A stretch of 64,000 nucleotides of DNA from Candidatus Nanoarchaeia archaeon (GTDB lineage Archaea > Nanobdellota > Nanobdellia > Woesearchaeales > SKIA01). The position numbers were made by a program, and so were the translations under genes. Below are positions 1 to 64,000 of this stretch, piece by piece. The notes under the pieces were generated by a model. That model had not been told where the DNA came from, ran no database searches, and was given only the letters and a program-made list of their open reading frames with translations. The stretch lies in the NCBI GenBank assembly GCA_028279685.1, contig JANQNG010000031.1:124001-188000 (forward strand). The letters run 5' to 3'. The stretch's first letter is position 1, and every line of letters starts with the position of its first letter.

Positions 1-675
1 ACGAAACCCAATAATTATTTTTTCTTTGCATAGCTGCTTTATCCTATATTGTACTATCCTCGCTGTTGTATTTAACTTCTTCGCTATTTCAACAACAGTT
101 GCTCTGCCATCCTTAGAAACTATTGTCAATATCTTACTATCTATTTCATCGAGTTTGTGATTTGATTTTTTAGATCCAAAAAGCAATTCATTGTTTGAAC
201 TTTTGTTAAAGAGAAAAAGATAAGGAAAATGCCATATTCTTGTTGCTATAGAAACGTAGGTCATATCAAAATAATGGGAATAGTTTTCGTTAATAGCAGT
301 CATTGTCTTTTCAAATTGATTCACATTGCTGGCAAGAACAACAAATCCTATGTCATCAAAGCCCATTTCTAAAGCTATCCACGCTATTGATCGGGTCTTC
401 TTAAGATACTCTATCACTTCCTTTTCAACTTCCTTTGTCATATTTCTTAGTTTTATGAATACTCTGATGTACAAATAATTTAACGCAGTCATATCAACGA
501 CAGCATAAAATCCTCTTATAATGCCTTTCTTTTGCAGATTGTTTACTCTGTATGCTATCGTATGTTTTGAAATGTTGAGTTTTTTCCCTATATTGCTGAA
601 TGACGCTCTAGCATCGAAATCTAGTTCTTTAAGGATTTTCAAGTCTGTTTTATCAAGTTTGATATTGTTATTCAT
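1..675 (-). CDS. Tandem-domain Lrp/AsnC-family transcriptional regulator (3' end truncated by window edge)
   Basis: Minus-strand reading from ATG at 673-675: MNNNIKLDKTDLKILKELDFDARASFSNIGKKLNISKHTIAYRVNNLQKKGIIRGFYAVVD..., then a second HTH (KLDEIDSKILTIVSKDGRATVVEIAKKLNTTARIVQYRIKQLCKEKIIIGF) near the edge. Confidence 0.82.
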   Translation of the reverse strand, partial: MNNNIKLDKTDLKILKELDFDARASFSNIGKKLNISKHTIAYRVNNLQKKGIIRGFYAVVDMTALNYLYIRVFIKLRNMTKEVEKEVIEYLKKTRSIAWIALEMGFDDIGFVVLASNVNQFEKTMTAINENYSHYFDMTYVSIATRIWHFPYLFLFNKSSNNELLFGSKKSNHKLDEIDSKILTIVSKDGRATVVEIAKKLNTTARIVQYRIKQLCKEKIIIGFR

Positions 676-845
676 AGTTACTACAAACATACAAATAATA
701 TATAAATATTGTCATTTTGATATAAAAATCAACAAATACTTTAATATAGATTCTCTTGTTACTACAAAGTAACAAAATTTTGGTAATCGATCAGTAGTTA
801 CAAACAAGGTTTGTGAACTTTTTGATCGAATCGGGGGTACACAAC

Positions 846-3029
846 ATGAGAAAATATATTGGAATAGTACTATGTTTAATTTTTGTTGCAAGCTTATTTA
901 CCGCTTGCAGTAACGGTACAAATGGACAAGTAACAGAAGATACTTCTTTAGAACCAATCAAGATCGGATTCATTGGTCCATTAACTGGTGGAGCAGCAGT
1001 CTGGGGATTAAATGCAAAGAAAGGAATTGAAATTGCATTAGCAGACATTAACACGGAAGGTGGTGTTAATGGAAGAAAAGTCGAAGTTATTTTCGAAGAC
1101 TCACAAGCTTTGCCAAAAGAAGGTTCTACAGCAATTCAGAAATTAGTGAATATTGATGATGTTCAAGCAATTATTGGTGGAATAGCAAGTTCTGTAACCT
1201 TAGGAATAGCACCAATAGCAGAAAGCAAAGAAGTTGTTCTTATCAGTCCTGGTTCATCCAGTCCAAGAGTTACAAACGCTGGAGAATATACTTTTAGAAC
1301 ATGGCCATCAGATGCATTCCAAGGAATTTTTCTAGGAGAGTTAGCATATAATGAATTAGGCTATAGAAAAGTCGCGACTTTGTATGTTAATAATGATTAT
1401 GGTGTTGGCGTTAAAGATGCATTTGCCCAAAAATTTAAGGTACTAGGTGGAAAAGTTACAGCAGTAGAATCGCATGAACAAGAAGTTGGAGATTTCAGAA
1501 GTCAATTAACTAAACTAACAGAAACTAACCCTGATGCATTATTTTTGCCAAGCTATCCAGCTGAAATGGCTATTGCAGTTCAGCAAGCTAGAGAATTAGG
1601 ATATGATGGTCCTATTTTCGGTCCAGAAACATTCGAAGATCCTCAGATCCCAGATGTTGCAGGCAATGCAGCTGAGGGGATTATTTATACAAAACCTTTA
1701 GTGGAAACTTCAGATGATTTCAAAAGAAAACATCTTGAAATGCATGGTGAAGAACCTGGAATTGTTTCTGAGAATGCATACGATGCTTTGATGTTGATTG
1801 TTGAAACTATGAAACAAGGAGCAACTACGGGAAAAGAAATCAAAGATGGATTACATAAAATTGGCCAGAACTACAAAGGCGCTTCAGGAACTATTACTTT
1901 TGACGAAAAAGGAGATATTTTCAAGCCTTACCAAGTTATGATAATTCAAAATGGTGAATTCGTTAAGCAAGGCGAACAAGCAGAACTAAAAGGAACTCTA
2001 AAAGTTGGTTTCATTGGTCCATTGACTGGTGATGCTGCAGCTTACGGTCTTCCAATACAGAAAGTTCTGAACTTAGCAACAGAAGAAATTAATTCTCAAG
2101 GAGGAATTAATGGAAAAGCACTCGAAATAATTTACGAAGATGCAAAGTGTACAGGAAAAGAAGCAGCTACAGCAGCTCAGAAACTTGTAAACATTGACAA
2201 AGTTAATTATATACTTGGAGGTCTTTGTAGTGGAGAAACATTAGGTGCAGCACCTGTTACTGAAAAAGGAAAAGTAATTTTATTTTCAGCAGGTTCAGGA
2301 AGTCCTGATATAACTAACGCAGGAGATTATGTCTTTAGAAACTTTCCATCAGACGCAAGTTCTGGTTCAAAAGTTGCCAGAACAGCTTATGAAATGGGAT
2401 ACGAAACAGTGAGCATTATTGCAGAAAATACAGATTATGCACAAGCTGTAAAGAATGTGTTCGTTAATGCTTACGAAGGTAACGTGTTAACTGATGAATC
2501 ATACGACAGCGAAGGAATGGATTTCAGAACTCAAATTTTGAAAATGAAGTCAAAGAATCCTGATGCAATCTATGTTTTATCGCAAACACCTGCTAAGTTT
2601 GGTATTGTATTGCAGCAAATCGATGAACTTGGATTAGATGTTCCATTGTTTACAAATGAATTTGCAGCCGCAGGAGATATTCTTTCAGATTATGGAGAAT
2701 ATATCGAAGGAGCAATCTATGCAGAACCAGCATTTGACGAGAATGCACCTAGAGCAAAAGCATTATTAGATAAATTGAATGCAAAGTACGGAGATCTGAC
2801 TGGTTCATTACCTCCAGTGTATTTAGCAACTCAGTATGATGCAATCTATTTGATGAAAGAAGCAATGGAAGCAGTCGGAGAGAATCCAGAGGATTTGAAA
2901 GAATATTTGTACAATGTTAAGGACAGAAAAGGAACAGTAGGAACATTGACTATTGACAGCAATGGGGATCCTGAATTTGAATACGTCGTACGAGTAATCG
3001 AGAATAACGAGCCAACAGTGATGGCTTAA
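846..3029 (+). CDS. Lipoprotein with two fused LivJ-like periplasmic binding domains
   Basis: Start at ATG 846 gives a lipoprotein signal (MRKYIGIVLCLIFVASLFTACSNG). Two repeats each start KIGFIGPLTGG/KVGFIGPLTGD and share AAQKLVNID and SPDITNAGDYVFRNFPSDA motifs. Confidence 0.92.
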   Translation: MRKYIGIVLCLIFVASLFTACSNGTNGQVTEDTSLEPIKIGFIGPLTGGAAVWGLNAKKGIEIALADINTEGGVNGRKVEVIFEDSQALPKEGSTAIQKLVNIDDVQAIIGGIASSVTLGIAPIAESKEVVLISPGSSSPRVTNAGEYTFRTWPSDAFQGIFLGELAYNELGYRKVATLYVNNDYGVGVKDAFAQKFKVLGGKVTAVESHEQEVGDFRSQLTKLTETNPDALFLPSYPAEMAIAVQQARELGYDGPIFGPETFEDPQIPDVAGNAAEGIIYTKPLVETSDDFKRKHLEMHGEEPGIVSENAYDALMLIVETMKQGATTGKEIKDGLHKIGQNYKGASGTITFDEKGDIFKPYQVMIIQNGEFVKQGEQAELKGTLKVGFIGPLTGDAAAYGLPIQKVLNLATEEINSQGGINGKALEIIYEDAKCTGKEAATAAQKLVNIDKVNYILGGLCSGETLGAAPVTEKGKVILFSAGSGSPDITNAGDYVFRNFPSDASSGSKVARTAYEMGYETVSIIAENTDYAQAVKNVFVNAYEGNVLTDESYDSEGMDFRTQILKMKSKNPDAIYVLSQTPAKFGIVLQQIDELGLDVPLFTNEFAAAGDILSDYGEYIEGAIYAEPAFDENAPRAKALLDKLNAKYGDLTGSLPPVYLATQYDAIYLMKEAMEAVGENPEDLKEYLYNVKDRKGTVGTLTIDSNGDPEFEYVVRVIENNEPTVMA

Positions 3030-3137
3030 TTTTTTATTTTTTTATAGTCACATGACAACACCTGCATTCAAGATCCTTACCACGCTCAATATCTTGAATG
3101 CGGGTTTTAATTATTATACACAAAGAAGACAGTAAAA

Positions 3138-3806
3138 ATGACAATAACACAAGACATTAGACCGACCATAAGAGCTTCTGCTTTTATAGATGCGCCTTTT
3201 GATAAAGCGAAAGAGGCTTTAGAATCTGAAGGATATGAAGTTATTTCTTTAGAAGAGAATGCTAGATTAAGAATTGAACAAGGGAAAGATTCATTTGTTT
3301 CAACATATGGGAATTGGGTTAGGGAATGTTTTATTGTGCTTCCAGATGAGAAAACATACTTAAGCAAAAAATCTCCTGTAATGAAGTATCCTTCAGAAGC
3401 CACAGAGATGTATAGAACCAAAAATCTATTCGAAGTTCAAGATGAGATTGCCCAAGAATCGCTAGAAGACTCTATAAGAGTAAAAGACTTGAATATTCCC
3501 ACAAACAGATTTGGAGAAAATGAATTGATAGTGTATGTTTTTGGAAAGCAAGCAAAAGACTACGGTTTATTTTTACAAGAATACAAAGTCGGAAAATACA
3601 AAATTGAAGAAATGTTCATTTGGCTTTTTGTCAATCATCTTATTACAGAATCAACACCTGGTCCGATAGTAAAACAAATATATTTCAGAGATCTTGGTAA
3701 CAGCTCTAATCTTGATGGAAGTCATATCCCTAATCCTGCAAATGCTGGTCCAACACGCGGAATAAAATACAATCATCAAACAAAAACGAAGAGGTTGTTG
3801 AAGTAA
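3138..3806 (+). CDS. Hypothetical protein
   Basis: 222-aa ORF with archaeal codon pattern, adjacent to and co-directional with 3808 ORF. Confidence 0.6.
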   Translation: MTITQDIRPTIRASAFIDAPFDKAKEALESEGYEVISLEENARLRIEQGKDSFVSTYGNWVRECFIVLPDEKTYLSKKSPVMKYPSEATEMYRTKNLFEVQDEIAQESLEDSIRVKDLNIPTNRFGENELIVYVFGKQAKDYGLFLQEYKVGKYKIEEMFIWLFVNHLITESTPGPIVKQIYFRDLGNSSNLDGSHIPNPANAGPTRGIKYNHQTKTKRLLK

Positions 3807-3807
3807 A

Positions 3808-4650
3808 ATGAAACAACAGCGATTAGTGGTTATGGATGATAATGAGCAGAGAGTTAAGGTCGTTGAAGGCTTTAATTGGATATTTGAAGTTGTAGCAAAA
3901 AATCCAGAAGATATCTCTGACTTCATTATAAAAGAAGAACAATTAGCTACATGCGTAACTAAAAATTACCTCTATCCTCATGTTTCTGCTATGAAACAAA
4001 GCTTAAACTTTGAAGATCTCAACACATTAAAAAGAATAATTGACAAAGAATATAATTTAACAATTGGAGATCTCAGAACACTATCTAAAGGAAATCTCCT
4101 TAATTCAATATCTGATATTAATGATAAATGGTCAAACAAAACAGAACTAGAAACCGTGCTTGACCATGTATGTGAAATAATTCCTATTCGTTCAAAAGAA
4201 ACATCAAAAAGATCAAAATATGAAGGAGGAACAATAATAGTAGATACAAGAAAAAAAGAAGTTATCGTGAAAGGCCATACAAGCCATGAATTCAGAGAAT
4301 ATCACCATACTATTCAAAAAAAAACAGAAAAAGGAATTATACATCCTAAGACAGGAGAGTTTTGGTATGATGTTTATGGGTTGATCTCTAAATTAAGAAG
4401 GAGTAGTGTAGAACATTCAAGATCAAAAAACATAGAATATTACTGTCAAAGATTCGGAGAAAAACGAGGAGACCTTATATTGACTATTAATTCCTCAAAA
4501 AATCCGACAGCAGATAACCCTAATAACTACATTTCCAGAAGTGATTTTTTTGGAGAACGCATAGCAATTGAAAAATGGGAATGGAAATCAAGTTATAGAG
4601 TTCCAAATTCATGGAAGATCATAGACGGCATAAGACGTAAGACCTATTGA
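3808..4650 (+). CDS. Hypothetical protein
   Basis: 280-aa ORF immediately after the previous stop. Confidence 0.6.
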   Translation: MKQQRLVVMDDNEQRVKVVEGFNWIFEVVAKNPEDISDFIIKEEQLATCVTKNYLYPHVSAMKQSLNFEDLNTLKRIIDKEYNLTIGDLRTLSKGNLLNSISDINDKWSNKTELETVLDHVCEIIPIRSKETSKRSKYEGGTIIVDTRKKEVIVKGHTSHEFREYHHTIQKKTEKGIIHPKTGEFWYDVYGLISKLRRSSVEHSRSKNIEYYCQRFGEKRGDLILTINSSKNPTADNPNNYISRSDFFGERIAIEKWEWKSSYRVPNSWKIIDGIRRKTY

Positions 4651-4707
4651 GAGGAAAAAACATTTAAACGAGAAATCAGGTGAATAGCATAAAGAGAGTG
4701 AGAGAGT

Positions 4708-5589
4708 ATGTCGATTGCAGCACAACTTATAGCCAACGGTCTTATTGCAGGTAGTATCTATGCATTAGTGGCGTTAGGTTATACGATGGTGTATGGTATT
4801 CTGAAGTTCATTAATTTTGCTCATGGCGAGATATTTATGATGGGTGCCTACATTGGATGGACACTCCATGTCCTATGGGGAGTGCCTCTTCTGATAGCGT
4901 TTCCTGTTGCCATGATTTGTTGTGGAGCATTCGGCTATTTTTTAGAAAAAATTGCTTACAAACCATTACGTAACGCACCAGTGTGGGCTCCTTTAATCAC
5001 CGCAATAGGAGTTTCTATTTTCTTACAATCATTAGCTATTCTTATCTACGGTGCTCAAGTGAAAACATTCAGAACTGGTGAAGTAGCGCAAGGACTGCAT
5101 ATTCTCGGTGCAATCATCACACCTATCCAACTCACCATCATTATTGTATCAACTGTATTAATGGTGCTCTTGTGGTTATTTGTGAAGAAAACAAAAATAG
5201 GAAAAGCAATGCGAGCAGTCGCAGACAACAGAGAAGTTGCTTCAACTATCGGCATAAACGTCAATAAAGTTATTTCAGTTGTATTCGTTATTGGTTCTGC
5301 ATTAGCAGCAGCAGGAGGTATTCTTGTTGGGATGGAACAAAATTTAACGCCTACGATGGGCGTTTCTGTAGGCATAAAAGCATTCACGGCAACTATCGTT
5401 GGAGGTATTGGTTCAATTCCAGGAGCCGTCTTAGGAGGACTAGCTATTGGATTAATTGAAAACATAGGCATCTGGTTTATCCCATCAGGATACAAAGACG
5501 CAATCGCATTCATTATCTTGCTATTAATGCTCATATTCAAACCTACAGGCATATTAGGAAGAAAGAAAGAGGAGGATGTACGAGGTTAA
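4708..5589 (+). CDS. livH: Branched-chain amino acid ABC transporter permease LivH
   Basis: MSIAAQLIANGLIAGSIYALVALGYTMVYGILKFINFAHGEIFMMGAY; characteristic LivH N-terminus and multiple TM segments. Confidence 0.95.
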   Translation: MSIAAQLIANGLIAGSIYALVALGYTMVYGILKFINFAHGEIFMMGAYIGWTLHVLWGVPLLIAFPVAMICCGAFGYFLEKIAYKPLRNAPVWAPLITAIGVSIFLQSLAILIYGAQVKTFRTGEVAQGLHILGAIITPIQLTIIIVSTVLMVLLWLFVKKTKIGKAMRAVADNREVASTIGINVNKVISVVFVIGSALAAAGGILVGMEQNLTPTMGVSVGIKAFTATIVGGIGSIPGAVLGGLAIGLIENIGIWFIPSGYKDAIAFIILLLMLIFKPTGILGRKKEEDVRG

Positions 5590-5590
5590 G

Positions 5591-6502
5591 ATGGATTACT
5601 TTATTCATATTGCAATATTGATCTGTATCTACATTATCCTAGCTGTATCTCTTAATCTTATCATAGGTTTCACAGGGCAACTCAACATTGGTCATGCTGC
5701 GTTCTATGGCATAGGAGCATACGCTGCAGCATTACTTGCTTTATCAGGCCAACCATTTTGGCTCGGACTTTTAGCTGCTATGTTCTTCGCAGGATTAGGA
5801 GGACTCCTTATATCAGTACCTTGTTTGCGTTTACGAGGAGATTATTTAGCTATTGCAACATTAGGTTTTGGAGAAATTATTCGTGCCTTAATGAAAAATT
5901 GGACTTCATTAACACGAGGACCATTAGGTCTTCCAGGAATTCCTTCAATAGAAATCTTCGGTATTACTTTCAGCCAACCATGGCAATTTCTGATCATAGC
6001 AGCACTCATTGCTGTTATTGTTGTGTTCCTTATTCGAAGAATGATCAAAGCACCATTCGGCAGAGTATTACGTTCAATACGGGAAGATGAAATAGCATCA
6101 CAATCATTAGGAAAAAAGATAATCAACTACAAAGTTATTGCTGTCGTCATCGGAGCCATGTTTGCCGGCGTTGCAGGTTCATTGTATGCTCATTATATTT
6201 CATTCATAGACCCGACAACATTTACCCTTCAGGAAACCATTCTCATGTTGTGTATGGTAGTCCTAGGAGGACTAGGATCCATCCGCGGCAGCATTATTGG
6301 GGCAGCACTCTTGATTATTATACCAGAACCACTTCGTTTCTTGAGTCTCCCTAGCAGTGCCGCCGCAGCATTACGACAAATGCTCTATGCAATAATCTTG
6401 ATCTTGATAATGCTCTATAGACCACAAGGACTATTAGGTGAAAGAAGATATACGAGAAACAGCAATGCTGTCAAGAAAAAGCGAGGTGTTGCAAGTGCTT
6501 AG
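5591..6502 (+). CDS. livM: Branched-chain amino acid ABC transporter permease LivM
   Basis: LNLIIGFTGQLNIGHAAFYGIGAYAAALL ... LRLRGDYLAIATLGFGEI; start at ATG 5591 preferred over the ORF-track start at 5576. Confidence 0.94.
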   Translation: MDYFIHIAILICIYIILAVSLNLIIGFTGQLNIGHAAFYGIGAYAAALLALSGQPFWLGLLAAMFFAGLGGLLISVPCLRLRGDYLAIATLGFGEIIRALMKNWTSLTRGPLGLPGIPSIEIFGITFSQPWQFLIIAALIAVIVVFLIRRMIKAPFGRVLRSIREDEIASQSLGKKIINYKVIAVVIGAMFAGVAGSLYAHYISFIDPTTFTLQETILMLCMVVLGGLGSIRGSIIGAALLIIIPEPLRFLSLPSSAAAALRQMLYAIILILIMLYRPQGLLGERRYTRNSNAVKKKRGVASA

Positions 6503-7250
6503 AGTTGTTGACATCTATAAGCATTTTGGTGGCATCAAAGCAGTCAATGGCGCAGAGTTTTCCGTCAAGAAAGGAGAGATTGTTGCATTGATAGGTCCAA
6601 ACGGAGCAGGAAAAACAACAGTATTCAACTGCATCACAGGATTTATTCAAATAGATAAAGGAAGAATCTTTTTCGAAGGAGAAGATATCACCAATAAAAG
6701 ACCTGAAAAAATTGCAAGTATGGGTTTAGCAAGAACATTCCAAATTATTCGATTATTTCCAAAAATGACCGTTCTTGAGAATATGATGATTGCTATGAGA
6801 GATCAATATGAAGGATTACATCATGTGTTCTTTTCAAGAAAAAAGATGATGGAGAAACAGAAAGAAGCAGAAGAAAAAGCTATTGAACTATTAGAGTTTG
6901 TCGGCTTGGAAGCAAAAGAAGATGAATTAGCAATGAATCTCAGCTACGGGCAACAAAAATTATTGGAAATTGCAAAAACAATCGCTACTGATGCTGAATT
7001 CCTGATGTTTGATGAACCCGCTGCAGGAGTTAATCTCACTATGCTGAAGAAAATAAGCGGACTATTGAAGAAACTGAAAGAACAAGGAAAAACCATACTT
7101 TTCGTTGAGCACAACATGGAGTTTGTGATGAACATGGCTGATAAAGTTGTTGTGTTAGATCATGGAGATGAAATTGCTATTGGTACTCCTAAACAAATCA
7201 AAGGCAATAAAAAAGTGATTGATGCTTACCTTGGAGGTGTGCAATGTTGA
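6495..7250 (+). CDS. livG: Branched-chain amino acid ABC transporter ATPase LivG
   Basis: Walker A GPNGAGKTT, LSYGQQKLLEIA signature, FDEPAAGVN. Start likely GTG 6495 after GAGGTG. Confidence 0.94.
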   Translation: MLRVVDIYKHFGGIKAVNGAEFSVKKGEIVALIGPNGAGKTTVFNCITGFIQIDKGRIFFEGEDITNKRPEKIASMGLARTFQIIRLFPKMTVLENMMIAMRDQYEGLHHVFFSRKKMMEKQKEAEEKAIELLEFVGLEAKEDELAMNLSYGQQKLLEIAKTIATDAEFLMFDEPAAGVNLTMLKKISGLLKKLKEQGKTILFVEHNMEFVMNMADKVVVLDHGDEIAIGTPKQIKGNKKVIDAYLGGVQC

Positions 7251-7972
7251 AACCTTCAAAAGATATTGTGCTGAAAATCTCTAATTTATCATCTTGGTAT
7301 GGTAAAGTGCAAATACTGCATGAAGTAGATATGCATGTGAAAAAAGGAGAATTAGTAAGTATTATTGGTCCGAATGGAGCTGGTAAATCAACTATTTTGA
7401 AAAATATCTTTGGCATTATTAAGAAAAGGAAAGGTAACATCAAATTCTTGAAGAAAGAAATCATCACTATGCAACCTGAAGAATTAGCAAAGATTGGTAT
7501 TGCTATTGTACCTCAGGGAAGAAGTGTGTTTCCTTCGTTGACGGTTGAAGAAAATCTAGTTATAGGTGCTTATACACGATCAGATAATATCAAGAAAGAT
7601 CTTGAGTATGTGTATGATAAGTTTCCTGTGTTGAAGGAAAGAAGAAATCAGCCTGCTAAGTTGTTGTCTGGTGGAGAACAGCAGATGGTTTCTATGGGTA
7701 GAAGCCTGATGGTGAAACCTAAATTATTGTTATTGGACGAGCCTACTTTAGGATTAAGTCCAAGCATGAAGAAACTAATCTTCGATAAGATTATTGAATT
7801 GAATAAGTCAGGACTGACTATCCTTATGGTGGAGCAGAATGCTCGTATGTCTTTGAAATTAAGCGATAGAGCTTATGTTCTTGAGTTAGGAAGAAACAGA
7901 TATGTAGGAAAAGGAAAGACGTTGTTGAAAGACAAACGAATTCAGCATTTGTATTTGGGTGGTGTAGCTTAA
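7244..7972 (+). CDS. livF: Branched-chain amino acid ABC transporter ATPase LivF
   Basis: GPNGAGKST, LSGGEQQMVSMGRSLM, LLLDEPTLGLSP; overlaps livG end. Confidence 0.94.
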   Translation: MLKPSKDIVLKISNLSSWYGKVQILHEVDMHVKKGELVSIIGPNGAGKSTILKNIFGIIKKRKGNIKFLKKEIITMQPEELAKIGIAIVPQGRSVFPSLTVEENLVIGAYTRSDNIKKDLEYVYDKFPVLKERRNQPAKLLSGGEQQMVSMGRSLMVKPKLLLLDEPTLGLSPSMKKLIFDKIIELNKSGLTILMVEQNARMSLKLSDRAYVLELGRNRYVGKGKTLLKDKRIQHLYLGGVA

Positions 7973-8010
7973 AAACGGGTGAGGTAGAAAAACTATGAAA
8001 GTGATGATGC

Positions 8011-8739
8011 ATGCTCGAAGAAATGCTGTATATGGAAGCAGAAAGAAAAAGTAAGCAGGATAATAAATGCAGTATTCCTTTTTCTTATAATAAATTCAGC
8101 AAAAGAATCTTTGAAGGTTTGAAAAGGCATTTTGTAGAAACAACAGGCCAACAAGTAGGCCACACTATTCCTTATGGATTGCAGGAAATGGTTTTAGGAG
8201 GTCTATCCAATGAGGAATTCTATCGTTCACGAATACTTGCTTCCACTATTATTTATGCAGGAGCAGGTAAATTCTTGCAATTAGGAAGTGATCTCTTCAG
8301 ATGGATGTTCAGAGTAAAAAAAGATTCCTCAGAAAAATATAAGGGCTTTGTCGATGGACTGTATGGTTTTTTATTCATTCTTGGCTTCGATAGTTTTTGG
8401 TATAAAACAGTTGTTCAAGTTGATGATTTCGATAAGGCAGTACCTATTATTTTAGGACGAGCAGTTATGGACTTTTTTCCCGTTGGAAGAATGAGAACTA
8501 AAGCAGTCGATATCTACAGGGATTTAGCGCATCTAAAACAGACGAAGTTCTCTGAATCAAAGAATAGAACAACATATTTCAGGGATCTTCCAAAAGAGAA
8601 AAGACTAAGATATGCCATTGGAGGCGTTGCTTTAGTCGCAGGATTGACATATGCTCTTCCTCATCTTACACCAGATAGCTGGTCAGGATTAGCTCCTTAT
8701 GTCGAAACGGCAAGAGAATGGCTACAGCAGAAATTTTAG
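8011..8739 (+). CDS. Membrane protein, AlaE-like (putative L-alanine exporter family)
   Basis: SNEEFYRSRILASTIIYAGAGKFLQLGSDLFRWMF ... GRAVMDFFPVGRMRTKAVDIYRD resembles the AlaE family layout; directly downstream of liv operon. Recognition by eye only. Confidence 0.45.
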   Translation: MLEEMLYMEAERKSKQDNKCSIPFSYNKFSKRIFEGLKRHFVETTGQQVGHTIPYGLQEMVLGGLSNEEFYRSRILASTIIYAGAGKFLQLGSDLFRWMFRVKKDSSEKYKGFVDGLYGFLFILGFDSFWYKTVVQVDDFDKAVPIILGRAVMDFFPVGRMRTKAVDIYRDLAHLKQTKFSESKNRTTYFRDLPKEKRLRYAIGGVALVAGLTYALPHLTPDSWSGLAPYVETAREWLQQKF

Positions 8740-8849
8740 AACCTAATTCAGCAAAAGAATAGCTTATTCTCGGAAATATTTCAATATTAACACCAAAAAC
8801 TTTATTAATTAGTTATACTTATTCAGTATAACTTAAAAAGGTGATATTT

Positions 8850-9056
8850 ATGACCATGGCTGAAGTTAAAGCAAAAGAATGGGGTAATTCAATAGGCGTA
8901 ATTATACCAAATGACATCGTAAAGCATGAAAGAATTAAGAAAGGAGATATAATTAAGCTAGAGCTTACTAGAAAAACAGGAAAATCCGGGTTTGGTATGT
9001 TCAAAAAAATGGCACCTTTCAAAAGAGAACATGATCACAGAGATGATGACTTTTGA
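8850..9056 (+). CDS. AbrB/SpoVT-family antitoxin
   Basis: AEVKAKEWGNSIGVIIPNDIVKHERIKKGDIIKLELTRK is an AbrB-type swapped-hairpin motif; SD AAGGTGAT before ATG 8850. Confidence 0.85.
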   Translation: MTMAEVKAKEWGNSIGVIIPNDIVKHERIKKGDIIKLELTRKTGKSGFGMFKKMAPFKREHDHRDDDF

Positions 9057-9433
9057 TTTATATAATAGACACTTATGCATGGATAGAATACTTTAGAGGT
9101 TCTAAATTAGGAAAAAAAGTAAAAAAAATTTTAGAAAAGAAGAAATGTGCGACTCTTGAGTCAACACTTGCCGAAATAATAACTCATGCGTTAAGAGAAA
9201 ATGAGCCACATGATTTAATGATTAGAGAGATTAAATCTTTGTCTATTATACTTCCAGTCATGATTGGCCTTTGGTTTTTAGCTGCTAAAACAAGGCATGA
9301 GATGAGAAAGAAAAAGGCAAATTTTGGCCTAATGGATGCAATAATGCTCGCAAAAGCAAGAGAGTTAAAAGCTAAAGTCGTCACTGGAGATTCTCATTTC
9401 AAAAACCTAAAAGAGGCAGTGTATTTAGAATGA
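9053..9433 (+). CDS. PIN-domain toxin (VapC-like)
   Basis: MIYIIDTYAWIEYFRGS ... GLMDAIMLAKARELKAKVVTGDSHFKNL; overlaps antitoxin stop. Confidence 0.87.
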   Translation: MIYIIDTYAWIEYFRGSKLGKKVKKILEKKKCATLESTLAEIITHALRENEPHDLMIREIKSLSIILPVMIGLWFLAAKTRHEMRKKKANFGLMDAIMLAKARELKAKVVTGDSHFKNLKEAVYLE

Positions 9434-9759
9434 ATGTAAAATCATTAGAATGTCGAAGTTATCTCCTGACAGTACTCGGAAACTCTCCGCGAAACAGAAT
9501 TATCGATTTTTTATTAGGAGAAGTTAATTATGATCATACATTGAAAGAGATTGCTTTGAAAAGTAATATTGGCTATGCAACCATAAAAAGAATCTGGCTT
9601 AATTTTCTCAAGTCAGGCTTAGTCCAATCAACCCGAAGAGTTGGAAAAGCAGTCTTCTACAAATACAATCTCAAATCCAAAACAGGAAAAGCATTAAGAA
9701 AGTTTTATTTAGATATATTAGTTGATAATATTGAAGAAGAAATAATAATAGAAAATTAA
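9430..9759 (+). CDS. Winged-helix transcriptional regulator
   Basis: LKEIALKSNIGYATIKRIWLNFLKSGLVQSTRRVGKAVFYKYNLKSKTGKALRKFY; overlaps PIN gene stop. Confidence 0.7.
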   Translation: MNVKSLECRSYLLTVLGNSPRNRIIDFLLGEVNYDHTLKEIALKSNIGYATIKRIWLNFLKSGLVQSTRRVGKAVFYKYNLKSKTGKALRKFYLDILVDNIEEEIIIEN

Positions 9760-9765
9760 AAAAAA

Positions 9766-10521
9766 TTAACACTTCAACTGATGAATATAACGACATCCTT
9801 GTTCAGCAAGATCTTTCCTAAACTCATCATATACTTCATTAGTATATTTTGGTTTTCCTCCACTCCATATCATATCAGCATCCGCTAAACCTCTACTAAT
9901 CATAGTAGATGTTGCTTGTGAAATTGCTAATTCTTTTGAATCACGATCCCTAAAAGATGGAGCATGATAAAATCTATATAAGTCTAAGAGAATGGAATAT
10001 TTTTGAAAATTCTCTTCAAGATGAGGAAACCTCAACAAATATTCAAATTTATTTGGTGAACCAACCTCATATTCTGCATATTTTTTCAAATTTGAAATAT
10101 CTTCTGCAAAGCCGTTGTCTGAACCAGCCATTATATTAATCTCAATGATTCCACCATAATACAATTTCATACGATCACTTATTTTTATTGGAGTTCTAGC
10201 TGCTCTTTCTGCTAATTTATCTTCTAACTTCGCATATTTTTTCCCTCTCTTAGTAAATCTATTTGATTTTTTAGATGCTTTCCAACATAAAGGCCACTGA
10301 TAGTTTCCACCGGTTTCACGCAAAACAGTTTTAGATTTATAAACTGAATCATCTTCATATAAAGCATATAAAGCACTTACAACTTTATCCTTATCATTTA
10401 CTTTGGCCGGAAAAGTTATAGTGTTCCCTTCAATTTCAAATCCTTCTTCCTGTAAAACACTCTCTGCTAAATCTTTATCTTTTTCTACTGCTCTATTCTG
10501 AATTTTTTTAATTAATTTCAT
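9766..10521 (-). CDS. Hypothetical protein
   Basis: 251-aa ORF overlapping the start of the downstream-coordinate lipoprotein gene (operon-like). Confidence 0.6.
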   Translation of the reverse strand: MKLIKKIQNRAVEKDKDLAESVLQEEGFEIEGNTITFPAKVNDKDKVVSALYALYEDDSVYKSKTVLRETGGNYQWPLCWKASKKSNRFTKRGKKYAKLEDKLAERAARTPIKISDRMKLYYGGIIEINIMAGSDNGFAEDISNLKKYAEYEVGSPNKFEYLLRFPHLEENFQKYSILLDLYRFYHAPSFRDRDSKELAISQATSTMISRGLADADMIWSGGKPKYTNEVYDEFRKDLAEQGCRYIHQLKC

Positions 10522-11054
10522 TTTTTATCGACCTCTTTTTTTATTTCATTCCAATCTATTTTTTCACCATTAACTTCTTTGATCTGATCATAGCTTAAAA
10601 AGAAAACATGATAGAAATTATTTGTCTCCTGATGAATCACATAAGTATGATTCAAATAAGCATGTTTTCCTAGTTGAACTTTGATAGTGTCTCCTTTTTG
10701 TGTATATTTATTGAAGAGATCTCTGTTTTTTTTAGAACTTGGAATATATTTGTTCTTGAAACTAGACTGTATCTCTATAAGAGGAGTATTCATGGGTGCA
10801 GAGTTATTTCCCGAAAAATATTTTTCCACCATCAAATCATTATCTGCATTATTCACATCTGTAAGAAGTAAAGTTGCAGAATGTATTACCCACTTATTTA
10901 TATAAAGATCTTTTTCCCATTTGGCTTTTTCAACAACAACTCCTTCAAGAGTTATTCCATCATATTCTTTTGGTTCTGGCAAATCTGAACAGCCAATAGT
11001 TGTGGCCATTGCAAGTCCAGCTAAAGCGTGTGTTATGTATTTTGTTAATTTCAT
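10518..11054 (-). CDS. Predicted lipoprotein
   Basis: Start at ATG 11054 after AGGAGG; MKLTKYITHALAGLAMATTIGCSDLPEP lipobox. Confidence 0.72.
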   Translation of the reverse strand: MKLTKYITHALAGLAMATTIGCSDLPEPKEYDGITLEGVVVEKAKWEKDLYINKWVIHSATLLLTDVNNADNDLMVEKYFSGNNSAPMNTPLIEIQSSFKNKYIPSSKKNRDLFNKYTQKGDTIKVQLGKHAYLNHTYVIHQETNNFYHVFFLSYDQIKEVNGEKIDWNEIKKEVDKK

Positions 11055-11227
11055 TTTTCTTACCTCCTTTTTATGGTGTGGATCAAGGGTACACTCTTGA
11101 CCCACACCACACAAAAACCATTTGATTTTTGTTACTGTGTAATGAGTAATACTAGAAGTTAAATATTTGCATCAATTTTTTTGTCAAAAAAGAATAAATA
11201 TATAAATATAGTAAATATAATATCAAT

Positions 11228-12181
11228 ATGTTCGATAAAACCGATCTGAAGCTTATTTATGAATTAAACCAAAATTGCAGACAACCACACACAGAACTAG
11301 GCAAAAAGCTAAGAATCTCAAAGCAAGTAGTACGGTATAGAATCCAGCAATTAGAGAAGAAAGGGGTTGTTCAAGGCTATCATGCAATGATTGATTGGAG
11401 AAAACTAGGATATAATGCAATAAGGGTTTACTTGAAATGGCAAAATATCAATCCAGAAACCGAAGAAGAAATCTACCAATACCTTAAACAAGATCCTATG
11501 TTCATGTGGACTGTCAAATTCGAAGGAGATATAGATATTGCGTTTTATTTATGGATTAAATCGATTCCTGAATTCTCAAAGAAATGGTATGATTTCTTGG
11601 AAAAATACAAAAAATACATCTTAAAGTATGAAATCTATGAATCAGTAAATATGATACATTATCCTATGAAGCCCTTAGTAAATGATTTTTCAACAGAAGA
11701 AAAAATAATAGGAGAAGAAGAAAAAGTAAAATATGATCAGAAAGATTATGAAATATTAAAAATAGTGACTGAAAATGGTCATATTTCTATTGTTGACCTA
11801 GCAAAAAGAATAGAAGTTACTCCAAAAGCTGCATTGTATAGATTAAGATCATTAGAAAAAAAAGGAATTATTCTAGGATATAATGCATTGATAGACACTA
11901 ATAAATTAGGATATAAATTCTACAAAATTGATTTCTATCTTAATGATTTATCTCAGTTAAATTCCTTACACGAATTTGCAAAACAGCATAAAAATATCGT
12001 ATATAGAATGAGAACTATTGGAGGACCAGATTTTGAAATAGAAGTTATGATAAAAGACGTTATTGCAATGAAAAACATCGTAGCAGAGATACGAAAGCAC
12101 TTTCCAAACATCATCAACAGATATCGATTCCATAGATTCGAATATACTATTAAGCAAGTTTATTTACCAGGAGAGAATTAA
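11228..12181 (+). CDS. Tandem-domain Lrp/AsnC-family regulator
   Basis: Two HTH+RAM units: FDKTDLKLIYELNQNCRQPHTELGKKLRISKQVVRYRIQQLEKKGVVQGY and YDQKDYEILKIVTENGHISIVDLAKRIEVTPKAALYRLRSLEKKGIILGY. Confidence 0.9.
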   Translation: MFDKTDLKLIYELNQNCRQPHTELGKKLRISKQVVRYRIQQLEKKGVVQGYHAMIDWRKLGYNAIRVYLKWQNINPETEEEIYQYLKQDPMFMWTVKFEGDIDIAFYLWIKSIPEFSKKWYDFLEKYKKYILKYEIYESVNMIHYPMKPLVNDFSTEEKIIGEEEKVKYDQKDYEILKIVTENGHISIVDLAKRIEVTPKAALYRLRSLEKKGIILGYNALIDTNKLGYKFYKIDFYLNDLSQLNSLHEFAKQHKNIVYRMRTIGGPDFEIEVMIKDVIAMKNIVAEIRKHFPNIINRYRFHRFEYTIKQVYLPGEN

Positions 12182-13263
12182 AACTCCATCAAACTCATCT
12201 GTCTTTTGCCGTCTATTTCGATGAATGGGCGAGCCATCTTTATTCTTGCTCCAAGTTTTCTTAGATCTTCCGCTTTCTTGATTTTTCGTTTACAATAATA
12301 TAATCGTTTAGCAGTTTGGGGACCTATTCCAGGGATGCGAATCAATTCTTCGTATGAACATTCATTAACATCAACTGGAGAATCAAAGTATTCTCTCGCA
12401 AGAACTAATTTAGGATCTTCTTTCGGTAACATACCGTCATCCATAATAGAATTGAATTCATTCATTTTGAAATCATAACAACGATAAAGAAAATCAACAT
12501 TGTACAATCTGTTCTGTCTAATCATTGGTTGTTCTTCTTCATTTTCTAAAGGAGTTCCTTTTACAGGCCTAAACCTTGAATAATAGAATCTTCTCAAATC
12601 CATTTCATCGTACTCCCATTTCATCATTCTCAGTACTTCTTTATCCGTCGAGAGATTGTTCAATATAACTTGAGTAGATTGGCCTCCTGATAAACTTAGC
12701 TTCTTTATCCAGGACTGTCTTCTTAATATATCGGTTTTGAATTCTTTTGTATCTGACAATTCATTCATTATACTTTTGTTAGGCGCTTCTATGTTAATAC
12801 TCATTCTATTGCTGACTTCAGCTGCACGTTTAATCATATCATACGATGTCCCAGGTAATACTTTGAAATGAACGTATCTCTTAAATCCATTTTTTCTAAC
12901 TAATTTTACAGCTTCAATCATTCTCTCAGTTTCTTTATCAGGATCACTTCCGACTCCAGAACTTAAGAACAGTCCACTTACATCCATATTCTTATTCAGA
13001 TAATCAAATATTCTAGCTAACTCTCCAGGTTTGTAAGCTACTTTCTTCTTAGCTCCATGATTACGATTAGGACAATATTTACAATCCTGTGAACAATTAT
13101 TGCCCATCAACGTCTTGAATATCTTGCATGTTTTATGCTCAGCTTTAGCGTGATAAATTCCACCTAAACCATTATTCAACTTGATCTCACATTGCTTAAA
13201 CCCACAAGTATCGTATTTTCCAGCTTTTCCAAGGACTTTGGCTTTCGATAAAGGATCCATCAT
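12178..13263 (-). CDS. Radical SAM protein with C-terminal helix-hairpin-helix (putative DNA modification/repair type)
   Basis: CX3CX2C motif in NNCSQDCKYCPNRNHG; C-terminal HhH ELIRIPGIGPQTAKRLYYCKRKIKKAEDLRKLG. Confidence 0.85.
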   Translation of the reverse strand: MMDPLSKAKVLGKAGKYDTCGFKQCEIKLNNGLGGIYHAKAEHKTCKIFKTLMGNNCSQDCKYCPNRNHGAKKKVAYKPGELARIFDYLNKNMDVSGLFLSSGVGSDPDKETERMIEAVKLVRKNGFKRYVHFKVLPGTSYDMIKRAAEVSNRMSINIEAPNKSIMNELSDTKEFKTDILRRQSWIKKLSLSGGQSTQVILNNLSTDKEVLRMMKWEYDEMDLRRFYYSRFRPVKGTPLENEEEQPMIRQNRLYNVDFLYRCYDFKMNEFNSIMDDGMLPKEDPKLVLAREYFDSPVDVNECSYEELIRIPGIGPQTAKRLYYCKRKIKKAEDLRKLGARIKMARPFIEIDGKRQMSLMEF

Positions 13264-13712
13264 AACCTCTTTTTTATCTCTTCTTGTAATTTCTTTATAT
13301 GCAAATTAAATTCTAATTCAAATGATTTCCAATCAGAATAAGTAAGTAGTTTTCCTTCATAATTAACAGAATTTCTTTTTAATCTGATAGCTTCAAGAAA
13401 CTTCCAGTTTAATTCTAATTCAGGATATTTGAAGCAAATGTATGTGTTTTTGCATTTATGATTCTCTGATTGTATTCTATCAAATAAAAGAAATGCTTCA
13501 ATAAGATTTCTTAAAGACTCGTAATAATCACGAAAAATAAAAGTCCAATCATAACTTTTTTTATCAATATTTATTTTATTTTTCTCGATGAAATTCAAGC
13601 TTTTCTCACTCATATCAACAAGAGATTTTATCAATTCAACATCTACTTTATTCTTCTCTCTGATCATGCCAGAAGACATGCATTTTTGATAAGATTCTTC
13701 TAATTTATTCAC
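13260..13712 (-). CDS. HEPN-like protein (putative partner of adjacent MNT gene)
   Basis: All-helical 150-aa protein with FLEAIRLKRNSVNYEGKLL near the C-terminus, resembling the HEPN RX4-6H region (H replaced by N); adjacent to an MNT gene. Confidence 0.55.
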   Translation of the reverse strand: MNKLEESYQKCMSSGMIREKNKVDVELIKSLVDMSEKSLNFIEKNKINIDKKSYDWTFIFRDYYESLRNLIEAFLLFDRIQSENHKCKNTYICFKYPELELNWKFLEAIRLKRNSVNYEGKLLTYSDWKSFELEFNLHIKKLQEEIKKRL

Positions 13713-13743
13713 ACATATTAGAGGTTTTAGCTATATTAAAACC

Positions 13744-14292
13744 TCACGCAAGAATGTCCAGTGACTGTAAAGAACCTTTCACTAGAAAACCTTCTGCAAC
13801 ATTTTTCATCAATCCAGATCTTATCTCCTTTATTTCTTTCTTCGAAGAAAAATGATGAATCTCTATCTCCCTTTTTAGTTTTCTTTCAAATGAAAATCTT
13901 CCGAAATCCGGAAGATCTCCATAAATAAATATATCAACATCAGAGTCTTTATACCAATCTCCCTTTGCCATGCTGCCAAAGAGAATTATTACTGAAGAAG
14001 GCAATAACATAAGTTGTTTAAACAAACCACTTTCTTCAAGTTTTTTTAATCCATATATTCTCTTCTTTGTCTGATAGACAAGATTATTTGATCCAGCAGT
14101 AAAATATGGAAATTTCCCTTTTTCTTTAATCCGATTAAGCAAACCTTCTTTTAGATATTTATTAAGCCATTTATTGAGAGCTCCTCTGCTCATCTTTGTC
14201 TTCTTGAGCAATTCCTCAAAATGCCAATGCTTGAGAGGACTCTCTTCAAATATCAATTGTAGGAATATTTCCTCTTTACTTGGACTAGCCAT
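13744..14292 (-). CDS. wHTH-fused minimal nucleotidyltransferase (MNT)
   Basis: N-terminal HTH, then VIILFGSMAKGDWYKDSDVDIFIYGD. Confidence 0.85.
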   Translation of the reverse strand: MASPSKEEIFLQLIFEESPLKHWHFEELLKKTKMSRGALNKWLNKYLKEGLLNRIKEKGKFPYFTAGSNNLVYQTKKRIYGLKKLEESGLFKQLMLLPSSVIILFGSMAKGDWYKDSDVDIFIYGDLPDFGRFSFERKLKREIEIHHFSSKKEIKEIRSGLMKNVAEGFLVKGSLQSLDILA

Positions 14293-14323
14293 AATAGTAT
14301 AGCTCAGATATACTATTTAAATG

Positions 14324-15304
14324 TTATCTCTCTAATTTCTTCAGAGGATAAGGATCATAGACTAGATCATCCTCGAACATTATTAAGAATTCTACATTTT
14401 TTATTATGGTGTTGAATTTGTCTCTTAATTTAGAAATCTCTTTTTGTAATTTCTCAGGGTTTTCTAATTCAAGAGTTATTTCAAAATTCCATTCTCCAAC
14501 AGTTTCTATTGCTAGAATCATATTTTGATTTTCATTAACGTATGAGAATAAATTATTTCTCGCTTTTTCGTCCATATTTTGGAGTTTAATTAATAATCTA
14601 TAGCTTTGCATCCCATAGTTTTGAGATTTAATATAAGCAGAATAACCTTGTATTATCTCTCTTTTTTCTAGCTGCTTAATTCGCAAAGCAATCGTACTAG
14701 CAGGTTTTTTTAAAATTTTAGCTAATTCAACAACATTAATTCTCGCATTGATTGATAAAATAGATAATATATTCTCGTCGAGTTCATCTAACGTTTCTAT
14801 TTCTGGCTCTTTTCCAAAATGGGGAGCAATTAATTCTGTTTTTGTTCCCATTAAATAATCTCTTTTATGCTGTCTTAATTCTGTTCTTATTGAGATTGTG
14901 TTATCAATTAAGTGATTTCCATACTTTGTAAGAATATTGTAATATATTTTATTGAATTGAACTATATTTTCCGCCATAATTCCAAAAACCATATCATATT
15001 TTCCTCCAATTAATGCAATCCAATATAATTCTGGAATATTTGCAAGATAAGCTATAATTTCCTGCTTCAATTCTTCATCCATATTTTGGAATCTTGAATA
15101 AACAGCATATCCTGTGTATCCTAATTTTGCAAAATTGACTAAAGTAGTGTAACGTTTTATTATTCTTTTTTTCTCTAACTGTTTTATTCTGTAGATTGTT
15201 GTTTCTTTAGATAATTGAGCCTTTCTTCCTATTTCCTGAAATGTGGCTCTAGCGTTCAAATCCAGCTCAGAAAGTATTCTTCGATCTTTTACATCTAAGT
15301 TCAT
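14324..15304 (-). CDS. Tandem-domain Lrp/AsnC-family regulator
   Basis: LDVKDRRILSELDLNARATFQEIGRKAQLSKETTIYRIKQLEKKRIIKRY and LDENILSILSINARINVVELAKILKKPASTIALRIKQLEKREIIQGY. Confidence 0.9.
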   Translation of the reverse strand: MNLDVKDRRILSELDLNARATFQEIGRKAQLSKETTIYRIKQLEKKRIIKRYTTLVNFAKLGYTGYAVYSRFQNMDEELKQEIIAYLANIPELYWIALIGGKYDMVFGIMAENIVQFNKIYYNILTKYGNHLIDNTISIRTELRQHKRDYLMGTKTELIAPHFGKEPEIETLDELDENILSILSINARINVVELAKILKKPASTIALRIKQLEKREIIQGYSAYIKSQNYGMQSYRLLIKLQNMDEKARNNLFSYVNENQNMILAIETVGEWNFEITLELENPEKLQKEISKLRDKFNTIIKNVEFLIMFEDDLVYDPYPLKKLER

Positions 15305-15432
15305 ATTTTACTAAAACACATGAATTCTATATAAATATTGTGATTTATGAGAAAATTTTGAAGAAAATTTAATATATAACAATTAATTACCATTGTTAGA
15401 TAATAAAAAATCATCAAAAGAGGATAAAAAAA

Positions 15433-15918
15433 ATGGTAAAAATAGGAATTGTTGAAGACAGTATAGGAGATATAATTGGGAGATATTCTTTTTTGACAGA
15501 AGAACATGATGTTCATGTGCTTTACAGAGATTATTATTCCTTTGATTCTTCAGAATTCGCTAAAAACATTCAAAATATAAGTGAAGAAGGATTTGATTCC
15601 AAAAAAATACTAATATCGATGAGGTACCCCCCGGAAAGTTCTCGTGAAAAGAGAAAATTTAGAAAACTAGGATTGCCAACAGAATCAGTAGAATGGCTTC
15701 CCGATGATTTGGATGTGTATTTTGTAGATGGATTACAAGGAGCTTGGGAAAATTACACTGAAAAATATGGAAAAGAAAGAACCCATATCATAAGTGGCGA
15801 TCCACACGTTATTGAGAAAGCTAAGTATTATGGATGTAATGCAAAAGAAAATTACCACGAAACTAGACCATACATAGAACGAGTTATTTCTCAACTGACC
15901 GAATCATTGGAGAAATAA
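15433..15918 (+). CDS. Hypothetical protein, receiver-like/Rossmann-type fold possible
   Basis: MVKIGIVEDSIGDIIGRYSFL start with strand-helix pattern; no conserved catalytic motif recognised. Confidence 0.5.
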   Translation: MVKIGIVEDSIGDIIGRYSFLTEEHDVHVLYRDYYSFDSSEFAKNIQNISEEGFDSKKILISMRYPPESSREKRKFRKLGLPTESVEWLPDDLDVYFVDGLQGAWENYTEKYGKERTHIISGDPHVIEKAKYYGCNAKENYHETRPYIERVISQLTESLEK

Positions 15919-15938
15919 AAAGAAATATGTCCAGTGAG

Positions 15939-17231
15939 TTAATTCCAACATTCCAAACAAAGTTTCTCTCTTGAGAACGTTGTTGCCTCTTCTAAATCTC
16001 TAACAGTAGCAAATTCTAAGCTATCTAATGCTAACGTTTTTCTTATTTCTTCAATAGAAATTCTCTGTGCAATACAATCTTCGTCTTTTTTTGTCGTTTT
16101 TCCATACATGCAAGCATGCATTAAAGGAGGGCAAGCAATTCTTGCATGAACCTCAAGTGCGCCATGTCTTCTTAATTCTTCAACTCTGTTAAGCATTTGC
16201 GTTCCTCTGACAATACTATCATCCACTATAACAATTCTTTTTCCTTTTATAGAGGATTTCACAGGAATTAATTTTGTTTTTGCTTCTTTATCTCTTGCTG
16301 ATTGTTCTCCAGGAGTATAACTCCTATCAGAATAATCAAACCTTACGAATACTTCTTCATAGGGTATTCCAGATTCTTCTGAATATCCTATTGCGTGCCA
16401 TCTCCCAGAGTTTGGAACTGGAGAAACAATATCTGCATCTACATGATAATTTTTAGCTAAAATCCTACCCATATTTTTTCTAACCTCTGAGACACTTACT
16501 CCATCTATAATTGAGGTAGGATATGCTGTGTATATCCATTCAAAAGTGCAATACTTTGGTGATTGTATATTCAGATTTCCTACTGTCTGGATTCCTTCAC
16601 CGTTTATACAAACAACTTCTCCAGGTTCAACATCTCTTACTATTTCAAATCCTGTATTTTCAAAAGAAGTACTTTCAGAGGATACAATATAACTTCCGTT
16701 CTTTCTACCTAAAATTAAAGGTTTTCGACCCCACCCTCTTGCAGCATATATTTTACCTTCTTTTAGAGAAATAACAGCAAAGTCTCCTTTTATCTCTGCA
16801 AGAAGCCTTTCAATACCTCTTTCAAATTCTGCTTCACTAGAAATTATTTTTGATAATAAAGCAATGTCTTTAATCTCATTTAAATCATAATAACCGGAAA
16901 AACTAACTCCTGATTTTAACAATCTATCTTTTAACTTATCAGACTCCATAATATTTCCATCAAAGCAAGTAACAAATCCTCCTGCTCTTGATAGCTCAGA
17001 AAGAGGCTGCCTTTCACCAGAGACTGCTCCAATTCCATAATTTCCGTATAAATTATCAACTGAAAATTGTTGTTTTACAATTCCTTTATGGGTTCCTCCA
17101 GTAGTCTTTTCTCCTCCTTTTAAAATCAGTCCGCAATAATCTTGAGCTCTATGTTGCAGATAATGAGTTCCCAAGACCAAATCCTTTGCACAATCCCCCT
17201 GAGAAAAAATACCACATATCCCTGCCATCAT
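15939..17231 (-). CDS. purF: PurF-like amidophosphoribosyltransferase
   Basis: N-terminal Ntn-type GICGIFSQGDCAKDLVLGTHYLQHRAQDYCG; PRPP loop RIVIVDDSIVRGTQML. Confidence 0.85.
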   Translation of the reverse strand: MMAGICGIFSQGDCAKDLVLGTHYLQHRAQDYCGLILKGGEKTTGGTHKGIVKQQFSVDNLYGNYGIGAVSGERQPLSELSRAGGFVTCFDGNIMESDKLKDRLLKSGVSFSGYYDLNEIKDIALLSKIISSEAEFERGIERLLAEIKGDFAVISLKEGKIYAARGWGRKPLILGRKNGSYIVSSESTSFENTGFEIVRDVEPGEVVCINGEGIQTVGNLNIQSPKYCTFEWIYTAYPTSIIDGVSVSEVRKNMGRILAKNYHVDADIVSPVPNSGRWHAIGYSEESGIPYEEVFVRFDYSDRSYTPGEQSARDKEAKTKLIPVKSSIKGKRIVIVDDSIVRGTQMLNRVEELRRHGALEVHARIACPPLMHACMYGKTTKKDEDCIAQRISIEEIRKTLALDSLEFATVRDLEEATTFSREKLCLECWN

Positions 17232-17340
17232 CTATACGTTTTTTCCATGTATTTAAATTATGTTGTGATGAAAACTATTATAACTACTTAATAACGTATT
17301 TATTGAAAAAACATATAAACTCATTAGTCTCTATTCTAGC

Positions 17341-17688
17341 ATGCCAAAGAAGAAAAAGAAGCCTAATAAAATCCTCTACTGGATTCCTAGAGTGATTATG
17401 ATATTGTATCTTGCTCTTCTTTTGCTTTTGTCGTTTGATAAAACAGGAGAAACATTCTGGGAGAATATATTGGGCATTCTCATTCAACTTATACTTCCTG
17501 CAGTATTTCTGGTGTTCTTACTCTATACTTGGAAGAAACCACTCTGGGGAGGAATTGCACTTATCGTCTTAGGAATCATAACATTCTTTGCATTCGGCAC
17601 CTATAAAGAAATAATTACCTTCCTTACAATAACTCTTCCTGTACTTTTCTCAGGCATATTGTTTGTTATTGAAGGTAAGAAGAAATAG
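17341..17688 (+). CDS. Small membrane protein
   Basis: 115 aa, several hydrophobic segments, Lys-rich N-terminus. Confidence 0.55.
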   Translation: MPKKKKKPNKILYWIPRVIMILYLALLLLLSFDKTGETFWENILGILIQLILPAVFLVFLLYTWKKPLWGGIALIVLGIITFFAFGTYKEIITFLTITLPVLFSGILFVIEGKKK

Positions 17689-17763
17689 CTGAAAATCTTC
17701 CGGATTATTTCACTAGACATCGACGGTAAGTATGCTTATTAATGATTTTATTCTACCAAGAAT

Positions 17764-18183
17764 ATGAAATATTATATTGACACATGCATATGGCTTAATC
17801 TATTCAAGAAAGAAGGAGATCCATCAAAAGGAGTTCCTTACTGGGAGATAGCAGAAAGATTTATAGAAGAAGTAATTTCATTTGGGGATAAAATTTATTT
17901 TTCTGGTATCATACTTAAAGAGATAAAAAATAAACTTCCAGAAGAAAAATACGAAGAAAGCATTATTTATTTGAAAGAAAAATCATTAAAAATTAACTTA
18001 ATAGAAGATGACTATTCATTTGCTAGAAAACTAGAATCTGAATGGGAATATGAAATAGGCTTTTATGATTGTATTCATGTTGCAGTGTGCAAAAGATTAG
18101 AAATGATTTTAGTAACGAGAGATAAAGCACTCATCAAAGAAGCAAAGAAATATATTTCTGTAATTAGACCTGAGGAGTTATAA
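17764..18183 (+). CDS. PIN-domain protein (VapC-like)
   Basis: MKYYIDTCIWLNLFKKEGD ... YDCIHVAVCKRLEMILVTRDKALIKEAKK. Confidence 0.82.
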   Translation: MKYYIDTCIWLNLFKKEGDPSKGVPYWEIAERFIEEVISFGDKIYFSGIILKEIKNKLPEEKYEESIIYLKEKSLKINLIEDDYSFARKLESEWEYEIGFYDCIHVAVCKRLEMILVTRDKALIKEAKKYISVIRPEEL

Positions 18184-18519
18184 GTTGTTGACTTCTTCCA
18201 TTAATTTCTTATAATCATCAAAGCTCTTTATCTCTTTAGATAATTTCTTTCTTATTTCTCTAACCTCTTTTACAGAATCTCCTGTGTTTGGAATGATTCC
18301 TACCATACTTCTAATATCTTTTTCAATAACAAATCTCCTCACCGCATCACGAATAACATCAGATCTGTTGGCGTAAATTCCTTCTTTGACTAATTCATCC
18401 ATTCTTTTAATTAAGCCATGATTCATCCTGATTTGCATCGTTTCCATCACCATCGTAATGTTCATGTAATTGTTCTGATATTTAAATGTTTCGATTACAC
18501 AACCACTAGACATGCTCAA
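18178..18519 (-). CDS. Ribbon-helix-helix (CopG-like) protein
   Basis: METMQIRMNHGLIKRMDELVKEGIYANRSDVIRDAVRRFVIEK. Confidence 0.82.
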   Translation of the reverse strand: MSMSSGCVIETFKYQNNYMNITMVMETMQIRMNHGLIKRMDELVKEGIYANRSDVIRDAVRRFVIEKDIRSMVGIIPNTGDSVKEVREIRKKLSKEIKSFDDYKKLMEEVNNL

Positions 18520-18573
18520 GTCAGCTATATAAACAACGCATGATATTCTTCAGTAAATCAATGAGGTGAAAAC

Positions 18574-19038
18574 ATGGATTATGAAATCAAGGAAAAAGAT
18601 GCGTTTACTGTTGTTGGTATGGAGATCAAAACCACTATGAAAGATGCTCCTAAGGATTGTAGCACAATCTGGGAGAAGTTTATGCCAAGGATGCATGAGA
18701 TCAAGAATCCAGTGCCGAAAGTAGCGTATGGTTTATGCAAGGATACTCCTGAGGAAGGATTTGATTTCAAATACTGGGCAGCATTAGAGGTAACTAAAGT
18801 AGAAGATGTTCCTGAAGGAATGGTTGAAGTAAATGTGCCAAAAGCAAAATATGCTGTATTCATCCATAAAGGAAAAATGTGTGATGTCGGCCAGACATGG
18901 GGAAAGATCTACTGTGAATGGTTCAAAGAATCTAAATACAAACCAGGACCAATTGGCTTCGAATACTGCGAAGAAGACAAGATCAAAGACATAGAGAATG
19001 TTGAAGTAGAGTTATGGTGTCAGATCGTGGATAAGTAA
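18574..19038 (+). CDS. GyrI-like / AraC-type effector-binding domain protein
   Basis: FTVVGMEIKTTMKDAPKDCSTIWEKFMPRMHEI ... KAKYAVFIHKGKMCDVGQTWGKIYCEWFKESKY ... VELWCQIV. Confidence 0.78.
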   Translation: MDYEIKEKDAFTVVGMEIKTTMKDAPKDCSTIWEKFMPRMHEIKNPVPKVAYGLCKDTPEEGFDFKYWAALEVTKVEDVPEGMVEVNVPKAKYAVFIHKGKMCDVGQTWGKIYCEWFKESKYKPGPIGFEYCEEDKIKDIENVEVELWCQIVDK

Positions 19039-19050
19039 AACTGTAAGAAG

Positions 19051-19143
19051 CATCACCTCCTAGCGAAGCCTTATTTTTATGATACGAAAACGCTAAAATC
19101 GTTTTGAAGGATTAAGTTAGGGTTCTGGCGGAGCGAGGTGATG
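19051..19143 (+). repeat. Palindromic structured element, family copy E1
   Basis: CATCACCTC / GAGGTGATG terminal stem enclosing CTAGCGAAG ... CGGAGC. Confidence 0.6.
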
Positions 19144-19162
19144 TGTTTTGTTAAATCAGCAC

Positions 19163-19201
19163 TTACCCTTTATTTTTTTATTTTAAAAAAGAAAGGGTAA
19201 A
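19163..19201. repeat. Hairpin direct repeat flanking fic gene, left copy
   Basis: TTACCCTTTATTTTTTTATTTTAAAAAAGAAAGGGTAAA; near-identical to 20240-20278. Confidence 0.85.
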
Positions 19202-19232
19202 ATTTATAAACTATTAGAACTTACCAACCCAT

Positions 19233-20237
19233 ATGGTCTACATATATAGAAAGACAATCGGAAAAAAGGATTATTATTACTTACGTGCTTCTATAAATAA
19301 GAATGGAAAGAAAGTAACAAAGGATGTCGCATATCTTGGAAATAATTCATCAAAATTAGCATCAAAAATAGAAAGCCTTCCATCAAAATATTCTAAAGAA
19401 ATACGCAAGTCATACAAAACAATAAAGAAATTCATAGAAATCAACCATTATCTTGAAAAAATAAAGGAATACAAACTTAAGAAAAACCCATTTTTTACTA
19501 AAAAAGAGCTTGAGAATATTGAAGCATGTTCATATCACTGGAATCATGTATTCGGAAAATTACATACTTTAACAAAATGGGAGATACTTAAGAATTTTGT
19601 AATAGAATTTGCGTTTCATACAACATCAATAGAAGGCAATACAATAACTCTAAAAGAAGCGCAATCTTTGCTTACTGAACAATTGACTCCGAAAAATAAA
19701 ACTCTTCGTGAAGTATTTGATCTCCAGAATACAGAAATAGTCTTCAAAAATTTATTCACAAGAAAAAATTCTAGAATCACCCATAATTTAATATGTGAAG
19801 TGCATGATAAACTGCTTAAAAACATAGATAACAGAAAAGGATATAGAACAGCAGATGTAAAGGTTTTCAAATCAAGATTTGAAGCAACTCCCTTCAAATA
19901 CATCAAAACAGATATAGATATATTGTTAGACTGGTACAGAAAAAATCAAGCATTGCATCCAATAGTTCTTGCTACCCTATTCCACCACAAAATAGAAAAA
20001 ATACATCCTTTCTTTGATGGAAATGGCAGAACTGGAAGAATGCTGATGAATTTCATACTTGTGAAGAAAGGATATCCTCCAATAATAATAAAAAACGAGA
20101 ATAGATCAAAATATCTCTCTCTTCTGAACAAAGCAGACAAATCAGATCTTAACAGCTCAGATACAGTACATTACAAAGATTTAGTATCCTTTGTCATATC
20201 TGAGCATGAATCGAGCTATTGGAATATCTTTTTATAA
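19233..20237 (+). CDS. Fic-family protein
   Basis: HPFFDGNGRTGR Fic motif; TTSIEGN inhibitory-type motif upstream. Confidence 0.92.
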   Translation: MVYIYRKTIGKKDYYYLRASINKNGKKVTKDVAYLGNNSSKLASKIESLPSKYSKEIRKSYKTIKKFIEINHYLEKIKEYKLKKNPFFTKKELENIEACSYHWNHVFGKLHTLTKWEILKNFVIEFAFHTTSIEGNTITLKEAQSLLTEQLTPKNKTLREVFDLQNTEIVFKNLFTRKNSRITHNLICEVHDKLLKNIDNRKGYRTADVKVFKSRFEATPFKYIKTDIDILLDWYRKNQALHPIVLATLFHHKIEKIHPFFDGNGRTGRMLMNFILVKKGYPPIIIKNENRSKYLSLLNKADKSDLNSSDTVHYKDLVSFVISEHESSYWNIFL

Positions 20238-20239
20238 TC

Positions 20240-20278
20240 TTACCCTTTATTTTTTTATTTTGAAAAAGAAAGGGTAAA
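20240..20278. repeat. Hairpin direct repeat flanking fic gene, right copy
   Basis: TTACCCTTTATTTTTTTATTTTGAAAAAGAAAGGGTAAA; one mismatch to left copy. Confidence 0.85.
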
Positions 20279-20430
20279 TAAGTTGGCCCATAAAAGCTTT
20301 CTTTATGTTTTCTGAATGCTCATGGCATTTCATTTTGGCTTTCATCTTGTGCTCCCAATAATCGATGTTTGCTTTAGCCAGGAAGAAGCTGAGAATTACT
20401 TAGATTGAGTTAATTTCTTCAACAATTTTA

Positions 20431-21387
20431 TTAATCAGGCAGATAATTGAATGCCAACTCTTCATAGAATTTCAATAAATATTTGTTTTTTATTATACTT
20501 CCAAATCTGTCCAATAACTCTTTTAGAAAATCAAGATATTGCTCTTCAGACGCAACATGCATTTCAATCTCTATATCATCCCCTCCAAAGTATTTATCAG
20601 TGTAAATGATGAAGTTTTTAGATCCTATGAATCCAAAGAAATTATTCATATCTTGTTCATTATAATTTCTAAAATTGAGATGCAGTTTATAGTATTTATA
20701 ACCCATCAAATTCGTGTCTATAAATAACCTATATCCTAATATAGCCTCTTTATCTTCCAATTCCTTAATTCTTTTCTTCACTGTGTTGATGCTTAAATTT
20801 GTTTTTTCAGCGATATTAACAATGTTCATCATTGCATTATTTGATAATATCCTTAAGATAGCATGATCTTTCTCATCGAGATCTATTTTTTTATATCGTA
20901 ATATCTTATCTTGGATCTCTCTTTTATTATTAACAAGATAATCTTTCTTATAATGCCGTATCTCAGATAATACTCCAACTTTCTTTTCTTCAATTATAGA
21001 ACTGAACTTAAGCATAAGTTCTTTTTCAATTGTTTCAAACTCAAAAATATTATCCAATGCAATCACAAAGTTCAAATCATGTCTTCCAATCATTTTGAAA
21101 AACCACATGATTCCTTTTTGATTCCTGATATGATCCACTAAGTCTTGCTCTTGATTTTTAGTGTAATTACATAATTTTAGAACAACCTTAATACTGTATT
21201 TTCCAAGCGCAAAAAGATTTATTTCTGTAAACGTTCCTTTTATGATCCCTTCTTTCTTCAAACGTTCAAATCTATACAATGCAACATTTCTTGATATCCT
21301 AAGCTTTTTCGCAATAACTGCTAAAGGAGTTCTACAGTTCAAATCTAACCCATAGAGAAGCTTTCTATCAACTAGATCCAATTCCAT
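20431..21387 (-). CDS. Tandem-domain Lrp/AsnC-family regulator
   Basis: LDLVDRKLLYGLDLNCRTPLAVIAKKLRISRNVALYRFERLKKEGIIKG and LDEKDHAILRILSNNAMMNIVNIAEKTNLSINTVKKRIKELEDKEAILGY. Confidence 0.9.
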   Translation of the reverse strand: MELDLVDRKLLYGLDLNCRTPLAVIAKKLRISRNVALYRFERLKKEGIIKGTFTEINLFALGKYSIKVVLKLCNYTKNQEQDLVDHIRNQKGIMWFFKMIGRHDLNFVIALDNIFEFETIEKELMLKFSSIIEEKKVGVLSEIRHYKKDYLVNNKREIQDKILRYKKIDLDEKDHAILRILSNNAMMNIVNIAEKTNLSINTVKKRIKELEDKEAILGYRLFIDTNLMGYKYYKLHLNFRNYNEQDMNNFFGFIGSKNFIIYTDKYFGGDDIEIEMHVASEEQYLDFLKELLDRFGSIIKNKYLLKFYEELAFNYLPD

Positions 21388-21493
21388 AAATATAGATTAT
21401 TATCAATATTTATATATTTTTTGATTGTTTGTTAAAAATATTGATAGCAAATCTTATATTACTGTTAATATTCTTATCATTTAGTGATGACAA

Positions 21494-21934
21494 ATGATGA
21501 AGGACTTTATGCCGGAAAAAAATTACAGGAGAAACTTCATGACAGAGCTAGTGGATAACATTAAGCCGTTAGGCATTATCTCAAGTGTACTTTTGTTAAT
21601 GGGTTTGAGCGTATATAGTTGTTTCAAAATAGAATCTTTGCTTCCCGATCCAGAATATAAACCAGATAATATAAGATATGGGCTTACGCCAGTCGTTGGA
21701 AAAACAATGTGTCCTGTTGATGCAGCAATACATGATAGAAACAAGGATGGAAAAGTTGATGAAATATATTATATGAGACCATTATTTGCAACGCCTGAAT
21801 TAATTAAAGAAAAACCAAAATATTATGATAGTTACAAAACAAAAACTATGACTCATGGAATCCAAGAGCTTGCACAAGAAATCCATAACAAACAAATGGA
21901 ATTAGTAGATTCAATGTATGTTTATTTCGATTGA
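21494..21934 (+). CDS. Hypothetical membrane-anchored protein
   Basis: Single hydrophobic segment; DRNKDGKVDEIYY EF-hand-like stretch. Confidence 0.5.
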   Translation: MMKDFMPEKNYRRNFMTELVDNIKPLGIISSVLLLMGLSVYSCFKIESLLPDPEYKPDNIRYGLTPVVGKTMCPVDAAIHDRNKDGKVDEIYYMRPLFATPELIKEKPKYYDSYKTKTMTHGIQELAQEIHNKQMELVDSMYVYFD

Positions 21935-21980
21935 ATTAGCTTCCTTAGAATTTCATTGAGATTTACTGATGTCTGGTTTT

Positions 21981-22382
21981 TTATTTCTTTTTTCTTAATA
22001 CAAGCACTAACCATGTTATAAATGATGCAAGTGTTGTTAGTAAGAATCCAATCACAACAAAAAGATATATTGCTATTGGCCACTTATTACCTAGAACATT
22101 AGTTGCAGCGTAGTAAAAGCTTAGTATGACATTAATGACAATTGTTATTAATAAGCCATATCTAAAAACACCAAATGCTAGCTTAATTTTCTCATAATAT
22201 TTATCATCTTTTAGAATTTTTACAAATAAATAACCTGTAAATATTGTTGGTAATACAAATAATAGAATAGGTAATAGCCCATCGTCACTTCCTTCATCAA
22301 TCATATCAATCGCACTAATTAAAATAATTATTATTCCTAATAATGAAATAACCCCCAATAATATTTGAATAAATCTTTTCAT
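21981..22382 (-). CDS. Membrane protein
   Basis: 133 aa, about four hydrophobic segments. Confidence 0.55.
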   Translation of the reverse strand: MKRFIQILLGVISLLGIIIILISAIDMIDEGSDDGLLPILLFVLPTIFTGYLFVKILKDDKYYEKIKLAFGVFRYGLLITIVINVILSFYYAATNVLGNKWPIAIYLFVVIGFLLTTLASFITWLVLVLRKKK

Positions 22383-22400
22383 ATTAAACCCTTTTACGTC

Positions 22401-23816
22401 TTAATTATTTATATATTTTCTTAATATCTCATTAACCTTCTTCCCATCTGCCTTTCCCTGGAAGTGAGCCATGCATTTACCCATCAAAGCACCCATGGGA
22501 GCTCCTTGGTTTTCGGAAATAATCTTCTTAATTGCTTCTTCCATAGCGGAATCGTCCATGGGTTTGTAATCTTCGAAGTTTATCTGCTCTCCTTTGATAT
22601 GCTTTGCCATGATCTCTTCAACAGCAGAAACACTAATCTCATTATTATTCAATTTCTCCAGAATAATCATAATAAAATCAGTATAATCAGTGGTATGTAC
22701 ATGCTCATATTTCTTGCTCATAACATTTCCTAAATTAAGCACATACTCTGCCACTAAAACTGGCTTCAAATTTGGAAATTTCGACATTAACTCATTGAAG
22801 TTAATATTTTTCTTCACTAATTGCCTTGCCAGATCTTCTGAGATGCTATGCCTTTCAGCTAATCCTTTTATTTTATCGTCGAGCAGTTCAGGCAATGCAA
22901 CATCCAAATCAAGAACAAATGATGGAATGTCCGTTTCAGGATACATACGTGCAGCACCAGGCATCGGTCTAAGATACGTTGTCTTCATCTCATTCACATC
23001 TGCATTTCTGACATGGGGTCCTTTCTTTTCAACTTCATCTATCTGTCTTTGTACTTCAACATCAATAATAGCAGGAATCTGTTTCAACTCCTGAAATCCT
23101 TTAATCTCGACACGATAACCATCTTTGATACTGACATTGACATCTTGTCTTATCGAACCGATACCTCTTCTACAAGCACCAGTACTACGTAAAATCATTC
23201 CTAACTTTGCAGCTACTTCCTTGCATTCTTCTGCTGAACTAATATCTGGAGCCGTTGCTATCTCCAAAAGTGGAATTCCTAAACGAGATAAATTATAGGT
23301 ATCTAATTCTGAAGTTCGTTCAATAGCTTGTGCAGATTCTTCTTCAAGACATAATGACTCTACACCTATTTTTCGACCATTCACTTCAACAAAGCCATCG
23401 TAGCCAATCAGCATTGTTCTTTGGAAACCAGAAACATTCGAACCATCGATAACCACTTTTCGCATCACTTCAACTTGATCAACAATTTTCATATTCAATA
23501 ATTTAGCAACAATTACTGCTGTCCTTACAGCATCTTTATTTACAGGAGCAGGAGGCTCCTCATCCATTTCCACCAAACAAGTAGCATCATGATATCCTTG
23601 ATACAAAAACTCCTTCTGTTTTTTCTCCTCAAACTCAGCTGCCTTATCTCGATCTCCTGTTTCTGAAGCACTCACTCGTAATCTTCGTTTAAAGGTAAAA
23701 TCAGGATTGTCCTTTTTGATAACACTAGGACAATTGCAAAATAATTTATGGCCCTCTAGCTGCTGATGGATCTCGATACCGCATTTAAAGCCTAATTCCT
23801 CATAATTCATACACAA
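22401..23816 (-). CDS. gatE: Glu-tRNA(Gln) amidotransferase GatE/GatB-type subunit (short form)
   Basis: GFKCGIEIHQQLEGHKLFCNCPS ... STGACRRGIGSIRQDVNVSIKDG; TYLRPMPGAARMYPETDIPS; C-terminal YqeY-like tail. Confidence 0.88.
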   Translation of the reverse strand: MCMNYEELGFKCGIEIHQQLEGHKLFCNCPSVIKKDNPDFTFKRRLRVSASETGDRDKAAEFEEKKQKEFLYQGYHDATCLVEMDEEPPAPVNKDAVRTAVIVAKLLNMKIVDQVEVMRKVVIDGSNVSGFQRTMLIGYDGFVEVNGRKIGVESLCLEEESAQAIERTSELDTYNLSRLGIPLLEIATAPDISSAEECKEVAAKLGMILRSTGACRRGIGSIRQDVNVSIKDGYRVEIKGFQELKQIPAIIDVEVQRQIDEVEKKGPHVRNADVNEMKTTYLRPMPGAARMYPETDIPSFVLDLDVALPELLDDKIKGLAERHSISEDLARQLVKKNINFNELMSKFPNLKPVLVAEYVLNLGNVMSKKYEHVHTTDYTDFIMIILEKLNNNEISVSAVEEIMAKHIKGEQINFEDYKPMDDSAMEEAIKKIISENQGAPMGALMGKCMAHFQGKADGKKVNEILRKYINN

Positions 23817-23828
23817 GAAAAGATAAGA

Positions 23829-25007
23829 CTATTTATATGCTTTATTGCTCTGAGGGCTTGCTATCCTCAAAATAACCATATATACAAGTATAATTCCAGC
23901 CAATATCAAGAACGCCAATTGCATCGAAATCAATTTAGTAATATATCCTACAATAGGAAAGAGCATAACCGCACCAATGTTATCACCCATGTTTCTTATA
24001 GAAAGCAAAGTAGCACGATGGCTTGTTGGAATATTTTTATTCATATAGTGATTCAAAACCACTTGAGAAAACCCTGCAGCTAACGGAATGAAATAATAGA
24101 ATAGCAGCCCGACATATTTAATCATAAATGACATGCAGAAAATTGAAGCAAAAATCATTATTTCCATAAGTAATAACGAACCTTCTTGTCCTAATTTTTC
24201 TTCCAATTTATATGCAATTTTTGAAGTATACGCCATTAGTAGCGAAGAGATAAATGAAACAGCACCTATTAGAAAGATAGGAATAGCAATCAGTTCAAAA
24301 TATGCAGATGACATCGAAAATCCTATACTTGCTCCTGCTGCTAGAGGAACAGAAAAAAAGATAAGGTATTTGATAAAGTTGCTTTTCTTTACATAAGCAA
24401 TTCCCTCTTTGAGATGCTTCCATGAATTGCTGAATGTCATTTTTTTCTGAGTTGTATATGGTTCCTTCAGGAAGAAAGTAAGAATGAATCCTATAGTAAT
24501 ACATGGAAGAGTTGCGTATGCAGGAAGTTTATAGTGGACTGAAAAGAGAAATGCTCCTATGATAAAGACGAATGCTCCAAATACATTCGTTATGGTCGCC
24601 ATCAATCCAGATATTTTCTTATGTTCTTTTTCTCTTCCTAATTTCTTCAGTGTATCGTATAGTAAAGCTTGATTTGTTCCTGAACTGAGACTGACACCCA
24701 GCCCACTGAACATTTTAGCAACGAGAAATGCTGCAAATCCATTGAAGAATGCAACAAGACATATTTCTATTACATACATGAATCTTGAAAGCAGCAATGT
24801 TTTCTTCTTACCAAGCAGATCAGCGACAACTCCTGAAGGAACTTCAAGCAATAAGGTAGAAAGTGCAAACACCGCCATAATAATGGCGAATTGCTCGATA
24901 GGAACCTGGGATGCTATATAGAACAATGCTAAAACAGGAATAAAGAATCTTCCCCACATCAATGCTCCAATAACGTACAGCAAAGGAATATTTCTTTTGA
25001 GAGACAT
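23829..25007 (-). CDS. MFS transporter
   Basis: ~12 hydrophobic segments; LLEVPSGVVADLLGKKKTLLLSRFMY MFS loop motif. Confidence 0.85.
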   Translation of the reverse strand: MSLKRNIPLLYVIGALMWGRFFIPVLALFYIASQVPIEQFAIIMAVFALSTLLLEVPSGVVADLLGKKKTLLLSRFMYVIEICLVAFFNGFAAFLVAKMFSGLGVSLSSGTNQALLYDTLKKLGREKEHKKISGLMATITNVFGAFVFIIGAFLFSVHYKLPAYATLPCITIGFILTFFLKEPYTTQKKMTFSNSWKHLKEGIAYVKKSNFIKYLIFFSVPLAAGASIGFSMSSAYFELIAIPIFLIGAVSFISSLLMAYTSKIAYKLEEKLGQEGSLLLMEIMIFASIFCMSFMIKYVGLLFYYFIPLAAGFSQVVLNHYMNKNIPTSHRATLLSIRNMGDNIGAVMLFPIVGYITKLISMQLAFLILAGIILVYMVILRIASPQSNKAYK

Positions 25008-25079
25008 AGTTCATTTGCGATGATTATGTTTATAAATCTTCACAATAAAGCTTAAATACACTACACTTATTCTCGCTAT

Positions 25080-25751
25080 ATGACTAAAGTAAGTTTAACA
25101 CAGAGACTTGATACATTCCTTGTAAAATATAGACTACATCTTGAAAAAGTAAGAAAAGCTTCTGCCCAAGATCATCCAAGGCTTGCAAGTGAACTATTTG
25201 CGTTAACAGAAGAAGCAGGAATCCAAGAAGCAGTTGATGGTACAAACCCGATATTTGAAGTAGGAACAATACCTTACAAACTAGGTCCTAGATTAAGAGG
25301 TCCTGATTATTCTGAATGCCTGCAATCATCTAGTATGATTACAATACCTCATAAATCTGAGGATAATCCTCAAGATATAATGGTTTTGGAAGGATATCCA
25401 ATTATTTTTGACTTCATGACAAATGGTCCCCATTTAAATAAAGATGAAATGATCGAAGATTCTAAAAAAAGCATATATCTTATTGATGTTACTGAATATG
25501 GAGAGCTCAGAGTAACGGGTTCTGAAAGTTTAGATCGCGAATTTTTTATTGACGGTAAAGAGACAGGGATAATCTGCAGAGGCGCTGGTGTAAAAGATCG
25601 AATATACTCGTGCCTTATCAATCCATATATGGTTCTTCCAAATGGAAACCCCGGCGAAGAAGTCGATTCATTAAACAAATTCAAACCTCAATATTTTGGA
25701 AACGAGCCATTAGATGCCTTCTTAAAACATATTGATGTTGAAATATTATAA
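25080..25751 (+). CDS. Hypothetical protein (possible paralogue of 25824 and 28214 genes)
   Basis: Acidic 223-aa ORF; C-terminal LDAFLKHIDVEIL resembles ends of neighbours. Confidence 0.55.
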   Translation: MTKVSLTQRLDTFLVKYRLHLEKVRKASAQDHPRLASELFALTEEAGIQEAVDGTNPIFEVGTIPYKLGPRLRGPDYSECLQSSSMITIPHKSEDNPQDIMVLEGYPIIFDFMTNGPHLNKDEMIEDSKKSIYLIDVTEYGELRVTGSESLDREFFIDGKETGIICRGAGVKDRIYSCLINPYMVLPNGNPGEEVDSLNKFKPQYFGNEPLDAFLKHIDVEIL

Positions 25752-25823
25752 TTCAAGAAACCGCTTATAAAGAACTACCTTCTCAACAGTAACTATTAAA
25801 TACTACTATTTTATCCCATTCCC

Positions 25824-26630
25824 ATGCATAACTTCAACACATTCAATGACAGCATTGGATATTTAATGAATGCCTACAATTCATATTTAAAAGGATTGAA
25901 AGAAACAAAACCTAAACTTGCAGAGAAGGCTATAAAAGATATTAGAAAAGATTCCTGTTTAGAATTTGAAATAAATGATTCTCCTTTGCTTATTGGAGAC
26001 ATTTATACTAATGCATCATACGATCCTCACAATGAAAGAGTCAAGCATACCTGGGAAGGAAAAATTCACTTTTCAATCATTCATGCCGTTGATGAAAATA
26101 TTTGTCTTGATAACGAAATTTTAGAAAAGAATTCCAAAAAAATTTCAATATTCAAGCCAAGAGCAGCAAATATAGAAGAGCACGATGTATTACAAAACGA
26201 TGTATTTGACGGCAAACCATATTCTGGGAATCTTGTGCTAAGATTTGAACCCGGAATATATTTGGAGGAAACCCATCTATTTAATGGAGTTGAAGTCTTG
26301 TCAACAGATTATGGAAAATTTGACACCACAGAATATAATAGGAGTTGGGTTTTCAGAGAAAACAATAAGGGAATGTGTATGCTTTTGAATAATGGAAATG
26401 ATATTATTTCTAAGCCATTGGAAACAATAAATATGGATGGCATAGCAGTTACAAAGAAAGAAAAAGAGAGGTTTTCTCATCGCAACAGACGTATTTGCGG
26501 GGGACTCGATATGCTTATCTGGCACTTAGGAATAAAAGTACAAGGATATGTTCATATCGATCCATTATCAGAACAAGGAATAACATACGCAAATGAATTT
26601 AAGAATCAAAAAATCTCTGCACTTCCTTGA
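25824..26630 (+). CDS. Hypothetical protein, paralogue of 28214 gene
   Basis: LLIGDIYTNASYDPHNERVKHTWEGKIHFSIIHAVDENICLDNEILEKN aligns with the 28214 product. Confidence 0.62.
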   Translation: MHNFNTFNDSIGYLMNAYNSYLKGLKETKPKLAEKAIKDIRKDSCLEFEINDSPLLIGDIYTNASYDPHNERVKHTWEGKIHFSIIHAVDENICLDNEILEKNSKKISIFKPRAANIEEHDVLQNDVFDGKPYSGNLVLRFEPGIYLEETHLFNGVEVLSTDYGKFDTTEYNRSWVFRENNKGMCMLLNNGNDIISKPLETINMDGIAVTKKEKERFSHRNRRICGGLDMLIWHLGIKVQGYVHIDPLSEQGITYANEFKNQKISALP

Positions 26631-27483
26631 AATATCTTCTCATAAACCATTGAAGGAATATAGTTTCATCCTTTTTCATCTGAGACCTTTCTAAAGCATT
26701 ATAATAACCAGTCCTATTACTATATAAGATATTGAGCATAGGATATCTATTCCTGTGCAATACAAAATTCATCAATAATCTGCTTATTCTTCCATTTCCA
26801 TCTGAAAATGGATGAATCGTAACAAATTTTAAATGAACTAAAGCAGCTAATTCAACCGGATTGATTTTAGCCTTCTTATACCATTTCATAAAATCCTTCA
26901 GAAGAGATTCTACTAAATATGAGGGAGGAGGTACAAAATTCGACCCTGCGATTGCTACATTATGCTTTCTAAATCTTCCTGCAATATCCTTTTTTGTTTC
27001 AGAAAATAACTCTTTATGCCATTTTAGAACAGTTCTTAGATTAATATCTTCTTTGAATCTTAGTATTTTATGAAATAGTCTATTATGCGCTTCAGCCTCT
27101 TTAACATCCCTTATGGGCTTAATTCTAGGAGTAATTCCCTCCTCTAAAAGATTTGCCGTTTCTCTTAAAGTTAACGTAGATCCTTCTATTCTCTGAGTAT
27201 CATATGTAAATCTTATTGCAAAATTCTCATAGTTTTTAATTTGAGCAGATTTAGGAGTGTTTTTTCTCTCTACTAAATAATTTTTCTTTATGTTTTTTAA
27301 CGATGCTCTCCACTTTTCTCTAAGTATCTCAAGCATAAACTCTTTTTTTAGAGAACCAATATCTTTCGGTTTTTCTTTTCCCAAATATTTGTCTTTTTTC
27401 CATACTTTAGGCCCTTCTCTAACAGAATGCTCCAAATAATAATACTTTTTTCCTTTTATTATTCTCCTAACTAGTTCAACCAT
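26599..27483 (-). CDS. Fic-family protein
   Basis: HPFSDGNGRISR Fic motif; TQRIEGS inhibitory-type motif. Confidence 0.92.
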   Translation of the reverse strand: MVELVRRIIKGKKYYYLEHSVREGPKVWKKDKYLGKEKPKDIGSLKKEFMLEILREKWRASLKNIKKNYLVERKNTPKSAQIKNYENFAIRFTYDTQRIEGSTLTLRETANLLEEGITPRIKPIRDVKEAEAHNRLFHKILRFKEDINLRTVLKWHKELFSETKKDIAGRFRKHNVAIAGSNFVPPPSYLVESLLKDFMKWYKKAKINPVELAALVHLKFVTIHPFSDGNGRISRLLMNFVLHRNRYPMLNILYSNRTGYYNALERSQMKKDETIFLQWFMRRYFKEVQRFFDS

Positions 27484-27595
27484 ACAAATAAGTTACCACT
27501 ACAAATTTATAAATTTTTCGTTTTTTTCAAAAATGTAGTGGTAACTGAGAGCCTAATACCAATAACTTTAAAATGTTCAGAATAACAGCTAACAT

Positions 27596-28180
27596 ATGAC
27601 GCACTATTATGATGAAAAACAAGGACATTTCAAAGAAACCATGATTAAGATAGAAGTACAAGGAGTACTCAAAGAATTCCATTCTGGTTCTGGTGTGTTT
27701 AGTAAAGATCATTTGGATAATGGTTCTGCGTTATTGATCAATGCAGCGCAAATAAAAGAGAATCAAGAGGTGCTCGACCTTGGTTGTGGTATTGGCGTAG
27801 TTGGCATATGTCTCAAAATGCTTAATCCCACTATTCATCTCACTCTTTCCGATGTTAATGAAACTGCTGTTGCTCTGGCAGCAAAGAACTGTCATCTTCA
27901 TAATATTAAAGGAACAGAAATAAAATCAAATTTATTTGAGAATATTAAGAAAGAATTCGACACCATCGTAACGAATCCCCCGTATGTTGCAGGAAGAAAA
28001 GTCTGCTATCAGTTCATCGAAGAATCGTATAAGCATCTGAAGAAAGGAGGAACATTGCAGTTGGTTGCGAGACATCAGAAAGGAGGTAAGATGCTGGAAA
28101 AACATATGGAAGATGTCTTCGGCAACGTTGAAACACTAAAGAAAGGTTCTGGATTCAGGGTTTATATGAGTAAAAGGTGA
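27596..28180 (+). CDS. RsmC-like class I SAM methyltransferase
   Basis: VLDLGCGIGVVGICL, TIVTNPPYVAGRK motifs. Confidence 0.86.
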   Translation: MTHYYDEKQGHFKETMIKIEVQGVLKEFHSGSGVFSKDHLDNGSALLINAAQIKENQEVLDLGCGIGVVGICLKMLNPTIHLTLSDVNETAVALAAKNCHLHNIKGTEIKSNLFENIKKEFDTIVTNPPYVAGRKVCYQFIEESYKHLKKGGTLQLVARHQKGGKMLEKHMEDVFGNVETLKKGSGFRVYMSKR

Positions 28181-28213
28181 TTTTACCTAATTACAAATAG
28201 AAAATCTTAAATA

Positions 28214-28972
28214 GTGTATATTGTTCGAAGCAAAATGAGCAGGGATAACTTTAGATTGAGCAGAAAACTTTTTCTTTTCATGAAATATTACCTTACTCAT
28301 CTTCAACAGATACGCGATCAAAACAGCAACGACCTTATAGAAGAAATACGAAAACTCAGAATTAAGGAAACAGAACAAAATTTCAAAATTGAGCAAAAAT
28401 ATATGCATGCGCCAATAACTGTTGGAACTTTATATGTTGATGCTTTCTCTTCCAGCAAAGAGCATGCATGGGATGGAAGAATAGGTATCAGCATTCTTCA
28501 CTCTTTGGATCCTAAAGAAAAACCTATTGAAGATAAAGAAATCATATTGCAAAATCTTGACCGTGTCTGTCTTTCTACGTGGAATCCTGACACCTTCGAA
28601 GGATATCATAATCTTGAATTGCTTTTTGAGCCTGAAATAAATCTTAATGAAATAATAAACTTCAAACATCATAAATATCCTAGTGGTATGCGTCTTGCAC
28701 AGATGAGCCTTTATGGAACCATCATCGCTCATGAGAAAGGCCCTTACTTTTTTTGCCCGGCAAATACAGAAACAAGTATGAAACTCAACAGAGGCACAGA
28801 TGTTATTAATACTCCTCTCTACAGTGTTCGAATGATTTGGGAGGATGGTATTAGAATCCAAAAATCAGAAATAGAACATAGAAACAAAGATCCAGAAAAA
28901 ATTTCCCTAGGACGAATAGACTACCTCCTCAAACACCTTGAGATCGAAATGAAAGGTGATGTCACTTATTAA
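28214..28972 (+). CDS. Hypothetical protein, paralogue of 25824 gene
   Basis: ITVGTLYVDAFSSSKEHAWDGRIGISILHSLDPKEKPIEDKEIILQNLDRV; C-terminal IDYLLKHLEIEMKGD. Confidence 0.62.
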   Translation: MYIVRSKMSRDNFRLSRKLFLFMKYYLTHLQQIRDQNSNDLIEEIRKLRIKETEQNFKIEQKYMHAPITVGTLYVDAFSSSKEHAWDGRIGISILHSLDPKEKPIEDKEIILQNLDRVCLSTWNPDTFEGYHNLELLFEPEINLNEIINFKHHKYPSGMRLAQMSLYGTIIAHEKGPYFFCPANTETSMKLNRGTDVINTPLYSVRMIWEDGIRIQKSEIEHRNKDPEKISLGRIDYLLKHLEIEMKGDVTY

Positions 28973-29951
28973 AATATTCTTCTTCATCTACTTTGAAATA
29001 ATGCATTTGATGTTCTTTTGTTATAGAAAGCGTTGCATAATCTGTAATATAGTCTGAAAATTCATTTCTTATCTTTCTAAGCAGCTCATCAAATATCCTC
29101 TGTGTTGGAGGCTCTAATTCAACAATAAGATCAAACCTCCCAATCGTATCGAAAACAAACGTTACATATTTCAGCTCTTTGCAGAAATGGATAAATTTCC
29201 TTTTCAGAGATTCATCAAGACTTCGAAAACTGAAAAGCATTTGAGAAAGAAGAAATCCATATTTTTCCTTGTTCAATAAAGGTCTGCATGTTTGTATTAC
29301 TCCATCTTTCCTGAGTTTTCTTAGACGGTATTTCACCACATCTACAGTAGATCTTATTTTCTCTGCAATTTCAGTAACTGGCATTCTTCCTTTATCCATG
29401 ATGATCCTCAGAATACGAAAATCTATTCTATCTATTTCCACATACTCCTCACGAATACTTCCAAAATCCAATTCTCCTATTTCTTTATTTGGAAGCAAGA
29501 ATGCTCTTGTAAAATGAGGTAATCTAATAGTCATCTGTACATTTCTTTCTGCAATAAATTCACCATATTTTTCAGTTATTTTTGATAAGATCTCTGAGAA
29601 ATGAATATTGCTCTTTGCAATAGTTGAAAATATCAAATCAAATTCACCTGTACAGCTTGCAAGCCATAAAATATTATCAAGGCTTTTCAAATAATCAATA
29701 AGCTCTTTCTCTTTTTCTTCAGAAAGTTTCTGAAATCTAAACTGTGTTTCATAATGATAGAATCCAATTTTAGCAATATCAACAACAGTAACGAAATACT
29801 GGATGATTTTATTATCAATTAAACGCTGCATACGATAACGTACTACTTCTTGGCTCGTACCTATCTCTTTTGCTAATTGCGCATAGGAACGCCTCGCATC
29901 TACATCAAGTGCATAAATCAATTTCCTGTCAAGCAAATCTAATTCCACCAA
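28962..29951 (-). CDS. Tandem-domain Lrp/AsnC-family regulator
   Basis: LDLLDRKLIYALDVDARRSYAQLAKEIGTSQEVVRYRMQRL and IDRIDFRILRIIMDKGRMPVTEIAEKIRSTVDVVKYRLRKL. Confidence 0.9.
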   Translation of the reverse strand: MVELDLLDRKLIYALDVDARRSYAQLAKEIGTSQEVVRYRMQRLIDNKIIQYFVTVVDIAKIGFYHYETQFRFQKLSEEKEKELIDYLKSLDNILWLASCTGEFDLIFSTIAKSNIHFSEILSKITEKYGEFIAERNVQMTIRLPHFTRAFLLPNKEIGELDFGSIREEYVEIDRIDFRILRIIMDKGRMPVTEIAEKIRSTVDVVKYRLRKLRKDGVIQTCRPLLNKEKYGFLLSQMLFSFRSLDESLKRKFIHFCKELKYVTFVFDTIGRFDLIVELEPPTQRIFDELLRKIRNEFSDYITDYATLSITKEHQMHYFKVDEEEYFNK

Positions 29952-30067
29952 AAACCAGAAAAGTGGAATTATTATTTAAATTTTACCTTTTTCAGTAAAA
30001 AAATGATGATAAATTTAATATAATGTGGTTTGTCACCACATTGTAACAACTAATTCGGAGGGATATT

Positions 30068-31183
30068 ATGAAACATATCATCATATTAACACTATTGGTT
30101 TTAAGTATAACTGCCTGTACAACAGAGAATGTTGTACAAGAACAGGAAGAATATATCACAATAGGATTTATTGGACCATTGACAGGAGAGATTGCAAACT
30201 GGGGAATTTCTTCACAAAGAGGAATTGAAATTGCAGTAAATGAAATTCAGGAAATAGATGGTAAAAAAATAAAAATTATTTACGAGGACGATATGTGCGA
30301 AGCAAAAAATACCATTACTTCATTAAACAAATTAACCAACATAGATAATGTAGATATTATCATAGGTCCGATCTGTTCAGGAGCGACATTAGCAGCAGCA
30401 CCTGTTGCAGAACAAAACAAGAAATTACTTTTCTCGCCAGTTGCTACAACACCTGCAATAACAGATGCGGGAGATTACATTTTCAGAAATTCAATATCTG
30501 ATGCTTTTCAAGGAATTTTTATTGCAGATTATACAATTGAAAAAATAGATGCGAAAAAAGTTGGTGTGTTATACGCAAGCAATGATTTTGGGCAGGCAAT
30601 TTATGAAACCTTCAGTCAAGAATTCAAGAAGAAAGGAGGATATATCATTCAAGCAGATATGTACGATTTTCCTAATGAAAAAGATTTTAGAACAGATCTC
30701 ATTAAAATGAGAGATGCTAATATTGAAGCACTTGTTCTTTTCAATTATGGTGATGAAGGAGGATTAATCGCGAAACAAGCAAGAGAGCTTGGATTGGATG
30801 TTCAGATTGTTGGATGTGATATGTTAGGATCTGATGATATTGTTGAAATTGCTGGAGGTGCTATTGAAGGCGCTATATTTTCCTGGCCAGCATTAGATGA
30901 AGAAGATCCAAAAGTGAAAGCATTCATGCTGATATTTGAAAACATTTATGGTGAAAAGCCAGCAGTACCTACCGCTGCAGCTAACTCTTACGATGTTGTG
31001 TACATTTTGAAAGAAGCTTTTGAGACCGCAGGCACTGACGTAGATGCAGTAAAGGATTACCTTTACACCATTCAGAACTATGAAGGTGTAGGCGGTCTTA
31101 CAAGCTTCGACCACAACGGAGATGTAAGCAAGCCGTTAAGCATGAACAAGATTAAAGACGGGCAATTTTTGCCTGTTGATTAA
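30068..31183 (+). CDS. LivJ-like amino-acid ABC transporter substrate-binding lipoprotein
   Basis: MKHIIILTLLVLSITACTTE lipobox; ITIGFIGPLTGEIANWGISSQRGIEIAVNEIQ; related to both halves of the 846 gene. Confidence 0.9.
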   Translation: MKHIIILTLLVLSITACTTENVVQEQEEYITIGFIGPLTGEIANWGISSQRGIEIAVNEIQEIDGKKIKIIYEDDMCEAKNTITSLNKLTNIDNVDIIIGPICSGATLAAAPVAEQNKKLLFSPVATTPAITDAGDYIFRNSISDAFQGIFIADYTIEKIDAKKVGVLYASNDFGQAIYETFSQEFKKKGGYIIQADMYDFPNEKDFRTDLIKMRDANIEALVLFNYGDEGGLIAKQARELGLDVQIVGCDMLGSDDIVEIAGGAIEGAIFSWPALDEEDPKVKAFMLIFENIYGEKPAVPTAAANSYDVVYILKEAFETAGTDVDAVKDYLYTIQNYEGVGGLTSFDHNGDVSKPLSMNKIKDGQFLPVD

Positions 31184-31302
31184 TTTTTTCTTTTTGTAGT
31201 TAACATAAAAGTTCATAACAAAAACTACATCACATGCAACCTGCCTTAATCATCTCTTTGAGAATAAGCTTGATTAAAAACTGTAAGAAAAAATACATTT
31301 TT

Positions 31303-31629
31303 CTATGCTAATAATAATGCTATATCTACTGCTATGAGTTCTATGAATAAATTCAATAATGGTATCAAGGAGATTATTATTGCAGCCCAATATCTTTTTT
31401 TCCAGATAAAGAACCATGATAAACTAATTGATATTATTAGTATAAAAGGATAGGACATCAAACTATAATAAAGAACCTGTCTTACTGCTTCATTCTGATT
31501 CGCAAATTCTAATGTATTAGTCAATAAAAAAGACATTATTAGTATACTTGGAAATAGGAAAATCCCCCATATTACTGAGAATAGTATTACAATTTTCTTC
31601 ATTATTTTGTGAAATTTCTCCGGGTTCAT
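31303..31629 (-). CDS. Small membrane protein
   Basis: 108 aa, three hydrophobic segments, downstream of P-type ATPase. Confidence 0.55.
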   Translation of the reverse strand: MNPEKFHKIMKKIVILFSVIWGIFLFPSILIMSFLLTNTLEFANQNEAVRQVLYYSLMSYPFILIISISLSWFFIWKKRYWAAIIISLIPLLNLFIELIAVDIALLLA

Positions 31630-31632
31630 TTT

Positions 31633-34359
31633 CTATTCAACATTTATTTCTAATCCTTTTAATTTTTTTTGTTCTTTGAATTCGCTCTTAATCAATGCTT
31701 TTATTGTTTCTGCAACAACTATGACCAAGCTACTTACAGCAATTACAGTCAACCATTCTTTCAAGTTCAATGCAGTGGTTTGGAATATGCTTTGCCCGAG
31801 TCCAGTATAGATTGCTAGGACTGTGAGGATCAAGGAGGTTAATACTGCAATAAAAATGTATTTGTTTCCAAAGAACCTTTTATTGAATATTGTTGTGTGC
31901 AGCGATCTGGCGTTGAATGAGTGCATCAGTTCAAACATTATTAGTGTCGCAAAGGCAACTGTTCTTGCTTTCTCTATTCCGCCACCTGTTATGTTTAACT
32001 CCCATAAGAACAATGCCAGAGTTCCAAACAAGAGCAATGGCACCAATACAAATATCTTCAAAAGGATATAATGTGATAACAACTTCTCATCTGGGTTCCT
32101 GGGCCTTTGTTTCATCACCTTTAGATGAGTCTTCTCTATGCTTAGAGCTAAAGCAGGGAAGGTACTTGTTATTAAGTTAATAAATAGTATCATAAGAGCA
32201 GTCAGAGGAGTCAACAGGCCAATCACTACCGTCAATAGTATCAACAACACTTCTGTTGCATTTCCGGTTAGAAGGTAATATATGAAACGTCTTATATTGC
32301 TATATATCGTTCTCCCTTCTTTTATGGCCCTTACTATTGTAGAAAAATGATCATCGGTAAGTATCATATTAGATGCTTCTCTAGCCACATCTGTGCCTGT
32401 TTTTCCCATACTGACACCAATATCTGCTTTTTTCAATGAAGGCGCATCATTGACTCCATCGCCAGTCATGGCCACAATCTCCCCTTTTCTTTGTAATGAA
32501 CTTACAATCCTGAATTTATGATCTGGTGTTGTTCTGGAAAAGATAGTGACTTTATGTATTAGCTTATCAAGTTCTTCATCAGATAGTTTGTCAAGTTCAT
32601 GACCTTCAATAACCATATCTTTCTCTGATGTTATTATTCCTAATTTTTTTCCTACGCTTTCAGCAGTCTTCTTATTATCTCCAGTTATCATTATTACCTT
32701 GACATTTGCACTCTGACATTCTTCTATTGCCTTATATGCTTCTTCTCTTATAGGATCATCTATTCCGACCAATCCTTCAAAAACAAATCCTTTCTCAGTA
32801 CTATCTTGTTTTTTATTGAAGTCTTTTGTTGCAAATGCTAGAACTCTAAAAGTCAGATAGCTATATTTGTATGCTTGATTCTTAATATTTCCTTTATCTT
32901 TATCTGTTAATTTTTTTATTCCTTTAGAAGTCCTTATGTAATCGCATTTGTTTATTACTTTTCCCAAAGCACCTTTCAAATATGCTGTTTTTTTCCCTTT
33001 ATACTCATTTATACTTATCATAAATTTCTCAAAAGGGTCAAATGGCACTTCCTCAACTTGTTTGTTTTCTTTTCTTATCAGATGATCATTATAATCTGCG
33101 CTTTTTGCCAGAGAAAGAATTGATCCCTCAGTAGGTTCTCCTGAAAGCTTCCAATCACTACCTTCAAGATTCAAGTTCGCATTATTGCATAAAATGCAAT
33201 TTTCGAAGAACTTAGAATATTTTTTGAAATAATCTATTTGTATCTCTTTTTCATTGATGAAGAATTTGTTTTCTGGACTATAGCCATGTCCTTTGACTTT
33301 CACCTCAGTTCCATCTGCAAAAAATATCCTTTCAACTCTCATCTTATTTTCAGTTAGAGTTCCTGTTTTGTCTGTACAGATAACTGTCGTTGTACCTAAG
33401 GTTTCAACAGCACTTAAATCTTTGACTATTGCATTCTTTCTAGCCATTCTTTTGACTCCATTAGATAGCCCCATTGTCAAAGCTAATGGAAAACTCTCTG
33501 GAATTCCTGATACTGCCATAGCACTCACAAGCATCAAAGATGCAAATATTCCAAAATCTTTCCCCATAAGTACTAAGAATAAAATGGCGCAGGCAAATAA
33601 TACGAATACACCAATATTTTTACTCATTCCATCAATCTGTTTTTGTAATGGACTCTTCTGAAACCCTATCTTTTTCAATGTCAAGGATATTTTTCCGATC
33701 TCTGATTTTAGTCCTGTCGCAACCACTACACCAAGTCCATTCCCATTTGTTATGCTTGTTCCTGCAAAAAGCATATCTTCTTGGTCGCTTACAAGCACAT
33801 CTTCTTCTTTGATCTCAGCAACACGTTTGTATTTTTGGACAGATTCTCCTGTCAATATGGATTCATCAGCAGATATTCCTTTTGATTCTAATAGCCTTAA
33901 ATCTGCGGGAACAATCATTCCTCTTTTTAGAAAAATGATATCTCCAATCACAAGTTCTTCTTTATCAATCTGGATTTTTTTACCATCACGTAAGACTTCA
34001 ATATGTTTAACTGCCAGTTTTGAGAGGGCTTTTAATGACTTTCCAGCATGGTATTCTTGTAAAAAACCAAAAATTCCTGTGAATAATATTATAACCAATA
34101 TAACTATGAATTCAATTATATGATCTGAAAAGAAAGATATTAATGCACTCACTAAGAGAATGTATATCAGTATTGAATTGAAGTTTCTGAATAAAAGCTT
34201 AAGAACTTTATTCTTTTCATCTTGAGCAAGAGAATTTGGCCCATTTAGTTTCAGTCTTTTTTCTGCTTCATGGGAACTTAAACCCTTTGAGGTTGAATCT
34301 AGTTCTAATAATGTTTCACTTGTTGTCTTTGAATACCATTTGATATTTGAATCTTCCAT
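31633..34359 (-). CDS. P-type cation-transporting ATPase (Ca2+-ATPase-like)
   Basis: ICTDKTGTLTENKM phosphorylation site, LTGES, MTGDGVNDAPSLKKADIGVSMG. Confidence 0.94.
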   Translation of the reverse strand: MEDSNIKWYSKTTSETLLELDSTSKGLSSHEAEKRLKLNGPNSLAQDEKNKVLKLLFRNFNSILIYILLVSALISFFSDHIIEFIVILVIILFTGIFGFLQEYHAGKSLKALSKLAVKHIEVLRDGKKIQIDKEELVIGDIIFLKRGMIVPADLRLLESKGISADESILTGESVQKYKRVAEIKEEDVLVSDQEDMLFAGTSITNGNGLGVVVATGLKSEIGKISLTLKKIGFQKSPLQKQIDGMSKNIGVFVLFACAILFLVLMGKDFGIFASLMLVSAMAVSGIPESFPLALTMGLSNGVKRMARKNAIVKDLSAVETLGTTTVICTDKTGTLTENKMRVERIFFADGTEVKVKGHGYSPENKFFINEKEIQIDYFKKYSKFFENCILCNNANLNLEGSDWKLSGEPTEGSILSLAKSADYNDHLIRKENKQVEEVPFDPFEKFMISINEYKGKKTAYLKGALGKVINKCDYIRTSKGIKKLTDKDKGNIKNQAYKYSYLTFRVLAFATKDFNKKQDSTEKGFVFEGLVGIDDPIREEAYKAIEECQSANVKVIMITGDNKKTAESVGKKLGIITSEKDMVIEGHELDKLSDEELDKLIHKVTIFSRTTPDHKFRIVSSLQRKGEIVAMTGDGVNDAPSLKKADIGVSMGKTGTDVAREASNMILTDDHFSTIVRAIKEGRTIYSNIRRFIYYLLTGNATEVLLILLTVVIGLLTPLTALMILFINLITSTFPALALSIEKTHLKVMKQRPRNPDEKLLSHYILLKIFVLVPLLLFGTLALFLWELNITGGGIEKARTVAFATLIMFELMHSFNARSLHTTIFNKRFFGNKYIFIAVLTSLILTVLAIYTGLGQSIFQTTALNLKEWLTVIAVSSLVIVVAETIKALIKSEFKEQKKLKGLEINVE

Positions 34360-34370
34360 CTTAAGCGTTT

Positions 34371-34706
34371 CTATAGTTTTTTTATAATCAAATCATATAC
34401 TTTGAGCAAATCTTTCATCTCTTTTACTTTTAAAGAATAGCATCTCTCTTTTCCCATATCATGAAACTCAAGTATTCCTAGATCGTAAAGCAGTTTTAGA
34501 TGTTTTGAAGCAGAAGATTCAGATATATCAAGCTCATCCGCTATCAAATGGACAGGGCGATCTGGTTTTTTAGAAAGGATGTGCAATATATCCCTTCTGA
34601 CTTTCGATCTTATTGCTCTAGCTAGTTTTTCATCAGGCATAGGCTTATCTCGAAATCCCAATATATAAATATTTCTATGTTGCCCAACTTGGAAACATAT
34701 GGTCAA
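34371..34706 (-). CDS. ArsR-family HTH regulator
   Basis: RAIRSKVRRDILHILSKKPDRPVHLIADELDISESSASKHLKLLYDLGILEFHDMGKERCYSLK; true start may be internal Met (MPDEK). Confidence 0.82.
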   Translation of the reverse strand: MTICFQVGQHRNIYILGFRDKPMPDEKLARAIRSKVRRDILHILSKKPDRPVHLIADELDISESSASKHLKLLYDLGILEFHDMGKERCYSLKVKEMKDLLKVYDLIIKKL

Positions 34707-34854
34707 AAATTGGTTTAGTAGATAACCACATAAAATTTTTTAATCTAATCAGCATTTAGGAATTGCACCAAAAGGATTCTATCGTGTTAATCCCAAATCA
34801 CAAGAAAGTCGTGATTTCTACAAAACTTGGACAAAGCACAAAATGATGAATTGT

Positions 34855-37800
34855 TTATTCTTCACTTTCTTTTACATCGCCGTTGTCTTCTTTGACAATG
34901 TTAGCCATAGCAACAACTCTATCGCCAGGAGACATCTTCATCAATCTGACTCCTTGCGTATTACGTCCAATAACAGAAATATTCTCAGTTGATGTTCTTA
35001 TTACAATTCCTTTCTGAGAAATAAACATAACTTCATCATCGCCGTTGACAGCTCTAGCTGAAACTACTCTTCCATTACGCGTAGAGCAAATAATATTGAT
35101 AACACCTTTACCGCCGCGATTGATTAATCTATATTCAGATATTTTTGTACGTTTTCCGTAGCCGTTCTCAGTAATAGTTAACAAATTCTTCAGATCATTG
35201 GCGCGAGTCATTGCCACAACATAATCTCCTTTCTCCAGTGTAACACCTTTTACTCCTCGAGCTGCTCTGCCTATAGGCCGCGCATCTTGCTCATTGAATT
35301 TGACTGCTTTTCCCAAAGCTGTAGCAATCAATATCTGATCTCTTCCTCTTGTACGCAACACATTCACTAAGTTATCAGAAGCATCGAGATTAATCGCAAT
35401 AATACCCCCCGCACGAGGCCTTGCATAAGCACTAAGCACCGTCTTCTTCACCACACCCTCTTTTGTACACATCAATAAATATTCATCATCTTTGAATTCT
35501 CTAACAGGAATCATAGCAGTGACCTTCTCATCTGCTTTCGTGCCAATTAAATTGACCACAGCACGACCTTTTGATGTTCTTGAAGCTTCAGGAATCTGAT
35601 ATACTTTGCTCCAATACACACGACCTTTATCGGTAAAGAACAATAAGGTAGCATGCGTATTTGCGATAAAGAGATGTTCTGTGAAATCCTCTTCTTTATG
35701 TCGTGCTCCTATAACTCCTTTGCCTCCTCTTCTTTGTACTTTATAGGTATCAATAGGTAATCTCTTTATGTATCCTCTATGCGAAACCGTAATAACCATA
35801 TCTTCCTCTTCAATGAGATCCTCCATTACAAAATTATTGATCTCTTCAAGATCTATCTCTGTTCTTCTCTCATCACCATAGGTTTCCATAATCTCTGTCA
35901 GCTCATCCTTGATGATATCAAGCACTTTTTCTTTTGAAGCAAGGATTGTTTTTAGTTCCTTAATCAATTTTAGCGTATTTTGTAACTCCTCTCGAATCTT
36001 TGCCTGCTCGAGATTTGTTAAGCGTTGAAGTTTCATATCAAGGATTGCCTGGCTTTGCTTCTCAGTTAATTGAAAATTTGACATCAACTGTTCTTTTGCT
36101 TGTGCAGCGTCCTTTGCCTTCTTAATTAATCGTATAACCATATCAAGATTATCTAATGCAATAGATAGCCCCTCAAGAATATGTGCTTTTTCTTCTGCTT
36201 TCTTAAGCTCATAGCGAGTACGACGGACAACAACTTCCACACGATGATCGATGAATACTTTTAACGATTCTTTTAGCGTTAACGTTACAGGTTTTCCATC
36301 CACGATAGCAAGCATAATTATGCTGAATGTTGATTGTAATCTGGTATGTTTGAATAATGCGTTTTTCACTACGTCAATATTAGCATCTTTTCTCAGTTCA
36401 ATAACAATACGCAGTCCCTTTCTATCAGACTCGTCACGAAGATCAGAAATACCTTCAATGCGCTTATCTCTCACACCATTAGCTATCTCTTCAACAAGCA
36501 ATGATTTATCGATCATATAAGGAATCTCAGAAACAATCAATCTTCTCTTGCCTGCTTTTTCTTCTACTTCCATTTTGGAACGTACAATCGCTTTTCCACG
36601 GCCAGTCTGATATGCTTGCAACACACCACTTCTTCCGCAGATAATACCTCCTGTAGGAAAGTCAGGACCTTGGACAATCTTAGCTAATTCTAAATTGTTG
36701 AGATCAGGATCTTCTATAAGCTCAATAGCAGCTTTAGAAACCTCCCTGAGATTATGAGGTGGAATATTGGTAGCCATGCCTACCGCGATGCCAGAACTTC
36801 CATTGACAAGCAAATTCGGAAACTTCGCAGGCAACACTACAGGCTCTTTCTCTGAACCGTCAAAATTCTCCACCATTTCAACAGTTTCTTTATCCAAGTC
36901 CTGAAGCATTTCCTCAGCAATCTTCGACATACGAGCTTCAGTGTTGTGATTGATGAACCCATTAGCCACAAAAGAATGACATTTACTATCAACTTTAACT
37001 GAAAATACTTCTTCTTTTCCCGAGTTTTTAACAGAAACTACTTTGCTGAACAAATAATTCTGTTTAAGCAAGAGAGTCAAGAGTTTTTTATCATTAGAGT
37101 CAAGCAAAGAAATAATTTTCTCAAAATATTTATCAACCATATTATATCTGTCAATATTGTGCTTCTTCAAATACGTTGATTTGTATTTTTTTCTGAGATA
37201 ATAAGCAACATAAGGTATGAAATCTGTTTTGCTCATTCTATCCGAATTCATTAACCTGACTTGCTCTAATTTTTTGCTCTTTTTTTCCGAAAAGAATCCT
37301 ATTTCTCTCTTGAAAGAAACAATCGCATCTCTTCCCAGAAGACGAAGTTTGAAACAATTATTTCTTTTATCAGTATCTTGAGCAGCAGTGGCAATCCCAA
37401 ACTGAAGAAGAAGTGTTTTCAATTGCGATATAAGCTTCTTGCTTTTTGAGTGATATGCAAGTTCTATTGATTTTCCTCCATGTCTCTTGTCAGTATTAAC
37501 ATTTACTGAGCCGTCTCCTTCAAAAAGACCTTTTAGAAATGCAGCAATATGCTGTTTTTTAGATTCAAGAACAGAAAAGGGTATTCTTTTATCTCCTGAA
37601 GCAGCATTCTTCAAACCAATATTCTCAAAAAACTGTACAACTTTCTGCTCATAGACGGAAAGTTCTCTACAACCTCCTCTAACATCTCTTTCATAGATTT
37701 GTATCCCTTTGAAAATTCTCTTGATTGACAATCTGACTTTGTTGTAAAAGTCCTTATCTTTGTTATTAAAGAGAATTTGTTTCTTATGAAAGCTTCCTTC

Positions 37801-38688
37801 ACTCACAAGAGCACCAAGAATAAAAGCTAAATCATTACTCATCTCATCTGGAAGATTAACATCATTTCTGTATCCCTTCTTTGGATAAAATTTTTTAAGA
37901 TTACATGATTTGCTTGAGAATATTGAAGCGTTCCTGTTCAATACAACATAGTCTCCTTTTTTGACATCTCTAAGAAGTTTCCAGGAAAAAGTTGGTCTTC
38001 CCTTTTCCGGAATCCAACAAAGAACTGGGTGATTTTCTGATCCTTTAAGATCGTATCCTAACGCTGTATTAATATGACGTATCTTATGCCTTCCTGAATT
38101 GAAGAACTTAACTGCCTTATTTCTCTTGCCATGCATAGAGAGAATCGTGAGATCGATAGGAGCTTCTTTTCTGGAAGATACGGTTTCTATTGGTATCAAG
38201 CCTTTATCAGTCTGTATCAGAGTATCTCCAGCTACACAGTATCTCATAGCTGCTGCTCTATCACCATCAATATTGCCGAAGTTACCCTGTCCTTGAATCA
38301 AAGGATATCTGAGAGAGAAATTTTGAGCCATACGCACCAAAGCATCATAGACTGCAGAGTCTCCATGAGGATGATATTTACCTAATACCTCTCCTACAAT
38401 ACGAGCGCATTTCTTGAAAGATGAGCTATATTTCAATCCTAATCCTTGCATCCCATAAAGAATACGCTTATGCACAGGTTTTAATCCATCTCGAGCATCA
38501 GGTAAAGCACGACCTACAATGACACTCATGGAATAGTCTAAATATGATTTTTTCATCTCTTTTTCTATGCTTGAATCTATAAGGTTCTCAGAAGAGGTAT
38601 TTTCTTCAGTGTGTTCACTATCTTCTTTTGTTTTTTTTGGTGCCATTTTATGCTTTTTTCCCGTCGAGAAAACGAGTGTTTTTCCCAC
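34855..38688 (-). CDS. gyrA: DNA gyrase subunit A, intein-containing
   Basis: [33 protein letters not shown]; catalytic [16 protein letters not shown] split by intein; C-terminal GyrA beta-pinwheel repeats. Start could be internal ATG at 38646. Confidence 0.95.
36943..38238 (-). mobile_element. Intein with LAGLIDADG (DOD) homing-endonuclease motifs inside gyrA
   Basis: Cys1 ([18 protein letters not shown]), [14 protein letters not shown] and [15 protein letters not shown] blocks, C-terminal [11 protein letters not shown] followed by T; 432 aa. Confidence 0.94.
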
Positions 38689-38755
38689 CTGTTTTGATAG
38701 GTAAAGAGAACGCTTTTAGGTTTATAAAGTTGATGGTAGGAGGTTTATAAATAAA

Positions 38756-39211
38756 CTATCTGTTAGCATCGAAATAATCAATCACTGGAATAACTTCTTC
38801 TATGATCGTTTCATTGATTAGATGACCTAACTGACATTTCTCAGCAATAGTAGATACATCAAAACCATATTCTTCTTTCAATGTTTTCCGATCAAGTTGA
38901 CCTTTAGAAATCATAACAATAGGAACGCGTCTATTTCGAAGGATTTCTATAAGACGCAATGGAAAAGCTTCACGATATTTTTCATCAGCATATTTCTCAA
39001 TTCCCGGCAATGTATAACCACCATACCCTGAATCACTTATTATTGCTGCAGTTATATCTTCAGGGTTATGAATAGCATCTAACGTACTAAGAGTTTTTAC
39101 AGGATCTCCTTCATCAATACATTGATGCCCTTTTTCTTTCAACATACTATCTAAAAATAAGGTAAACAAGAAATATCCCACATTAGCACCTAAATAAAGT
39201 ACTTTTCCCAT
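38756..39211 (-). CDS. Hypothetical protein, receiver-like fold possible
   Basis: MGKVLYLGANVGYFLFTLFLDSMLKEKGHQC ... AAIISDSGYGGY ... VPIVMISKG pattern. Confidence 0.5.
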   Translation of the reverse strand: MGKVLYLGANVGYFLFTLFLDSMLKEKGHQCIDEGDPVKTLSTLDAIHNPEDITAAIISDSGYGGYTLPGIEKYADEKYREAFPLRLIEILRNRRVPIVMISKGQLDRKTLKEEYGFDVSTIAEKCQLGHLINETIIEEVIPVIDYFDANR

Positions 39212-39263
39212 ATACTGTGAAACAATAAATAATATTTAAACTTATTCAAATTTTATAAATAAG

Positions 39264-39419
39264 TTATTTTATTTGCACAATCCTTGAACTATTTGCATTG
39301 CTATGCACCACAAAGTATCTGCCACAGTACACGCAGCGTTTATTTCTACCAGCTACTTTGTGTTTCATCGGCATATACTTCATTCTGTTTCCACATCCAG
39401 GGCATTGTACAACAAACAT
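39264..39419 (-). CDS. Small zinc-ribbon protein (51 aa)
   Basis: Not in ORF track; MFVVQCPGCGNRMKYMPMKHKVAGRNKRCVYCGRYFVVHSNANSSRIVQIK with two CxxC knuckles. Confidence 0.72.
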   Translation of the reverse strand: MFVVQCPGCGNRMKYMPMKHKVAGRNKRCVYCGRYFVVHSNANSSRIVQIK

Positions 39420-39482
39420 ACAATCATTCAACAAAAGATCTATATAAACTCATGGAGCAAAGATGTCCAGTGAATTAATCAG

Positions 39483-40306
39483 TTAACCTTTTTCTCTTCT
39501 TTGATTCAGATTCTTCAAGATAATTCTCTTTAGAAATAATTTTTTCTCCACTTTTTTTTCCAACTCCTTCCTTGCAATTTTTGCAACATCCCCTCCTTCT
39601 TTTGCAGCATCTTCGTTCTCTTTGAATCCTTGGGTGTCTTTCTTCCTTGAGATTTTAGTTGTCGAAGCTTCTCCAAGCATTGTAAAGATCAATTCCAAAT
39701 CATCCATATGATCTCTGAGATTCTCATTCTTGAGGCCTTTATATCTCTTATATTCAGTCGGAGTCATATCGAATGTCGCTCTAGATATCTCTGTCGTTAG
39801 GATCGCATATTCTTTTTCTGATTTTACCCCTCTTTTACTCCACTCATTAGTAAGCTCATCCCTGATTGCAATTCCTCTAACTCTTTTCTCCACCCATTCA
39901 TCAGAATATCCTTTAGCTTTGTATATCTCTCTCATCCTCTTCTGTGCTAATTCTGGATTTTCTATCTCTTGAACTCGCTCATATCCAGTTTGTGCCAACC
40001 ATTGTTTAAATGGTTCTGCTCTAGAAGAAGGAACGGATTGAATTAATCTAAAAGCACCTTTTGTTGACACGCAATTAATCTTTTGTTTCCCTCCTGCTGT
40101 AGGTACTTCAAGGAGGGTGGCAATTTGCCCCCCCCTTCTTTAAAACTCTCATCTCTTCTTCTCATATCCTTCAAATATCCACTTGGATCTTTTGAATCAG
40201 TCAATGCAGCAACAATATCAACAGCTACAAACCACCATTCTTCATTGAACCATATTCTCCTAATTTTCTTATTCTGGAATACTGCAATTCCTCTTTCATA
40301 ATCCAT
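39483..40306 (-). pseudogene. BRO-N/antirepressor-like protein, frameshifted at a G8 tract
   Basis: N-terminal MDYERGIAVFQNKKIRRIWFNEEWWFVAVDIVAALTDSKDPSGYLKDMRRRDESFKEGGG; a one-base gain restores QIATLLEVPTAGGKQKINCVSTKGAFRLIQSVPSSRAEPFKQWLAQTGYERVQEI. Confidence 0.8.
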
Positions 40307-40394
40307 ATATTGGGTAAATATGTGAATTATATAAATATAATTAGTGTGATTGTCCAGTGCAAAATTATTTAAACAAATATAAGAAAAATATACT

Positions 40395-40970
40395 ATGTAT
40401 GAAACAGGAGTATATATAGGAGATGGATGTAATAGTGTTTTCTGCCACATCAAAGACCATCCAAAGCTAGGTATTAAAATAAGAAAAGAAGAAAGCGATA
40501 AAAAGGCTTTCAAAAAGCTGAAAGAAGAATATACCAAAGCATTAGTGTTAAGAAAACTTAAACTTCCTGTTCCACGATATGCAGGCATTGTTCGCATCAA
40601 GATAAATCCTAAAACAATATTCTCACAAGACCCTGAAATTGATAAACTTCTCAAAGAAAAATATGGAAAATCAGAAGATTTTGGTCTTGTAATTGAAAAT
40701 ATAGAAAATGATATAAGAGTGCTTTCAGAAAAGCAAGTCCAAAAAAAATATAATTTTTACAAAAAACAATTTAGGGAGCTTAATATAGTGATAAGTGACT
40801 CTGGATCAAACCACAACATACTTTGGAGTGAGAAAAAAAAGAAGATGTATTTCATTGATTATGAATACTGGACAATTCCTAGCAAATACTTCAAAAAAAG
40901 TTCTGCCAACATCCAAGAGGAAAATAAACCAAAATCATGGTTTTCTCGACTCTTTAACATCTTCAGGTAA
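40395..40970 (+). CDS. Minimal protein-kinase-fold-like protein
   Basis: GLVIENI hinge-like, VISDSGSNHNILW catalytic-loop-like, MYFIDYEYW metal-site-like segments. Confidence 0.5.
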   Translation: MYETGVYIGDGCNSVFCHIKDHPKLGIKIRKEESDKKAFKKLKEEYTKALVLRKLKLPVPRYAGIVRIKINPKTIFSQDPEIDKLLKEKYGKSEDFGLVIENIENDIRVLSEKQVQKKYNFYKKQFRELNIVISDSGSNHNILWSEKKKKMYFIDYEYWTIPSKYFKKSSANIQEENKPKSWFSRLFNIFR

Positions 40971-41000
40971 TTATATAAATAGCAGATTCTAAGAAATACT

Positions 41001-41204
41001 ATGACCAAAGGACTTCCGTTAGCGAGTATGACTCGATTGATGAAAGAAGCAGGCGCTGAACGTATTAGTCAGTCTGCAAAAGAAGCATTGAAAGAGGTTC
41101 TCGAAGAGGAAGTAAAAGTCATCATGGAGAAAGCACTCACTAACGCACTTAATTCTGGACGAAAAACTGTTACTGAAGAAGATGTGAAAAAAGCTAAGGA
41201 ATAA
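41001..41204 (+). CDS. Archaeal histone
   Basis: LPLASMTRLMKEAGAERISQSAKEALKEVLEEEVKVIMEKALTNALNSGRKTVTEEDVKKA. Confidence 0.94.
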   Translation: MTKGLPLASMTRLMKEAGAERISQSAKEALKEVLEEEVKVIMEKALTNALNSGRKTVTEEDVKKAKE

Positions 41205-41210
41205 TTTTAT

Positions 41211-41639
41211 TCAAGCTAAAAGTTCAGATAACTTATATTGCCTGCCCGTTTCTAAACCAAGTTTCTTAAACAAAACATTTTTTTTATGCATACTGAATTT
41301 AGATACAACAAACGCAATCATACCATAAACAAATCCCTTTTTTGAAAAAACATCATCAGTAAGAGCTTCAGAACCACGCTCACAAGACTTTCTGTATGGA
41401 CACCCTAATGCACAAATATTATCAAAATTTTGTTTACCATCAACCTCTTCATCGAGGAGAGTGACATAAGTATCCTCAGGATCTAAAGAGCGCATCCAAT
41501 TTTTGATATTTTGATAAAACGTAGTAGAATATCCATGTCTAACAAGAGCACCATCAATTTTATTTCTGATAGAATCTTCATCATCCAGAACAGCTCTTAC
41601 TTCGTTAACATGATGTGCTAAAAGAGTTACTTCCTCCAT
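41211..41639 (-). CDS. Hypothetical protein with Cys pair
   Basis: 142 aa; ICALGCPYRKSCERGSEAL. Confidence 0.55.
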   Translation of the reverse strand: MEEVTLLAHHVNEVRAVLDDEDSIRNKIDGALVRHGYSTTFYQNIKNWMRSLDPEDTYVTLLDEEVDGKQNFDNICALGCPYRKSCERGSEALTDDVFSKKGFVYGMIAFVVSKFSMHKKNVLFKKLGLETGRQYKLSELLA

Positions 41640-41735
41640 AAGAAATATACAGCCTTCTCCATTTATAAAGCTTTCTATTTTTAACCACTTATAAGTAACA
41701 ACTAAATTCGTATCAACAAAATCTTCGACTTTGAG

Positions 41736-41804
41736 GTCACAAAGTCAAAACTTTGTGACCAGCAAAATTTAAAATTTTGGGGCTACAAAGTTAAAACTTT
41801 GTAA
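41736..41804. repeat. Array of three short perfect hairpins at the rnz 3' end
   Basis: GGTCACAAAGT-caaa-ACTTTGTGACC; CAAAATT-ta-AATTTTG; TACAAAGTT-aa-AACTTTGTA. Confidence 0.75.
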
Positions 41805-42699
41805 CTTTCATAAAATCAAATGCTCCTTCTACGTCAGGAAAGCGCTGTTTAGCATCTTCAATAATTGGATCTGCCGTCTTATATCGTTGTGAAAAGTGAG
41901 TCAATATTAATTTCTTCACGTTTGCTTTTGTAGCAATTAACGTAGCGTCATCTGCACATAAATGCCTATAATCTCGAGCTTTCTCTTTCAAATCAGATGC
42001 ATACACACATTCACTAATCAAAAGATCTGCATCATCAGCAATTCTGAAGCAATTATCACACACACCAGTATCTAAAATGAAAGCAATAACTTTTCCTTTG
42101 ACAATATACGAAACATCATCCGGCTTGATCTCTTTTCCTTTGAATTTTGCTGTTTCTCCTCGAGATAATTTTCCAACAACAGGACCAGGTCCTAATCCAA
42201 ATTTTTTCGCTTTCGACATATCAACTTTTCTGCGATCTTTTTCCACAAATCGATATCCTAAGCAGGGCGCAGAATGATCCAACCAAGCACAACTAATAGA
42301 ATAATGTTCATTATCAATAAATGTTTTAAGTTCTCCATGTTTCGGATCAAGTTCAATGAGTTCAATATCAACCTGATTTTCAAAAATACAACTCTTCATC
42401 AGATTACCAAAGTATACTTTAGATCCTTTAGGTCCATAAATTTTCAGATGCGCACCTTGTTCAGAATTTCCCAAAGTCTGAATGAATCCTACCAATCCGG
42501 AAATATGATCTCCATGCCAATGACTAATTAAAATCTTCGTGACAGCAGTACGTTTAATTCCTGCTACATTCATCTGCCTTTGCGTACCTTCCCCGCAATC
42601 TAGCAAAATACCGTCCTCACGGTACTTAAGAAAGATAGCCTGCGGATTTCTATCCTTAGTAGGCACCATGCTTGAAGTGCCCAAAAACGTGATTTCCAT
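41791..42699 (-). CDS. rnz: Ribonuclease Z
   Basis: MEITFLGTSSMVPTKDRNPQAIFLKY ... ILISHWHGDHISGLVGFIQT; HLCADDA; LTHFSQRY. Confidence 0.95.
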   Translation of the reverse strand: MEITFLGTSSMVPTKDRNPQAIFLKYREDGILLDCGEGTQRQMNVAGIKRTAVTKILISHWHGDHISGLVGFIQTLGNSEQGAHLKIYGPKGSKVYFGNLMKSCIFENQVDIELIELDPKHGELKTFIDNEHYSISCAWLDHSAPCLGYRFVEKDRRKVDMSKAKKFGLGPGPVVGKLSRGETAKFKGKEIKPDDVSYIVKGKVIAFILDTGVCDNCFRIADDADLLISECVYASDLKEKARDYRHLCADDATLIATKANVKKLILTHFSQRYKTADPIIEDAKQRFPDVEGAFDFMKVTKF

Positions 42700-42863
42700 A
42701 GAAAAGAAAACACTCTGCCATATAAAAAGGGTTCTGTTAAATTTTTTTCTATATAGAAATAAAAAATTGTTATCTACTTTATAGTGCTAAAAATAGAAAC
42801 ATTTATATATCATGACTACTCTAAAATGAATACAACATTGGTTGTGAAAGAGGGGGGATCAAT

Positions 42864-42938
42864 ATGACCAAAATACAAACATTACTTGAAAGCCTTGAAG
42901 CAAGGCAACAAGAACTGGAGGCATTACTTGCACAATGA
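42864..42938 (+). CDS. Micro-ORF 1 (24 aa)
   Basis: SD GAGGGGGGATC then MTKIQTLLESLEARQQELEALLAQ; stop overlaps next start (ATGA). Confidence 0.55.
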   Translation: MTKIQTLLESLEARQQELEALLAQ

Positions 42939-43024
42939 CTGAAAAGAAACTCGTTGATAAATTAATCAAACAGCGAGAAGAAATCAAGCTGAAATCATTC
43001 ATGCTTGGACGAAAACACTATTAG
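42935..43024 (+). CDS. Micro-ORF 2 (29 aa)
   Basis: MTEKKLVDKLIKQREEIKLKSFMLGRKHY; coupled to micro-ORF 1. Confidence 0.5.
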   Translation: MTEKKLVDKLIKQREEIKLKSFMLGRKHY

Positions 43025-43033
43025 AGGTGAATC

Positions 43034-43147
43034 ATGATGGACAAATTATCAGCATTACTTGAAACGACAGAAATAAAATCCAAGAAGGAAAAAGTCGAAA
43101 GCGAAGTAGAGAGACAAAAACGCTACGACATGCTTCCATTACTGTAA
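43034..43147 (+). CDS. Micro-ORF 3 (37 aa)
   Basis: SD GAGGTGA then MMDKLSALLETTEIKSKKEKVESEVERQKRYDMLPLL. Confidence 0.52.
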   Translation: MMDKLSALLETTEIKSKKEKVESEVERQKRYDMLPLL

Positions 43148-43161
43148 AAAGGTGATCAACT

Positions 43162-43488
43162 TTGTACGAATATGAAGATTTTGATGAAGAAGAAGGATCC
43201 TACATAGATGAAGAGAAAGAAGAACTCGAAAAACTCGAGGATTCCATGTATGCATCTGATCCTGAAACTGAAGAAGATGACGCGGCCTACGAGAAATGCT
43301 TCGACGATTTCAAAGAAGGAGAAGATATTAAGAAAGAAATTTTCAAAAGTTCTATTAAGCCAGCAGATGACGAAGAATACGAATTAGATGAGGTTCTTGG
43401 TGAACGAGGCAAGAAACCAGTAATGTCTGTACTCAATAAAACCAAACTATCTGACATGGAGATGGATGACCTTTTCGTCAAAGAATAG
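43162..43488 (+). CDS. Small highly acidic protein
   Basis: TTG start after AAAAGGTGATCAAC; YEYEDFDEEEGSYIDEEKEELEKLEDSMYASDPETEEDD. Confidence 0.65.
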   Translation: MYEYEDFDEEEGSYIDEEKEELEKLEDSMYASDPETEEDDAAYEKCFDDFKEGEDIKKEIFKSSIKPADDEEYELDEVLGERGKKPVMSVLNKTKLSDMEMDDLFVKE

Positions 43489-43539
43489 ACTAATTTTTTA
43501 AACCAGCACATTTTCTATACCTGTGAAGAGGTAATTATT

Positions 43540-44757
43540 ATGACTTATGACAATAAACATTTTTTAATCAATTCACCTATCCTTGAACAGTTCAAGCAGA
43601 AATTCTTCAAAGCTGCAGAACTTATCAAGAGCGCGATATCTACAAATGTCCCTATTACTATTATCCATCACGCAGACTGTGATGGCTTCTGTGCAGGCAT
43701 TGCACTAGAACAAGCAATACTTCCCCTTTTACTTGAGAAACTCGGCAGCGAACGTTCAGTCCAAACACTATACAGCAGACATCCATCAAAAACACCATTC
43801 TATGACTATGCTGATGCCACAAGAGATGTCAACCAATTCATGAACAATATTCAACGATTCAAGAATAAACATCCTTTAGTGATTCTCCTCGACAACGGCA
43901 GTACTGCAGAAGATTACTATGCATTAAAAAAAGCAAAAATCTACGGCGCCACAACTATTGTCATTGATCATCATTATCCAGGGCCTATGAAAGAAGGTAC
44001 TTGCAAAAATGACCCTTATATTGATATTCATATCAATCCTCATCTCATAGGTGATGATGGTCATTTCTCTGCAGGCATGCTCTCAGCAGAACTTGCACGA
44101 TTCATCAATCATGAAACAAAAAATCTTCCTCTTATTGCAGCAGTCTCGGCAATAGCAGATAAAATAACAGGAGACGCGTTAGAACAATATGTCCATAAAA
44201 CAGGAAAACACTTTCATGATCTGAAGCGTATAGGCCATGCGTTAGATTATGAAGCACATCATTTACGATTTAACGATGGTCGTTATACGGTAGCAGATAT
44301 TTTAGGAGCTCATCATGAACGACAGCGATTCCTCGTCGAAGAAATCAACGAAATGCTTGATGAGAAGATCAGCAAATACAAAATCGCAGCAAAAAAATTT
44401 ATGAAACTCTCGAAGATTGGAAATATCACTTTAGTCGAACTCGATACACACAAAATTATTCCTCATGGTGAATATCCTGGACCTGGAAAATTATTAGGCT
44501 ATACGAAAGAAGAGTTGCTACGAGATCAACATCAACCTATCATCTGCTTAGGTTACGGCGATTTCTCGTTGACCTTCAGAGCAGACAACTGTGACTTCGA
44601 TGCAAACAAAGTCATCAAACATCTGCAAGAAGCCCTTCCCCATGCTCATGTTACAGGAGGAGGACATGCTCATGCTGCTTCAATACGCTTCGCTGCCTTA
44701 GCAAAGCATGAAGTATTAGAAGAAACAAGAAAATATATCAAAGAACATTCTTCCTGA
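43540..44757 (+). CDS. DHH-family phosphoesterase (archaeal RecJ/GAN-like)
   Basis: IIHHADCDGFCAGIAL, VILLDNGSTAEDYYAL, TIVIDHHYPGP, GGGHAHAASIRF (DHHA1). Confidence 0.92.
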   Translation: MTYDNKHFLINSPILEQFKQKFFKAAELIKSAISTNVPITIIHHADCDGFCAGIALEQAILPLLLEKLGSERSVQTLYSRHPSKTPFYDYADATRDVNQFMNNIQRFKNKHPLVILLDNGSTAEDYYALKKAKIYGATTIVIDHHYPGPMKEGTCKNDPYIDIHINPHLIGDDGHFSAGMLSAELARFINHETKNLPLIAAVSAIADKITGDALEQYVHKTGKHFHDLKRIGHALDYEAHHLRFNDGRYTVADILGAHHERQRFLVEEINEMLDEKISKYKIAAKKFMKLSKIGNITLVELDTHKIIPHGEYPGPGKLLGYTKEELLRDQHQPIICLGYGDFSLTFRADNCDFDANKVIKHLQEALPHAHVTGGGHAHAASIRFAALAKHEVLEETRKYIKEHSS

Positions 44758-45310
44758 GCAAAGCATCTATAGTATCTTGAAACTCTGTGCTATGTGTATG
44801 GTTAGTCAAATAAGCATTAGCACCAGCATCTAAACAAAAATTTTTGTAATGTTGAGATCCTGCGTATATCATTACAGGTGTTTGTATATTCATACCTTCT
44901 TGCCGTATCTCTCTAAGACACTGCAATCCGACAGGATCTGCTCTTAACTCAGTATAAATACCTCCTTTAGGTAGAAAAAGGTTAAGTATAATCAAATCAG
45001 CTTCAATTCCTAAAAAAGTGTCTCTAATACTACTCATATTATCTTCTGTTGCAAAAAGAGAAAAAATCGTTTCAGTATATATTTGGTTTATGTAAGGATT
45101 CTCATTACATTCGTTAAATCCAAGAAGTGCTGGAGGAATACCTCTACTTTTAGCCCTGACCTTCAGCGTCAGTCTTTCAAGAAAGTTTAAGTAAGGAGGA
45201 AATGCTTCTTTATTTTCATCAACCCAGATTATCATCTTCTTATTTTCGCTAGTTTCTACAGTTTTATTTCCTTCTCTATTATTACTATCTCTACGTAACT
45301 CAGTTATCAT
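44738..45310 (-). CDS. Receiver-like (REC) domain protein
   Basis: MIIWVDENKEAF ... DLIILNLFLPKGG ... TPVMIYAGSQHYKNFCLDAGANAYLTNHTHSTEF. Confidence 0.6.
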   Translation of the reverse strand: MITELRRDSNNREGNKTVETSENKKMIIWVDENKEAFPPYLNFLERLTLKVRAKSRGIPPALLGFNECNENPYINQIYTETIFSLFATEDNMSSIRDTFLGIEADLIILNLFLPKGGIYTELRADPVGLQCLREIRQEGMNIQTPVMIYAGSQHYKNFCLDAGANAYLTNHTHSTEFQDTIDALLRKNVL

Positions 45311-45377
45311 GTGGACGAAAATAAGAACTCACTTTAATATATTTCGGATTCATCGCTATATTCAAAAAGCAACAAAA

Positions 45378-45575
45378 TCAAACCTTCTTGAATTTCGCAG
45401 AAGTATGCACAAGATCGACATGTCCTAGGAATTGTGCTCTGCAGCAGAATCGTTCTAATCCAAGATCATCCATGACTTTCTTCTTAGCTTCTCCTTTCGC
45501 AACTCTCTCCTTAAATTCTTTCCAAAGATGCGCAATCGGTTTGCCGCATGAAAAACATCTTACTGGGATTATCAT
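45378..45575 (-). CDS. rpoN: RNA polymerase subunit N
   Basis: [21 protein letters not shown] ... [19 protein letters not shown]. Confidence 0.96.
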
Positions 45576-45587
45576 ATTTTTAGCACC

Positions 45588-45992
45588 TCATCTATAACTC
45601 TTCTGGCGTTTGGCACGAGCATTACCTCTCGTATTTGGCTTCCTTTTTTCTCGGTAACGCACATCAGCGACCAAAAACTGTCTATCATAATCTAAAAATA
45701 ATTTTTTTAATGTTGATTGAAACTGTATTAATGCTCTTGCTGCTGCAAGCCTACAGGCTTCCATCTGACTATTCGGACCTCCTCCTGTTACCTTAATACT
45801 AATATCGACTTTGCTCAGTACTTCACCTGCTAGTGTAAGCACCTCTTGCAGCTTAGCTTTGTAAAGCGTATCTTGAATTCCTTGCAAAGCATGTCCATTA
45901 ACAGTCACTTTTCCTTTCCCTGGTTTAAGATGTGCTCTCGCTATCGCTTCTTTTCTGCTGCCACTAGCCACAATATTTTTTTTCGTAACCAT
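45588..45992 (-). CDS. rps9: 30S ribosomal protein S9
   Basis: ASGSRKEAIARAHLKPGKGKVTVNG ... VRYREKRKPNTRGNARAKRQKSYR. Confidence 0.95.
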   Translation of the reverse strand: MVTKKNIVASGSRKEAIARAHLKPGKGKVTVNGHALQGIQDTLYKAKLQEVLTLAGEVLSKVDISIKVTGGGPNSQMEACRLAAARALIQFQSTLKKLFLDYDRQFLVADVRYREKRKPNTRGNARAKRQKSYR

Positions 45993-46412
45993 TTACTCCA
46001 CCTTTGCACCTAGGAATGTGCACACTTCTTTCACTGTCACAAACTTTCCTGTAGGTAATTTCCTGCTATTCGCTTCAGCCAATACTGACGTTGCTTTCCC
46101 TTCCTGTTCTTTTGGAACTCCTAAAAAGCAAGTAATTCTTTTGAACGCTTCTGCACCTCTTGGCTGCTTATACGGAAGCATCCCTCTTATGATTCTTCTG
46201 ACAAATCGATCAGGCATTCTGAGGATAAAAGGTCCTTTTGCAGGAATACCCATATCTTGTTTCTGTTTATATCTTTTGAATACTGTCTCTTTTTTCCCTG
46301 AAATTACTGCTTTTTCACAATTAATGACGGTGACCTGCTCCCCTAACAAAGCTGCCTTAGCTGCCTTTGTCGCAAGCCTTCCTAACACTAAATTAGTTGC
46401 ATCAATAATCAT
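45993..46412 (-). CDS. rpl13: 50S ribosomal protein L13
   Basis: MIIDATNLVLGRLATKAAKAALLGEQVTVINCEKAVISG ... IRGMLPYKQPRGAEAF; internal Met start preferred. Confidence 0.95.
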   Translation of the reverse strand: MIIDATNLVLGRLATKAAKAALLGEQVTVINCEKAVISGKKETVFKRYKQKQDMGIPAKGPFILRMPDRFVRRIIRGMLPYKQPRGAEAFKRITCFLGVPKEQEGKATSVLAEANSRKLPTGKFVTVKEVCTFLGAKVE

Positions 46413-46762
46413 CCTAATATCCTCACTCGTTTCCCTTTGGGATTCGGACATTTGATAACGAAGTCAGCAATGTACATCGCGCCGCATTTCGCATCAAGAA
46501 GTTTTTTGGCAGCATTGTTCGAGAACGAATACGCAACCACATTAACTTTTCGCGAAACATCACCCATCGACAAAACCTTTCCAGGAACAATGACTGTCTC
46601 ATTTTCTTTTGCATACTGATCAATCTTTGAAAGATTTACTGTTCTTCGCCTTCTTGTTGGTTTCTCTAGATCTGAAGCTATTCTTTTCCACAAAGAAACT
46701 TTTTGCTCTATAGCAGTTTTCTTCAGTATCCTAATAAGCTCCTTGAGCTGAACATTCTTCAT
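46409..46762 (-). CDS. rpl18e: 50S ribosomal protein L18e
   Basis: LWKRIASDLEKPTRRRRTVNLSKIDQYAKENETVIVPGKVLSMGDVSRKVNVVAYSFS. Confidence 0.94.
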   Translation of the reverse strand: MKNVQLKELIRILKKTAIEQKVSLWKRIASDLEKPTRRRRTVNLSKIDQYAKENETVIVPGKVLSMGDVSRKVNVVAYSFSNNAAKKLLDAKCGAMYIADFVIKCPNPKGKRVRILG

Positions 46763-47544
46763 TTTATTTTACTCACGAGCGCAGCAAGCTCATCAAGTTG
46801 CGTATTGTAAACCATGATTGCTTTCTCAATCATCTCTTTATGACTGAGTTGTCCCCACGGCTCAACGAAAAAAATAAATTCTTCTTCTTTCTTGATTAGT
46901 TGCGTTACCTCTTCAACTTCAAGCCCTGTCAAATCTTGATGCTGGACCTCATCAAGTTTCTTCTTGTTGATGCTAAGCTTGTTATTCTTCAATTCAAAAA
47001 CATCAAAAGAAGCATCTTTCACGAATTTCTTAACATTACTTGGTTGATTGATTATTTTGATATCATGAACTGCTTTATAATACACTAATCCCGGAGACCA
47101 TTTAACATGATTCTTTCCCTCTCCTAAAACAGCATGTGCTATTAGTTCAACACTTTGCCCTTCAAGCAATTCTGTTACAGGGATATTATTAAAAACAGGA
47201 GTGATTTTTGAATCAGATGAATTGAGGTCCCCTGACACTATTGTTGCAGGACCATTGACTTTCAATGTTAACGTCACCGAATTGCTTGGCGTTAATTCTT
47301 CTCCTTCTTGTTTGAAGTTATATGATTTAAGATCGGTCTTCAAAGGAATAAGCCCGAAACGGTGCGCAACGATTTCATCATAGAGTATAGAGTCGTTGTG
47401 CTTAAATTCCACATCATCAATCGCCATTGTCGGAACTTCTGATATAGTGAACTTCCTAATAGTGTTGATATAAGATGGTGTGACGCCTTTCACATGATAT
47501 ACATATCGTGGCTCTTTTTTGAGCTGTTTTATTGTAATAGCCAT
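46759..47544 (-). CDS. rpoD: RNA polymerase subunit D
   Basis: FTISEVPTMAIDDVEFKHNDSILYDEIVAHRFGLIPLKTD; internal Met (MAITIKQLKK) start fits S11 stop. Confidence 0.93.
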   Translation of the reverse strand: MAITIKQLKKEPRYVYHVKGVTPSYINTIRKFTISEVPTMAIDDVEFKHNDSILYDEIVAHRFGLIPLKTDLKSYNFKQEGEELTPSNSVTLTLKVNGPATIVSGDLNSSDSKITPVFNNIPVTELLEGQSVELIAHAVLGEGKNHVKWSPGLVYYKAVHDIKIINQPSNVKKFVKDASFDVFELKNNKLSINKKKLDEVQHQDLTGLEVEEVTQLIKKEEEFIFFVEPWGQLSHKEMIEKAIMVYNTQLDELAALVSKIK

Positions 47545-47545
47545 A

Positions 47546-47953
47546 CTACACCCTCCTTCCTCTTCTGCCTCCTTTTTTCCTGCAACCATCATGGGGCAGA
47601 GGAGTAACTTCCTCAATAATACCTATGCGAAGACCCATTCTTGCCAATGCTCTGACACAAGCTTGTGCTCCTGGACCTGGATTGTTTGGACCATTATGCC
47701 CTCCAGGTGCTTTGATCTTGACATGAATCCCTGTAATGCCTTTTTCGTAAGCAATCTCTGCCGCTTTCTTTGCTGCATTCATCGCTGCAGTAGGAGAACT
47801 TTCAAGCCGATCAGCCTTAACAACCTGACCTCCAGAAGTTCTCGCTATCGTCTCTGTCCCTGTAATGTCAGTAATATGAATAATTGTATTATTATATGAT
47901 GAGTAGACATGAACAATACCCCATCGAATAGGCCCTTGTGTTCTCCTTACCAT
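47546..47953 (-). CDS. rps11: 30S ribosomal protein S11
   Basis: [39 protein letters not shown] ... [18 protein letters not shown]. Confidence 0.96.
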
Positions 47954-47955
47954 CT

Positions 47956-48684
47956 TCAGGTCCCCTCCTTTTCTACTTTCTCTTCAGCTTTCATCTCTTT
48001 TTTTTCCTTCTTCTCTTCTGTCTTTTTTTCTTCAATTTCTTTCTTCTCTTCTACAGTACCTTCTTTTCCTTCTTCATCAACAGGTTCGAACACTTCAGGA
48101 GGTTCCTCCTCCTTTTTCTTCTCATCTTCTTTAGCTTTTTCTTTTGCTGCCCTCTCTTTCAATTCCTGTTCAGTAATTCGTTCAGGATGCTCCTCGCTAA
48201 AAATAGAAGAATTCGGACTGAATGAAACAGTAGAATCAAACGCCAAAGGAACAAGAAATGAAGGGCTATTAGTTTTTACTCCATTCACAGTGATATGACC
48301 ATGAACAATAAACTGTCTTGCCTGTTTGGGGCTTCTCGCAAGATTCTTTCTTAACACAACAGATTGCAATCTTCGATCGAGAACAACCTCTTCCTCAAGA
48401 CTGAGAATGTCTTCAAATGTCTGCTCTTCCGAAATCATCCCTAATGTTCTTAGACGTTGCATAAGCTGCTCTTTCTCATGTTCCGCTTGTGGTGTTCCTG
48501 CAAGCGAAGTCAAGCGCTTTGTCTGATTGTGAACTTTTTTGAGCAATGAGCTCATCTTCTGATACTCTTTCTTATTTCTGAGGCCATATTTCTTCAGGAG
48601 TTCTGCTTCATGTTCAAGATTAGCTTTTCTCCATGGATGATTAGGAGTTTCGTATTTTTTCTTTGGTTTCTTTGGATCTCCCAT
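47956..48684 (-). CDS. rps4: 30S ribosomal protein S4 with Lys/Glu-rich C-terminal extension
   Basis: [43 protein letters not shown]4 RNA-binding domain [26 protein letters not shown]; ~70-aa KE-rich tail. Confidence 0.95.
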
Positions 48685-48686
48685 GA

Positions 48687-49157
48687 TTATTTCCCTTTTC
48701 GCTTTGCTTTTGCCTGCATGGCTTTCTTCGTTTTATTATGTCTGAAGTTACTTGCCGTACGTTGTCCTCTCAACGGTAAACGCGCTTGATGTCTCATGCC
48801 TCTGTATGACTTAATTTTCTTCAAGCGCTTAATATCATTATCAGTAACAAATTTCAGTTCTGCAGTAATGAGATGCACATCCTCTCCAGTCTCATAATCT
48901 TTTCTTCGATTAAGCAACCAAGATGGTGCTCCCGCACGCTTTGGATCTTGCGTAATATCACTGAGTTTTCCAACCTCCCCATCAGAGAGTTCTCCTGCTT
49001 TCTTATCACGATCTACACCTGCAGCCTGGCAAATGAAATTAGAAAGCATTCTACCAACTCCTTTGATCTTTGTCAAAGCAATGGAAGCTGGCTTAAACCC
49101 ATCAAGATCTGTGTTAGCCACCCTAACAATATATTTGATTTCTTTGTCTGCCATCAA
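48687..49157 (-). CDS. rps13: 30S ribosomal protein S13
   Basis: YIVRVANTDLDGFKPASIALTKIKGVGRMLSNFICQAAG ... SYRGMRHQARLPLRGQRTASNFR. Confidence 0.96.
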   Translation of the reverse strand: MMADKEIKYIVRVANTDLDGFKPASIALTKIKGVGRMLSNFICQAAGVDRDKKAGELSDGEVGKLSDITQDPKRAGAPSWLLNRRKDYETGEDVHLITAELKFVTDNDIKRLKKIKSYRGMRHQARLPLRGQRTASNFRHNKTKKAMQAKAKRKGK

Positions 49158-49308
49158 TATTACCTGTTATATCCCATAGAGAACTAGCGTGCAAGAGCCC
49201 TGACGCTGTCCACTCGGGCTAATTGTCTTGGAGAATCAGAAGGGGTTTATAAAGGTATTGGTTGATATTACACATAAATTTTATATATTCCTTTTGTTCT
49301 AGCACTGC

Positions 49309-50217
49309 ATGAGAGGTGGACAGGACAGCTTAAGCCGATTACGAGGTATTCTGAAACGTATAAGAACCGCTCCTCTTGAAGAGAACGAATACCGTAAGGG
49401 AATCTTCAAGACACTCCATGAATCACTCATAGATCTTCAAAAAACTTTGGAGGCATTTGAACAGGAAAAAAAGAACTTCTTCCAATGCGCCGACACTGGA
49501 GAAAAAGACAAACTGCAAAAAATTGCGGCTCATCAGAAGCAGCTTCTTTCAGACATCAGCAAACAAGTGAGTGCTATTATTCCTTTATTCGCAGACCACC
49601 TTACCTCTGATCACTTTGGCAGATATCATCTGCTCATAGAATCATTCATAGATCTCCTTAAAGAGAAATCTGAAGAACTCGGCATTATGGAACAAGAAGC
49701 CACAGACAATGTCTCTTCTTCATTCATTAAAGAAGTACGAATAAAACATGATGATGTTGTTCATGAGATTGCTCCACATCATGAAAAAGTAACTTCAACA
49801 CTCAAGCAAGCTCTTGCACTCGCTATTCCTCGTCTCAGAAAAGAAGAACAAAAAAAGATCCCTCTAATTAATATAGAAAATCTTAATTACGACACAGAAA
49901 TCATCATGCATACACTGAATCGCTACCTTGCTGAATTGAAATTCTTCACCATGAAACACAAAGACAAGAGAGAAAGTGCGATCATACAAGAGAAAATAAT
50001 GAATCTCCTTGAACACTATAAGACTCACTACAATGCTTTGATTAACTATTATGCCAATAAGATTAATCTCGCGCATAAACTCGCTGATATCGTCAATGAA
50101 GGATCTGATGTGAAGCCACACCTTGATGAGATGAAAAAACATCTTCTTCATGTTACGGAACATAAGAACAACGCTTGGGGAGTAGCAGCCAGCATACTAC
50201 AGCATCTTGAGCAATAA
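49309..50217 (+). CDS. Helical/coiled-coil hypothetical protein
   Basis: 302-aa ORF, heptad-like, no recognised motif. Confidence 0.58.
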   Translation: MRGGQDSLSRLRGILKRIRTAPLEENEYRKGIFKTLHESLIDLQKTLEAFEQEKKNFFQCADTGEKDKLQKIAAHQKQLLSDISKQVSAIIPLFADHLTSDHFGRYHLLIESFIDLLKEKSEELGIMEQEATDNVSSSFIKEVRIKHDDVVHEIAPHHEKVTSTLKQALALAIPRLRKEEQKKIPLINIENLNYDTEIIMHTLNRYLAELKFFTMKHKDKRESAIIQEKIMNLLEHYKTHYNALINYYANKINLAHKLADIVNEGSDVKPHLDEMKKHLLHVTEHKNNAWGVAASILQHLEQ

Positions 50218-50231
50218 ATATTCTAGCACAT

Positions 50232-50334
50232 AAGGAATTACTGCCCAGCGAAGTTATCTTAATGCATTTTGAATTACGACAGAACTCGATTTGAGCTGAG
50301 ATTTGTACATAAGAACGAAGCGCAGTAATTCCTT
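50232..50334 (+). repeat. Palindromic structured element, family copy E2
   Basis: AAGGAATTACTGC / GCAGTAATTCCTT stem enclosing CCAGCGAAG ... CGAAGC. Confidence 0.65.
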
Positions 50335-50352
50335 GGTATAGTTTGTTCTTTC

Positions 50353-50460
50353 ATATTGGCAATACCTCGCTTCGTGTCGCCTATGGATTAGATAAGCAAA
50401 TCAAGAGTATAACAATACTAAGAGTACATTGAGTACTTCGCCGGGAGGTATTGCCAATAT
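50353..50460 (-). repeat. Palindromic structured element, family copy E3 (reverse orientation)
   Basis: ATATTGGCAATACCTC / GAGGTATTGCCAATAT 16-bp stem; reverse complement encloses CCGGCGAAG ... CGAAGC. Confidence 0.65.
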
Positions 50461-50485
50461 AATAACAATAATAACAAAAACATTC

Positions 50486-51001
50486 CTAAGGCATTCTATA
50501 GAAATTCTTTATCTTGTAGTTATTTCCTTCATCAACCGCTTCTTGTTGATCATCATCAAGCACAATCTCTTTCTTTTCATCAGCAATTTCTTTACCAACA
50601 TAAAATGCTTCTTCTTTAAGTCTTGCTTGTGTCTGTGCCTGTGTCGCTTCATCAAGCTGCTTTGGCTGCCAAAGATTCATGACATTATCATTCTGCATTC
50701 TACCTACTACATCAATATAGACATAATCATAAACACCGTTGCTTTCTTTTCCGTCGCGTAAAACAATATTGGTGCCATGTGCTTTTAATCCTTCGAACAA
50801 TGCTGTAGCACCATAAGAAGCAACAAAAAACATTTGCACAAAGACATCTTTTGGAATGCTTTCTACATCTGTGTAAGATGCATGAGGAAATATCTGCAGA
50901 TGACCTGCGGTTGCTTGTTTCTCAGGAACAATTACAAAGCAGACTGCATCCTCATAGACAAGAGTTCCTTTTATCTTTGTTTTAATTGATTCTTCCATCA
51001 A
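50486..51001 (-). CDS. Degenerate HIT-like protein
   Basis: VIVPEKQATAGHLQIFPHASYTDVESIP ... YDYVYIDVVGRM at the position of the HxHxH motif; overlaps the upstream HIT gene. Confidence 0.5.
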   Translation of the reverse strand: MMEESIKTKIKGTLVYEDAVCFVIVPEKQATAGHLQIFPHASYTDVESIPKDVFVQMFFVASYGATALFEGLKAHGTNIVLRDGKESNGVYDYVYIDVVGRMQNDNVMNLWQPKQLDEATQAQTQARLKEEAFYVGKEIADEKKEIVLDDDQQEAVDEGNNYKIKNFYRMP

Positions 51002-52143
51002 ATATACCTCGATAGCGCATCATCTAAGTCTTTGACCTGTTCTATTTTTTCAGGTATGTCTTCATCTTTAGCAGGAGATTTATGTTTTTCATCGACTTGC
51101 TTAGCAAGTCTTTTGATTTTTTCGAAATCAGCTTCTTGGAAAAATACTCTGAGCTTTTCATTAGAAGGTATCATACCCTTCAGTTGTTCAGGGTCTTGAA
51201 GTAGAAGATTTCTGAGCTTCTCTTTTTCTTCAAGCAAAGCCATGATTTGCTTATCAGTCAAATCTTTAGCTCTGATAAATTCCTCTGGAGGCCGAGGTTC
51301 TTCAGGAGGCTTTGGTTCTTCAGGCATCTTCTCTTCTGTTTTCCCTCCTGGTTTGAATCCTGAGAATTGTTCTGTTGCCTTATCTAGTTCATGCTGCTGC
51401 GATGATTTTTCTTTAGGTGACTGCTGTTCTTTGAGCTTCTGCGAAAGAAGATCAACATCAACACCCGCAAAGAATTGTTGTAGTTGAGGATTCGTCTGAA
51501 TCAGTTTTTTTACTTCTCCTGGCTGCTCAATTATCGCTTGCTTCAGTTGAGGATTTGCTTCAAGGAGTTGCGCCAGTTGTTCTTGACCTTGAAGAGTAGA
51601 TACTCCTGTATGAGGTGCAGCAGCAGGCTGAGCACTCGTATCTCCAGGTATAGGGAATTTTGCATAGCGATCTTTCAGCATAATCTTCAGATTGTGCTGC
51701 AGCATATTTGTCAATTCAGCTACTTTTTGCTTATCTTGCTCTACATTTTTCAATTGAAGCACTTCAAGCTCAGATGCTTTTTCCCTTGCAAAAATATGAA
51801 GCATGAAGTGACTTGACTGCTGTCCAGCAGCACCGCCATTTGCAATAAAGACATTTGACGACGGAGTCACCATAGCTTTCTTCTCTGCTCTTACTAAATC
51901 CCGCGTACAAAGAAAAAGATGCTCGAATATCTCAGGAGGAATTAAAGGCATTATAGGATAATGCTCTTTTGGCATCACAAGAATATGCCCCTTTACTGCA
52001 GGATTAATATCCATAATTGCCAAGACCTTATCATCTTCGTAGACTTTCTTGGAAGGAATCTCTCCTTTAATGATCTTACAAAAAGGACATTGAGCCTTCT
52101 GTTCATCAAGAATCTTCTGCTGATCAGGAGGTAATTCTGCCAT
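50998..52143 (-). CDS. HIT-family protein with long C-terminal extension
   Basis: CPFCKIIKGEIPSKKVYEDDKVLAIMDINPAVKGHILVMPKEHY ... GQQSSHFMLHIFAR; extension has NPQLKQAI/NPQLQQFF-type repeats. Confidence 0.88.
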   Translation of the reverse strand: MAELPPDQQKILDEQKAQCPFCKIIKGEIPSKKVYEDDKVLAIMDINPAVKGHILVMPKEHYPIMPLIPPEIFEHLFLCTRDLVRAEKKAMVTPSSNVFIANGGAAGQQSSHFMLHIFAREKASELEVLQLKNVEQDKQKVAELTNMLQHNLKIMLKDRYAKFPIPGDTSAQPAAAPHTGVSTLQGQEQLAQLLEANPQLKQAIIEQPGEVKKLIQTNPQLQQFFAGVDVDLLSQKLKEQQSPKEKSSQQHELDKATEQFSGFKPGGKTEEKMPEEPKPPEEPRPPEEFIRAKDLTDKQIMALLEEKEKLRNLLLQDPEQLKGMIPSNEKLRVFFQEADFEKIKRLAKQVDEKHKSPAKDEDIPEKIEQVKDLDDALSRYI

Positions 52144-52201
52144 AGCATACCTAACAGAACATGGTTTATAAAATTAACCTTGATTAGATTACATGTAGTA
52201 T

Positions 52202-52301
52202 AAGCATTACTGCCCAGCGCAGTAATCATTTTTAGTTTCTTTTTCGCTAAAAATCGGTACGTGCAACAGATTGTACATGCAAACGGAGCGCAGTAATGCT
52301 T
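52202..52301 (+). repeat. Palindromic structured element, family copy E4
   Basis: AAGCATTACTGC / GCAGTAATGCTT stem enclosing CCAGCGCAG ... CGGAGC. Confidence 0.62.
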
Positions 52302-52397
52302 GGCTTACGCAACCACAACTCGTCAATGTCACAACCTAGTTGAGACAAGTTAACTATATAAATTCTGCAAACAAGGATTCAGTCGGAGGGATAACTA

Positions 52398-53366
52398 GTG
52401 GAAAGAACACTTACATTTAGAGATAATCGACTCGTTGTTGAACTTAATGATGAGCAGCTGAAAAGATTAGAAGAAGCAAACAATCCAACAGATGGTACTA
52501 AAAGTCCAGAGATTCCTCTCGATATTTCTTCGCTTGACGATGCTCAATCAGGAAGTATTCTTTTCTACGGAGGCCTTATTTTGCCGTTACAGATAAAAAG
52601 TTATTATTGCTCCAAATGTGATAAAGAACATAAAGATGAACCTCATGCTCGAGTAAGTATTGATGAAATAGCTGGAGCCACTTGTGCTTATTATTGTACT
52701 CAAAACGAACGTCATTATCTCTTTATCCACCCTATTTGGAAACCTGAACATATTCCTGTTGAATTTATTACCACAGATTATACAGGACAATACAAAAAAC
52801 CCACAAAAGAATCTATTGAAAAAATCCTAAAAGAAGCAGAAGAACATGCAAAAAAAAATAATGTGGGAGATAGAATAAGAACAGCACAAACATGGGCAGA
52901 AGTTATTGGCCATACTATTGATCCTCAACGAATTGAAACTATCGAAGCAACTGCAAAAGATGTTTACTATAGAAATTTTGAAGAGAATCTTCCTGATTTT
53001 TTAGGAAGAATGAGGGAATATGATGATTGGGGATTTAATCTGAACTCCGATGATGTTACTGGTGAGACTTCATTCGGAATATATCTTCAAGGAAGCTTTA
53101 ATGAGCTTTTCAACGCATTGCCACACATCACAATTCCTGACGATCCCATAGTTCAAAGAACACTAATACATTTGCTGGATTGTTACAAAGAAATGCAGGA
53201 TTATCAAGTTTCTAAATTGAAGGAAGAAATGAATGAACTCAATGAGAGAATTAAAGAAAATAAAGATGAATCAAATAATGTTGAAATTATAGCGACAACC
53301 CTTCTCAAAAAAATTGGAAAAGACAGAGAAATTCTTGAGAAATCAGAACTTATTCCCCGACCTTGA
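52398..53366 (+). CDS. Hypothetical protein with Cys pairs
   Basis: 322 aa; YYCSKCDKEHKDEPH zinc-binding-like segment and a coiled-coil C-terminus. Confidence 0.58.
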   Translation: MERTLTFRDNRLVVELNDEQLKRLEEANNPTDGTKSPEIPLDISSLDDAQSGSILFYGGLILPLQIKSYYCSKCDKEHKDEPHARVSIDEIAGATCAYYCTQNERHYLFIHPIWKPEHIPVEFITTDYTGQYKKPTKESIEKILKEAEEHAKKNNVGDRIRTAQTWAEVIGHTIDPQRIETIEATAKDVYYRNFEENLPDFLGRMREYDDWGFNLNSDDVTGETSFGIYLQGSFNELFNALPHITIPDDPIVQRTLIHLLDCYKEMQDYQVSKLKEEMNELNERIKENKDESNNVEIIATTLLKKIGKDREILEKSELIPRP

Positions 53367-53418
53367 TGAATAACCATAGCAACTATAATTTTATAAAACA
53401 TTATTTCTTCTTTATAGC

Positions 53419-55167
53419 ATGGCAAAAATCTGTGTAGTCGAGAAAGATAAATGCAATCCGAATAGATGTAGCCATGAATGCATTAAGTACTGCCCTATTA
53501 ATCGATCAGGAGGAGAAGGGTTTCGTTTAGGAGAAGATAAAAAAGCAATGATTCCGGAGGAAGTTTGTGTTGATGCACATTCCATCTGTGCGAAAAAATG
53601 TCCCTTCGGAGCAATCCACTTAGTTAATCTACCACAAGAATTAGATGTTCCTCCCATCCATCAATACGGGCAGAATGGATTCAGGATATATCGGCTACCC
53701 ATTCCAATTTTTGGAAAAGTTGTTGGCGTCTTAGGAAGAAACGGCATAGGAAAAACAACAGCCATTAAGATACTGGCAGGATTGCTCAAACCCAATCTTG
53801 GCAATATCGAAACAGAAGCATCATATGATGATGTCATTCAATATTTCAAAGGAACAGAAGCACACACATATTTTGAGAAAGTAAAATCAGGAGAAATTGT
53901 ACTGTCCTATAAACCGCAAAATATTGATCAGATTCCAAAAGCATATAAAGGAAAAGTAGGAGATCTCTTGAAAAAAGTTGATGAAAAAAACGAATTCGAA
54001 AAAATCATCGAACTCCTTGATTTGAAAAAAATCCTTGATCGAACATTAGATCAGATCTCAGGAGGAGAATTACAGCGTGTTGCTATTGCTGCTTCCTCAT
54101 TGAAGAAAGCTAATGTTTATTTTTTCGATGAACCTACATCATATCTTGACATCAAACAGCGTATGAAAGTTTCAAAATTTATCCAAAGTTTAGCTGATGA
54201 AAATACGGCAGTCATAGTCATCGAACACGATTTGATTGTCCTAGATTACATGACTGAATTAGTACATATTGTTTATGGTCAAGAAAATGTTTATGGTATT
54301 GTGAGCCAGACAAAAAGCACAAAAGCTGGCATTAACACGTATTTGTCAGGTTATCTTAGGGAAGAGAATGTTCGCTTTAGGGATAAACCAATTCATTTCG
54401 ATCCTAAACCACCTTCAGTCAACAAAAAGGATCATTTCCTTGTAAGCTGGACTCCCCTTACAAAAAAACTTGGTGAATTCACATTAACAGCAGAGAAAGG
54501 AGATCTCTACAAACACGACGTTATAGGCATCCTTGGAGAGAACGGCATAGGAAAAACTACTTTTGTAAAAGAGTTGGCGAATGTTGAAGGCACTACTTCA
54601 AGAGGAACGCTTAAAGTTTCTTATAAGCCACAATATTTCGAACCCACTGATGAATTAGTTATGGTTTATCTTGATCACGCAATAAAAAAATATGAGACAC
54701 AACTGATTAATCCTTTGCGTATCAAACCATTATATGAAAAACAACTTAATCAATTATCAGGAGGACAATTGCAAAGAGTTGTCTGTGCTAAAGCTTTAGC
54801 TGAAGATGCTGATCTTTTTCTTCTTGATGAGCCTTCTGCATATCTTGACGTTGAACAACGATTGTTAATGAGCAAGATGATCAGGGAGATGATGCTTCTC
54901 AAAGGGAAAGCTGCATTAATTGTAGATCATGATCTCCTCTTCATAGATTACCTCTCTGAAAAAATCATTGTTTTCGAAGGAGAGCCTGCTATTAGTGGCA
55001 ACGTAACAGGACCATTCACTATGGCAGATGGTATGAACGGCTTTCTTCGGGATCTCAATATGACTTTTAGGCGTGATGGCGAATCAGGAAGACCACGAGC
55101 CAATAAAGAACAATCTCAAATGGATCGTCAACAGAAATCTGAGGGGAAATTATACTATACGGGATAA
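53419..55167 (+). CDS. ABCE1/Rli1 ribosome-recycling ATPase
   Basis: CNPNRCSHECIKYCPINRSGGEGF and two 4Fe-4S segments; twin ABC domains (GRNGIGKTT, GENGIGKTT; ISGGELQRVAIA, LSGGQLQRVVCA). Confidence 0.96.
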   Translation: MAKICVVEKDKCNPNRCSHECIKYCPINRSGGEGFRLGEDKKAMIPEEVCVDAHSICAKKCPFGAIHLVNLPQELDVPPIHQYGQNGFRIYRLPIPIFGKVVGVLGRNGIGKTTAIKILAGLLKPNLGNIETEASYDDVIQYFKGTEAHTYFEKVKSGEIVLSYKPQNIDQIPKAYKGKVGDLLKKVDEKNEFEKIIELLDLKKILDRTLDQISGGELQRVAIAASSLKKANVYFFDEPTSYLDIKQRMKVSKFIQSLADENTAVIVIEHDLIVLDYMTELVHIVYGQENVYGIVSQTKSTKAGINTYLSGYLREENVRFRDKPIHFDPKPPSVNKKDHFLVSWTPLTKKLGEFTLTAEKGDLYKHDVIGILGENGIGKTTFVKELANVEGTTSRGTLKVSYKPQYFEPTDELVMVYLDHAIKKYETQLINPLRIKPLYEKQLNQLSGGQLQRVVCAKALAEDADLFLLDEPSAYLDVEQRLLMSKMIREMMLLKGKAALIVDHDLLFIDYLSEKIIVFEGEPAISGNVTGPFTMADGMNGFLRDLNMTFRRDGESGRPRANKEQSQMDRQQKSEGKLYYTG

Positions 55168-55260
55168 ACTTTTGCTCCATTTTCTGAAGTGTATGAAATA
55201 ACACATAAATATTTATATAATAATTCCGTAACCACAACTTTTCAAAAAAAGTGATGCGTT

Positions 55261-55716
55261 ATGGAAATTGATGTTAACTCCAGCCACCTTGAAATCATTC
55301 TTATCGATAAAACACCAAATCTCCATGCCAAAGTATTTGAGAAATTCTTCAACATAAACGAAACATACTCTGCTACTATTGAAAGATACGATCATCCAGA
55401 AGAAGCGCTTAAGAATATGAGCAATTATGCTAAACCTGTTGTACTAACAGGAGTAGTAGGTAATGGTGCTGGATCAATTCTTTTTGGAGAGACTCTTTGG
55501 GTAGAAAGTTTTGAAGGATTAGTGAAAAAAATAAAAGAAGATAATCCTGAATCAGTAGTTATAGGATTTTCAACAGGAAATGAGGAAAGAGTGATGAGAA
55601 GTGGCGCAGATGGTTACGTTGAGAAAGAAGGCAGCTACAGTGTTATGATGGACAATATTATCTATATCGTAGAGGAAACAAGACTTAAATCAACAACCCT
55701 GAAGAACGAAATATGA
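55261..55716 (+). CDS. Receiver-like (REC) domain protein
   Basis: IILIDKTPNLHAKVFEKFF ... PVVLTGVVGNGAGS ... VVIGFSTGNEERVMRSGADGYVEKEGS. Confidence 0.58.
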   Translation: MEIDVNSSHLEIILIDKTPNLHAKVFEKFFNINETYSATIERYDHPEEALKNMSNYAKPVVLTGVVGNGAGSILFGETLWVESFEGLVKKIKEDNPESVVIGFSTGNEERVMRSGADGYVEKEGSYSVMMDNIIYIVEETRLKSTTLKNEI

Positions 55717-55811
55717 TCTTTTGCAATCAAGAGACGAAATATTCCAAATCTGAAATTCTTCTCCAGAACGACAATACCTTTAAAAAGACGTAAGAACTCT
55801 TCTTCATTGAT

Positions 55812-55945
55812 GCCCCTGTAGTGTAGTCCGGGCTAAATGCCATTTTGGCCTTTGGGGACAACCAATCATACTGCCCTTTCGAACCGATTCTGCAAAGAAT
55901 CTGCAAAGAAAGGCAGTGACTCGGGTTCAAATCCCGGCGGGGGCA
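55812..55945 (+). tRNA. tRNA-Glu (TTC), apparently with two introns
   Basis: Acceptor GCCCCTG/CGGGGGC+A, anticodon stem CTGCC/GGCAG with CTTTC loop, T-arm CGGGTTCAAATCCCG. Putative introns 55832-55861 (D-loop) and 55882-55910 (after anticodon). Confidence 0.78.
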
Positions 55946-55983
55946 TATTTTACTCTAATAAAAATAAACAATCTTAAAGGATT

Positions 55984-56047
55984 TGAACCCTTCGGGTTCA
56001 TGCCAAAAATCAAAGATTTTTGGACACCTCGGAAAGCTGCGCTTTCC
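55984..56047. repeat. Array of three short perfect hairpins between tRNA 3'-end copies
   Basis: TGAACCC-ttc-GGGTTCA; CCAAAAATC-aaa-GATTTTTGG; GGAAAGC-tgc-GCTTTCC. Confidence 0.75.
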
Positions 56048-56115
56048 TCCGGAATCCCGGCGGGGGCATATTTTATTCTAATACTAAAATTAACCACGAT
56101 AGGATTTGAAACATT

Positions 56116-56895
56116 TTAATTTTCAGAATCTATTAAAGCAGATTCCGTTACCTTTTGGGTTTGTGATTTTTCTTTAAAGAACTCTATCATCTCTTTCCAT
56201 GATCTATGGAATACAACAAGAAGAGGAGGTTTCTCTCCATTTAATTCTTGAACATGTGGTAACTCACTAGCTGGAACAAAAACCTGATAATCCGAACGAT
56301 CTGCAATAACGGACAAGTAACTTTGGAATGCTGAACTTTTAGTAACATCAATTTTTGGATTGTCACTAAATTTGAACATATACTCATAAAATACATCTGG
56401 CTCATATAACTCACTTTCCTCAGGATACTCTTCCCTGCTGAATCCTCTAGTGCAATCTTGAGGTATGTGCACTTCCGTAACATTATGATGAATCAAATGT
56501 GCAAATGTTCTGTGATGACAATTTCCAAAACTGTTTCCAACCAAAACAATGTTTTGTGTTTCTTCTCCAAATCTGAATTTATTAATATCTGATTCGTTAA
56601 TCTCACCATACTCTGAAATTACTATTTCTCCCAATGGTTCGATAGTGGATTTATCTATTCCTTTTCTTTCTCCTGTTCTTAACTGCACTGCAGATTTATC
56701 AAAAAGCTCATGTGCTTCAGAAAAAACTGATTCAAAATGACTGCGATAGGGCATAACTGATGCCATTAGATTTACATTACATCTCTTACCATTATAATGA
56801 CCTGCTCCAGCAGGAATATGGACTGCAACCAATCTATAGTCTAATTTGTTATTATCCAATATAGGAGCCTTATAATCAGCTATTGCATTTAACAT
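56116..56895 (-). CDS. Hypothetical protein, possibly cysteine-hydrolase-like
   Basis: 259 aa; NIVLVGNSFGNCHHRTFAHLIHHN weakly resembles isochorismatase-type nucleophile region. Confidence 0.5.
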   Translation of the reverse strand: MLNAIADYKAPILDNNKLDYRLVAVHIPAGAGHYNGKRCNVNLMASVMPYRSHFESVFSEAHELFDKSAVQLRTGERKGIDKSTIEPLGEIVISEYGEINESDINKFRFGEETQNIVLVGNSFGNCHHRTFAHLIHHNVTEVHIPQDCTRGFSREEYPEESELYEPDVFYEYMFKFSDNPKIDVTKSSAFQSYLSVIADRSDYQVFVPASELPHVQELNGEKPPLLVVFHRSWKEMIEFFKEKSQTQKVTESALIDSEN

Positions 56896-57048
56896 AACTA
56901 ATAGAAACAGACTAATATTTATAAATATTTTGATTCGTAACCACTATTAAGTAAGAAATATATTCTTAATTCAGCCAAAAAAAAGATTGTTACATGATCT
57001 CTTAGATAATACATAAATACCATACGGCCGGCAGGAGCATATCTTATT

Positions 57049-58089
57049 CTAACTGTGAATATATTTCCTTAACTGCCTCTCCAGGATCTCAAGAAGTACT
57101 GGTTCAACTTGTCTGCGAATATGTTTATTAGGATATCCTACCCAACCGACATTTGTTGATGTGTCTAGAGGAGCATCTAATTCTTTTCCTTTCAGATCAG
57201 TTATGATAATGCCTGCAGCTTCAGCAATTGATTTTGTACAAACATCATATGGATGCGCACACAATCCTAATGATTTGCCCTGTGCTGCAAGAATTCGTTC
57301 TGTCCAAGGTCGTAAATCAGCAACAAATCTGTACTGCCCAAGCATCAATCTCGCCATATGACCAGCAGATGCTATATATTGTTCGTCAAATACATCTGCT
57401 ACTCCTTCTTTAAGATCGCCAAGTACAGTTTGGAAAAGTTCTTCTCTGACTTGTGCTATATAGACAGAGCCTCCCCTAAAATAATTCACAAAAGGCGCGA
57501 ATCCATTTTCTATTGTTTTCTCGCCTGACGGTGTAATATATTTATTTTTTATCCATTCGCCTTTAAGAACATCCCATTCTTCAATAACAGGAGCATCTCC
57601 TTTAACAGCATACATTATATCTGCACGATACTGTTTCGTAGTAGGAATCTCTGTTTGTACAGCAACTTCTATATCACTTAACATAGTATTTGCTCCTTTG
57701 TTTGGTGCAACTCCGGTTAACACATATGATGATGATTTATTGTATGCAGACTCTCTTGATCCATCCATAGGATCAACAATAACTCTCGCCATACAATCCT
57801 CTTCAGGAATTCCTATTGGATACGTTGAAACACCAGTATCTTCAGAAATTAAAACAAAAGGGATTTTCTTTCCCATTTTTTCAGATTCCTCATGCAATAT
57901 TCTTTTAGCGGGAAGATCAATAGTTAATGAAACATCTCCTTCCCCTTTTCCTTCAACTTGTGCAAGAGAATCAAGATTATGTTCAGCAGATTTCATTTGT
58001 TCCATAACATTATTACGAATCGCAATTTGCATATCTTTGGTCCAATCTAAAAAAGCAGTTCTTTGTTCTGGAGTAAGTGTGTTCTGCAT
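57049..58089 (-). CDS. Inositol monophosphatase/FBPase superfamily protein
   Basis: RVIVDPMDGSRESAYN metal-binding motif; GGSVYIAQV; C-terminal ITDLKGKELDAPLDTSTNVGWVG. Confidence 0.78.
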   Translation of the reverse strand: MQNTLTPEQRTAFLDWTKDMQIAIRNNVMEQMKSAEHNLDSLAQVEGKGEGDVSLTIDLPAKRILHEESEKMGKKIPFVLISEDTGVSTYPIGIPEEDCMARVIVDPMDGSRESAYNKSSSYVLTGVAPNKGANTMLSDIEVAVQTEIPTTKQYRADIMYAVKGDAPVIEEWDVLKGEWIKNKYITPSGEKTIENGFAPFVNYFRGGSVYIAQVREELFQTVLGDLKEGVADVFDEQYIASAGHMARLMLGQYRFVADLRPWTERILAAQGKSLGLCAHPYDVCTKSIAEAAGIIITDLKGKELDAPLDTSTNVGWVGYPNKHIRRQVEPVLLEILERQLRKYIHS

Positions 58090-58091
58090 TT

Positions 58092-59153
58092 TTATCTCCC
58101 CACCACATACTCAAATTCGTGTCCTATTTCCCCAGACCGCAATCTACTGTAGAACGGATGATTTTCTTCGATTGGATACTTTTTGTTAATAGCTCCATGT
58201 ACTTCTTTAAACCAATCAGTGCCAAACTCTATTTTCCCTGCGAGTTCTAATGCTGGAATTGTCGGAGGTAAAATATCCGCATACTTATCCAGGAGAATCG
58301 AACCTAAAGCGTCTGCTTTGAAATCAACAACTGTCATATCTTCATATTCCCCAGATCCCAAATAATGATCTTCTACAACTCCAATAGGTGCTCCTAGATT
58401 AATATGCGCTAACAGTTCTGGTCGAAAATGAGGAACATTTTCTCCCTTATGATTTACATCATCAGGATCTATGTTAATTGTTACTCCTGTAAATATTGGT
58501 TGATTCTGTTCAGAAAAATATTTTTTAAGTCCTGTTTCTTCATTAATTTCCCTTAATGCAGCTTCATACGGATTTGGATCGTCCGGAGTGATGCCTCCTG
58601 ATGTGCAAGCTAACAATTTCCTTTCAGCAGTACTTCCATATTCTCCAAGGCCAATAGCTCTATGGAATAGAAATATTACCGAATCTCCACTACGATCAGC
58701 AATAATAGATGTTGTTGCATTAATAGGATTTGCTAAACCTCTTTTACCATATTTTTCTAAGATACTATAAGGTTCTTTATTATTAGTTGAAATTAGATCA
58801 GCATAAGTAGTTTTTCCAAAACGAAAAGTCAAACTTTCTTGAATAAATCCATTAAATCTTGAAATAGAACCTGAAAAAACTCTTTTTATTAGTTCTCCAT
58901 CCTCTATTGCATATAATACACTTAAATTAGTTTTTTCATCAATCTCTTTCTTTGTTTCAACACCATTTGCATTCATTTCAGATTCTTTCTCATCAAGAAA
59001 CGATTCCCAATTCTGAGGAACTTTGTCAGCAATTTCTTGAGGAAGTTCATGTTCCTCCTCCTGAATCGATTTAAAATCAGGTAATTCTAGTTCTATAATA
59101 GGCAAAATGCTCATAATATATCTTCTCGTTCCTATATCTTCAATATCAACCAC
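58092..59153 (-). CDS. Nudix-hydrolase-like protein
   Basis: ACTSGGITPDDPNPYEAALREINEETGLKKYF Nudix box. Confidence 0.72.
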   Translation of the reverse strand: MVDIEDIGTRRYIMSILPIIELELPDFKSIQEEEHELPQEIADKVPQNWESFLDEKESEMNANGVETKKEIDEKTNLSVLYAIEDGELIKRVFSGSISRFNGFIQESLTFRFGKTTYADLISTNNKEPYSILEKYGKRGLANPINATTSIIADRSGDSVIFLFHRAIGLGEYGSTAERKLLACTSGGITPDDPNPYEAALREINEETGLKKYFSEQNQPIFTGVTINIDPDDVNHKGENVPHFRPELLAHINLGAPIGVVEDHYLGSGEYEDMTVVDFKADALGSILLDKYADILPPTIPALELAGKIEFGTDWFKEVHGAINKKYPIEENHPFYSRLRSGEIGHEFEYVVGR

Positions 59154-59284
59154 AACACAACCTCTTTATATTTTACTCCTAAGTAATAGTGAAGGCTATA
59201 TAAATACTCTTCTCGTCCTACAAATAAAGAGAAATTGTCCGACAAAATCGATAGTTATTTAAATATAAAAACAATCTCAAATCC

Positions 59285-60097
59285 ATGGATAAGATATCAT
59301 TCAGGCTAGAATCTGAGATCACCACAGAGATCGACAACCTCGTAGATCATATTCGAATAAAAAACCGATCTCAAGCAATCAAACTTCTCTTAAAGAAAGC
59401 ATTAGGCAGAGAACGCACAGCAGTTATTGTGAGCAAAGGAGCAGATAATCAACACCAAAATCTAATCAAAGATCTTCTTATTAACAAAACAGAATACAAT
59501 ATGACTGCCAACATGGAAGGCAAAACATTGCTAGAGCATAATGTAAAAAAACTCAAAAAGGCAGGCTTCACTACTATTTATATTGTAACTATAAAAGAAA
59601 TAACTGAAAAAGCAAAACAAATATTAGCACACCACAAAGATATTAGCATACACTACATAAAAATAACTAATGAAAAAACAGCAGAAGCATTGCATTTACT
59701 CGACGAGAAAATAACAACTCCTTTTCTCACCATATTCGGAGACGTCTATTTTGATATTGATCTTGAAGAACTCTACGAAGAACATATGAATAACAACGCA
59801 ATGTGCACATTAACCGTCATTCCCACAAAACATAGTACGAAAAAAGGGAACGTCATCATGACAGGAAGAAAACTTATTGAATTTGTTGAAAAGCCAAAAG
59901 ATGCAGAACAAACTTTGGTGTTTGAACCGATTTTCATGGCGAACCCAACATTATTCGAGCAAAAAGGAATATCATTGTCTTATGATGTTTTTCCAAAATT
60001 AGCAAAAAAAGGCTTTTTAGAAGGAAGAATAACCCCTTCCAACATCATTCATCTGCATAATCAGCAAGATAAAAAGAAAATAGCTCTTTTCATATGA
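59285..60097 (+). CDS. RHH domain fused to sugar nucleotidyltransferase-like domain
   Basis: N-terminal MDKISFRLESEITTEIDNLVDHIRIKNRSQAIKLLLKKAL (RHH); then MEGKTLLEHNVKKLKKAGFTTIYIVT ... FLTIFGDVYFDIDLEELYEEH ... LIEFVEKPKDAEQTLVFEPIFMANPTLFE. Confidence 0.78.
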   Translation: MDKISFRLESEITTEIDNLVDHIRIKNRSQAIKLLLKKALGRERTAVIVSKGADNQHQNLIKDLLINKTEYNMTANMEGKTLLEHNVKKLKKAGFTTIYIVTIKEITEKAKQILAHHKDISIHYIKITNEKTAEALHLLDEKITTPFLTIFGDVYFDIDLEELYEEHMNNNAMCTLTVIPTKHSTKKGNVIMTGRKLIEFVEKPKDAEQTLVFEPIFMANPTLFEQKGISLSYDVFPKLAKKGFLEGRITPSNIIHLHNQQDKKKIALFI

Positions 60098-60230
60098 TGC
60101 TTGTTTAAAAATATATAAATATCCGAATTTATCTAAATATCGAAAATTATTTATAAATAATCCTTTGATTTTCATAAATTATTTATATAAGCTCAACTCT
60201 GTAATATGCATAGTTACGGGGGTGGATAGC

Positions 60231-60533
60231 GTGCAAGAATACGGGGGAAATATCTTTCTTAGTGGATTTACTGAAATAGACAAACCAAGCATGGTTATTG
60301 TAAAAAAAATTGTTGGTCAATATGCAAAGAAATTCTCGACAGCAAGCGAATCTTTTGAGAGTCTCAAAATGAGCTTGAAGCCTGTGCACAAAACAGAAGG
60401 CTCTGAAAAATATGAGATAAAAATCAAAGTGATGGATTCTGGAAAGCCATTCAATATCGAGATTACAGATCGAAATCTCCTCTCTGCATTAGGAGAAGGT
60501 CTAAGAAAGATGGAAACACTCTTCATGAAGTAA
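60231..60533 (+). CDS. Small conserved-type protein, possibly HPF/RaiA-like
   Basis: GTG start after GGGGGTGG; LSGFTEIDKPSMVIVKKIVGQYAKKFSTASESFESLKMSLKPVHKTEGSEKYEIKIKV. Family assignment tentative. Confidence 0.5.
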   Translation: MQEYGGNIFLSGFTEIDKPSMVIVKKIVGQYAKKFSTASESFESLKMSLKPVHKTEGSEKYEIKIKVMDSGKPFNIEITDRNLLSALGEGLRKMETLFMK

Positions 60534-60567
60534 TCCTCCTGAATAATATGCATTATCTTGTATAGAG

Positions 60568-61020
60568 TTAGAATTTCTTCTCCAGTATAATCTCATAAAA
60601 TGAAGGTTCTCTTCTTGATTTGAACGCTTTTACAACAACATATCCTTTCTTCAAATGACAAATTAAAGAGTCAGTCATGTTGGAGAACAATTTCGCGAAT
60701 ATCTTTTCCACTTTGTGCGGTTTCAGAATTTCCTCGAGCTTAAACAATAATGCAGAATAAATACCGTTACGCCTATATTCCTTTCTTACACCCCATAACC
60801 AGAGATAGAATCCTTTTTTTTCAAAGTATCCTACAATATACCCAACAAGTTTGTTCTGGTACTTAGCACCGAGCATGATGCTCTTTTTGGTGGCGAGCCT
60901 TTCTTTCATATTTTCTTCTGTATATAGTTTCTGTTTTTTCACTATCGGACCAAAAATAGTCTTATTCAGCACCACAATCTTCGAATAATCATGCTCATCA
61001 AACTCTACTATATCAATCAT
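60568..61020 (-). CDS. GNAT-family acetyltransferase
   Basis: KLVGYIVGYFEKKGFYLWLWGVRKEYRRNGIYSALLFKLEEILK. Confidence 0.85.
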   Translation of the reverse strand: MIDIVEFDEHDYSKIVVLNKTIFGPIVKKQKLYTEENMKERLATKKSIMLGAKYQNKLVGYIVGYFEKKGFYLWLWGVRKEYRRNGIYSALLFKLEEILKPHKVEKIFAKLFSNMTDSLICHLKKGYVVVKAFKSRREPSFYEIILEKKF

Positions 61021-61355
61021 AATTTCACCCTTTAGGATATGTTTCCGATAGTATACTACGCAATTATCCCATCTTATTTAAGTATTGAGAAAGTATAATC
61101 CATTCTCTAAATATACTTATTACTTAAGTAATAAATAAAATAGTATCTCTAAGTATACCTAATAAAATATAACAATATACTTTATAACATTTATGTTATA
61201 TTTATTTAATTATATATAAGGTAAAATAATCTTCATAAAATATTTATTTTAATATATATTTATAATCAAAAAAGTATAATATAAATTAAATAAATAACTT
61301 TATAAACAATAAATCGAACAATATTATATCTTTTTTAATATAATGGGAAGAAACC

Positions 61356-61943
61356 ATGGGGAGCGACATCGAACAAGACATTATTGCATTATTTGACAAG
61401 AATCTCAAGAATGTTCTTACTATTAACAAAATAGCCTCTCTTCTAAACAAAAAATATCCCTATGTCCATAAGAAAGTCAACGAGCTCATCACTCAAGGTA
61501 TTCTACAGAAAAAAGCAATAGGAAAGGCACATCTTTGTTCTTTGAATCTCCCTGAACCAAGAACTATGCTTGCACTCGCTCATCATGAACTCAACAAAAG
61601 AGATAAGCTTTCTCATGAACTTAAAGATTTCATAGAGAAAATCCTTGAACTCAAAACCATAGTCCCTATTACCTGTCTTGTGCTCCATAAAAAACAGACT
61701 TTGTATGTTGTCATAGAAGATAACAGCAAAATTATGTTAACCAAAGAACGCATCGAACATCTTGAGCGCATCAACCTTAGCTGTGAAATTATTGGCAAAG
61801 AAGATCTCAAAAGATTACTCCTTGATCAACAAACATCACTCTACTCAAATCATATTATCCTTTATGGTTTTGAGCGATTTTTTGAATTGATAGCAGAGAT
61901 AAGTCCGCAACTTGAGCAGGCATACAACCCCCTACTAAAATGA
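61356..61943 (+). CDS. Winged-helix protein with C-terminal domain
   Basis: NVLTINKIASLLNKKYPYVHKKVNELITQGILQKKAIGKAHLCSLN. Confidence 0.7.
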   Translation: MGSDIEQDIIALFDKNLKNVLTINKIASLLNKKYPYVHKKVNELITQGILQKKAIGKAHLCSLNLPEPRTMLALAHHELNKRDKLSHELKDFIEKILELKTIVPITCLVLHKKQTLYVVIEDNSKIMLTKERIEHLERINLSCEIIGKEDLKRLLLDQQTSLYSNHIILYGFERFFELIAEISPQLEQAYNPLLK

Positions 61944-64000
61944 GACTAAAAACGCAACATTCCCCCAATGCAATGAGAATCATTATCTTAGTTCTAGGAA
62001 TCTGTATGCTAGCAGGAAATATCTCAGCTATCACTTTTCTTTTTCCCGAGAACAGCTCTATGCTGAATATCACTGATCTCAATATCACCTTTACTTGGGA
62101 TGATTATGCCTTGAATGAAAACAACGCATCATTCCTCCTTGAAGTTGCTCTAACAGAAGATATGGCAGATCCTTTTCAAAGTATAGAGATCCCCTATGAG
62201 ACGACAATATACGTAGTACCTTTATTCCCTGCAATGCACTATGCTACTATTGCATTACAGAACACTACAACAACTATAGAACAAGCAGGCATTATGTTTG
62301 AAATACTCAATAATACAGAAGAGTCGGAAGAGCCAGAAGGATCCAACTATGATTTCAATATAACTGTAGAGGAATCATCGTATGAATCAGGTAGTGTTGT
62401 TGGATTCAGTCTCATAGCAAATATGCCTATGAATGTTAGTCTTAACATCACAAAAGATGGAGTTCTTCAAGGAACAACACTAGGACCATTCGAAATCACT
62501 GATGAAATAATGCCTTTATCCTATGCAGGGCTTGGTGGAGATCTTGTAGCAGGAAATTACGAATTAATCGCTTTCGGTCATGGTGTTGTTAAAATTGCCA
62601 GTTTTGTCGTCATTGATCCTATACCTTTGGCAGTGAGCATCAATGTACCTTCTAGTGGCATACGCACAAAAGTCATTGATATGAGTGCTGTTCCTAATGG
62701 AGGAACTCAGCCATACACATACTACTGGAATTTCTCAGATGGATCCTACGCAACAACAAGAGATGTTGAACATATCTTTTTCGAAGCAAAAAATTACACC
62801 GTTAATCTAACGCTGACTGATGATGAGGGAGAAAGTGTTTCAGTTTCTTCTATTCTTGAGATCTTGGAAGAAACGTATAATCTGCAGATTCTTCTTTTAG
62901 ACGAAGATTCTGTTGACCCCTTGGCAAACACACTTGTCACACTTGAAAATCCAAGTTACTCAAGCACAAAATCAAGTAACAATTTCGGATTTATTGATTA
63001 TACAGGACTCTTCGGAGAGTATAATCTTACCGTGCATAACAACAGCGATTATTTCTTCAACACCACCATCAACATGTCAAGTAACAAAAATATCATCCTC
63101 AATGTCAGCATCCCTGAAATAGAAGAAGAAACCAATCAGACTGACAACGAAACCGATAACGAAACTGAAGAGACAACAGCAACAACAGAGACATCAGCAA
63201 CCGCAGCAGAAACAGTAACAGAAGAAACATCAGAAGAAGAACCGAAAACAATAGCTGTTGAAGAACATTCTATCGAAGAAACTGATCCTATTGCTCTTTT
63301 GAGAGAAGAAAAAGCAACACGCATAGAGGAAATGAAGCATGATTTCCTGCTCTCTGAAGAGAATACTCAACTTCTTAGCGATATCAATCTTCAGGATACG
63401 TTTGACAAAGCCATACAAAAACTTCCGACACTCACTTCAGAAGCAGATATTATCCTGATTGTTAATCAGTTACCAAAACAAATTGAAATGAAAGAAACAA
63501 AAAAGATGACACTCAAAGGCACGAAGAAAGAGATTAAAGATAATCTCGAAACTTTTTTCACTGCAGCAAATATCGAAGAAGAGGATAAAAAAGCATATGA
63601 ACGAGATCTATTGAGGGCCGCTAAATACATAAGTTTCAATGTTACTTTGAAGCATCTTCAACTTACAGATCAACTTGATACAGTAACTAATTACTACGTG
63701 ATGGAGAAGGAATTGAACCAAGATATTGGTCTTTATTATCTTGTTGAAATTATTCCTAAGAGTGAAGTGTCTTCCACGGAAAAATTTACTATTGTGGGGA
63801 GTTATGTCATTCTCAACGAAGACCCTGTCATACGATTCAATAGTGGTTCTTATCGCTATCTCTTTAATGAATATGTCAATCCTGAGAAAATCGTGACTTT
63901 GATGGTGCCTTTAGTGGTTAGTGAAAGAGGAGGATCTTTTATCACAGGATTCTCCATTGCAAGCATCACCGGAGGAACCGGTCTTTTGTATACGCTCCTT
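61940..64000 (+). CDS. Large secreted/surface protein with PKD-like domain (runs off window)
   Basis: Not in ORF track because no stop in window. MRLKTQHSPNAMRIIILVLGICMLAGNISA signal; PYTYYWNFSDGSYATTRDVEHIFFEAKNYTVNLTLTDDEGES PKD-like; many N-X-S/T sequons; Thr/Glu linker. Confidence 0.8.
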   Translation, partial: MRLKTQHSPNAMRIIILVLGICMLAGNISAITFLFPENSSMLNITDLNITFTWDDYALNENNASFLLEVALTEDMADPFQSIEIPYETTIYVVPLFPAMHYATIALQNTTTTIEQAGIMFEILNNTEESEEPEGSNYDFNITVEESSYESGSVVGFSLIANMPMNVSLNITKDGVLQGTTLGPFEITDEIMPLSYAGLGGDLVAGNYELIAFGHGVVKIASFVVIDPIPLAVSINVPSSGIRTKVIDMSAVPNGGTQPYTYYWNFSDGSYATTRDVEHIFFEAKNYTVNLTLTDDEGESVSVSSILEILEETYNLQILLLDEDSVDPLANTLVTLENPSYSSTKSSNNFGFIDYTGLFGEYNLTVHNNSDYFFNTTINMSSNKNIILNVSIPEIEEETNQTDNETDNETEETTATTETSATAAETVTEETSEEEPKTIAVEEHSIEETDPIALLREEKATRIEEMKHDFLLSEENTQLLSDINLQDTFDKAIQKLPTLTSEADIILIVNQLPKQIEMKETKKMTLKGTKKEIKDNLETFFTAANIEEEDKKAYERDLLRAAKYISFNVTLKHLQLTDQLDTVTNYYVMEKELNQDIGLYYLVEIIPKSEVSSTEKFTIVGSYVILNEDPVIRFNSGSYRYLFNEYVNPEKIVTLMVPLVVSERGGSFITGFSIASITGGTGLLYTLL

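Follow-up and report, generated by a model that had tools for sequence, protein, structure and literature searches.

A dispersed hairpin family of Woesearchaeota, carried by mobile units and probably conserved as folded DNA

Four hairpin elements (E1 to E4) in the 64-kb stretch of archaeal DNA analysed here, which we call the window, are members of a dispersed hairpin family, well beyond what chance would produce. We consider it probable (about 0.68) that a DNA hairpin conserved in its shape travels in mobile units flanked by 9-bp target duplications, that these units are moved in trans and that the hairpin is recognised in the form of a folded strand.

The hairpin family, its anatomy and its distribution

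The arms and inner motifs that an earlier note on this DNA had described at 19051-19143 are present in the sequence, in the order CATCACCTC, CTA, GC, GAA, GCC, interior, GGC, GGA, GC, GAGGTGATG, with the inner motifs CTAGCGAAG at 19060-19068 and GGCGGAGC at 19127-19134. Its further claim of three other loci with the same architecture and differing stems was confirmed: when the window was scanned for sites that combine the inner motif with a long flanking stem, exactly E1 to E4 came back. E2 and E3 together make up a single inverted-pair unit, which as a whole is homologous to the pairs at L097 and L098. In the following list, the inner stem, the 3' pair step and the 3' arm of E1 are read from the sequence, and the 3' side of the loop from loop conservation together with the sequence.

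19046..19148, + strand: E1, single hairpin, whole covariance-model match (60.5 bits, E=1.9e-12 genome-wide; 67.2 bits with a second model)
19051..19059, + strand: E1 5' stem arm CATCACCTC, pairing with 19135-19143; the homologous stem covaries
19060..19062, + strand: E1 3-nt 5' bulge CTA; CTA, CCA or CTT in 72 of 77 copies, and a three-column register shift in the mutual information (MI) scan
19063..19064, + strand: E1 GC pair step, 5' side, with 19133-19134; invariant in alignment A1, GT/AC in other genomes
19065..19067, + strand: E1 GNA/GNA internal loop, 5' side (GAA); GNA/GNA in 71 of 77 copies
19068..19070, + strand: E1 inner stem GCC, with GGC at 19127-19129
19127..19129, + strand: E1 inner stem GGC
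19130..19132, + strand: E1 GNA/GNA internal loop, 3' side (GGA)
19133..19134, + strand: E1 GC pair step, 3' side
19135..19143, + strand: E1 3' stem arm GAGGTGATG
50231..50335, + strand: E2, one hairpin of an inverted pair, CTGC-type stem (87.8 bits)
50355..50458, - strand: E3, second hairpin of the pair, inverted, CCTC-type stem (88.6 bits)
52200..52303, + strand: E4, single hairpin element (71.8 bits)

A GyrI-like gene (PF06445; also Cass2) has its stop codon 7 nt ahead of E1, and a Fic gene lies downstream of the element. Elsewhere in the window, a PIN-domain gene (+) and a ribbon-helix-helix gene (-) stand tail to tail at 17764-18519, a layout unusual for a VapBC-like pair, and a direct repeat of ~350 bp with 66% identity occupies 966-1316 and 2007-2357.

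Across the family, a free stem of 10-14 bp is followed by a 3-nt 5' bulge (mostly CYA), two G-C pairs, a GNA/GNA loop and further pairs, with an interior of ~60 nt and a total length of roughly 100 bases. The GAA/GRA loop suggested earlier holds as a sheared-type internal loop that is kept, but not in its specificity: the loop is GNA opposite GNA with N free, in 71/77 copies of the window's genome and 30/35 of a set centred on a second genome (G010). Pairing was assessed in an alignment of 22 pattern matches with good stems (A1), where 93.2% of cells pair compared to 75.0% after shuffling, and where 76 both-side changes were counted compared to 24.9 in the shuffles, none of 500 reaching as high. 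A second alignment of 55 sequences from the window's genome and others, which was fitted to the structure and therefore leans towards it, gave 263 both-side changes compared to 76.8 (0/500). When column pairs were ranked by MI-APC, which assumes no structure in the ranking although its 75 copies had been aligned with the covariance model, the stem pairs came top with a column sum of 106 and the inner pairs next with a column sum of 109, a shift of three that is due to the 3-nt bulge. The bulge and the register proposed in the earlier note were thus recovered. The pairs inside the bulge covary as well, GC changing to GT/AC in other genomes and T-A to C-G, and neither RNAalifold nor MI found conserved helices in the ~60-nt interior. 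A kink-turn was considered and rejected, as two conserved G-C pairs stand between the bulge and the GNA loop with its sheared G.A pairs.

Chance as the source of the motif matches had been raised as an objection, and the inner motif CYNGCGMAG occurs 7 times in the window compared to a shuffled mean of 1.68. In the window's genome (1.9 Mb in 80 contigs) a two-ended pattern gave 31 matches compared to 1 for the reversed control, and a covariance model built from A1 found 79 copies at E<=0.1, with a best E of 1.5e-22, E-values that are rough by the tool's own statement. Such a search, which the earlier note had put forward, thus yielded further copies in the genome and its relatives, with compensatory changes beyond the first four. 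The second covariance model detected the family in 27/288 genomes of the order (Candidatus Woesearchaeota); in a sample drawn from the phylum it was present in 18/371 genomes, all 18 of the same order, the number of the 371 that lie outside the order not being given. Three genomes from the family to which the window's genome belongs lack the hairpins, and this patchy, multi-copy distribution is the behaviour of a mobile element. Two pattern matches in viral contigs were not recovered by the covariance model, and bacterial pattern matches were discarded, since they miss the extended stem and look like chance.

Mobile units and their ends

Beyond what the earlier note had described, the hairpins sit within mobile units, which end in terminal inverted repeats and are flanked by 9-bp target duplications. 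In the window's genome, in G010 and in other Woesearchaeota the hairpins are often paired in inverted orientation, + then -, a few bases apart, and units of ~175-350 bp hold one hairpin, or two with the second inverted, between terminal inverted repeats. In the Woesearchaeota metagenome-assembled genome (MAG) JACPCA01 (G060 and G130 share contig numbers and places, and both are this assembly) a hairpin pair lies between GGCTCTGTC-type terminal repeats, and identical 9-bp repeats flank the 11 distinct units checked, for example GATTTAATC, AGCACATCT, ATCTGGAAA and CTTCAAGCC. The window's genome has a unit with the same ends and the 9-bp duplication TAGCCAGAA (L110, C24:111864-112147), and a single-hairpin unit across pairs of contig ends, with the duplication TCGACTAAC at C7/C36 and GAATGGTCT at C6/C57. 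The ends of contigs C6, C7, C36 and C57 are assembly breaks inside this single-hairpin miniature inverted-repeat transposable element (MITE), and the repeats and duplications show two contig-pair joins.

Perfect 9-bp duplications are found at L110, L134, L136, L228 and L231, and in a joint test of terminal repeat and duplication 21/101 clusters, one locus being counted twice (L153 = L219), lay above 99% of the null. Terminal inverted repeats are present at the family level in JACPCA, DUFX, PCXZ, WJKL and part of the window's genome. Genomes also differ in the presence of a unit: the rpl14-rpl24 junction holds one in G130 and none in G193.

At least five unlike terminal repeats surround the same hairpin, with 9-bp or near 9-bp duplications (GGCTCTGTAGAA, GGCTCTGTCCCG, GGTGCAGTCAAG, GGCAAAGTCAAG, GGTTAAGTTACC, GTATGTGCATAG), the GTATGTGCATAG ends in G010 overlapping the hairpin stem itself. 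Conversely, ~200-bp MITEs of G130 with GGCTCTGTAGAAAAT ends have a quite different palindrome inside: sharing the ends does not entail carrying the hairpin module. Hairpin and terminal repeats are therefore separable, and the hairpin is a module and not the recognition end of the transposase. The GGCTCTGTAGAAAAT-ended MITE family (L270, L276-L279, L271 and L272 of G130) contains a long GGGGCGCCGC..GCGGCGCCCC palindrome and includes ~400-bp versions with further nested inserts.

At most clusters of the window's genome, E1 among them, neither terminal repeats nor a target duplication could be detected, yet their stems are good, so a decay of the ends alone needs explaining. Target duplications of the single copies of this genome, taken as a group, are about as frequent as the null, bar a few exact 9-mers. 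E1 itself, where terminal repeats and a target duplication were looked for without success, is either an old copy with decayed ends or a hairpin left or moved without ends. No transposase gene lies inside the units, and in G130 the two wider spans between terminal repeats that were read contained nothing but unrelated genes. Searches of some genomes with PF01797, PF01609 and PF13737 returned no autonomous relative or transposase gene: PF01797 (Y1_Tnp) had no match in the window's genome or in G010, with positive controls in order and 11 other genomes of the order positive, and the IS5/IS903-type transposases PF01609 and PF13737 had none in the genomes searched, which are incomplete MAGs.

We propose that a transposase acting in trans, with a 9-bp staggered cut, would move the units, while the module would be read as a folded DNA strand by a structure-reading protein. 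The fold could be a cruciform, or a hairpin that a single strand forms while the DNA is being replicated or transposed, presenting the bulge and the sheared G-A loop as landmarks on one strand. Candidate benefits of the module to the unit are synapsis, replication-linked mobilisation or the targeting of resident hairpins.

Alternatively, the arms could be the long terminal inverted repeats of a ~100-bp MITE, read by a transposase as double-stranded DNA, such that the hairpin never forms. Single hairpins of G010 that have duplications of 8-9 bp directly at the ends of the stem (L112:4016, L067:2529, L115) are what this would predict, and matched DNA half-sites would also give complementarity restricted to Watson-Crick pairs. 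However, GNA/GNA is kept as a mismatch, a direct and not an inverted repeat, within otherwise complementary arms, the left arm is 3 bases longer, and most units whose ends are defined have their terminal repeats beyond the hairpin, these repeats varying between genomes while the core stays. We therefore regard long terminal repeats as an unlikely explanation.

DNA-level or RNA-level constraint

The composition of the stem pairs allowed us to ask at which level the complementarity is kept. Across the ten inner stem pairs in the window's genome, 853 cells that include a few copies twice, we counted 813 Watson-Crick pairs, 13 G.T, 13 A.C and 14 others. For comparison, 14 distinct tRNAs from the same loci have 28 G.U in 304 pairs, a control that is good for the rate of G.U and not of A.C, since ARAGORN may omit mismatched positions from stems. 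The cross-genome set holds 9 G.T, 3 A.C and 8 others, which are small numbers, and pooling three partly overlapping sets gave 28 G.T compared to 19 A.C, a difference that is not significant and leans to G.T. Selection on a transcript would tolerate G.U and not A.C, so the equal counts of G.T and A.C indicate that the complementarity of the stem is most likely constrained at the DNA level. The earlier note had spoken of a 'conserved RNA (or hairpin-DNA) structure'; the conserved hairpin with compensatory changes is borne out, the RNA alternative is not supported, given the matching rarity of G.T and A.C, the missing Rfam match and the missing interior helix, and the hairpin-DNA alternative fits better.

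The step from a DNA-level constraint to the reading of a folded strand is one that we infer, and it draws on strand asymmetry: the loop is GNA/GNA on one strand and TNC/TNC on the opposite one, which would favour a folded single strand over paired duplex half-sites. Instead of a folded-strand reader, a protein binding double-stranded DNA and needing inverted half-sites may be responsible.

Gene context, based on ORF calls, bears on two further alternatives. The clusters tested are all intergenic, none of 61 falling within an ORF of at least 90 aa, and the median distance is 20 nt to the 3' end of the adjacent gene and 73 nt to a 5' end. Such 3'-end placement is expected from insertions that survive outside promoters and need not mean function. 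It would also suit a structured RNA family, made up of 3'-UTR hairpins or of genes for small RNAs, whose copies have multiplied and whose stem is selected in the transcript, as would the strong covariation, the 20:10 bias towards the strand of the neighbouring gene and the fact that GNA/GNA loops are known in RNA too. Nevertheless we judge such an RNA family to be quite improbable: the stem lacks the tolerance of G.U seen in tRNAs, the strand bias is not significant (p=0.099), the interior has no covarying helices and Rfam gave no family match, either for the window at gathering thresholds or for the E2/E3 stretch at relaxed E-values. Against it there is also the distribution of the copies, which are numerous and patchy, missing in three genomes of the same family and associated with target duplications.

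Another reading takes the elements to be transcription terminators or insulators, with a bidirectional pair shielding convergent genes and with mobility as an incidental trait. It would likewise agree with the inverted pairs and the 3'-end placement, but is very improbable, as just 14/61 clusters lie in intervals between convergent genes, the orientation bias falls short of significance, the constraint is not RNA-like and archaeal termination uses U-rich tracts rather than hairpins.

On a practical matter, counting G.T against A.C is a cheap test that separates DNA-level from RNA-level covariation, and covariation at the DNA level is a trap for covariance-model searches for new RNAs. If the preferred reading of a folded DNA strand is true, the order would have an order-wide DNA-level hairpin code, in which hundreds of compensatory changes have left the shape intact and brought in no RNA-like G.U pairs, and one folded shape would be common to mobile units with different ends.

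Known systems and nested insertions

Prokaryotic MITEs are short, non-coding, multicopy and intergenic, have terminal inverted repeats and direct target duplications and are moved in trans (PMC10969869). The units described here agree at the family level in their terminal inverted repeats, a fixed 9-bp duplication, the lack of a transposase gene and a length below ~600 bp, and they too may be moved in trans; they differ in the conserved internal hairpin, whose fixed bulge, GNA/GNA loop and covarying stem are common to units with at least five unlike terminal repeats. The family's units are thus a MITE variant with a shared internal hairpin. Archaeal MITEs named in a review are those of Sulfolobus, Halobacterium, Haloquadratum and others (PMC10969869), and a search of one open-access literature library returned none from Woesearchaeota.

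Repetitive extragenic palindromes (REPs) occur in high copy number, as inverted dimers of related hairpins placed downstream of genes (PMC3733652, PMC2817692). All three traits recur here, but the hairpin, at ~100 nt, is about three times longer than the 20-40 of a REP, GTAG or its complement stands near the foot in 10/79 copies and CGTC in 1/79, so that the tag is not a feature of the family, and Y1_Tnp is missing from both the window's genome and G010. Since 9-bp target duplications are not expected of a Y1 enzyme either, we rejected mobilisation as REP/BIME-like repeats by a RAYT (Y1 tyrosine transposase), which has next to no probability.

The attC sites of integrons are likewise imperfect, strand-specific DNA hairpins with extrahelical bases and an internal loop, recognised by their shape; here, in contrast, the conserved and variable parts are swapped, the outer stem being free and the inner features fixed. 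An attC identity was rejected, with R'' RYYYAAC and R' GTTRRRY found together in 0/79 copies. Terminal repeats that start with GG and 9-bp duplications recall IS903-type (IS5 family) or IS1-type elements, from which the units differ in that no PF01609 or PF13737 transposase was found in the genomes searched. A further resemblance is to mitochondrial double-hairpin elements (e.g. PMC5910586). These are likewise palindromic and mobile, each comprising two hairpins, and no transposase is known to move them. They belong to an unrelated genome, and the present units differ from them in having terminal repeats and 9-bp duplications.

We also considered that the hairpin is a module mobile in its own right, which an archaeal folded-strand reader that recognises the bulge and the GNA/GNA loop would move or target, and that it spreads by itself as well as inside transposons whose ends are unrelated, the bulge junction ..CTGCC^YAGCG being the preferred entry point; we hold this to be doubtful. 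To our knowledge, structure-reading DNA proteins come mainly from integrons, REP/RAYT systems and single-strand transposons, and none was tied to Woesearchaeota in this analysis.

The junction ..CTGCC^YAGCG contains inserts, either small palindromes or an entire further hairpin, at no fewer than four loci in the window's genome (L080/L082, L084, L095:8987, L106) and two in JACPCA (L133, L130:7556), and the outer stem can still pair. Such nesting may point to a particular role for the bulge, structural tolerance being the simpler reading. At L061 and L114 of G010 hairpin A lies within hairpin B, right after the 5' core of B, so hairpins nest. Finally, at L274 (G130:C36:12442-12641) the outer part of hairpin B of a pair is joined to the outer part of hairpin A, with normal ends, as if by recombination within the pair.
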